Shown one piece after another: positions 1 through 33,092 of a stretch of DNA of 33,092 bases; the stretch's first letter is position 1; every line of letters starts with the position of its first letter. The translations under genes were made by a program, and so were the position numbers. This DNA is from Sphaerisporangium sp. GTDB taxonomy: Bacteria; Actinomycetota; Actinomycetes; Streptosporangiales; Streptosporangiaceae. The stretch covers positions 1 through 33,092 of the forward strand of contig JAOPYI010000186.1 of the NCBI GenBank assembly GCA_025964675.1. Reading direction: 5' to 3'. The notes beneath the pieces are model-generated. The model was given only the letters and a program-made list of their open reading frames with translations, was not told the origin of the DNA and ran no database searches.

Positions 1-554
1 GTGAGGGAGACCTGCCCGGGACGGTCGGCGGCGAGCCGTACGACGACGGCCTGGGCTGGGTGGCTGGCGAAGTACTCACGGGTGAAGCGGACACCGCCCG
101 CCGTGTAGCGCACCGAGGCCACGGCTGTCGTGAGGTCGAGGTCGCGACGGTAGGCCGAGACGTCGTCCGCCGTCCCGAGGTCGAGCAGGAGATCGCCGAA
201 AGGCTGGTAGGCGCCGAACCCGGGGATGTGACCGTCCATGCTGGCGACGTTTCCGAGCAGGCGGGCCACCTCGCCCGGCTCCACGCGCCCCTCCTTGGCG
301 ATCCGCCGCCTGACCTCCCCGAGGGCGCCGGGACGGGGAGCCGGCCAGTCGCCGAAACCGTACTCGTGGCCCGCGTCCTTCGAGCCCGGCCCGCCGGTCC
401 ACAGGGTGCTCTCGTTCAGGGCGACGCGCTCGGTTGCGAGCCGCCCGAAGACCATCGCGCCGAGCCTGCCGTTCCCTATCGGCAGTGCCAGCCGTTCCCA
501 CGCGTCGTGCTCGTCGCCTTCATCCGCGGGACGGTCGTACCACAGGGTCAGCAT
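1..554 (-). CDS. Glycoside hydrolase family 95 (alpha-L-fucosidase-like), N-terminal part
   Basis: The 184 visible residues match the N-terminal beta-sandwich domain of GH95 enzymes, which hydrolyse alpha-L-fucosides or related alpha-L-galactosides. The diagnostic stretch LWYDRPA, then ALPIGNGRLGAMVFG, then LNESTLWTGGPG lies at residues 4-56 and is followed by a GDLLLDLG strand near residue 120. The catalytic (alpha/alpha)6 barrel would lie beyond position 1, so activity cannot be judged. The ATG at 554 is preceded by GGGGAG at a normal distance. No signal peptide is visible, so the product may be cytosolic unless the true start is elsewhere. A TAGGAT hexamer at 586-591 on the minus strand could be a -10 element, but no convincing -35 pairs with it. 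The family call is firm; the substrate is not. Confidence 0.85.
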   Translation of the reverse strand, partial: MLTLWYDRPADEGDEHDAWERLALPIGNGRLGAMVFGRLATERVALNESTLWTGGPGSKDAGHEYGFGDWPAPRPGALGEVRRRIAKEGRVEPGEVARLLGNVASMDGHIPGFGAYQPFGDLLLDLGTADDVSAYRRDLDLTTAVASVRYTAGGVRFTREYFASHPAQAVVVRLAADRPGQVSL

Positions 555-730
555 GTCTCCCCGATCAGCGTGATGATCGAACCAGATCCTAACGGGGCGA
601 ATCAGATTTAGTTACAAGACGCGGTAAGTGAGGATTGTCCGGGTCGGGGCGCCGGCAGAGCTCCAAGCCGGCGGAGGCTTCGTGACGCCTCCGACCCGTC
701 GCGGGTGGTCCTCAGCCCACTGGTAGACCT

Positions 731-773
731 CGGCGAGCCCGCGACACCGGAGGCGGGTGTCGCGGGCTCGCCG
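731..773 (-). terminator. Long GC-rich hairpin, probable terminator after the P450 gene
   Basis: A perfect 18-bp stem (731-748 with 756-773) closes a 7-nt loop, about 30 nt after the P450 stop codon. There is no T-run, which is common for actinobacterial terminators. A weaker 7-bp hairpin at 672-693 (CGGAGGC / GCCTCCG) follows it in the direction of transcription. Confidence 0.75.
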
Positions 774-801
774 GAGGGGATCGTGACGCGGCCTGGCGAG
801 A

Positions 802-1977
802 TCACCAGGTGACGGGAAGTTCGACGAAGCCGCCCGTCAGATGGCCGGTCCGGGTGCGTAGCCGCTGGAGGGGCTCGGCCAGTTCCAGCGTGGGGAACCT
901 CTGGAGCAGGGTGCCGAACACGGCTCGCAGCTCGACCCGCGCGAGGTTGGCTCCGATGCAGTGATGCTGGGCGTATCCGAACGCCACATGGGGATCCCGC
1001 GCGTCGCGGCCGATGTCGAACACGTCCGGCTCAGGGAAGACCCTCTCGTCACGGTTCGCCGCCCCGGTGAGGATGAGCACCGCCTCGCCGCTCCGGATCG
1101 TCACGTCGCCGAACTCGATGTCCGTCTTGGCGTACCTCACCAGACCATGGTCGGAGGGCGCGGCCATGCGGAGGACCTCCTCGACCACGCCCGGCGCGAG
1201 GGACGGGTCACGGGCCAGCGCGTCGCGCTGGGCGAGGTCGCCGAGCAGGAACACGACGCCGTAGTCGATGCGGTTGACCGTGGTCTCGTGCCCGGCGAAC
1301 AGCAGGCCCGCCCCGAGGTCCGCGATCTCCTTGTCCTCGGCGTCCATGTTGGCCATGTCGGACAGCACGTCCTCGGCCGGGTGCCTGCGCTTCTCGAGCA
1401 CGAGCCCGTGGATGTAGGCGCTGAGCTCCTCCATCGCCGCCGCGGCCGCCACCGGGTCCGTCATGTTCGTCATGCCGTCCGACAGCCCCCGGAACCGTTC
1501 ACGGTCCTCGTACGGCACGCCGAGAAGCTCGCAGATGACCAGCACGGGAAGCGGGAAGGAGAAGTGCTCGTGCAGGTCGACCGGCGGCGACTTGGTGGCC
1601 ATCCGGTCGAGGAGGTCGTTGACCAGGTCCTGGACGTGGTCGGACAGGGCCTTCATCCGCCGGGCGGAGAACGCGGGAGCGAGGAGCTTGCGCATCCTCT
1701 CGTGCTCGGCCTTCTCGGTCGCGAAGTCACCTCTCGGGCCGCCGAGGACGACCGAGTTGGAGATCCGCGGCGCCGTCTCGGGCTCGGGATGCGAGCGTCC
1801 GAGGCGGTCGTCGGCGAGGAGCCGCCGTACCCCCTCATAACCGGTGACGAGCCACGCTTCGTCGCCGGCCTGGGTCCTCACCCGGCTGATCGGCTCTTCG
1901 CCGCGCAGCTCGCGGTACTTCGGTGGCACGTCCAGCTGGTCGCGTCGCGGGAACGGCAACTGGGGGAGATCGGACAC
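802..1977 (-). CDS. Cytochrome P450
   Basis: Soluble class-I type bacterial P450 monooxygenase of 391 residues, which uses ferredoxin-delivered electrons to hydroxylate or epoxidise a small molecule. The I-helix oxygen-activation motif AGHETT is at 228-233, the K-helix E267-x-x-R270 is present, and the haem loop FGYAQHHCIG carries the axial Cys340. The family usually spans about 400 residues, so the gene is complete. The GTG at 1977 (reads MSDLPQLPFP) is preferred over an upstream start at 2070 because it gives the usual short P450 N-terminus and has GAGAGGGG upstream. No ferredoxin or reductase gene is adjacent and the substrate cannot be told. It is followed by the 18-bp-stem hairpin and then GH95. 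Confidence 0.93.
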   Translation of the reverse strand: MSDLPQLPFPRRDQLDVPPKYRELRGEEPISRVRTQAGDEAWLVTGYEGVRRLLADDRLGRSHPEPETAPRISNSVVLGGPRGDFATEKAEHERMRKLLAPAFSARRMKALSDHVQDLVNDLLDRMATKSPPVDLHEHFSFPLPVLVICELLGVPYEDRERFRGLSDGMTNMTDPVAAAAAMEELSAYIHGLVLEKRRHPAEDVLSDMANMDAEDKEIADLGAGLLFAGHETTVNRIDYGVVFLLGDLAQRDALARDPSLAPGVVEEVLRMAAPSDHGLVRYAKTDIEFGDVTIRSGEAVLILTGAANRDERVFPEPDVFDIGRDARDPHVAFGYAQHHCIGANLARVELRAVFGTLLQRFPTLELAEPLQRLRTRTGHLTGGFVELPVTW

Positions 1978-2153
1978 GATGGGCGCCCCTCTCTCGTCGG
2001 TTCGCGCTCCATTCGCACCCCTTCGCGAATGGGTCAACTCGACCGTCGCATTCCAGAGACGTTCCCGCAATGGCCATTGTCAAGATTTGTCATGACTCGT
2101 AGTGATGGCGAGTTAAGTGAGTTCTGAGCCATAGATGTGTTTTGCAGGAGCGG

Positions 2154-2171
2154 GCTAAGTAGCTACTTGGC
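2154..2171. repeat. 18-bp near-perfect palindrome at the uppP stop codon
   Basis: AAGTAGCTACTT (2157-2168) is a perfect 12-bp palindrome. It extends outward by one T-G wobble and two GC pairs and includes the uppP stop codon. As RNA it could fold as a 7-bp stem with an AGCT loop, a weak terminator, or it could be a protein site in front of the P450 gene. Confidence 0.35.
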
Positions 2172-2990
2172 CGGGATGAGGTTGGCGGCGACGGCCGCGA
2201 TGACGACGGCGCCGAGGATCACCCGGTAGACGATGAACGGCGTGAAACGGTGGGTGCTGATATACCGCAGGAACCAGGCGATGGCGGCATAGCCGACGGC
2301 GAACGACACCAGGGTGGCGAGGATCGTCGGACCCCAGTCGGGAGCCTGCCCGTCACCGATCTTGAACAGCTCCAGGACGCCCGACATCAGCACGGCCGGG
2401 ATCGCGAGCAGGAAGGAGTATTCCGCGGCCTCCTCGCGCCGGTAGCCGAGGAGCAGACCCGCGCCGGTCGTGCCGCCGGAGCGCGAGACGCCGGGGATCA
2501 GGGCCAGCGCCTGGGCGAGGCCGTACGTCAGGGCGTGCGGCAGGTTGAGGTTCTTGTCGAGGGTCAGCTCGTTACGGGCCATGCGGTCGGCCACGGCCAG
2601 CAGGAGGCCGAAGACGATCAGGCACGCCCCTATCAGCCGCAGGTCGCGCAGGGTGGTCTCGATCTGGTCCTTGAAGGCGATGCCCAGCACGCCGATCGGG
2701 ATGCTCCCCGCGATCACGTACCACCCCATGCGCGCCGCGGAGTCCTGCCGGAGGCCGGGCGTCCACAGCGAGCGGGTCCAGGTGGAGATGATGTCCCAGA
2801 TGCGCTTGCGGAAGTAGATCAGCACGGCGGTCTCGGTGCCTAGCTGGATGACGGCGGTGAACGCGGCTCCGGGATCCTTCCAGCCGAAGAAGGCGGACAC
2901 CACTCTGATGTGCGCGCTGGAGGAGATGGGGAGGAACTCCGTCAGCCCCTGCACCAGACCGAGCACGAGTGCCTCGAACCAGCCGATCAA
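2163..2990 (-). CDS. uppP: Undecaprenyl-diphosphatase (UppP/BacA family)
   Basis: Integral membrane phosphatase that dephosphorylates undecaprenyl diphosphate to recycle the lipid carrier for peptidoglycan and other wall polymers. Overexpression of family members gives bacitracin resistance. The N-terminal signature GLTEFLPISSSAH (15-27) contains the catalytic Glu18 and His27. The second signature, PGVSRSGGT (166-174), contains Arg170. The 275-residue length from the TTG at 2990 equals the normal family length and GGAAGG sits 8 nt upstream, so TTG is chosen over the GTG at 2999 and over longer frames that add an arginine-rich tail. Hydrophobic segments cover most of the chain. It lies upstream of the P450 with 185 bp between them and is probably separately transcribed. 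Confidence 0.95.
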   Translation of the reverse strand: MIGWFEALVLGLVQGLTEFLPISSSAHIRVVSAFFGWKDPGAAFTAVIQLGTETAVLIYFRKRIWDIISTWTRSLWTPGLRQDSAARMGWYVIAGSIPIGVLGIAFKDQIETTLRDLRLIGACLIVFGLLLAVADRMARNELTLDKNLNLPHALTYGLAQALALIPGVSRSGGTTGAGLLLGYRREEAAEYSFLLAIPAVLMSGVLELFKIGDGQAPDWGPTILATLVSFAVGYAAIAWFLRYISTHRFTPFIVYRVILGAVVIAAVAANLIPAK

Positions 2991-3127
2991 TGGACGCACC
3001 TTCCGGGGAGGGCCGCGGCCACAGATGGGCAGGCCGGCGGCCACATGGTGGGACCAGGCGAGGCTAGCCGAAATCGGGCATGAGCGTGCTCGGCGGGATG
3101 GCGGATGTGGACAAGTGCGGGGCGCGG

Positions 3128-4363
3128 TCAGGCGGCGGTCAGGGAGCCCGTGAGCTCGCGGGCCAGCTCGGTCATCCCGCACTCGCGTACACCGTCGATC
3201 ATCATGCGAAGGTCGTTCGCGACGCGGGTGGAGCGTACGTCGGCGGCGAGCATGACCGCGCGGCGGGCCTGCTCGGCCCCGCCGTCGCGGTCTCCTTCAC
3301 GTACGCGGAGCACCGCGAGGCGGGTGAGGCAGCGAAGCCCGGTGCGCGTGCGGCTCTCGCCGAGCCGATCGAGCGCCGCCGTCAGGCGTGCGCGCGCGTC
3401 CGAGTCCTCGCCGAGCTGGAACAACGCCAGCCCGAGTGCGCTGTCGTGGTGGCCGGGGGAGACGGTGATGTGGTGGGCCCAGTCGGGAGCCGTCGCCGGC
3501 TCCGCCCGGGACAGCGCGTCCTCCGCGAGGCCGATGTGCCGCAGCCCGCCCTGCCGGTCGTCCGCCGCGGCGCAGTGGCGGGCGGCCACGGCGTGGACGT
3601 TGGCCCGCTCAGCGCTCGAGATGCGCTCGTCGCCCAGCGCCAGCCGCAGGATCTCGACGCCGTCGCGCGGCCTGCCCATGTCGGCGAAGGTGACGGACAG
3701 GTCGAGCATGGTGTGGGCACGCAGATCGCGGTCGGTCCCACGCGCGGCCGAGTCGAGGGCGAAGGTGAGGAGCCTCGCGGCCCGCTCCAGCCGGCCCTGG
3801 TCGTACGTCGCCCAGCCCACGCGGTCGGCCAGTAACCCCACGGCCGAACAGAGCCGTTCCCGCGTGGGATCCGCCATGGGGCGGCCCTGGAGTTTCACCG
3901 CCCACTCGAGCGATCCACGCGCCATCGCGGTCGCCGCATTGCCCCCGCGGGCGAGGTCCATGCGCATGTAGAGATCGGCGGCGGCTTCTACGGCCCGCAC
4001 CTCGGGTAAGCCGACGTTGGATGGCGGCTCGGTCGCGAGACCGTCGAGCAGGCGTGTCAGAGGCTCACCCGTGGCGACCCCCACGGACGCCGCCGCGATG
4101 ACTGAGAGTAGGCCCCTGCGCTTCATGTCATCGACGGTACCCATTTCGGGGGCACAGGGATCCGGTGTTCCCGTTGCCGCAAAGTGAACCGTCGGATCGC
4201 CCAGGGCGACCTCGTAATGGTGTATCAGCGCCGGGGTCACCTCACGGGCTCCACGCTCGACTCGGCTGAGGTGGCCTGCGGAAACACCTGTCATCAGCGC
4301 GAGCCGGCCAAGGCTGAGACCCGCACGCTGACGGGCCTCGCGCAGATCCTCACCGATCGTCAT
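3128..4363 (-). CDS. XRE-family transcriptional regulator with C-terminal helical-repeat domain
   Basis: 411 residues. Residues 2-58 form a Cro/C1-type helix-turn-helix (LREARQRAGLSLGRLALMTG, then VSAGHLSRVERG). A Met-Lys-Arg-Arg segment and a small-residue hydrophobic stretch (about 95-115) lead into a long, Ala/Leu/Arg-rich all-helical region resembling tetratricopeptide repeats. This layout is very common in Streptomyces-type actinomycetes, where the tail senses a partner peptide or protein; no ligand is known here. The ATG at 4363 has GGAG 5 nt upstream, while longer frames add an unlikely N-terminus. It is divergent from the 64-residue protein at 4634, with a 270-bp gap that could hold its operator. 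Confidence 0.88.
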   Translation of the reverse strand: MTIGEDLREARQRAGLSLGRLALMTGVSAGHLSRVERGAREVTPALIHHYEVALGDPTVHFAATGTPDPCAPEMGTVDDMKRRGLLSVIAAASVGVATGEPLTRLLDGLATEPPSNVGLPEVRAVEAAADLYMRMDLARGGNAATAMARGSLEWAVKLQGRPMADPTRERLCSAVGLLADRVGWATYDQGRLERAARLLTFALDSAARGTDRDLRAHTMLDLSVTFADMGRPRDGVEILRLALGDERISSAERANVHAVAARHCAAADDRQGGLRHIGLAEDALSRAEPATAPDWAHHITVSPGHHDSALGLALFQLGEDSDARARLTAALDRLGESRTRTGLRCLTRLAVLRVREGDRDGGAEQARRAVMLAADVRSTRVANDLRMMIDGVRECGMTELARELTGSLTAA

Positions 4364-4633
4364 GGTCACTCCATGTGTTGCGGCAACGACGGTGCGGCAC
4401 CACGGCAATGGTGACACCGCGTTATCTAGCCCTCACACTGACCGTAGCGCGGAAGTAACCCGCGCAGACCGATGACGCCATAAATGGCTGACCCGCGACG
4501 GCGATCGGCGTGCCTGGTGGGTCCTTTGATTCGGAACCGAGGTCCGGCCAGTGAGAGTGCTCACCCCCTTCCCCAGCCACCGGCCCACCGGCCCGCCTCC
4601 GTTGCCGCACAGGCGCCGTAAAGGGAGGGCCGG

Positions 4634-4828
4634 ATGAGCCTCTCGCCGGTGGACGCGTCCGGGTGGACGGTCTTCCAGTCGGACACGGGCCGCTTCTGGG
4701 CGACGCGCCTGCGGTTCGACGACGCGACCGAGGCCGCGGGCGTCTGGCGGACGGTGGACGCCGACGACGCCTCGACCCTCGCCGAGCTGATCGCCGAGCA
4801 GGAGCAGCGCGCCCGGTCGGTGTCCTGA
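4634..4828 (+). CDS. Small conserved-looking protein of unknown function (64 aa)
   Basis: A 64-residue acidic protein with no membrane segment and no family I can name. The core, GWTVFQSDTGRFWATR followed by a FDDATEA stretch and VDADDASTLAELIAEQE, looks like a small alpha/beta fold: two Trp-containing strands then a helix. I have seen similarly built short proteins annotated as hypothetical in actinobacteria. GGGAGGG precedes the ATG by 4 to 5 nt, and codon use is GC3-biased like its neighbours. It is divergent from the XRE regulator, a position where actinomycetes often keep a small cognate partner, but it lacks the tryptophan/serine signature of DUF397 partners. It converges on gnd with 45 bp between stops. 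Confidence 0.7.
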   Translation: MSLSPVDASGWTVFQSDTGRFWATRLRFDDATEAAGVWRTVDADDASTLAELIAEQEQRARSVS

Positions 4829-4873
4829 GGCATGCGGGGACCCTCGGACGCCGACCTTCGGCTGACGTGCGTC

Positions 4874-6307
4874 TCAGACGTCGACGCGGATTTCGGGACG
4901 GCCCTGGAGCTCCCACTGGGTGTGGTAGACGCCGTCGCGGTCGGCCCTGCGGTAGGTGTGGGCGCCGAAGAAATCGCGCTGGGCCTGGATCAGCGCCGCG
5001 GGAAGCCGCTCGGCGCGCAGCGCGTCGTAGTACGCGAGCGAGCTGGCGAAGCCGGGCGCAGGGATGCCGCGCCTGATCGCGGACACGGCCACGTCGCGCC
5101 AGGCGTCCTGGGCGGTGCCCATCTCGGCCGCGAAGTGGACGTCCGACAGCAGCGTGGGGGTGTTCGGGTCGGCCTCGTAGGCCGCGCGGATGCGGTCGAG
5201 GAAGCGCGCCCTGATGATGCAGCCACCACGCCAGATGGTCGCCATCGCCGCGAGGTCGATGTTCCAGTCGTACTCCGCGCTGCCCGCCTGGATCTCGTTG
5301 AAGCCCTGCGCGTAGGCGACGACCTTCGAGGCGTACAGAGCCTGCTCGACGTCGTCGGCGAAGGAGGACTGCAGCCCGCCGCCGGAGGGGCCTGGCAGGA
5401 TGCGGGCGGTCCGGCGCATGTCGACGTGGCCGGAGAGGGAACGGGCGAAGACGGCCTCGGCGATGCCGGTGACCGGCACCCCGAGGTCGAGGGCGGCCTG
5501 CACGGTCCAGCGGCCTGTGCCCTTCTGCTCCGCCTGGTCGAGCACCACGTCGACGAACGGCTTCCCGGTCGTGCGGTCCATATGCGAGAGCACCTCGGCG
5601 GTGATCTCGATGAGGTAGGACTCCAGCCGTCCTCTGTTCCAGGTGCGGAAGGTCTCCGCGATCTCGGCGGGCGTCATCCGCACGCCCTTGCGGAGGATGT
5701 CGTACGCCTCCGCGATGAGCTGCATGTCGGCGTACTCGATGCCGTTGTGCACCATTTTCACGAAATGTCCGGCACCGTCCGGCCCGACATACGTGCAGCA
5801 CGGAATGCCGTCGACCTTGGCGGCGATGTCCTCAAGGATGGGGCCCAGGGACTTGTACGCCTCTGGGGACCCGCCTGGCATGATGCTCGGGCCCTCGAGC
5901 GCGCCCTGCTCGCCACCCGAGATGCCGACGCCGACGAAGTGGATGCCGTGCTCCCGGAGGGCCTTCTCCCTGCGCCGCGTGTCGGCGAAGTGGGCGTTGC
6001 CGCCGTCGACCATGATGTCGCCGGGCTCCAGCAGGGGCGCGTACTCCTCGATCACCGCATCGGTCGACTGGCCCGCCTTGACCATGATCACCATCTTGCG
6101 GGGGCGTGCCAGCGAGGCGACGAAAGCCTCCGGCGTCTCCGCGGGGATGAAGACGCCCTCGTGGCCGAACTCCTCGATCAGCGCCTTGGTCTTCGCGCTG
6201 GTGCGGTTGTGCACCGCCACCGGGTATCCGTGCCTGGCGAAGTTGCGCGCGAGATTGCGGCCCATGACCCCGAGCCCCGTGACGCCGATGACCGCCTGCT
6301 GTGCCAT
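4874..6307 (-). CDS. gnd: 6-phosphogluconate dehydrogenase, decarboxylating
   Basis: Cytosolic oxidative pentose-phosphate enzyme that converts 6-phosphogluconate to ribulose 5-phosphate and CO2 with NADP+. The Rossmann loop GLGVMGRNLA (11-20) is followed by NRT (34-36), the usual NADP-binding residues. The substrate signature GISGGEQGALEGPSIMPGG, the catalytic Lys in FVKMVHNGIEYADMQ, the EQKGTGRWT segment and the C-terminal RDFFGAHTYRRAD/HTQW tail are all present. At 477 residues it is the long homodimeric form, complete. The start ATG at 6307 has AAGGAG about 11 nt upstream. The HAD phosphatase gene is upstream on the same strand, 163 bp away. It is not next to dnaN/recF, where many actinomycetes keep a gnd copy, so it may be one of two paralogues. 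Confidence 0.97.
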   Translation of the reverse strand: MAQQAVIGVTGLGVMGRNLARNFARHGYPVAVHNRTSAKTKALIEEFGHEGVFIPAETPEAFVASLARPRKMVIMVKAGQSTDAVIEEYAPLLEPGDIMVDGGNAHFADTRRREKALREHGIHFVGVGISGGEQGALEGPSIMPGGSPEAYKSLGPILEDIAAKVDGIPCCTYVGPDGAGHFVKMVHNGIEYADMQLIAEAYDILRKGVRMTPAEIAETFRTWNRGRLESYLIEITAEVLSHMDRTTGKPFVDVVLDQAEQKGTGRWTVQAALDLGVPVTGIAEAVFARSLSGHVDMRRTARILPGPSGGGLQSSFADDVEQALYASKVVAYAQGFNEIQAGSAEYDWNIDLAAMATIWRGGCIIRARFLDRIRAAYEADPNTPTLLSDVHFAAEMGTAQDAWRDVAVSAIRRGIPAPGFASSLAYYDALRAERLPAALIQAQRDFFGAHTYRRADRDGVYHTQWELQGRPEIRVDV

Positions 6308-6470
6308 GTCCGATCACTCTCCTTCTGATCTAGCAATACGCCGTGGGTGGCAGCCTGGTTCGATGGAAGCGAAGAGGAGGAGCAGCCGCCGTCGCAATAC
6401 TCCTCGCCCCGCCCGGCCCGCTCGCGCCCGGCCCCACCATGGCTCCCGACGTGGCCGATCAGGGATCCGG

Positions 6471-7142
6471 TCAGTCCTTGGCGGCGAGCCGCCCGATCGG
6501 GCTGTCGTCCAGGTGGTGCAGAAGCTCGCGGCAGTCCTTGTAGACGGCCTGGGCCCCCGCCTCCAGCAGTGACTCGGTGTCGATGCCGCCGGACCGCAGG
6601 GCGACGGATCCGACCTTCGCCGAGCGTGCGGCCAGCGCGTCCCAGACGCTGTCGCCCACCATGATCGCATTATTGGGTGGAAGACCAGACTTGTCGAGCG
6701 CCTGTAGTACCGGTTGTGGGTGGGGTTTCGACTTCTCGACGTCGCCGGAGTGGACCAGGGCCGAGACGGAGTCCTGCGCGCCCGTGATGCCTATCAGGCG
6801 CTCGGCCTCGTCCTTCGGGGCGCTGGTGGCGACCACCACGATCATGCCCCGATCGGAGAGCGTCTGGAGCAGCTCGCCCGCCCCCGGAACGGGACGCACC
6901 TGATCAAGGCGCGGCTTGTACAGCTCCGCATGCGTGTCGGAGATCGCCTGAGCCTCCTCGTCGGCCACGTCCGGAAGCAGGTAGTCGATCAGCTCGCGGT
7001 CCGCGCGCCCGATGGCCCCATGGATGTCCACCATGAGAATGTCACGGCCCTGCCGCCGGAAGCCCTCCCACCACGCGACCACGTGAAGATAATTGGTGTC
7101 GACCAGGGTGCCGTCGATATCGAAGATGACGCCACGTCGCAT
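6471..7142 (-). CDS. HAD-superfamily phosphatase (phosphoglycolate phosphatase/beta-phosphoglucomutase-like)
   Basis: Complete 223-residue HAD hydrolase. Motif I is FDIDGTLVD (Asp8 nucleophile, Asp10 acid/base), motif II is VVVATSAP (Thr106/Ser107), motif III is Lys137/Lys139 in KSKPHP, and motif IV is GDSVWD (Asp164, Asp168). A helical cap of about 70 residues between motifs I and II makes it subfamily I, like phosphoglycolate phosphatases and beta-phosphoglucomutases. The substrate is probably a phosphosugar or small organic phosphate, but the sequence alone does not say which. It lies upstream of gnd on the same strand and could supply sugar-phosphate housekeeping. The Shine-Dalgarno sequence is weak at the ATG at 7142, though the motif I position fits this start. 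Confidence 0.88.
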   Translation of the reverse strand: MRRGVIFDIDGTLVDTNYLHVVAWWEGFRRQGRDILMVDIHGAIGRADRELIDYLLPDVADEEAQAISDTHAELYKPRLDQVRPVPGAGELLQTLSDRGMIVVVATSAPKDEAERLIGITGAQDSVSALVHSGDVEKSKPHPQPVLQALDKSGLPPNNAIMVGDSVWDALAARSAKVGSVALRSGGIDTESLLEAGAQAVYKDCRELLHHLDDSPIGRLAAKD

Positions 7143-7309
7143 ATTTCACCATCCCTGTGATGCCCCGGACACCTGCCCGTTCCCCCGCGCCGTCTGGGGC
7201 CACCCCTTGTCGGGGCCTTATCCCACAACGGAAAGCAAGTGACACATGTCGGGTTCCGTACCCCAGAGGGTGCGGATGCAACAAACAGCCCTAGACCGGT
7301 CGAAAAGGA

Positions 7310-8755
7310 TCAACTGGCGGAGCAGGAGTCCTGCGTCGCGTCGATCGCCTTGAGCTCCTTCTCGGAGACGGGGGCGGCCTTCAGCCCCTTCCAGTCGGAG
7401 CCGATCACCAGCACCAGCCTCGGGGTCGTGGTGTTCGTGACGAGGGCGTTGCGCGAGACCAGGAGGTCGCCTGCCAGCGTGGGGACCCGGGTCTGCCCGT
7501 TCGTGGAGTACCTGATGGTGGTCTTCGGGTACGGCTTGTGCTTGGCGTCGCCGACCTTCACGACGGTGTAGCCACGCTCCTCCAGCAAGGCGGCCACCTC
7601 GCTGCCCAGGCCGCCGCGGGTGGTGCCGTTCTGCACCACGATCTCGATCTTGGACTTCGGCATCGTGGCCTGCCGGCCGGTCTTGATGTTGGAGCCCTTG
7701 ATCTTCGTGTCGGTCGCCACGAGCTGGAAGAGCTGCTTGGCCTGCGGCTGCACCCACTCGACCCGTCCGGGCTGGGTGAGCGAGTAGCGCCAGGGGGCCG
7801 TGATGAAGCGGATGTTCCCGGCGGCGAGCCCCTGCGCGCTCGTCGCCAGGTCTCTCATGACGCCCACGGTGAGCTCGGGGTCGGTCGTCACCGACTTGGT
7901 GGCCGCGTCGAGGAAGCCGTACAGCTTGGCGGGATCGGTGAGCGTGGCGCCGCTCATCGCCTTTTTGATCATGGAGCCGATGAACATCTGCTGCCGCTGG
8001 ATGCGGCCGATGTCGGACCCGTCTCCCAGGCTGTAGCGAGCGCGGACGTAGCCGAGCGCCTGCTCGCCCTTGACGACCTGCTTTCCCGCTGCGAGGTGCA
8101 GCATGGCCTTCGTGTCGTTGATCGCCTTGGGGACGCAGATCTGAACGCCGCCGAGGGCGTTGACCATGCTCTTGAACCCGGTGAAGTCGACCTTGGCGAA
8201 GTGGTCGATGTGGATCCCGGTGAGCGACTCGATCGTCTTCCAGGTGCAGGCGATGCCGCCGAAGTTGAAGGACTCGTTGATCATGCCGATGTGGGCGCGC
8301 TGCCCCGCCAGGCCCTTCTGGGGCCGGCAGGTGGGCAGCTGGACCAGCGAGTCGCGCGGGAAGCTGATGAGCAGCGCGTTGTCACGACTCGGCGATATGT
8401 GCGCCAGGATGATCGTGTCCGTGCGCTCGCCCGGCTCTCGGTGGCCGTACTTCACGTTGGCTCCGGCGCGCGTGTCGGACCCCACGATCAGGATGTTCAG
8501 GGCCTTGCTCACCTTGGCCGGTCGCGTGCCGAGATCCTTGGCGCTGACCTGCACATGCCTGATGTTGCCGCTGAGCTTGGTGTAGGCGCCGACCAGCGTG
8601 GCGCTTGCCGCGATCGAGACGCCCGCGACCGCCGCGACGAGGCACCACACCCACGGCATCCAGCGCCGGTTCACTTTGCCACCGGGCCGCGCCGTGGAAT
8701 CGTCCACAGGCTGGCCAGGGCGCACATCGACAAGCCCGCCGTTCATTGTCCCCAC
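7310..8755 (-). CDS. LytR-CpsA-Psr (LCP) family protein with LytR_C domain
   Basis: Membrane-anchored transferase of the LCP family, which moves undecaprenyl-linked glycopolymers (teichoic acid, arabinogalactan or capsule-like) onto peptidoglycan outside the cell. A cytosolic tail of about 32 residues precedes one transmembrane helix (33-56). The LCP domain follows (about 85-260) with GSDTRAG, the ERTD/TIILAHI strand, SFPRDS and the polyprenyl-phosphate-binding YVRARYSLGDGSDIGRIQRQQ region, which is intact. A LytR_C domain spans about 368-455 (IEIVVQNGT, GLGSEVAALLEERGY). GTG 8755 and ATG 8746 are both possible starts and differ by three residues. Upstream on the same strand is the acyltransferase-3, also an envelope-modification gene. 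Confidence 0.93.
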   Translation of the reverse strand: MGTMNGGLVDVRPGQPVDDSTARPGGKVNRRWMPWVWCLVAAVAGVSIAASATLVGAYTKLSGNIRHVQVSAKDLGTRPAKVSKALNILIVGSDTRAGANVKYGHREPGERTDTIILAHISPSRDNALLISFPRDSLVQLPTCRPQKGLAGQRAHIGMINESFNFGGIACTWKTIESLTGIHIDHFAKVDFTGFKSMVNALGGVQICVPKAINDTKAMLHLAAGKQVVKGEQALGYVRARYSLGDGSDIGRIQRQQMFIGSMIKKAMSGATLTDPAKLYGFLDAATKSVTTDPELTVGVMRDLATSAQGLAAGNIRFITAPWRYSLTQPGRVEWVQPQAKQLFQLVATDTKIKGSNIKTGRQATMPKSKIEIVVQNGTTRGGLGSEVAALLEERGYTVVKVGDAKHKPYPKTTIRYSTNGQTRVPTLAGDLLVSRNALVTNTTTPRLVLVIGSDWKGLKAAPVSEKELKAIDATQDSCSAS

Positions 8756-8962
8756 GGAATGGCCAGGGCTGGTGACCCCGAGGTCACACGCCGACTACAG
8801 GTGCCGGATCCACCCGCCCGGCTAGCCGCGAGCCAGTCTAGCGATCGAGAGGATATTTGTAGCCCCCTGTCGCGGTATTCGCAGGAAATCATCATTTTTC
8901 CCCCCGCATCAGTGGCCTCATCGGTGTCATCACCGTGCGTCTCCACACTTCATCGCCGTTTT

Positions 8963-10318
8963 CTAGAAGCTGCGGGAGCCGACCAGCGTACGTTCCCCGG
9001 GCGGCCGTCGCCGGTCCTGACCGCCGCCGGTGGAGCGGGCGAGGCGGCGCCCGAGACGCTGCGCCGGTTTCTCGACGTAGCGGTAGCTCAGCGCGGCGCA
9101 GCCGATCACCGTCGCGAAGAGCACCGCCTCCCACGCCAACCGGGTTACCAGCGGGATCCCCGAAGGGTCCACGGTGAGCCTTCTGACGACCTGAAGGACG
9201 AGAGGGTGCAGAAGGTAGATGGAGTAGCTCGCGAGGCCGAGCCACACGAGGAGAGGGGAGACGGCACGGTTGCGCAGGGCGAGGCCGGCGGCGAAGGTGA
9301 GCCACGCCGCGAGGACGGCGGTGGACCAGCTCCACTTGAACGCCTGCTCCCCGGCCTCCGACATGCCCCATCCGGGCCCGAGCCACACTGCCGCGGCGAC
9401 CGACAGGACGGGTACGAGTCCGATCATCCAGCGCGAACGCGCCCACGCGGCCGGTGACCGCTCCATGCGGTAGATGGCCGTCCCGCCGAACATCGTGGCC
9501 AGGATGATGAGGCTCTGCCAGGCCCCGACCCTGCTGTTGAAGGTGAGCAGCACGAGGGCGAGGACGGCGATGACCGCGGCGCCGTGGAGCCGTACGTCGC
9601 GCTTCGCGCTGAGGACCGCGGCGATCCCGCCCAGCAGCACGACCGCGGCGATCCCCACGACGCCTCCTCCCACGTTGTGGGAGAGCCAGCCCGCCGGTAC
9701 GAGCGTGCCGGCGATGAGCGCGCACACCGCGAACGTCAGAGAGGTCCCGGCACTCGCCCGATGGACGCCGAACACGAACATGGCGGTCACGAGCAGATAG
9801 AACGCCATCTCGTACGAGAGCGTCCAGAAGACGTTGACGACGCTGGGCACCTGGAGCAGGTCCTGGAGCATCGTCATGTGCGCCAGCGTGGACGTCCACG
9901 GCTGCCCGGCGGCCTGTGCGGGGAGAACGGAGTAGACCCCGACGACGCCGAACACGGTGCCGAGCACCGCCGCCAGCGCCCACAGAGGGTAGAGACGGAA
10001 GACACGGGTGATCCAGAAGCCGCGCACGCTACCGCGCCGTTCCAGCGAGACCGGTACGACATAACCGCTGACCAGGAAGAACACAAGCACGCCGTACTGG
10101 CCGAAGTCGAACCACGGGCTGACCGAGTCTCTGATCTCCGGCAGTAGGGGGTCCAGCGAGTGTTCGAAGACGACGATGAGGGCGGCGACCCCCCGTAGGG
10201 CGTCAAGCCAGGACTGCCGGGCACCTTGGGACGACGGTGTCGAGGGTGTCGTCGCTGTCGAGGGGATCGCGAGGGGCATTTGGTCTGCGCTACCCCCGAT
10301 GTCTGCATCCTTAACCAC
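8963..10318 (-). CDS. Acyltransferase family 3 (OafA/YrhL-like) membrane protein
   Basis: Polytopic membrane acyltransferase, about ten hydrophobic segments, that O-acylates extracytoplasmic sugars, exopolysaccharide or lipids. After a Ser/Thr/Pro-rich N-terminus, LDALRGVAALIVVFEHS (from about residue 38) carries the conserved Arg and the catalytic-type His of the family. FLVSGYVV and an RxxRLYPL-like segment (ITRVFRLYPLW) follow, and the protein ends in a basic cytosolic tail. The start is uncertain: GTG at 10318 gives 451 residues, while ATG at 10279 removes 13, and neither has a good ribosome site. The next gene downstream is the LCP ligase, 207 bp away, consistent with a wall-glycopolymer decoration role (inference). 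Confidence 0.87.
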   Translation of the reverse strand: MVKDADIGGSADQMPLAIPSTATTPSTPSSQGARQSWLDALRGVAALIVVFEHSLDPLLPEIRDSVSPWFDFGQYGVLVFFLVSGYVVPVSLERRGSVRGFWITRVFRLYPLWALAAVLGTVFGVVGVYSVLPAQAAGQPWTSTLAHMTMLQDLLQVPSVVNVFWTLSYEMAFYLLVTAMFVFGVHRASAGTSLTFAVCALIAGTLVPAGWLSHNVGGGVVGIAAVVLLGGIAAVLSAKRDVRLHGAAVIAVLALVLLTFNSRVGAWQSLIILATMFGGTAIYRMERSPAAWARSRWMIGLVPVLSVAAAVWLGPGWGMSEAGEQAFKWSWSTAVLAAWLTFAAGLALRNRAVSPLLVWLGLASYSIYLLHPLVLQVVRRLTVDPSGIPLVTRLAWEAVLFATVIGCAALSYRYVEKPAQRLGRRLARSTGGGQDRRRPPGERTLVGSRSF

Positions 10319-10389
10319 CGGGTCAGACTAGTAGCGCATTCTGGATGAAACATGACAATTACCGCATAGGACTCTTTGGGTGCCGGTGA

Positions 10390-11415
10390 TCAGGCCTGGC
10401 TGGGCGTGTCCTGGCGGGCGTGGTGCAGCAGGCCGGTCAGCACGTCCTCAAGGGTGACGACCCCGACCACCGTGCCGCCGTCGTCGGTGATCGCGGCGAG
10501 CTGTGCCCGGCGCTTGCGCATCGTCGCGAGCACGTCGGCCAGCGTGGTCCTGCGGTGCACGTGGGGCAGCGCGCGGGCGGGCAGGGGCGCGTCCGGCGCG
10601 TGGCCGTTGAGCGCGTCGAGCACGTGGAGGTAGCCGCTCAGCAGGCCCGGGCCGTCACCGCGCACGGGGAAGCGGGAGTGCCGGTAACGGCCGGCGTACT
10701 CCTGCAGCTCGGCCGCACGGGTCGTGGCGGGCACGCTGACCACCTCGCCGATCGCCACCATGACCGACTCCACAGGGCGCCCGTGCAGGGCGAGGGTCGC
10801 GATCATGCGATCGTGCTCGTCCTGGTCGAGCAGCCGGTGCCTGCGCGACTCCTGAATGAGAGCGGGCATCTCCTCCGAGGTGTAGACCGAGCGGATCTCC
10901 TCGGTCGGCGGGATCCTCAGCACCCACAGCACCCCCGCCGCGATGGCGTTCACCACGACGAGCAGCGGGCGGGTGGCGCGGGCGACGACGCGCAGAGCGG
11001 GTACGAGCCACAGGGCCGCCTGGTCGGGGCTGGAGAGTGAGAGGTTCTTCGGCACCATTTCGCCGATGATCACGTGTGCGGACACGACGATGAACAGCGC
11101 GAGGGCGAAGGCGGTCGGGTGGACGAGCCCGCCCGGCAGGCCCAGGGACGAGAACAGCGGTTCCAGCGCGTGGGCGATTACCGGCTCGCCGACGGCGCCG
11201 AGCGCCAGCGAGGCGAGGGTCACGCCCAGCTGCGCGGCGGCAAGCATCAGAGGGACGGTGTCCATGGCCGCGAGCACCGCGCGGGCCCGCCGGGAGTCCT
11301 TCGCCAGCGGCTCGATCTGCGTGCGGCGGGCGGAGATCAGTGCGAACTCCGCGCCGACGAAGAACCCGTTGACGGCCAGCAGGAGCACGATGGCCAGGAC
11401 GTCAAGCAGGCTCAT
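10390..11415 (-). CDS. CNNM (DUF21)/CBS-domain membrane protein, short form
   Basis: 341 residues. The N-terminal CNNM/DUF21 transmembrane domain (about 1-185) contains the family-type GFFVGAEFALISARR, then AAAQLGVTLASLALG and the IGEMVPKN turn. A CBS-domain pair follows (about 200-330). The family is linked to Mg2+/Co2+ transport or efflux (CorB/CNNM), although older annotations call these hemolysins. The C-terminal CorC_HlyC domain found in longer paralogues is absent. GGGAG is 6 nt upstream of the ATG. It lies 76 bp downstream of the longer paralogue, so the two are probably one operon; paired CNNM genes are common in actinobacteria and may form heterodimers (inference). Confidence 0.92.
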   Translation of the reverse strand: MSLLDVLAIVLLLAVNGFFVGAEFALISARRTQIEPLAKDSRRARAVLAAMDTVPLMLAAAQLGVTLASLALGAVGEPVIAHALEPLFSSLGLPGGLVHPTAFALALFIVVSAHVIIGEMVPKNLSLSSPDQAALWLVPALRVVARATRPLLVVVNAIAAGVLWVLRIPPTEEIRSVYTSEEMPALIQESRRHRLLDQDEHDRMIATLALHGRPVESVMVAIGEVVSVPATTRAAELQEYAGRYRHSRFPVRGDGPGLLSGYLHVLDALNGHAPDAPLPARALPHVHRRTTLADVLATMRKRRAQLAAITDDGGTVVGVVTLEDVLTGLLHHARQDTPSQA

Positions 11416-11491
11416 CGGCTACTCCCGGCCGTGCGGTCGCCCGGCTTCGAGGTGCCCGGTCGCGGAGACGTCGGCGCGGGGGGTGGGTTGG

Positions 11492-12826
11492 TCACGGGGT
11501 CTCCTCCTCGCCGCCCGGAGCGGTGAGCGTGATCTGCTCGATCCGGTGGCGTCGCATGCCGTCGACCCTGAGAGTCCAGCCGTCGACGACCACGCTGTCC
11601 CCTGGGTCGGGCAGGCGGCCGAGCCGGCTGATCAGCAGTCCGGCGAGGGTCTCGTACGGTCCCTCCGGCATCTGGAAGCCCGTGCGCTCCTCCGCCTCGT
11701 GGGCACGCAGGACCGCGGGCACGGCCACTGACGTGCCGGCGGCGAGGAGCGCGGACTCCGGCTCGGACGAGCCTTCCTCCGGCAGGTCGTACTCGTCGGC
11801 GATGTCCCCGATCAGCTCTTCGGCCAGGTCCTCGACGGTGACGATGCCGGCGAAGCCGCCGTACTCGTCCACGACGACCGCCATCTCCTCCCGCGCCGTG
11901 AACAGGCGTTCCTGGAGGGTCGCGAGGTCGAGTGACTCCGGGACCAGGACGGGGGGACGCCGGATCGTCGCCACCCGGGTGCCCCCGCGGTCGGCCTCGG
12001 GCACGGCGAAGGCGTCGACCACCGAGGCCACGCCGACGATGTCGTCGAGCTCGCCCCCGGAGACCGGGAGCCGCAGGTGGCGCTCGCGCCGGGCGAGGGT
12101 CAGGAACTCCACGACGGTGTCCCCGTCCGTCACGGTCACGCAGTCCATGCGGGGGGTCATCGCCTCGGCGGCGGTCATGTCCCCGAACCGGAGCGCGCGG
12201 CGCAGCATGGCCGCGGTGCCGGTGGGAAGCGTGCCGGCCTCGGCGGAGAGGCTCATCAGCAGGCTCAGCTCGTCGGGGGACCGTGCGGAGGCGAGCTCGT
12301 TCTGGGGCTCGGCCCCGAGCGCGCGCACGATGGCGTTCGCCGTCGCGTTACAGGCTTTGATCAGCGGGGCGAACACCGCCGAGAAGATCCGCTGCGGGGG
12401 TGTGGACAGCCGGGCGACGGCCATCGGGCGGGACAGGGCGGCGTTCTTGGGAACCAGCTCGCCCAGCACCATCTGGCTCACCGTGGCGATGAGCAGGCCG
12501 AGCAGCGCCGCCACGCTCTCGATCGCGGGGTCCGGCAGGCCGGGAATCCCCTCCACGACGGGATGTAGCAGACCCGCGATGGCGGGCTCGGCGAGGACGC
12601 CGAGCAACAGCGATGTGATGGTGATGCCGAGTTGGGCGCCGGAGAGCTGGAACGACAGCCGCCTGATCGCCGCCTGGATGCCCTGGGCCCCTCGATCACC
12701 GGCTGAGGCGAGCCGTCGCACCTCGCTCCGCTCGACGGTCACGAGCGAGAACTCGGCCGCGACGAAGACGCCGTTCGCGATGACCAGGGCCAGCGCGCCC
12801 AGTAGAAAGAGCAGATCGAGGATCAA
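11492..12826 (-). CDS. CNNM/CBS/CorC_HlyC-domain membrane protein, long form
   Basis: 444 residues in the order DUF21/CNNM transmembrane domain (about 1-195, with [38 protein letters not shown] and LGELVPKN), two CBS motifs (about 210-335, including [21 protein letters not shown]) and a C-terminal CorC_HlyC domain (about 355-435). The CBS pair binds adenine nucleotides in characterised relatives, and the family acts in Mg2+/Co2+ homeostasis at the inner membrane. The TTG start at 12826 is supported by GGAGGG 7 nt upstream. It is the promoter-proximal gene of the pair with the short paralogue. The leader region contains a DnaA-box-like TTATCCACG at 12885-12893. Confidence 0.92.
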
Positions 12827-12998
12827 GGTGTCGCCCTCCAGCAGGCCCGCTATATCAGTAGATCAGACCGTGCGACAGGTTCAGTTATCCACGGGAACCG
12901 TATCGGGATGGTCCATCCCTGGTGGGTGCCGCTCCAGGCGTATAAGGCCGGTCTCGAACCCGGAGGCCGCCTGGCCCGTACGCCGGCTCGAAAGCGAA

Positions 12999-13046
12999 CG
13001 CTCGCCCGCGCGTGATCCGTCTGGATCTCAAAAGCGCGGGCGAGCG
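12999..13046 (-). terminator. Nested GC-rich hairpin, probable terminator after the PPOX gene
   Basis: A perfect 13-bp stem (12999-13011 with 13034-13046) encloses a 22-nt loop that itself contains GATCC-GTCT-GGATC, so a second small stem can stack inside. It lies about 60 nt beyond the PPOX stop codon in the minus direction and would isolate the CNNM operon from it. Confidence 0.7.
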
Positions 13047-13105
13047 CGGGCCTCGCCGGGTAGACCGCCGTAGCCGGAAGAATCGGTGGTGCGGCCAGGC
13101 CGGGG

Positions 13106-13498
13106 TCAGGCGTTGTGGATCACCTGGTCGGGGGTGATTCGAACGGTGATGCGCTGCTCCTCCGGCTGGCGGAAGGGGTACTCGTCGGCGCCGAGGTACT
13201 TCTTCGCCAGGCCGTCGATGACGTCGTCGGCGCCTTCCAGCTCGAACCGGGCCTTGCCCGAGACGCTCACCAGGCGAAAAGCGTTCTCGGGGTCGAGCAC
13301 GCTGACCGACACCCGCGGGTCCTCACGCAGGTAGCGCTCCTTGGCCCGCCCGACCGCGGTGTTGAAGACCACCTCGTCACCGTCGAGGTCGACCCAGACG
13401 ACCGTGCTGTGCAGGGATCCGTCGGGCCGGTGCGCCGTCACCCACGCGTGCACGGGCTGGCGGAGCAGGGCTTTGGCGTCGTCGTTCAGCTTGCTCAT
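13106..13498 (-). CDS. PPOX-class (pyridoxamine-phosphate-oxidase-fold) F420-dependent-type protein
   Basis: 130-residue split-barrel flavin/deazaflavin-binding protein. The pattern WVTAHRPDGSLHSTVVWVDLDGD, then an FNTAVGRAKERYLREDPRVSVSV core, then LVSVSGKARFE, matches the short actinobacterial PPOX proteins annotated as F420-dependent. Characterised members bind F420, FMN or haem-degradation products, so cofactor and substrate are inferred only at class level. It is complete, with GGAG 6 nt before the ATG at 13498. It is divergent from the VOC protein across the 331-bp gap that holds a perfect palindrome and a parS-like site, and is followed by a nested terminator hairpin. Confidence 0.86.
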   Translation of the reverse strand: MSKLNDDAKALLRQPVHAWVTAHRPDGSLHSTVVWVDLDGDEVVFNTAVGRAKERYLREDPRVSVSVLDPENAFRLVSVSGKARFELEGADDVIDGLAKKYLGADEYPFRQPEEQRITVRITPDQVIHNA

Positions 13499-13618
13499 CT
13501 ATGACTCCAGGAGTTGTCGGCTGGGTGTCTCGCAACTCCCGAACAAGACAGGACGCCGAGCCATTCCGGGACAGGTGAAGATCGGCCGCGGTTCCCATGG
13601 ACGTCGGAATCGCTCCAC

Positions 13619-13635
13619 GTGTTCTCGGAGAACAC
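13619..13635. promoter_or_regulatory. Perfect 8-1-8 palindrome, candidate operator
   Basis: GTGTTCTC-G-GAGAACAC is fully symmetric around 13627. It lies 121 bp before the PPOX start and 195 bp before the VOC start, a place where a dimeric regulator could control either gene. It does not match the LexA, CIRCE or Zur consensus that I know. Confidence 0.5.
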
Positions 13636-13652
13636 CCGATGGGGGGGACCGA

Positions 13653-13668
13653 TGTGTCACGTGAAACA
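13653..13668. promoter_or_regulatory. parS-like 16-mer (15 of 16 to consensus)
   Basis: TGTGTCACGTGAAACA differs from the bacterial ParB-binding consensus TGTTTCACGTGAAACA only at position 4. It is intergenic. Whether ParB binds is not known, and no parAB, dnaA or gyrB genes lie in the window. Confidence 0.45.
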
Positions 13669-13829
13669 TTCCAGAATCGGACGTTGTCATGTGGTGGGAC
13701 AGGCGGGCGGAAGGACGAGGCGAACGCCGCTCGGGCCCGACGAGTTCGACGGCCGTCGACAAGGATCGAACGGAGAGGGAAAGAAAAGAGGGTGACGGCT
13801 CAGGCATCGAACGGCTCAAGGAGGCACTG

Positions 13830-14282
13830 GTGCTCGGCAAGAAGCTCACCGAGGCACGCTGGACGCACATCGCGCTGCCTAGTTGCGACCTCGACAAAGC
13901 CATCGAGTTCTACACGACCATGACCCCGCTTGTGGTGGTCTCGACCCATGAGGACAAGGACGGGCGCAACGCCTGGCTCTCCAATGACAAGCAGGCGGAG
14001 ACGCCGTTCGTGCTGGTCCTCGTGGAGTTCGCCAAGGACAAGGGCAGGCGGCAGCCGCAGCTCTCACCCTTCGCCCACCTCGGCATGGAGGTGCCGGACC
14101 GCGAGGACGTCGACGAGATCGCCCGCCGCGCGCGGGAGCTGGACTGCCTCCACTGGGAGCCGATGGAGCTGCCGCCTCCGGTCGGCTACATCTGCGCGCT
14201 CAAGGACCCGGACGGCAACGTCGTCGAGATCTCTCACAACCAGAAGGTCTTCGAGGAGGTCCGCACGCTTTGGGGAGAGTGA
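13830..14282 (+). CDS. VOC-superfamily protein (glyoxalase/dioxygenase fold)
   Basis: 150-residue vicinal-oxygen-chelate protein with two beta-alpha-beta-beta-beta modules. The first begins WTHIALPSCDLDKAIEFYTTM (11-31), the second FAHLGMEVPDREDVDEI (81-97), and it ends in the PDGNVVEISHN strand. His13, His83 and Glu133 sit where VOC metal ligands normally lie, so a mononuclear metal site is plausible. The reaction (glyoxalase, ring-cleaving dioxygenase, antibiotic binding) cannot be assigned. The GTG at 13830 is chosen because a perfect AAGGAGG sits 5 nt before it. The frame stays open to 13689, but that extension is low-complexity and lacks a ribosome site. It ends at the bidirectional terminator shared with csbD. 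Confidence 0.87.
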   Translation: MLGKKLTEARWTHIALPSCDLDKAIEFYTTMTPLVVVSTHEDKDGRNAWLSNDKQAETPFVLVLVEFAKDKGRRQPQLSPFAHLGMEVPDREDVDEIARRARELDCLHWEPMELPPPVGYICALKDPDGNVVEISHNQKVFEEVRTLWGE

Positions 14283-14289
14283 CGCACGA

Positions 14290-14325
14290 CGCGTACCCAC
14301 CCCTGTCCACCCGGGTGGGTACGCG
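14290..14325. terminator. Bidirectional terminator between VOC and CsbD genes
   Basis: A perfect 13-bp stem (14290-14302 with 14313-14325) with a 10-nt loop begins 8 nt after the VOC stop. A second hairpin, CCGCCG-CGA-CGGCGG (14346-14360), competes with an alternative CGACGG/CCGTCG pairing (14352-14373) and would act first on transcripts from csbD. Confidence 0.8.
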
Positions 14326-14404
14326 CCTCACTTATCTCCCGGTCGCCGCCGCGACGGCGGGGTTTCACCGTCGGCTTTGACGAGCCGGGTCTTCCAGCGT
14401 GGCG

Positions 14405-14599
14405 TCAGTGTTTGAAGGCGTCCTTGACGTTCTTGGCGGCGTCCTTCACTCTCTCCCCGGCCTGCTTGACGTTGCCCTTGGTCTCGTCGGCCTCGCCTTC
14501 GGCCTTGAGCTCGTCATCGCCCGTGACGTCTCCTACGCCCTTCTTGACCTTGCCCTTGAGCTCTTCCGCCTTGTTCGAGATCTTGTCCTCAGCGCCCAT
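14405..14599 (-). CDS. CsbD-family stress protein
   Basis: A 64-residue highly charged, helical, Cys-free protein beginning MGAEDKISNKAEELKGKVKK and continuing GVGDVTGDDELKAEGEADETKGNVKQ, the standard CsbD (YjbJ-like) signature. In Bacillus the founding member belongs to the SigB general-stress regulon, and the family is often induced by osmotic, cold or stationary-phase stress; the molecular role is not settled. A G-rich tract (GGGGGG) ends about 7 nt before the ATG. A perfect GGACC-N5-GGTCC dyad (14673-14687) lies 74 bp upstream and could be an operator. Its gap is shared divergently with the CopD-CtaG gene. Confidence 0.93.
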   Translation of the reverse strand: MGAEDKISNKAEELKGKVKKGVGDVTGDDELKAEGEADETKGNVKQAGERVKDAAKNVKDAFKH

Positions 14600-14672
14600 G
14601 ATCTGGCCCCCCTAGCTGTGATTCTGTCCCGTACTGCCCCCTGTCCGGTGAGGAGGGGGGTAAACGCGATCT

Positions 14673-14687
14673 GGACCTTTGCGGTCC
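14673..14687. promoter_or_regulatory. GGACC-N5-GGTCC dyad upstream of csbD
   Basis: Perfect 5-bp arms around TTTGC in the 280-bp gap between the divergent csbD and copD-ctaG genes. Read from the csbD strand it starts GGGACC, recalling the GGG...GTCCC dyads near 19.9 and 29.2 kb, though the spacing differs. Confidence 0.35.
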
Positions 14688-14839
14688 CTCAAGTCCTCCC
14701 ATGATCTGTCAAAAGCCCAGGTGGGAAAGGGGGTGTAGCACGCAGGCGGTAAGCCCGTCTGGTCGCAGGACGCGACTCCGGTACCGAAAGACACTCGCCG
14801 CCCCACGTGAATACGGAGATACTCGATCACAGGCGCACG

Positions 14840-14852
14840 ACTGTCACACAGT
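14840..14852. promoter_or_regulatory. ACTGT-CAC-ACAGT palindrome in the CopD-CtaG leader
   Basis: A perfect 5-3-5 inverted repeat 27 bp before the ATG at 14880, embedded in a longer imperfect dyad between CGCAC at 14834-14838 and GTGCG at 14851-14855. It is a candidate operator or leader hairpin. It does not match the CsoR (ACCC...GGGT) or CueR operators I know. Confidence 0.4.
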
Positions 14853-14879
14853 GCGTTCCTGAAACGAGGAAGCAGACGC

Positions 14880-16856
14880 ATGACCTTTCCCCGGCGGCGC
14901 TCGGCCGTGATCGTGCTCATCGTCGTCGCGGCGTTCGCGGTGCTCGTTCTCGCGATGTGGTTCGGCGGTGGCTGGCCGAGAGCCGAGATCTCCGGCCTGC
15001 CCTCGCCTGGCATGCTCACGACCCTCGGCCTTCCCGTCGTCCGGGTCGTCCACGACGTCTGCGCGGTCGCGACGGTGGGAATCCTGCTCGCCGCCGTGGC
15101 GCTGGCCGGCGACGCGGGGTCGCGGCGGGAGATCACCCGTGCCGCCGGGCCATGGGCGCTCGCATGGGCGGCCAGCGCCGCGCTCACGCAGATCCTGACC
15201 CTCTCCGACCTACTGGGGCTGCCCGTCGGGGAGGCGCTGGGGTCGGGCTTCCTGCCCACCTTCAGCATCGAGGTCCCCCAAGGTCAGGCGTTCCTGCTTG
15301 TGACGCTGCTCGCCGTGGTCATCGCGGTGGCGACCACGCTGCCGGTCAGGACATGGGGCCGGGTCCTGCTGCTCGCTCTGGCGATCTTCGCAGTCCTGCC
15401 GCCCGCGTACGTCGGCCACTCGGCGTCGGCCGCGGATCACAACATCGCCGTCTCCAGCCTGATGCTGCACATCGCCGGGGTGACACTCTGGGTGGGCGGC
15501 TTGTTCGGGCTGGTCACCCAACTGCGCCGGTCGCAGGGACTGGCTCAGGCGGTGCGGCGCTTCAGCGCTCTGGCGCTCTGCTGCTTCGTCGCCGTCGGCG
15601 TCTCGGGCATGGTCAACGCCTGGATCCGGCTCGGCTCGCCGTCACAGGTCTGGCAGTCACGCTATGGCCTGCTCGTCCTCGGCAAGCTGGTCGCACTCGT
15701 GGCGCTCGGATGGTTCGGCTGGCGGCATCGCCGCACCACGATCGCCGCCCTGGAGACCACCACGACCGTTGAGATCGATGCGACCGCGCCGGAAAGCACC
15801 ACGACGGTTGAGACCGATGCGGTCGCCGGGACCCTGCCCGGGTCACCACCTGCTCTAGCGACGGCGGGCACCCCGGCAGGGTCCCGGTCGTTCCTTCGGC
15901 TCGCGACAGGGGAGATCGGGGTGATGGCCTGCGCGATCGGGCTGGCGGTCGCGCTCTCGCGTACCCCGCCACCTCAGGAGGGGGCGCCACACGCCCAGCA
16001 CGAGCTGCTCGGCTACTCCCTGCCTCCTTTCACGCCTTGGCGGCTTCTCACCGAGGTGCGGCTCGACCCCATCGTGATCCTCGCTGTGGTGGGCCTCGGG
16101 GTCGCGTACCTCGTCGGTGTTCGGCGCCTCGCCGGGGGTGGCGAGAGCTGGCCGCTGGGTCGTACGGTCGCCGCGCTGGCGGGTCTGCTCGTCCTGCTGT
16201 ACGCCGCGGCGGGAGGCGTGTCCGCGTACGCACCGGCGATGTTCTCCATGCACGCGCTGCAGTACGCCATGCTCGGCACTTTCGGCCCCGCCTTGCTCGC
16301 CCTCGGGGCCCCGCTGGCGCCGTTCCAGGAAGCCACGCCGCTCGTCAGGCGAGCCGCGAACACCCCTGTGGCGGTGAAGTTGACCCACCCTCTGGTCGCG
16401 CTGGCCCTCTACGCCGTGCCCTACCTGCTGCTATACGTCACCGGTCTGTTCGAGCCCGCCCAGTCGAGCCTCGCCGTGCGGCTCGTCACCGAGATCGTCG
16501 TGGTGGTGACGGGCACGTGGTTCTTCTGCGTCGCGCTGGGCCTTGACCCGCTGCCGAGGGCCATCAGCCCGGTGGTCCGCACCCGCATGCTGATGGGCGC
16601 GCTGGCCGTACAGGCGTGGGTGACGCTGGTGTTCCTCGCGGGCCCGATCCAGGGGCAGGGCTGGTACGACGTGCTCGCCATCACATGGGTCCCAGACCGC
16701 GTGGCGGACCAGCAGGCCGGTGCCGCTCTAGGTGTCGGCCTGGCCGTCGTCACCATCGTGGCCCTGCTGGTGATCATGTTGGTCTGGCGGCGCGGCGCCC
16801 GGCGTCGCCTCCTGTCCCGCGACGCTTCCGCACAGGCGACCGCGGCGCGGCCATGA
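14880..16856 (+). CDS. CopD-CtaG fusion: copper resistance D domain plus cytochrome c oxidase assembly factor
   Basis: 658-residue polytopic membrane protein joining two families. Residues about 1-285 are CopD-like, with eight or so hydrophobic segments, HSASAADHNIAVSSLMLHIAG, a TLWVGGLFGL helix and further His residues suited to copper. A Thr/Glu-rich linker (about 290-345) contains a 13-residue tandem repeat. Residues about 375-640 match Caa3-type CtaG, with MFSMHALQYAMLGTFGPALLALGAP and a run of helices. The fusion is a known actinobacterial arrangement thought to couple copper uptake with insertion into the CuA/CuB sites of cytochrome oxidase. GAGGAAG sits 7 nt before the ATG. DedA and APC genes follow directly, 19 bp and then a 4-bp overlap, suggesting one transcript. 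Confidence 0.92.
   Translation: MTFPRRRSAVIVLIVVAAFAVLVLAMWFGGGWPRAEISGLPSPGMLTTLGLPVVRVVHDVCAVATVGILLAAVALAGDAGSRREITRAAGPWALAWAASAALTQILTLSDLLGLPVGEALGSGFLPTFSIEVPQGQAFLLVTLLAVVIAVATTLPVRTWGRVLLLALAIFAVLPPAYVGHSASAADHNIAVSSLMLHIAGVTLWVGGLFGLVTQLRRSQGLAQAVRRFSALALCCFVAVGVSGMVNAWIRLGSPSQVWQSRYGLLVLGKLVALVALGWFGWRHRRTTIAALETTTTVEIDATAPESTTTVETDAVAGTLPGSPPALATAGTPAGSRSFLRLATGEIGVMACAIGLAVALSRTPPPQEGAPHAQHELLGYSLPPFTPWRLLTEVRLDPIVILAVVGLGVAYLVGVRRLAGGGESWPLGRTVAALAGLLVLLYAAAGGVSAYAPAMFSMHALQYAMLGTFGPALLALGAPLAPFQEATPLVRRAANTPVAVKLTHPLVALALYAVPYLLLYVTGLFEPAQSSLAVRLVTEIVVVVTGTWFFCVALGLDPLPRAISPVVRTRMLMGALAVQAWVTLVFLAGPIQGQGWYDVLAITWVPDRVADQQAGAALGVGLAVVTIVALLVIMLVWRRGARRRLLSRDASAQATAARP
15759..15826 (+). 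repeat. Tandem repeat in the CopD-CtaG linker
   Basis: Two copies (15759-15787 and 15798-15826, period 39 bp) share 25 of 29 bases and encode TTTVEIDA and TTTVETDA. It lies in the hydrophilic linker between the two membrane domains, so copy number could vary without breaking either domain. Confidence 0.75.
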
Positions 16857-16875
16857 CGACACGTAAAGTGACCAC

Positions 16876-17505
16876 ATGGTGCCGCCTCCGCTGCCGGGCC
16901 CGCTGGCCCATCTGGCCCCGATGCTCGACCGCTACGGCTACCTGGCCGTCGGGGCCCTCATCTTCCTCGAGGACTTCGGGATCCCCGTGCCCGGCGAGAC
17001 CATTTTGATCGCCGCGTCGATCTACGCCGGGGCCGGACGGCTCGACATCTTTGCCGTGGCCGCCATCGCGCTGGTCGCCGCCGTCATCGGGGACAACGTC
17101 GGCTACCTCATCGGCCGCAGCGGCGGTCGTGCCCTGGTCCACCGCTACGGCCGCTTCGTGCTGCTCAACGAGAGGCGGTTCGGGGCGGCCGAGGAGTTCT
17201 TCCGCCGCCATGGCGCCCCGGTCATCACCGTGGCACGGTTCATCGACGGGCTTCGCCAGCTCAACGGCATCGTCGCCGGCACAACCGGCATGGATTGGCG
17301 CCGCTTCCTCACCTTCAACGCCGTCGGCGCGTTGCTGTGGGTCGGGTTGTGGACGACCGTGGGCTACCTGGCGGGGGCCAACATCAACGCGATCTACCAC
17401 GAGCTGGTCCGCTACCAGACCTATCTGTTCTTCGCCGTGCTGGCCCTCGTCGTCCTGGTGGCCGTACGGCACGTGGTCCGCCGCAGGCGGTCACAGCCGC
17501 GATGA
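16876..17505 (+). CDS. DedA-family membrane protein
   Basis: 209-residue DedA/SNARE-associated (VTT) protein. The FLEDFGIPVPGETILIAAS re-entrant segment (31-49) and the GDNVGYLIGRSGG turn (about 73-85) are typical. The second signature reads RHGAPVITVARFIDGLRQLNGIVAG, with Asp where many DedA proteins carry Pro. Several hydrophobic segments and an arginine-rich cytosolic tail complete it. Family members are now viewed as polyprenyl-phosphate or phospholipid flippases needed for envelope homeostasis; this one's lipid is unknown. It starts 19 bp after the CopD-CtaG stop, and its TGA overlaps the ATG of the permease (ATGA), so translation is probably coupled. Confidence 0.92.
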   Translation: MVPPPLPGPLAHLAPMLDRYGYLAVGALIFLEDFGIPVPGETILIAASIYAGAGRLDIFAVAAIALVAAVIGDNVGYLIGRSGGRALVHRYGRFVLLNERRFGAAEEFFRRHGAPVITVARFIDGLRQLNGIVAGTTGMDWRRFLTFNAVGALLWVGLWTTVGYLAGANINAIYHELVRYQTYLFFAVLALVVLVAVRHVVRRRRSQPR

Positions 17506-18767
17506 CACCGGTTCCCTCGCAGGCCGGTCCGGCCGGGCTCGCGCGGCGGCTCGGCACCGGGGACGCCGTGGTGGTCGGCCTCGGCTCGATGATCGGCGCC
17601 GGGGTGTTCGTCGCCTACGGCCCCGCCGCGGCGGCGGCCGGCTCCGGGGTGCTGCCGGCCCTGGCGGTGGCGGCACTGGTGGCCTACTGCAACGCCACCT
17701 CCTCGGCGCGGCTCGCCGCCCGCTACCCTGCCTCCGGCGGCACCTACGTGTACGGCCGCGAGCGGCTGGGCGACTTCTGGGGGTACCTCGCGGGGTGGGG
17801 CTTCGTGGTCGGCAAGACCGCGAGCTGTGCGGCCATGGCGCTGACCGTCGGCGCGTACGTCTGGCCGGGGCGCGAGCACTTGGTCGCGGTGGCGGCCGTC
17901 GTCGCGCTCACGGCGGTGAACTACGCGGGAGTCCACAAGGCGGCGTGGCTGACCCGCGTGATCGTCGCCGTCGTGCTGGTGGTGCTGGCCGTGACCGTCG
18001 TGGCATGTCTGACGAGCGGCCGTGCCGATCTCGCCTCGCTGCGGCCGTTGGCCGGGGTCACGGCGGGTGGGGTGCTCCAAGCGGCCGGGCTGCTGTTCTT
18101 CGCGTTCGCCGGGTACGCGCGCATCGCCACCCTTGGCGAGGAGGTGCGGGACCCGGCGAGGACGATCCCGAAGGCCATCCCGCTCGCCCTCGGCCTCACG
18201 CTGGTCGTGTACGCCGCCGTGGCCGTCGCCGTGCTGGCCGTGCTCGGCCCGGAGCGCATCGCCCACTCCATCGCCCCCGTCGCGGACGCCGTGAGCGCCG
18301 CCGGAGCCGCACCTCTGGTGTCGGTGGTGAAGGCGGGGGCGGCGACGGCGGCTCTCGGGTCGCTGCTGGCGTTGATCCTCGGCGTCTCGCGCACGGTCCT
18401 GGCGATGGCCAGGGACGGCCACCTGCCGCGCGCGCTGGACGCGGTGCACCCGCGCTTCCGCGTGCCCCACCGTGCCGAGCTGTCCGTCGGCACGGTGGTC
18501 GCCGTGGTCGCCGCCCTGGCCGACGTGCGGGGCGCCATTGGGTTCTCGTCGTTCGGCGTGCTGGTCTACTACGCGGTCGCCAACGCCTCGGCCCTGACGC
18601 TGTCCGGCGAGGAGGGCCGCCCGCCCAGGGCCGTACCTCTCGCCGGGCTGGCCGGTTGCCTGCTGCTGGCCTTCAGCCTCCCGCTCCCGTCGACGCTCGC
18701 CGGGAGCGCGGTGCTGGCGGCCGGCGTGATCGCCTGGGCCGTGCGCAGGGCCGTCCAGGCGCGCTGA
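17502..18767 (+). CDS. APC-family amino acid/polyamine permease
   Basis: 421-residue secondary transporter of the amino acid-polyamine-organocation superfamily, with about 12 hydrophobic segments. The helix-1 unwound motif GLGSMIGAGVFV, then YPASGGTYVYGRERLGDFWG and LLFFAFAGYARIATLGEEVRDPARTIPKAI in helix 6 and after, are clear. The substrate is not predictable. The ATG at 17502 overlaps the DedA stop by 4 bp and is preferred over an upstream in-frame start inside dedA, which would give an arginine-rich N-terminus. Its TGA is directly followed, with no base between, by the stop codon of the convergent gene at 18768. Confidence 0.92.
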   Translation: MTPVPSQAGPAGLARRLGTGDAVVVGLGSMIGAGVFVAYGPAAAAAGSGVLPALAVAALVAYCNATSSARLAARYPASGGTYVYGRERLGDFWGYLAGWGFVVGKTASCAAMALTVGAYVWPGREHLVAVAAVVALTAVNYAGVHKAAWLTRVIVAVVLVVLAVTVVACLTSGRADLASLRPLAGVTAGGVLQAAGLLFFAFAGYARIATLGEEVRDPARTIPKAIPLALGLTLVVYAAVAVAVLAVLGPERIAHSIAPVADAVSAAGAAPLVSVVKAGAATAALGSLLALILGVSRTVLAMARDGHLPRALDAVHPRFRVPHRAELSVGTVVAVVAALADVRGAIGFSSFGVLVYYAVANASALTLSGEEGRPPRAVPLAGLAGCLLLAFSLPLPSTLAGSAVLAAGVIAWAVRRAVQAR

Positions 18768-19667
18768 CTAGAACAGCCAGTCGAGCAGGCCGGCGCTCTT
18801 GGTCTTCGTCGGGCTCGGGGCGGGCGCCTGTGTGGTCGGCGCGGGCGGCGGGGGTGCCGGGGACGAGGTCGACGGCGTCGCGGTCGGGTTGTCCTCGATC
18901 CGCGGCTCGTCCGGCTGCTGCGGGGTGCTGCTGGACCTCGGCGACGGCTCGGGCGACCGGACGCGGGTGTGCGTCGGCGACGGCCGGGCCGAGGGCTGGT
19001 GGGTGACCCGCGCCTGGGAGGTCGGCGACGCGGAGGTGGGCGTCTCGCTGGGCGACGCCGTCGTCTCCTCGGGCGTGACGGTCGGCTGGGTGGACGGGTC
19101 AGCCGGGAGGCTGTCCGTCGGGGCGGGCTCCTGCTGCCCCACCGGGGAGCAGTCGGCGGGGGCCGAGCACGCCGCCTCCGACCTGGAGCCGACCGAGGAC
19201 GACACGATCCAGCCGCCCGCGACCGCGAGCACGACGATCGCGACCATGGCGAGGATGAGCCGCTTGTTCTGGCTGCCCTTCTCCTCCTCGAGGTCGTTCT
19301 CGCCGGTCCAGCCGGACCCGAGGAAGCCACGGGGTGGCTCGGCGTCGGGGTCGTGCTCCCCGTCGGGGACCCAGCCGCCGTCGTCCGGCCGCGCGTAACC
19401 CTCCGGCCGCTCGTAGTCCGCCGAGCCTTCGGGGCCCTCTGCGGGCGGCTGGTGATCGCCGTGGTCCTCGGGCCGATCTAACTCCGGCCGCTCGAACTCC
19501 GATGATTCGTCGCTCTGGGTGTGAGCGGGTTCGTGGCCGGGCGTCCATCCGTCGGACAGCACGTCGCCGCCCGGGCGCTCCGGCTCATTTGGCCACTCGA
19601 TGCCCAAAGGACCGGTCTGCTTCAGAGGATCCTCTTCATGGGATCTCGGGGTGCCGTCGCGGTCCAT
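18768..19667 (-). CDS. Single-pass membrane protein with disordered acidic N-terminus and Pro/Thr/Ser-rich outer domain
   Basis: 299 residues, no recognised family. Residues 1-135 are acidic, Pro/Glu/Asp-rich and probably disordered in the cytosol. A basic KR precedes the only membrane helix (about 137-157, LILAMVAIVVLAVAGGWIV). The outer part has two Cys (167 and 173) that could form a disulfide, then about 110 residues of Pro/Thr/Ser repeats resembling a wall-spanning stalk, ending in the hydrophobic GLLDWLF. GAGAGG is 6 nt before the ATG. Similar architecture is widespread in actinomycetes as proteins of unknown function. Low complexity makes homology calls risky, but GC3 bias and the ribosome site support a real gene. 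Confidence 0.75.
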   Translation of the reverse strand: MDRDGTPRSHEEDPLKQTGPLGIEWPNEPERPGGDVLSDGWTPGHEPAHTQSDESSEFERPELDRPEDHGDHQPPAEGPEGSADYERPEGYARPDDGGWVPDGEHDPDAEPPRGFLGSGWTGENDLEEEKGSQNKRLILAMVAIVVLAVAGGWIVSSSVGSRSEAACSAPADCSPVGQQEPAPTDSLPADPSTQPTVTPEETTASPSETPTSASPTSQARVTHQPSARPSPTHTRVRSPEPSPRSSSTPQQPDEPRIEDNPTATPSTSSPAPPPPAPTTQAPAPSPTKTKSAGLLDWLF

Positions 19668-19911
19668 ACCGAACCTCTCTGCTTTGAATCCTGGCCGCGC
19701 ATCTTCTTAGCAGTTCCGACAGCGGCTTGTCCGGAAACTTCACATTTTTTCCCAGGATTCGCAATACTCCCATGAGTCTCAAAGGCCACAGACCATGGTC
19801 GGGTGCCGAACCCGCAACGATTCCTGACATACCTGCCCGGCCGTCCGCGGGAAGGTGATTGAACGCCCGCGCGACTCACTCGGGCTCCCCGCTGGAATGA
19901 ACGCCTCCCCC

Positions 19912-19924
19912 GGGATACCGTCCC
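19912..19924. promoter_or_regulatory. GGGAT-N3-GTCCC dyad, DosR-box-like
   Basis: GGGATACCGTCCC, 161 bp before the start of the Rv1733c-like gene. The mycobacterial DosR core is GGGAC-N4-GTCCC; this copy has one base change in the left arm and is one base shorter in the spacer. Confidence 0.4.
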
Positions 19925-19989
19925 GCCGCGCTCCGACGTACCTTGGTGATGAGTAGTCACTATGCGTATGGATGCGCAGGTGGCGGGCA

Positions 19990-20003
19990 GGGCCGAACGT
20001 CCC
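19990..20003. promoter_or_regulatory. GGGCC-N4-GTCCC dyad, DosR-box-like
   Basis: GGGCCGAACGTCCC, 82 bp before the ATG at 20086. It has the exact 14-bp geometry of the DosR core with one arm substitution, and agrees at 11 of 14 positions with a second site at 29264-29277 (GGGC-N3-ACGTCCC). Confidence 0.45.
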
Positions 20004-20064
20004 GCCGCGAGGCGTCGTAAGACTCTGTCGGGTCGCTCCGCCGTAACCCACTCTGGATGGAGAT

Positions 20065-20077
20065 TCCCTGACAGGGA
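20065..20077 (+). promoter_or_regulatory. Palindrome overlapping the ribosome site of the Rv1733c-like gene
   Basis: TCCCTG-A-CAGGGA is perfectly symmetric, and its right arm is part of the AGGGAGG Shine-Dalgarno sequence 6 nt before the ATG. As RNA it can form a 5-bp stem with a GAC loop that would cover the ribosome site. Confidence 0.4.
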
Positions 20078-20085
20078 GGTTCACC

Positions 20086-20691
20086 ATGCGGTCCTTGGCC
20101 AGGTGGACGATGAGGTGTTTTCGCCGGTACCGGTTCGACCACAACCCGTTACGTCGGCGCTCTGACCGGATCGAGACCGTCGCCGTGCTCATCACCTTGC
20201 TGGTCCTGGTCGCCTGCCTGTGGCCGGCAGTCCTGGCCGGTCGCATCGTCTACCAGCGTGGTGTCATGGCGGAACGGGCAGAGCCTGGCCTGCGGCAGCC
20301 GGTCACCGCCGTGCTGCTGGAGGACGCCGCCAGCACGACCGCGGTGTCGTCCCAGGGCACCGTCCTCGGCATCAAGGCCAAGGCCCGCTGGTACACGCCC
20401 ACCGGCCGGATGCGGACCGAGGTCGTGTCCGTCCCCGCGCAGGCCAAGGCGGGTTCCACGCTGGAGCTGTGGGTCGACGGGTCAGGCCGTCCGACGACCG
20501 CGCCGCGCACGCACCCGCAGACGGTCGCCGACAGTGTCGTGGCCGGATTCGGCGTCATGGCCGGGGCCACGGGCGTGCTGTTCCTGAACCTCGCGGTCTT
20601 CCGCTGGATGCTGGACCGCCGCCGCTACGTGGACTGGGACAAGGCATGGACCTCCGCCCACGACCGGTGGCGGCGCCCCCGGCAGCCGTGA
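20086..20691 (+). CDS. Rv1733c-family membrane protein
   Basis: 201 residues with two membrane helices (about 32-54 and 150-172) flanking an extracytoplasmic domain of about 95 residues. The N-terminal RFDHNPLRRRSDRIE followed directly by the first helix, a RWYTPTGRMRTEVV strand and the LELWVDGSGRPTTAP segment are hallmarks of the Rv1733c family. In M. tuberculosis Rv1733c (about 210 residues) is a DosR-induced dormancy protein and T-cell antigen of unknown function. AGGGAGG is 6 nt upstream. A universal stress gene follows after 45 bp and a site-2 protease gene overlaps that one, so the three probably form one transcript. The family call is good; the function is unknown. Confidence 0.85.
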   Translation: MRSLARWTMRCFRRYRFDHNPLRRRSDRIETVAVLITLLVLVACLWPAVLAGRIVYQRGVMAERAEPGLRQPVTAVLLEDAASTTAVSSQGTVLGIKAKARWYTPTGRMRTEVVSVPAQAKAGSTLELWVDGSGRPTTAPRTHPQTVADSVVAGFGVMAGATGVLFLNLAVFRWMLDRRRYVDWDKAWTSAHDRWRRPRQP

Positions 20692-20736
20692 GCGGTGGCG
20701 GCCGAGCGTGATCGTGGCTGTGACGAGGAGGGAGCC

Positions 20737-21633
20737 ATGAACGGACACGTGGTCGTGGGTGCCGACGGTTCGCCCCCCGCGCTGGCCGCCGTGCGCTGGG
20801 CCGCCGACGACGCGGTACGCCGCGACCGGCGCCTGCGCATAGTCCATGTCACCGAGCCATGGGTGTTCGACCAGCCGTTCACCACACCTCCCGGGTTTCA
20901 GGAGTCCCTCTCGGAACACTCGCGGGCCGTCCTCGCCGAGGCCACCAGGACCGCCCATGAGCGGGTCCCCGGGCTACAGGTCGAGACGGCGGCGCTCACC
21001 GGCAACGTGCGCAAGGAGCTGTTGAAGGAGGCGCGCGACGCCGAGGAGCTGGTGGTCGGCACCCGGGGGCTGGGCGGTTTCATGGGGCTCGTGCTGGGTT
21101 CGATCTCGATGGGCGTCGCCGGGCACGCGGACTGCCCGGTGGTCGTGGCCACGCACACGGAGGAGACCGTCCACGGGGAGATCGCCGTCGGCCACGACGG
21201 GTCGCCGGAGTCGGAGGCCGCGTTGGAGTACGCCTTCGAGGAGGCCAACCTTCGGGGAGCCCGGTTGCGAGCCGTCTACGCGTGGCAGCTGACCGCCTTC
21301 CTCCCGCTGTTCGCCAGCTACACCCCAGACCTCGAGAGGGTGTACGACATGGGCAAGCGCGCGGCGCAGGAGCAGCTTCTGCCATGGCGAGACAAGTATC
21401 CGCAGGTCGACGTGTACGACTCGGTGGTGCGCGCGCACCCGGTCGAGGCCCTGTCGGAGGCGTCGTCGAAGGCGGACCTGCTCGTGGTGGGCTCACGAGG
21501 CAGGAGTGGCCTCGGCTCGGCCATGCTGGGCTCTGTCAGCCACGGCGTTCTCCATCACGCGTACAGCCCGGTCGCGGTCGTGCGGTCAGGGAACCAGTCC
21601 TCGGCGACCGGGAACGGGAGCCACGGCACATGA
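20737..21633 (+). CDS. Universal stress protein, tandem UspA domains
   Basis: 298 residues made of two UspA domains (about 1-138 and 147-290). Each begins with the nucleotide-binding aspartate strand (VVVGADGS, IAVGHDGS) and carries the ATP-binding G-x2-G-x9-G-S/T pattern (GTRGLGGFMGLVLGSIS and GSRGRSGLGSAMLGSVS), so both sites look competent. The size and layout match Rv2623 of M. tuberculosis, an ATP-binding dormancy and growth-arrest protein of the DosR regulon. GAGGAGGGA lies just before the ATG at 20737. The gene's TGA overlaps the ATG of the downstream protease by 4 bp, which implies coupled translation. Confidence 0.95.
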   Translation: MNGHVVVGADGSPPALAAVRWAADDAVRRDRRLRIVHVTEPWVFDQPFTTPPGFQESLSEHSRAVLAEATRTAHERVPGLQVETAALTGNVRKELLKEARDAEELVVGTRGLGGFMGLVLGSISMGVAGHADCPVVVATHTEETVHGEIAVGHDGSPESEAALEYAFEEANLRGARLRAVYAWQLTAFLPLFASYTPDLERVYDMGKRAAQEQLLPWRDKYPQVDVYDSVVRAHPVEALSEASSKADLLVVGSRGRSGLGSAMLGSVSHGVLHHAYSPVAVVRSGNQSSATGNGSHGT

Positions 21634-22808
21634 AGCAGAACCTCCGGCTCGGCCACGTGGCCGGCATCGCCGTGGGAGCACACTGGTCCACGGTGATGAT
21701 CGCCCTGCTGATCGGGGGAGTGCTGGCGAGCACGGTGCTGCCGCAGGCGGTCGCCGACCAGCCTCCGGCACGCTACTGGATCGTCGCCGCCGTGACGTCG
21801 ATCGTCTTCCTCGGCTCGCTCCTGGGCCACGAGATCGCTCACGCGATCGTCGCCCGCCGCCGAGGGGTGCCGGTCAAGTCCATAACGCTGTGGCTGCTCG
21901 GCGGGGTCACCGAGTTCGCCGGGGAGACGAAGACGCCGAAGGACGAGTTCCAGGTCTCGGTGGCGGGCCCGCTGGTGAGCCTCCTTTTGGCGGGCGTCTT
22001 CTACGCGGTGGCCGTGTTCCTTAAGGGGCCCGCCCTGGTGGTCGCGGCCGTGCGGTGGCTCGCTCTGATGAACGCCGTGCTGGCCGTCTTCAACATGCTC
22101 CCCGGTTCCCCTCTGGACGGAGGCCGGGTGCTGCACGCGGCCCTGTGGCACAGGCACGGCGACCGGGCACGCGCCGACCGGGCCACCGCCAAGGCCGGGC
22201 AGGCGCTCGGCATGGCACTGATCGTGGTCGGAGGCATGGAGCTCATCCTTCTAGCGTGGACCGGCGGGCTGTGGATGATGTTGATCGGCTGGTTCCTGAC
22301 CAGCGCCGCCCGTAGTGAGGGTCTGGTGCGGGCCGCGCACGAGGGGCTCAAAGGCTGGCGGGTACGGGATGTGATGACGACCTCGCCTGACCTGGCCCCC
22401 GCGTGGCAGGACATCGACGACTTCATATCCACCGTGGCGCTGCGCTCACGCCAGACCGTGTTTCCCGTCGTGGACTTCGCCGGTGAGCCGGCGGGGACGC
22501 TCTCCCTCGAAGCGCTGACGGCCATCCCTCCCGACCAGCGCCACGACAGGCGGATCTCGACGGTGGCGAAACGCCTGCCCCCCGACCGTCTCCTCTCTCC
22601 CGACGACGACGCCGCCAAGATCCTGGAGCGGCCCGCCTTCGGCGGCGAGCTGATGGCCGTGGTCGTGGACGCCGGGCACATCGTGGGCATGGTCACCACG
22701 GCCGACCTGACCCGAGCCCTCCAGCAGGCGGTCCTGCGCACGACCTCCACCAACCACGACAGCCAGCAGGACCACCCCGGCCGCCCCCTCCACGACTCCG
22801 GGAGCTGA
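21630..22808 (+). CDS. Site-2-type zinc metalloprotease with CBS pair (Rip3/Rv2625c-like)
   Basis: 392-residue M50 intramembrane protease. The zinc motif H67-E-I-A-H71 lies in a membrane helix, and the third ligand Asp163 is in NMLPGSPLDGGR. About six hydrophobic segments occupy residues 10-230 and a CBS pair follows (about 240-375). Length and order match M. tuberculosis Rv2625c/Rip3 (about 393 residues), a DosR-regulon member. Site-2 proteases cut membrane-bound anti-sigma factors or other type II membrane proteins; the CBS pair may make activity respond to adenine nucleotides. Its ATG overlaps the universal stress stop (ATGA). An adjacent substrate candidate would be the Rv1733c-like protein (speculation). 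Confidence 0.93.
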   Translation: MKQNLRLGHVAGIAVGAHWSTVMIALLIGGVLASTVLPQAVADQPPARYWIVAAVTSIVFLGSLLGHEIAHAIVARRRGVPVKSITLWLLGGVTEFAGETKTPKDEFQVSVAGPLVSLLLAGVFYAVAVFLKGPALVVAAVRWLALMNAVLAVFNMLPGSPLDGGRVLHAALWHRHGDRARADRATAKAGQALGMALIVVGGMELILLAWTGGLWMMLIGWFLTSAARSEGLVRAAHEGLKGWRVRDVMTTSPDLAPAWQDIDDFISTVALRSRQTVFPVVDFAGEPAGTLSLEALTAIPPDQRHDRRISTVAKRLPPDRLLSPDDDAAKILERPAFGGELMAVVVDAGHIVGMVTTADLTRALQQAVLRTTSTNHDSQQDHPGRPLHDSGS

Positions 22809-22838
22809 CCGCGTACACGTCTTCCCGGACGACCGGTG

Positions 22839-23450
22839 TCAGCACAGGCTGGCGAACCAGCGGCCGGCTTCGTTCCAGAAGCCGGTCTGGGCGAACCCGG
22901 CGCCACGGGCGAGATCGGGCAGATCGCTCGCGGAGACCGTCGCCCAGGCGAACCACTCCCCGGCCACCTCTCCCCGCCGGAGCCGCACCCACTCCACGCG
23001 GCTGGCCGTCTGCGGCGGACCGACCTCGGCGATCACAACGCCGCCCGGCCTCAGCAGCTCGCGTGCCCGCCGGAGAAGGGCGTCGGGATCACCGCCGATC
23101 CCGATGTTGCCGTCGGCGAGCAGCACCGTCCTCCACCGGCCGCTCCCCGGGACCTGGCCGAAGACGTCGCGGCAGAGGGCGAGGCCGCCGGCGTCGAGCG
23201 TGAGGTCTACGGCGTGCGGAGTGATGTCGATGCCGAGGGCGGCGATGCCACGCCTGGTCAGCTCGACGGTGAGCCGCCCGGGCCCCGATCCCACGTCCAG
23301 TACGGGAGCTACGCAGCGCGACAGCATCGCCTCGTCACCCCCCATCGGCCGGAGCCAGCGCGTGGAATCCAGGAGCCGGCACGTGCCGTCCGGGTGCTCG
23401 ATCTCCACGCTCTTCCCCGTCAGGGACTCGGCGTACAGCTCTCCGATCAA
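22839..23450 (-). CDS. Class I SAM-dependent methyltransferase
   Basis: 203 residues with the SAM-binding motif I VLDVGSGPGRLTVEL (50-64), an acidic motif II strand (ALGIDITPHAV) and the LLRPGGVVIAEVGPP motif IV-like strand. The acceptor is unknown. The start is TTG at 23450, supported by GGGAG 7 nt upstream and by a 4-bp overlap (TTGA) with the stop of the DUF2064 gene, so the two are translationally coupled. It is the last gene of a three-gene run with DUF2064 and GT2, a conserved actinobacterial grouping as far as I recall, which suggests modification of a sugar- or lipid-linked product at the membrane. Confidence 0.88.
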   Translation of the reverse strand: MIGELYAESLTGKSVEIEHPDGTCRLLDSTRWLRPMGGDEAMLSRCVAPVLDVGSGPGRLTVELTRRGIAALGIDITPHAVDLTLDAGGLALCRDVFGQVPGSGRWRTVLLADGNIGIGGDPDALLRRARELLRPGGVVIAEVGPPQTASRVEWVRLRRGEVAGEWFAWATVSASDLPDLARGAGFAQTGFWNEAGRWFASLC

Positions 23451-24136
23451 CGCAGGGCTCCCAGCGCCGCGAGGGCGGCGGCGAACCCGGATTCGGGAGC
23501 CTCCGCCGCGACCTCGATCGCATCCGCGACGGTGTCCACGTCCGTCAGGCAGGGCATCCGGGCGACGCTCAGCCCCGCGTCTTCAAGCCGTGCCAGCTGG
23601 GCTTCCCCGGTATGCGGCTCGGACATGGGCACCCCGAGCAGGAGGCCCGGGTCGGGAACGCGGAGCCCCAGCAGCCAGAATCCGCCGTCGGCCGCCGGTC
23701 CGAAGACGGCGTCGCACACGCCGAGCAGCGACAGGGCTGTGGAAAGCGTCTCGGCGCTGACCTGCGGGGTGTCCATGCCGATCAGCACGATCGGCGACGG
23801 CACGAGCCGGTAGGCGTCCTCGAAGGCCGCCGCGAGCCGCTCGTCCAGGCCCCGGCCGCGCTGCGGCAGCACCGTGAACACCTCTGGCACCCAGGGCCCT
23901 GGAGCCCCGTCCAGCGCCAGCACCCGGTGGACCGCCGGGACACGGGCAACCGTCCGCAGCGTGTCGTCGAGCGCCGCCGCGGCAAGCCGCGCGGCGTCCT
24001 CCGGAGTGAAGGGAGGGGTCAGCCTGGTCTTCACCTTGCCAGGCACGGGCTCCTTGGCGATCACCAGCACCTGACCCCGGCTCCGGCCCGTACGTGGCGC
24101 GACGCTCCAGGCCGGTCCGCGTAGGTGGCCGCTCAC
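23447..24136 (-). CDS. DUF2064/TIGR04282-type glycosyltransferase-fold protein
   Basis: 229 residues. VLVIAKEPVPGKVKTRLTPPF (about 19-39) is the nucleotide-sugar-binding start of the family, followed by VLPQRGRGLDERLAAAF, the VLIGMDTPQVSAETL strand and GPAADGGFWLLGLR. This group resembles nucleotidyl/glycosyltransferases of GT-A fold, and some relatives are annotated in arsenosugar biosynthesis. No arsenic genes are near, so that label should not be carried over. The start is GTG at 24136, which overlaps the GT2 stop by 4 bp (GTGA). A longer in-frame extension reaching 24454 lies inside the GT2 gene and is unlikely. Confidence 0.85.
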   Translation of the reverse strand: MSGHLRGPAWSVAPRTGRSRGQVLVIAKEPVPGKVKTRLTPPFTPEDAARLAAAALDDTLRTVARVPAVHRVLALDGAPGPWVPEVFTVLPQRGRGLDERLAAAFEDAYRLVPSPIVLIGMDTPQVSAETLSTALSLLGVCDAVFGPAADGGFWLLGLRVPDPGLLLGVPMSEPHTGEAQLARLEDAGLSVARMPCLTDVDTVADAIEVAAEAPESGFAAALAALGALR

Positions 24137-24798
24137 GCCCTGCCGCCTTGCTCGGCCATGACACGCCGCATGTCGCCGATCGCCCGCAGCGTCCCGCGTA
24201 CCGTGCCCGTCACCTTGGAACGGCCCGCACGCGGGAGGTAGTCGACGTCGACCTCGCCGAGGCGCCACCCCTCGGCGGAGGCGCGCAGCACCATCTCCAG
24301 CGGGTAACCGAACCGCCGGTCGGTCAGGCCCAGCGCGAGCAGGCCGTCGCGCCTGGCCGCCCGCATCGGCCCGAGGTCGTGCAGGGGAACGCCGGTCCTG
24401 CGGCGAAGTCTCCCGGCCAGTACGGCGTTGCCGAGGCGCGCGTGCGGCGGCCATGACGCGTCCGCGTGGAGCACGCGGCGGCCGAGGACCAGGTCCGCCT
24501 CTCCCGTGAGAACCGGCTCGGTCACGCGCGGAAGCTGGCGGGGGTCGAGCGAGGCGTCACAGTCCATGAAGCAGACGACCTCCGCCGTCGCGGCGACCAG
24601 CCCCGCATGGCAGGCCGCGCCGAAACCGCGCCTTGGCTCGCTCACCACCAACGCGCCCAGCTCGGCCGCCACCCGAGCGGAACGGTCGGTGGAACCGTTG
24701 TCGACCACGATCGGGCGAAAGCCGTCCGGCATGCGTCCGAGCACCCACGGCAGAGCCGGCTCCTCGTCCAAGCAGGGGAGCACCACGTCGATCTCCAT
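24133..24798 (-). CDS. Family 2 glycosyltransferase (polyprenyl-phosphate sugar transferase-like)
   Basis: 221-residue GT-A glycosyltransferase. The N-terminal strand reads VVLPCLDEEPALPWVL, the nucleotide-binding segment VVDNGSTDRSARVAAELGA, and the metal-binding DxD is Asp79-Cys-Asp81 in CFMDCDASLD. The later FGYPLEMVLRASAEGWRLGEVDVDYLPR segment resembles dolichol/polyprenyl-phosphate sugar synthases, so it probably loads a sugar onto a lipid carrier at the inner membrane face (inference). No C-terminal membrane helix is present. It is first in a coupled run with DUF2064 and the methyltransferase, divergent from the polytopic gene at 24891, which could use the lipid-linked sugar outside. 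Confidence 0.9.
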   Translation of the reverse strand: MEIDVVLPCLDEEPALPWVLGRMPDGFRPIVVDNGSTDRSARVAAELGALVVSEPRRGFGAACHAGLVAATAEVVCFMDCDASLDPRQLPRVTEPVLTGEADLVLGRRVLHADASWPPHARLGNAVLAGRLRRRTGVPLHDLGPMRAARRDGLLALGLTDRRFGYPLEMVLRASAEGWRLGEVDVDYLPRAGRSKVTGTVRGTLRAIGDMRRVMAEQGGRA

Positions 24799-24890
24799 GG
24801 CTCCGACCGTAGATCAGCAAGGGCCGATCAACTCTTACAGTGTGATGACATACCCATGGGGAATGCGCAGCTCAGGCCTAGGGTGAGAAG

Positions 24891-26201
24891 GTGATCGCCT
24901 CCCCGCCCCGGATCGCGCCGGGACCCCCCTCCACGTCCGCGTTCGCCGGCGGGCGGCGATTACGGCGGGCGGTCGCGGCGTGGGCCGGCTTGATCGTTCT
25001 CTCCTTCGCGGTGGGGGCGGTTCTTGATCGGCTCGGCGTGCTGCCCATCGATCACCTGCCGCCGCTGCACGCCCACTTCCGCGTGCTCACGGTCACGCTG
25101 CTACCCGCCGGGGCGTTCGCGGCCGCCGCTGTGACCGCCCTGCCCGGCCTCCTCATGCGGGTAGGTTTCGGCCGCGCGCTCCTGCTGGCGTACGGCTGCG
25201 CACTGGCCTGGACGGTGTTGCTGGCCGTGTCGGGTGACGGGCTCGCCGCCCCCCTCACCCACCGAACCGAGTACCTCGCGGTGCTCCCCGCCGTCGGCGA
25301 CGACCCCCTGGGCTGGCTGGCGTCCTTCACTGAGCGTCTCCCCGCCTATCCGACGCACGTCCGAGGGCATCCGCCTCTTCCCGTGCTGATCCTCTGGGGG
25401 CTCGCGCGGATCGGGTTGCCCGGGGCCTTCGCCGCGTCGGTGCTGGTCGTGGCCGTCGCCTGTTCCGCGACGGTGGCCATCGGGATCACCGTACGAACTC
25501 TCGCCGGGGAGGGCGCCGCGCGCCGCGCGCTGCCGTACCTCGCCCTCACTCCTTCGGCGGTCTGGATCGCCACCAGCATGGACGCGCTCTTCGCCGGGAT
25601 CGGGGCGTGGGGCGTGGCACTGCTCGTGCTGGCGGCAGGAGGGCGGCGGCAGCGGATCGGGTGCGCCGTGGCGGCGGGAGTGCTGCTCGGGTCCGTGCCC
25701 TACCTGAGCTACGGGCTGGCGCCCTACCTTCTGGTTCCGGTGGTGGCGGGGATGCTGGCACGCGTACCACGCGCGACCGTGCTGGCGGCGCTGGGCGGCG
25801 CGGTGGCGGTGTCGGCCGCTTTCGTCCTCGGAGGGTTCCTCTGGCCCGAAGGGGTGCTTGCCACGCACGCCGAGTGGGCGGCCGATCCGGGTGCGGCGCG
25901 TCCGTACCTGTACTTCGTGGTCGCCGACCTGGGAGTCCTCGCGCTGTTGACCGGTCCGGCCACAGCGGCCGGGCTGGTACGGCTCGACTCCCGGCCGATG
26001 AGGGCGCTGGTGGGCGCCGCCCTGGTCGCCGTGCTGGCGCTCGACCTCAGCGGCGTGACCCGTGGGGAGGTGGAGCGCATCTGGGTGCCCTACGCCCTGT
26101 GGATCGGCCTGGCCGCCGGCATGGCGCCTGGGCGGCGCTGGCTCGCCGCCCAGGCGATCACGGGACTGCTGCTCCAGTCGCTGGTGCTGTCCCCGTGGTG
26201 A
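24891..26201 (+). CDS. Polytopic membrane protein, GT-C glycosyltransferase-like
   Basis: 436 residues with about 11 hydrophobic segments. An outer loop containing FTERLPAYPTHVRGHPPLPVLILWGLARIG resembles the HPP-type loop seen in GT-C mannosyl/arabinosyltransferase-like actinobacterial proteins. An Asp-rich catalytic loop after helix 1 is not obvious, although DRLGVLPIDHLPPLHAHFRV occupies that place. The start is GTG at 24891 with GAGAAGG adjacent upstream. It is divergent from the GT2-DUF2064-methyltransferase run and convergent with the epimerase. If it is a GT-C enzyme it would use the polyprenyl-phosphate sugar made by that GT2, which remains an inference. Confidence 0.7.
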   Translation: MIASPPRIAPGPPSTSAFAGGRRLRRAVAAWAGLIVLSFAVGAVLDRLGVLPIDHLPPLHAHFRVLTVTLLPAGAFAAAAVTALPGLLMRVGFGRALLLAYGCALAWTVLLAVSGDGLAAPLTHRTEYLAVLPAVGDDPLGWLASFTERLPAYPTHVRGHPPLPVLILWGLARIGLPGAFAASVLVVAVACSATVAIGITVRTLAGEGAARRALPYLALTPSAVWIATSMDALFAGIGAWGVALLVLAAGGRRQRIGCAVAAGVLLGSVPYLSYGLAPYLLVPVVAGMLARVPRATVLAALGGAVAVSAAFVLGGFLWPEGVLATHAEWAADPGAARPYLYFVVADLGVLALLTGPATAAGLVRLDSRPMRALVGAALVAVLALDLSGVTRGEVERIWVPYALWIGLAAGMAPGRRWLAAQAITGLLLQSLVLSPW

Positions 26202-26286
26202 GCGGGCGGGGGAGCGTCGCCCGTTCAGCCGGCCGGGGACGTCGTGCGTCCAAGTGGGCGCTGAGTCAGCTCGGCGGCGTCGCGCG

Positions 26287-27291
26287 TCAGCCGAGTGGCG
26301 CGGTGGCGAACTCCTTCATGCCGTCGGCGAATCCGATCGCCGAGCGGAATCCCAGCTCGCGGGCCGCCCGATCTGGAGTGGCCACGATGTGCCGCACGTC
26401 GCCGAGGCGGTACTCACCGGTCACGACCGGTTCTGGGCCGTTCCGCTCGCGCGCGAGAGCCTGCGCCATCTCGCCGATCGTGTGCGGCCCGCCGCTCGCG
26501 ACGTTGTACGCGGTGAGCGTCCCGGGGGCCGTACGCGCCTCGGCGGCCACGACATTGGCCTGCGCGACGTCGCGCACGTGGACGAAGTCCCGCCGCTGCC
26601 GGCCGTCCTCGAACACCCGGGGTGCCCGTCCGGCCTCCAGGGCCGAGCGGAAGATCGCCGCGACCCCCGAGTAAGGCGTGTCCCTGGGCATCCTTGGGCC
26701 GTACACGTTGTGGTAGCGCAGGGCGACCGCCACCCCTCCGGTCTCCCGCGCCCAGTTGGCCGCCAGATGCTCCTGGGCGAGCTTGGTCGAGGCGTACGCG
26801 TTGCGCGGGTCCAGTGGCGCGTCCTCGCCGATCGTGGCGCAGGCCAGCTCCGAGCCGCATTGCGGGCAGCGAGGCTCGAACACGCCGGCGGCCAGATCCT
26901 CCTCGGCGCGAGGGCCCGGTCGCACCCGGCCGTGCACGCCGCAGTCGTAGGCGCCCTCGCCGTACACGACCATGGAGGAGGCGAGCACGAGGCGGGTCAC
27001 CCGGCTGCTCGCCATCGCCGCCAGCAGCACCGCGGTGCCGTACACGTTGACGGAGGCATAGCTCGGCAGGTCCGCGACGTCCACCCCGAGCCCGACCTTG
27101 GCCGCCTGATGCACCACCAGGTCCACGCCGCTGAGCGCGCTGTTCACCAGCGGGGGGTCGCGCACGTCGCCGGTGACGCCGTGTCGTGTCTCGCGGAGGT
27201 CGAGGCCCACCACCTCGTGCCCGGCGGCTCGAAGAGCTTCGACCACGTGACTTCCGATGAACCCGGCCGCGCCGGTGACCAGTGCTTTCAC
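26287..27291 (-). CDS. NAD-dependent sugar epimerase (extended SDR, dTDP-L-rhamnose 4-epimerase-like)
   Basis: 334-residue extended short-chain dehydrogenase. The NAD loop is GAAGFIGSH (7-15), the catalytic Tyr166-x3-Lys170 is in YASTK, and LRYHNVYGPRMPRDTPYSGV plus EDGRQRRDFVHVRDVA form the substrate side. Between residues 115 and 150 is an insertion with Cys117-x2-His120 and Cys142-x2-Cys145, a probable zinc knuckle. I recall this insertion from the dTDP-L-rhamnose 4-epimerase (WbiB/TleA) group, hence the call; UDP-glucose 4-epimerase activity is the alternative. GTG 27291 gives the standard MKALVTG start, while GTG 27309 adds six residues. It closes the sugar block together with GT2 and the GT-C-like gene. 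Confidence 0.85.
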   Translation of the reverse strand: MKALVTGAAGFIGSHVVEALRAAGHEVVGLDLRETRHGVTGDVRDPPLVNSALSGVDLVVHQAAKVGLGVDVADLPSYASVNVYGTAVLLAAMASSRVTRLVLASSMVVYGEGAYDCGVHGRVRPGPRAEEDLAAGVFEPRCPQCGSELACATIGEDAPLDPRNAYASTKLAQEHLAANWARETGGVAVALRYHNVYGPRMPRDTPYSGVAAIFRSALEAGRAPRVFEDGRQRRDFVHVRDVAQANVVAAEARTAPGTLTAYNVASGGPHTIGEMAQALARERNGPEPVVTGEYRLGDVRHIVATPDRAARELGFRSAIGFADGMKEFATAPLG

Positions 27292-27388
27292 CCTGCCGAG
27301 GCTAGTCACGGCGCGCCCGCCCCGCCCGGCACACCGGGTGGATGTCCGCAGGACGTAAGAACTCCGCTTAGGAGAAGGCTCCGACGGT

Positions 27389-28447
27389 TCAGCTCTCGCG
27401 GAACCGGAGCAGCAGCATCGCCGCGTCGTCGTGCAGCGGCGCGTCGACGTGGGCCACCAGGTCGAGCCGGAGCGCTTCGAGTGCCGCCTCGGGGTCGTCG
27501 TCCTTCAGCAGGAAGACGCGGTCCATGAGGGGGTAGAAACGGCCCGCGCGGTCACGGGCCTCGATCACCCCGTCGGTGTACAGCAGGATCTGGTCACCGG
27601 GCCCGAAGGCGACCTGGTGAGGGTTCGGGCCCTCCACCTCGAGGACGGCCAGGCCGAGCGGCGGTGCGGTATCCACGGGCTCGGCAAGCGTGATCTCGCC
27701 TTCGGCGTGCAGGATCAGCGGCGGCGGATGGCCGTAGTTCAGCAGGGTGAGCTTCCCGCCGGGGTCGGCGTCGACCAGGATGGCCGTGACGAACTCCTCG
27801 CCCGAGAGCCGCCGGTTGAGCGCCTTCTCGAGCCGGCCGCTGACACCGCGAAGGTCGGGCTCGTCGTGGGCCGCCTCGCGGAACGCGCCGAGGACCAGCG
27901 CCGCCGTCTCAACCGCTTCCAGCCCCTTGCCTTGCACGTCGCCGACGATGGCGCGTACCCCGCCTGGGCCGGTGACGACCTCGTACAGGTCGCCGCCGAT
28001 GCGCGCCTCGGCGTTGGCCGAGGTGTAGGACACGGCCGCACGAAGATGGCCCGCCCGTCGCGGGACCGGTCGGAGCAGCACCCGCTGCGCCACCTCGGCG
28101 ACCGAGCGCACGCTCGCCAGCTCGCGCTCGCTCCGCTGCCGCCCCACGGTGGCGAGGATGCTGGCCGCGGTGACCCCGACGATCGAGATCAGGCCCATGT
28201 TGCTCTGCCGGTCTCCGAGGACGTCGTTGTAGAGGGCAAGGACCAGCGACAGGACCAGCGCCACGATGCCGATCGTCACCGTGCGGCGCACGCCGCCCAC
28301 CAGGCTGGCGAACGCCGGGCCGACGGCCAGCAGGGAAAGGTAACCGAGATCGGGGCCCCTGAAGACGTCGACCGCCGTCACGACGGCCAGCGACGCGAAG
28401 GGCAGCGCTCCCATGAGCCGCTGTGTTGTGTGATTCACCTGGGTCAT
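27389..28447 (-). CDS. Membrane-bound PP2C-type serine/threonine phosphatase (SpoIIE domain)
   Basis: 352 residues. Three to four hydrophobic segments (about 10-105) are followed by a short coiled linker and a SpoIIE/PP2C phosphatase domain (about 130-350). The metal-binding aspartates lie in ARIGGDLYEVV, IVGDVQGKGLEA, LYTDGVIEARD and HDDAAML, so the enzyme looks active. Such RsbU-like phosphatases dephosphorylate anti-anti-sigma factors to release stress sigma factors, which fits the stress genes nearby, but no anti-sigma or STAS gene is adjacent. The ATG at 28447 (MTQVNHTTQ) with GGAG 5 nt upstream is preferred over a longer frame to 28561. Confidence 0.92.
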   Translation of the reverse strand: MTQVNHTTQRLMGALPFASLAVVTAVDVFRGPDLGYLSLLAVGPAFASLVGGVRRTVTIGIVALVLSLVLALYNDVLGDRQSNMGLISIVGVTAASILATVGRQRSERELASVRSVAEVAQRVLLRPVPRRAGHLRAAVSYTSANAEARIGGDLYEVVTGPGGVRAIVGDVQGKGLEAVETAALVLGAFREAAHDEPDLRGVSGRLEKALNRRLSGEEFVTAILVDADPGGKLTLLNYGHPPPLILHAEGEITLAEPVDTAPPLGLAVLEVEGPNPHQVAFGPGDQILLYTDGVIEARDRAGRFYPLMDRVFLLKDDDPEAALEALRLDLVAHVDAPLHDDAAMLLLRFRES

Positions 28448-28613
28448 AGGCGCTCCGGGGCCGTCAGGGTGGGCTGCGGATAAGCCGGCCGACGGCGCTC
28501 CTGAGCGATGCGTTGACCAGAAAGAACACCGATGACCATAAAAGGGGATGACTCCCACCATTCCCCGCCTACGCGAGCAAGCACTTGAACGACCTCACAG
28601 CACCAACGAACTG

Positions 28614-28629
28614 GACGCTTCCAAGCGTC
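28614..28629. repeat. GACGCTT-CC-AAGCGTC palindrome
   Basis: Perfect 7-2-7 symmetry in a gene-less region, 167 bp upstream of the phosphatase start. The size suits a dimeric repressor site, and the 2-nt centre is too tight for a stable RNA hairpin. Confidence 0.5.
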
Positions 28630-28692
28630 TGAAAGCCGGACCGAGCCTGCCCGAGCGTGATTAGAGCCGGGAGGTCTCTGAAGGCCTCATGA

Positions 28693-28735
28693 ATCGAATC
28701 TTACTCTGGGATGAGCCAACTGGGACCGATTCGAT
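28693..28735. repeat. 8-bp inverted repeat with 27-nt spacer
   Basis: ATCGAATC (28693-28700) pairs perfectly with GATTCGAT (28728-28735) inside the AT-richest part of the gap. The spacer can hold a second small stem. It is compatible with a structured transcript or paired operator half-sites. Confidence 0.4.
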
Positions 28736-28875
28736 ATGGGTCTTCGACTTTCCGCTCCTGGCCTAACTCAGAAAACCCCCGAATAACCCAATAGATCGAA
28801 ATATCGGGATGAGGGGTAATCGAGGCGAGGGTGGCCGGGTGAAAGGATCTGGCGCGGCCTTCGATGAAGGCCGTC

Positions 28876-29106
28876 TCACGCCTCGGATCGTTCGTGGGAG
28901 ACGTGCTTCAGCTGCAGCTCGTCGAGAAGGGTCTGCGTCGCCGCGGCGATGGTCTCCACGGCCCGCTCGAAGGCCTCCGCGTTGCGCGCGGACGGCGCCC
29001 GGAACCCCGAGATCTTCCGGACGTACTGCAGCGCGGCGGCGCGTACGTCGTCATCGGTGACATCGGTGGTGTAGGGCTCACGAAGGGTTTTGATACTTCG
29101 GCACAT
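28876..29106 (-). CDS. DUF2277 family protein
   Basis: 76 residues starting MCRSIKTLREP, followed by DDDVRAAALQYVRKISGFRAPSARNAEAFERAV, the recognisable DUF2277 core (MCRxIxTL...RAAALQYVRKISGxxxPS). It is small, helical and soluble, with an N-terminal Cys-Arg; family function is unknown. The start at 29106 is chosen because the family begins MCR; a 6-residue extension is possible, and neither start has a clear Shine-Dalgarno. It is divergent from the 105-residue protein at 29296, and the 189-bp gap contains two GGG...GTCCC sites. Confidence 0.87.
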   Translation of the reverse strand: MCRSIKTLREPYTTDVTDDDVRAAALQYVRKISGFRAPSARNAEAFERAVETIAAATQTLLDELQLKHVSHERSEA

Positions 29107-29214
29107 GACAGGACGGTACGTCATGCCGGCCGGGCGAGGGGGCGACGACCTCCTGACGGGTGGGCTGGTGGAGGTGCCGGTCGCCTGGTGACGGCCATCG
29201 AGCTGTGGATCATC

Positions 29215-29226
29215 GGGCAAAGTCCC
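29215..29226. promoter_or_regulatory. GGGCAAAGTCCC dyad
   Basis: 70 bp before the ATG at 29296. Its right half, AAAGTCCCG, matches the right half of the mycobacterial DosR consensus (WWAGTCCCS), but the left GGG is two bases too close for the standard 14-bp core. Confidence 0.35.
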
Positions 29227-29263
29227 GGCCAAACGGCGTTACCCGGCAGGTGAGGCCGGGGAT

Positions 29264-29277
29264 GGGCACTACGTCCC
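29264..29277. promoter_or_regulatory. GGGCACTACGTCCC dyad
   Basis: It shares GGGC-N3-ACGTCCC with the site at 19990-20003 in front of the dormancy-like operon. It ends 18 bp before the ATG, only 8 nt ahead of the Shine-Dalgarno, so it is poorly placed for activation and would suit repression or an alternative promoter layout. Confidence 0.4.
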
Positions 29278-29295
29278 TGACTCACGGAGGCCGTA

Positions 29296-29613
29296 ATGGC
29301 GCAGAAATCGACCGTTGCCTCGGATGGCAGGACGCGCGGCCAGGCTGCGAAGCCCCGGCGTCCCGTCGCCTCGGAAGACACGACACGAACCCGCGCGGAG
29401 GCCCGGAGGCCGGAGGTGACGCTGCCGGTGATCGGCAAGGTCGTCCTGCCGCCGCCGGACCGGCTCGCGTTCTACGCCGCGCTGGGCCTGCTGACCGCCT
29501 TCGAGATCATCGAGTGGCCACTCGCCCTGGTCATCGGGCTCGGTCACTTCCTCGCCGAGCAGCATTTCTCCCGCGCCCTGACGGGAGTGGGCCAGGCCGC
29601 GGAAGCGGCGTAG
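29296..29613 (+). CDS. Small hypothetical protein with basic N-terminus and membrane-like helix
   Basis: 105 residues, no recognised family. Residues 1-45 are basic, Thr/Arg/Ala-rich and probably disordered. PVIGKVVLPPPDRLAFYAALGL leads into one or two closely spaced hydrophobic helices (about 57-88, with LLTAFEIIEW and PLALVIGLG), and the tail reads HFLAEQHFSRALTGVGQA. The basic-tail-then-membrane layout suggests inner-face membrane association. GGAGG lies 5 nt before the ATG and codon use fits the genome. The next gene (29660) follows after 46 bp on the same strand, probably cotranscribed. I recall similarly built short proteins in actinobacteria with no assigned role. Confidence 0.75.
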   Translation: MAQKSTVASDGRTRGQAAKPRRPVASEDTTRTRAEARRPEVTLPVIGKVVLPPPDRLAFYAALGLLTAFEIIEWPLALVIGLGHFLAEQHFSRALTGVGQAAEAA

Positions 29614-29659
29614 GCCGATCGATCACGCGGCCCGCTGAACACAGAGGAGGGCCCAGCAC

Positions 29660-30181
29660 ATGGGGAGATCGACCATCTGCCGTTACATCGTGGCCGGTGT
29701 CCTCGCGGGTGCGGCGGGGACGACCGCTCTCTATATGGTGACCTACCTCGACCAGGCGGTACGCGGCCGTCCGTCGAGCACGCTGCCGGAGCAGACCGCC
29801 GAGAAGCTCGCGGGGAAGGTCGGGCTCGGCTTCGGGGAGGGACACCGCGCCGAGAGCCGCAAGCAGGGCGTCGGTGGCCTTCTGGGCATCGCGACGGGTG
29901 TGGGGCTGGGCGCGGCCTATGGCGCACTGCGCCTCAAGGTGCGAAATATCCCTCTATCGGCGGCGGGGGTAGGCCTCGGGCTGGTGGCGACGGTGGCGGC
30001 CGACACGCCGATGACGGCCCTGGGCCTGACCGATCCGCGCACCTGGGGCATGGCCGGGTGGCTGTCCGACCTGGTGCCCCACGTTATCTATGGACTGGTC
30101 ACCGTTTACGCCTTCCAGATGATGGCCGAGCAGGATCCCGGAGAAAAGTCTGGGGGTGCGGCGGTCCGGCCCTCAGGATGA
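29660..30181 (+). CDS. Hypothetical membrane protein (173 aa)
   Basis: 173 residues with about four hydrophobic, Gly/Ala-rich segments: a first helix at about 9-28 (IVAGVLAGAAGTTALYMVTY), a pair around 72-112 and a last one near 135-152. The loop between helices 1 and 2 is charged (AEKLAGKVGLGFGEGHRAESRKQG). It resembles uncharacterised actinobacterial small membrane proteins; I cannot name the domain with confidence. GAGGAGGG is about 7 nt before the ATG. It follows the 105-residue gene by 46 bp and precedes the double-ferritin gene by 127 bp, in which a separate promoter is likely. Confidence 0.8.
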   Translation: MGRSTICRYIVAGVLAGAAGTTALYMVTYLDQAVRGRPSSTLPEQTAEKLAGKVGLGFGEGHRAESRKQGVGGLLGIATGVGLGAAYGALRLKVRNIPLSAAGVGLGLVATVAADTPMTALGLTDPRTWGMAGWLSDLVPHVIYGLVTVYAFQMMAEQDPGEKSGGAAVRPSG

Positions 30182-30239
30182 TCCGCTAACACTGAATAGA
30201 GCAAACGCCAGGTATGGATATCGGACAGCCATCGGGTCC

Positions 30240-30265
30240 GGTTGTCGCTCAGCTAATTCGGGTAC
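30240..30265 (+). promoter_or_regulatory. SigB-type promoter match for the double-ferritin gene
   Basis: GGTT at 30240-30243 and GGGTAC at 30260-30265 are separated by 16 nt, fitting the Streptomyces SigB consensus GNNT-N14-16-GGGTAY. Transcription would start near 30272, giving a leader of about 37 nt. The match is short, so chance occurrence is possible. Confidence 0.5.
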
Positions 30266-30290
30266 ATGGCTCGTAACCCGCCCGAATTAG
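30253..30290. promoter_or_regulatory. 10-bp inverted repeat overlapping the -10 region, candidate operator or leader hairpin
   Basis: CTAATTCGGG (30253-30262) is perfectly repeated inverted as CCCGAATTAG (30281-30290) with an 18-nt spacer. The left arm overlaps the GGGTAC box and the right arm ends 18 nt before the ATG. An alternative inner pairing is GGGT at 30260-30263 with ACCC at 30276-30279. Confidence 0.6.
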
Positions 30291-30308
30291 GACAAAGGGG
30301 TCATAGTA

Positions 30309-31508
30309 ATGACTTTCAATCCTTTGGAGCAGCCGGGAATCCCGCTGGACCAGCAACTGCGCAACTGGCGGGAGCTCAACGTCCCCCAGCTCGATCCGGA
30401 CCACTCCGATCCCTACACCCGCTGCCGGGTCATCGCCATGAACGGCATCGAGGTCGAAGCGATCATGTTCAGCCACCACTTCACACGGCGCTGTCCGGAC
30501 CTGGAGGTGCGCCGGCAGCTGGCAGAGGTGCGCTACATCGAGCAACAGCAGCAGAAGGCCGTCAACTGGCTGCTTCCTGGGCTGGCGTCCGTGCTCGAGA
30601 CCACCATCGCCTACGAGCAGGTGGCCGTCGACCTCACCGCCTGGGTCGCGCGGATGGAGCCGGACCCGTACCTCAAGCAGGCGTTCGAGTTCGGCGTGCT
30701 CGAGGACTTCGACCACCTCTACAGGTACGCCAACCTGTACGAGCTGATCGAGCACCGCAAGGCCGAGAAGATCGTCGACGCGCTGACCGAGGTCATGCCG
30801 GGACGGCCGACTCCTCTGCACCACCGGCATCCGATCGACAACGTCCGGGATCACTACGACAAGGACACGACCAGTCCGATCTCCAAGCTCCACACACTCA
30901 CGATCATGGCCGCCGAGCAGCAGACCATGAACTTCTACATGAACGTCGGCCCCGAGTACATGGAGCAGATCGCCCGGCAGCTCTACCAGGAGATCGGGCT
31001 CATCGAGGAGGAGCACGTCACCCACTACGAGTCGCTGCTCGACCCGGGCGAGACGTGGTGGGAGCAGCTGGTCAACCATGAGTACAACGAGTGCTATCTC
31101 TACTACTCGTTCATGGAGACCGAGTCGGACTCGCGGCTGAAGGCCATGTGGGAGCTTCACCTCGCCATGGAGCTGGAGCACCTGCGCATCGCCTGCGACC
31201 TGATGCGCCGTCACGACGGCCGGGAGCCCGCGGAGATCCTCGCGTCCCAGTTCCCCACGCCGGTGACCTTCGAGCCCAACAAGGCCTACCTGCGCGAGCT
31301 CATCGCCACGCAGCTCGACATGACCACGCTGGGGACCGGGTACGTGCGCGAGGCGCATGAGCGGTTCCAGCGCTTCCAGGAGAGACTCCACGGTGGCGAG
31401 GTGCCACCCAGCGAAGAGGTGCTGGCCGAGACGAAGGCGAAGTTCGGAAAGGACTACCGGCTGGAGACCGAGGGCCCGCACCCGTTGCCGAGCATGCGCG
31501 CCACCTGA
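30309..31508 (+). CDS. Tandem ferritin-like diiron-type protein (399 aa)
   Basis: Large all-helical soluble protein with no family name I am sure of. The C-terminal half carries a classic ferritin-like ligand set: Glu203, Glu233-x2-His236, Glu258 or Glu261, and Glu288-x2-His291, spaced about 30, 28 and 27 residues. The N-terminal half repeats this spacing with altered ligands: Glu48, Glu78-x2-Gln81, Glu103 and Asp133-x2-His136. This reads as two fused four-helix bundles, the second a probable diiron site (oxidase, oxygenase or iron handling), the first degenerate. There is no signal peptide. AAAGGGG precedes the ATG at 30309. A SigB-type promoter match and an inverted repeat lie upstream, and a strong terminator is shared with the convergent hemerythrin gene. 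Confidence 0.8.
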   Translation: MTFNPLEQPGIPLDQQLRNWRELNVPQLDPDHSDPYTRCRVIAMNGIEVEAIMFSHHFTRRCPDLEVRRQLAEVRYIEQQQQKAVNWLLPGLASVLETTIAYEQVAVDLTAWVARMEPDPYLKQAFEFGVLEDFDHLYRYANLYELIEHRKAEKIVDALTEVMPGRPTPLHHRHPIDNVRDHYDKDTTSPISKLHTLTIMAAEQQTMNFYMNVGPEYMEQIARQLYQEIGLIEEEHVTHYESLLDPGETWWEQLVNHEYNECYLYYSFMETESDSRLKAMWELHLAMELEHLRIACDLMRRHDGREPAEILASQFPTPVTFEPNKAYLRELIATQLDMTTLGTGYVREAHERFQRFQERLHGGEVPPSEEVLAETKAKFGKDYRLETEGPHPLPSMRAT

Positions 31509-31516
31509 CAGATGAT

Positions 31517-31550
31517 GTTGTGCGCGGCCCCCGAGGGTGCCGCGCACAAC
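31517..31550. terminator. Bidirectional terminator between double-ferritin and hemerythrin genes
   Basis: A perfect 12-bp stem (31517-31528 with 31539-31550) closes a CCCCGAGGGT loop that can add three more pairs. It starts 9 nt after one stop codon and ends 11 nt before the other, serving both convergent genes. Confidence 0.88.
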
Positions 31551-31560
31551 GCCGCCGAGA

Positions 31561-32145
31561 TCAGCTCTTCTTGCCCATGGCGTGACGGATCACGTCGCGG
31601 ACCCGGTCCATGATGGCGATCGGCGTGCCGACCAGGAGGTTCTTCGTCGCCGACTCCACCCCGGGATGCGGATGCGTCGGTGCCAGCGCCTCCGCCGCCT
31701 TGACCCCGAGCGCCATGGTGTGGCGCTCAGACTCGCTGGTCTCCCTGACGAGCCGGGTGAACTCGTAGCGCTCCTCCGCACGGGCGTGCTCTTCCACGGC
31801 TATGCGCAGCTTCCGCAGGTGAGAGTCGAACGACGGGTCCTGCGTACCCCGCTCCTCCATCAGCGTGAGCAGTTGCTTGGCTTCGTTCTCCTCCCGCAGC
31901 CGTTCTTCCACGATGGCGTCTCCGCCGTCGAGCACGCGCCTGGCGTACGGGTGGACGATCTCTTCCTCGGCCGTCTCGTGCACGGCCAGCAGGCGTACGA
32001 GACGCTCGAAGGCCTCCGCCCGCGCCTCGCCGACAGCCCGCTCGACATCGTCGAACATGTCCCTGATCATGGCGTGCTGGCGGATCAGCAGCCCTACCAC
32101 ATCGTTCTCGTCCATCAGTTCCGGCATCGTCTTGCTGTCTGCCAT
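31561..32145 (-). CDS. Hemerythrin HHE-domain protein
   Basis: 194 residues with a hemerythrin-like four-helix domain at about 14-135. Likely diiron ligands are His24, His56 and Glu60 (HETAE), His109 or a neighbour, and His120 with Glu124 (HARAE). Family members bind O2 or sense oxygen, NO or iron. The C-terminal 60 residues (ALAPTHPHPGVES, then GTPIAIMDRVRDVIRHAMGKKS) match the tail seen in many actinobacterial HHE proteins. GGGGAG is 4 nt before the ATG at 32145; an extension to 32364 is out of keeping with the family. It is convergent with the double-ferritin gene and downstream of the 74-residue gene, from which a hairpin separates it. Confidence 0.92.
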   Translation of the reverse strand: MADSKTMPELMDENDVVGLLIRQHAMIRDMFDDVERAVGEARAEAFERLVRLLAVHETAEEEIVHPYARRVLDGGDAIVEERLREENEAKQLLTLMEERGTQDPSFDSHLRKLRIAVEEHARAEERYEFTRLVRETSESERHTMALGVKAAEALAPTHPHPGVESATKNLLVGTPIAIMDRVRDVIRHAMGKKS

Positions 32146-32185
32146 GGCACTCCCCCTGATGTGCTCGCAGTTCCGTCCACGGTGA

Positions 32186-32218
32186 GGCCGGCAGCCGCTC
32201 GTGCGGTGGCTGCCGGCC
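32186..32218 (-). terminator. Hairpin terminator after the 74-residue gene
   Basis: An 11-bp perfect stem (32186-32196 with 32208-32218) with an 11-nt loop, 27 nt beyond the stop of the 74-residue gene and 40 nt before the hemerythrin start. It suggests separate transcription, or partial attenuation, of the hemerythrin gene. Confidence 0.75.
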
Positions 32219-32245
32219 ATGCCCCGGCGTGGTGGTGACCTCGGT

Positions 32246-32470
32246 CTACTTGGTGCTGTCGGCCAGGTCGACGAGCGCGGTGGCGGCACGGAAGTATTTG
32301 TTGCGGCCGAGATCGCCGACCGTGTTGATCCGGAACGCCTCCTTGAGGAGCTTGGCGTCGCCATCGCTCACCCCTGCAAGCGCGGACACGGGGGCCTTGA
32401 TAAGTTCCGCGAGGCTCTTGTCCTCGTATTCTCTGTCCAGAAGTTTGGACAAATCCGCGATAGTCGCCAT
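32246..32470 (-). CDS. Small helix-hairpin-helix-like protein (74 aa)
   Basis: 74 residues, beginning MATIADLSKLLDREYEDKS and continuing LAELIKAPVSALAGVSDGDAKLLKEAF and INTVGDLGRNKYFRAA. The PVSALAGVSDGDAKLLKEAFRINTVGDLG part has the rhythm of a helix-hairpin-helix (two helices around a Gly-containing turn, then TVGDL), a fold usually involved in nonspecific nucleic-acid or protein contacts. No named family is certain. GGGGG lies 4 nt before the ATG at 32470 and a hairpin terminator follows. It is on the same strand as the hemerythrin gene and 101 bp upstream of it. Similar short proteins are annotated hypothetical in many bacteria. Confidence 0.72.
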   Translation of the reverse strand: MATIADLSKLLDREYEDKSLAELIKAPVSALAGVSDGDAKLLKEAFRINTVGDLGRNKYFRAATALVDLADSTK

Positions 32471-32636
32471 AGATCCCCCAGTGAAGTCGCCGCCCGGACC
32501 GGAGTGTCGGGCACTGAAAGACTTTCCCCGTGGGGATATGTGACACGGATATCTACCGACAAGACCGGGTAAAAGAGCCGCGGGCGGGGGCACGGCCGTA
32601 TCCCGCCTGGCTCAGCTCGTCAGCGTGGAAGAGTGA

Positions 32637-33092
32637 TCACAAGCGGATTTCCAGCAACTGCCCCGGCCAATCGCCCACCATGAACGGCTCCGTCCTGGTG
32701 AAGCCCTGGGCTTCGTAGTACTTGACCAGACGGCCGTCGCCGCCGGCGTAGCAGTCGACCCGCAGCAGCGACACGCCGAGCTCGACGGCCTCCTGCCTGG
32801 CCCGCCGCAGCAGCGCGGCCCCGACCCCGTGCCCGGCGTACGCCCGATCGATCACCAGCGCCTGCACGTACAGCTCAGTCTCGGCGGCGGGCGCGATGTA
32901 GGACATCGGCGGCCCGATCACGACGCATCCGGCGGGCCGGCCGTCGACCTCGGCGATACGCATGCCACCGGAGCCGGCGTGGGAGGTGACCAGCTCGACA
33001 CGGGCCGGGTCGGCCGAGAAAGGCCGGCTGCCCCACTGTCCCGTACGGCCACGCTCGGCCAGCCACGCCACGGCGCTGTCGTACATCGCCAG
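32637..33092 (-). CDS. GNAT-family N-acetyltransferase (5' end outside the window)
   Basis: 151 C-terminal residues of a GNAT acetyltransferase, which transfers acetyl from acetyl-CoA to an amine. The acetyl-CoA loop is VIDRAYAGHGVGAALLRRARQ, preceded by the ELYVQAL strand and followed by LLRVDCYAGGDGRLVKYYEAQGFTR, the usual motif B with its Tyr. The reading frame continues through the window edge (Leu-Ala before MYDSAVAWL), and GNAT proteins usually have 10 to 25 residues before this point, so the start is missing. The substrate is unknown. It is on the same strand as, and 166 bp upstream of, the 74-residue gene. Confidence 0.9.
   Translation of the reverse strand: MAMYDSAVAWLAERGRTGQWGSRPFSADPARVELVTSHAGSGGMRIAEVDGRPAGCVVIGPPMSYIAPAAETELYVQALVIDRAYAGHGVGAALLRRARQEAVELGVSLLRVDCYAGGDGRLVKYYEAQGFTRTEPFMVGDWPGQLLEIRL

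Follow-up and report, generated by a model that had tools for sequence, protein, structure and literature searches.

The closest described systems are the DosR regulon of Mycobacterium tuberculosis and the OsdR/OsdK regulon of Streptomyces coelicolor. In M. tuberculosis, Rv1733c, Rv2623 and Rv2625c are listed among the hypoxia-induced genes, together with the cation ATPase gene ctpF (PMC4082495), and rv2625c serves as an NO-induced DosR transcript (PMC8131098). The Rv2623 protein was reported to regulate growth via Rv1747, and thus a tandem universal stress protein (USP) can work through a membrane partner (PMC5549992). For S. coelicolor, the OsdR study (PMC5069765) describes a two-component system of the DosR type with USP and PPOX genes among its targets: the consensus of the OsdR site is AGGGCCGATCGGCCCT, the USP gene SCO0200 carries the site GGGGCCGACCGTCCCT at -100, and the PPOX gene SCO0214 belongs to the predicted targets. 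The terms 'Rv1733c' and 'CBS' are absent from the main text of that study, and its Table 1 is without an Rv1733c-USP-protease operon; searches of an open-access collection showed no earlier report of such an operon.

The locus described here is located in a window of 33,092 nucleotides, i.e., the whole stretch of DNA analysed, which represents the entire contig C194 of a 7.77-Mb Sphaerisporangium genome. All three genes apparently lie there in a single operon, whereas in M. tuberculosis Rv1733c is far from Rv2623 and Rv2625c by locus tag. The USP-protease pair itself is not new, since Rv2624c and Rv2625c, a USP and the Rip3-like protein, respectively, are neighbours by tag. The segment 19989-22808 is probably one DosR-type (OsdR/DevR) controlled operon, the products of which may serve membrane and energy maintenance in arrest, and it includes the following features:

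19989..20004, + strand, OsdR/DevR (DosR)-type candidate site (box) AGGGCCGAACGTCCCG, 97 to 82 bp before the first start codon
20021..20034, + strand, inverted repeat GACTC-TGTC-GGGTC, partly conserved in the upstream alignment, between the box and the start codon
20086..20691, + strand, Rv1733c-family gene, 201 aa, NF050032 at 145.7 bits
20737..21633, + strand, tandem USP gene, 298 aa, two Pfam Usp stretches
21630..22808, + strand, CBS-bearing site-2 protease (Rip3-like) gene, 392 aa, Peptidase_M50 and CBS

The sequence-only reading had placed the open reading frames correctly, including the 45-bp gap between the Rv1733c-family and USP genes (20692-20736), the 4-bp overlap (ATGA, 21630-21633) between the USP and protease genes and the sizes of the products (201, 298 and 392 residues). 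With a common strand, gaps of 45 and -4 bp and a coupling conserved in eight congeners, the conclusion that the three genes form one operon is supported, as judged from sequence. Named relatives of the Rv1733c-family protein at 65-80% identity belong to Sphaerisporangium species, and each of the ten congeneric genomes had the gene. Eight of the ten also carried a close protease copy (at least 63% identity), and in these eight the order and strand of the three genes were identical, so that the conservation of gene order in relatives, proposed earlier as a check, was indeed observed. The ATGA overlap was retained in all eight three-gene congeners (nine out of nine counting the window), with the first gap spanning 12-78 bp across the same nine loci. 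The remaining two genomes, G321 and G451 (S. corydalis), have kept the Rv1733c-family and USP genes and have no protease. The flanking genes at 18768-19667 and the SpoIIE-type phosphatase gene (27389-28561) were present at all ten congener loci, with a variable region separating the protease gene from that of the phosphatase. Since synteny within the genus extends over the entire locus, the kept order partly reflects ordinary synteny and vertical inheritance. Chance gene order, also considered, was ruled out by the eight congeners with the same order.

All three family assignments made from the sequence (Rv1733c-like, tandem USP and CBS-type site-2 protease) were confirmed by NCBIfam and Pfam scores. 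The product of the first gene scored well inside the Rv1733c family (NF050032, cut-off 80 bits), by which its misassignment was ruled out. Members of this family typically have two membrane helices flanking an extracytoplasmic part. The hydropathy profile of the window protein has two hydrophobic peaks, at about residues 32-50 and 151-169, taken as two predicted membrane helices around a putative extracytoplasmic stretch. A search for a solved-structure relative of the family with a 19-row profile gave no convincing match (best E value 0.1).

The USP gene product matched the Pfam Usp family in two stretches (184.9 bits) and had the G-2x-G-9x-G(S/T) motif in each half, at residues 108 and 252. 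This motif is of the ATP type, and nucleotide binding is a prediction for the window protein. Its closest solved relative was TB31.7 (2jax, 134.3 bits), which together with 3cis made up the only relatives at an E value of 1e-10 in a comparison with solved structures. TB31.7 is the Rv2623 protein and, according to PMC5549992, a tandem USP like the one found here.

The protease was recognized by its Peptidase_M50 (89.7 bits) and CBS (26.4 bits, cut-off 24) matches. Only a single CBS was above the cut-off (residues 327-364), and we infer a second, degenerate one. The zinc motifs are HEIAH (residue 67) and NMLPGSPLDG (residue 155), and the active-site motifs were kept in all 45 Rip3 matches, duplicates included. 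By sequence comparison, the solved relatives were MJ0392 (3b4r, 70.2 bits) and, weakly, SpoIVFB (8vjl, 25.2 bits). According to PMC11486902, these two have the HExxH and LDG motifs and a C-terminal CBS in common with the window protease, and the role of the CBS part in SpoIVFB is termed enigmatic.

Apart from Sphaerisporangium, several relatives carried dosR islands containing the same families, although the counts of such loci include some places twice and do not allow rates to be derived. Streptosporangium sandarakinum and S. pseudovulgare had PPOX and dosR, followed divergently by Rv1733c and Rip3, and the order in genome G346 was dosS, PPOX, dosR, Rv1733c, Rip3. S. violaceochromogenes had Rv1733c, USP and Rip3, separated by 524 and 625 bp. 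The recurrent neighbours of Rv1733c-family genes at 71 loci included USP, zinc alcohol dehydrogenase, CBS-BON, nitroreductase, PPOX, dosR, dosS and Rip3, while the loci from family f18 (taken as Streptomyces-like) had a different recurrent set (beta-helix/AAA, MOSC, TerD and DUF6643). The sequence-only reading had stressed an occurrence outside mycobacteria: the families are present in Sphaerisporangium, but this in itself is unsurprising, since the S. coelicolor OsdR/DevR regulon has USP genes (PMC5069765) and, within the class, 64 out of 296 genomes contained genes of the Rv1733c family.

The shuffled neighbourhoods bear directly on the question of whether the products interact. The strongest rival to the proposed reading, co-regulation only, holds that three unrelated DosR effectors share a promoter and that their products do not interact, and its chances are judged to be just short of even. 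It is favored by the variety of arrangements in the relatives (Rip3-USP, USP-Rip3, dosR divergent from Rv1733c-Rip3, and Rv1733c-dosS), and the locus-wide synteny would account for part of the order kept within the genus. What argues against it is the ATGA overlap, kept in nine loci out of nine, and the recurrence of the USP-protease pair in both orders. Among 27 Rip3 loci outside the genus, taken from the 109 genomes in which a close homologue of Rip3 scored at least 195 bits, six had a same-strand USP gene within 300 bp (five downstream and one upstream) and one more had a convergent USP gene. Furthermore, a Rip3 homologue, with 40-43% identity to the window protease, was present in three of 12 genomes of family f4 (taken as mycobacterial), and in one of them (L215) a USP-type gene starts 24 bp after Rip3. 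The best hint of joint function is that USP genes recur next to Rip3 in either order, while a joint action of all three products is speculative.

A more specific alternative, in which the protease cuts the Rv1733c protein in the membrane and the USP regulates the protease, appears improbable. Its supporting evidence includes the adjacency of the genes in one operon, the presence of the active-site motifs in the window protease and in all the Rip3 matches, two Streptosporangium genomes in which Rip3 and Rv1733c share a strand and are less than 500 bp apart, and a co-occurrence of the two families: out of 250 genomes of the family, 92 had both Rv1733c and a close Rip3, 17 only Rip3, 72 only Rv1733c and 69 neither (odds ratio 5.2, p 2.5e-8, uncorrected for kinship). 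This co-occurrence fits a shared regulon membership and does not show a protease-substrate pair. Moreover, the two congeners with the first two genes and no protease argue against an obligate pair, and no Rip3 was detected in the flanks (up to about 8 kb) of any of 60 Rv1733c loci, which were taken from the Rv1733c places found in the class. Given the two congeners without the protease and the genomes with only one of the two families, the earlier proposal of products working together, with the protease acting on the Rv1733c-like protein, was not supported. An elaborated version, a DosR-induced device in which a USP- and nucleotide-tuned protease processes the Rv1733c protein or is held by it, and in which the Rv1733c protein is itself a part of the oxygen-sensing circuit, is similarly improbable. 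The last element was suggested because in four relatives (L037, L040, L126 and L164) Rv1733c immediately precedes dosS and shares its strand, less than 80 bp separating it from the matched region of dosS.

The control site was scored against a matrix built from published OsdR sites of S. coelicolor (25 distinct of the 26 printed in the table of PMC5069765, one duplicate being dropped). The candidate site at 19989-20004 reached 17.3, a value exceeded by only four of the 25 sites themselves, while the runner-up in the window scored 9.9 and none of 40 simulated windows attained 17.3. It is of the same 16-bp palindrome type as the S. coelicolor sites and begins at -97, compared to -100 for SCO0200 (PMC5069765). 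The box was the one strongly conserved block in the alignment of the upstream regions of the congeners. According to an earlier matrix of 13 published OsdR sites, used for the box scores of congeners and relatives, it scored at least 12 in nine of ten congeners, in which it lies 96 to 103 bp upstream of the start codon, a score reached by 2.0% of 200 random stretches; the congener L119 had a weak box (7.6). Separately, the inverted repeat at 20021-20034 was disrupted in L119 and changed in L121. Outside the genus, a box scoring at least 12 preceded five of 24 Rv1733c loci of the own family, one of 28 in f18, none of three in three further families and one of 15 in f4, for which the test is weak because the matrix was built from Streptomyces sites. 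No box adjoined the other USP genes of the same genome, one site (score 13.9, L182) being located about 1.4 kb before the USP match.

Genome-wide scans gave different results depending on the stringency of the motif. The loose consensus RGGGMCSNNSGKCCCB showed no enrichment in the Sphaerisporangium genome itself, where it had 21 matches in each direction, compared to 42 and 46 with the reversed control. The strict motif RRGGHCSAASGTCCC, drawn from the boxes of the operon in congeners, of dosR and of Streptosporangium relatives, occurred three times in the same 7.8-Mb genome, with a single match for the reversed control: before the operon, at dosR, and on contig C236 at a PPOX gene that has a WS/DGAT gene as its neighbour. 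The operon, dosR and Streptosporangium matches are partly circular, since the motif was partly drawn from their boxes, but the PPOX-WS/DGAT site is independent, being outside the set used for motif drawing. Across 11 genomes of the genus, 33 sites were found (control: eight), of which 24 were at DosR-type genes: 10 at the operon, five at dosR, five at PPOX, two at USP genes, one at a P-type ATPase gene and one at a gene for a two-CBS protein. The operon was thus preceded by the strict motif in 10 of the 11 genomes, the box of G321 falling outside it, and nine of the 33 sites were away from any recognised DosR-type gene, as judged from the surroundings of eight of these nine. The least probable of the alternatives, and a very unlikely one, is that the 16-bp site arose by chance as a GC-rich palindrome, with the operon under other control: the absence of genome-wide enrichment of the loose consensus speaks for it, but the simulated windows, the constancy of position and sequence in congeners and the independent match at a PPOX gene, with SCO0214 as a PPOX gene among the predicted OsdR targets (PMC5069765), all speak against it.

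The search for a DosR/DevR-type regulator elsewhere in the genome, recommended by the sequence-only reading, was successful. A response regulator encoded on contig C163 (L149:9549-10187) matched DevR (3c3w) at 270.7 bits, with the next solved regulator at 166.1, and the first GAF domain of the adjoining kinase matched DevS (2y8h) at 172.1 bits. A candidate box is present 35 bp upstream of the dosR homologue, and a tandem USP gene precedes the dosS-type kinase gene. Contig C219 carries another such kinase-regulator pair, and within the family 227 out of 250 genomes had a DosR homologue (E value 1e-75 or better). The predicted DosR-type control of the operon is well supported by sequence, through the box and its conserved place, the dosR and dosS homologues, the places of the strict motif and the dosR islands of the relatives.

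The preferred reading, a DosR-type controlled operon for maintenance in arrest, can be described as the following sequence of events. Low oxygen or NO would be sensed by the haem-GAF kinase DosS encoded on contig C163, and phosphorylated DosR would then bind the box at 19989-20004 and switch on a single transcript; sensing, phosphorylation and activation are assumed here by analogy with the known families. Translation of the USP and the protease would be coupled via the ATGA overlap. The products might then help in maintaining membrane and energy in the arrested state, with the Rv1733c protein possibly acting in the membrane, both of these being speculative. The USP, like the CBS part of the protease, is a module of a nucleotide-binding kind, and the two may link the protease to the energy state.

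The operon is, therefore, a new arrangement of a known regulon and not a new kind of system. Neither the Rv1733c protein nor the Rip3-like protease, both encoded by DosR-regulon genes, is known to have a settled function. A harmless relative making an Rv1733c protein, a Rip3-like protease and one USP from one promoter would represent a small testable unit for their function and interaction, and the box, together with the gene neighbourhoods, adds the Streptosporangiaceae, on sequence grounds, to the range of the OsdR/DevR regulon.

Two further features were observed next to the operon of the Rv1733c-family, tandem universal stress protein and CBS-bearing site-2 protease genes:

Window 20021-20034: second inverted repeat, GACTC-TGTC-GGGTC, between the predicted DosR-type box and the start codon, partly conserved.
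Window 22839-27309: genes of methyltransferase, DUF2064, glycosyltransferase and epimerase type, separating the operon from the SpoIIE gene.

The latter set was matched jointly only in the congener loci L112 and L114, and its DUF2064 region was also matched in L116.

Most of the Rv1733c-family genes of another family, f18 (loci L064-L091), were located in a different conserved neighbourhood, consisting of a beta-helix/AAA protein, MOSC, TerD and DUF6643, and a DosR-type box was present upstream of only 1 of the 28. In four relatives (L037, L040, L126, L164) the Rv1733c-family gene was immediately followed on the same strand by dosS, the distance to its matched part being below 80 bp.

In the Sphaerisporangium sp. 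genome itself, the strict DosR-type motif lay upstream of a PPOX gene on contig C236 (L211:1501-1954), and a WS/DGAT gene, of the wax ester synthase type, runs convergently to this PPOX gene. Contig C219 (L150) encoded a second kinase-regulator pair of the DosS/DosR type, whose regulator was 85% identical to the first DosR-type regulator of this genome.
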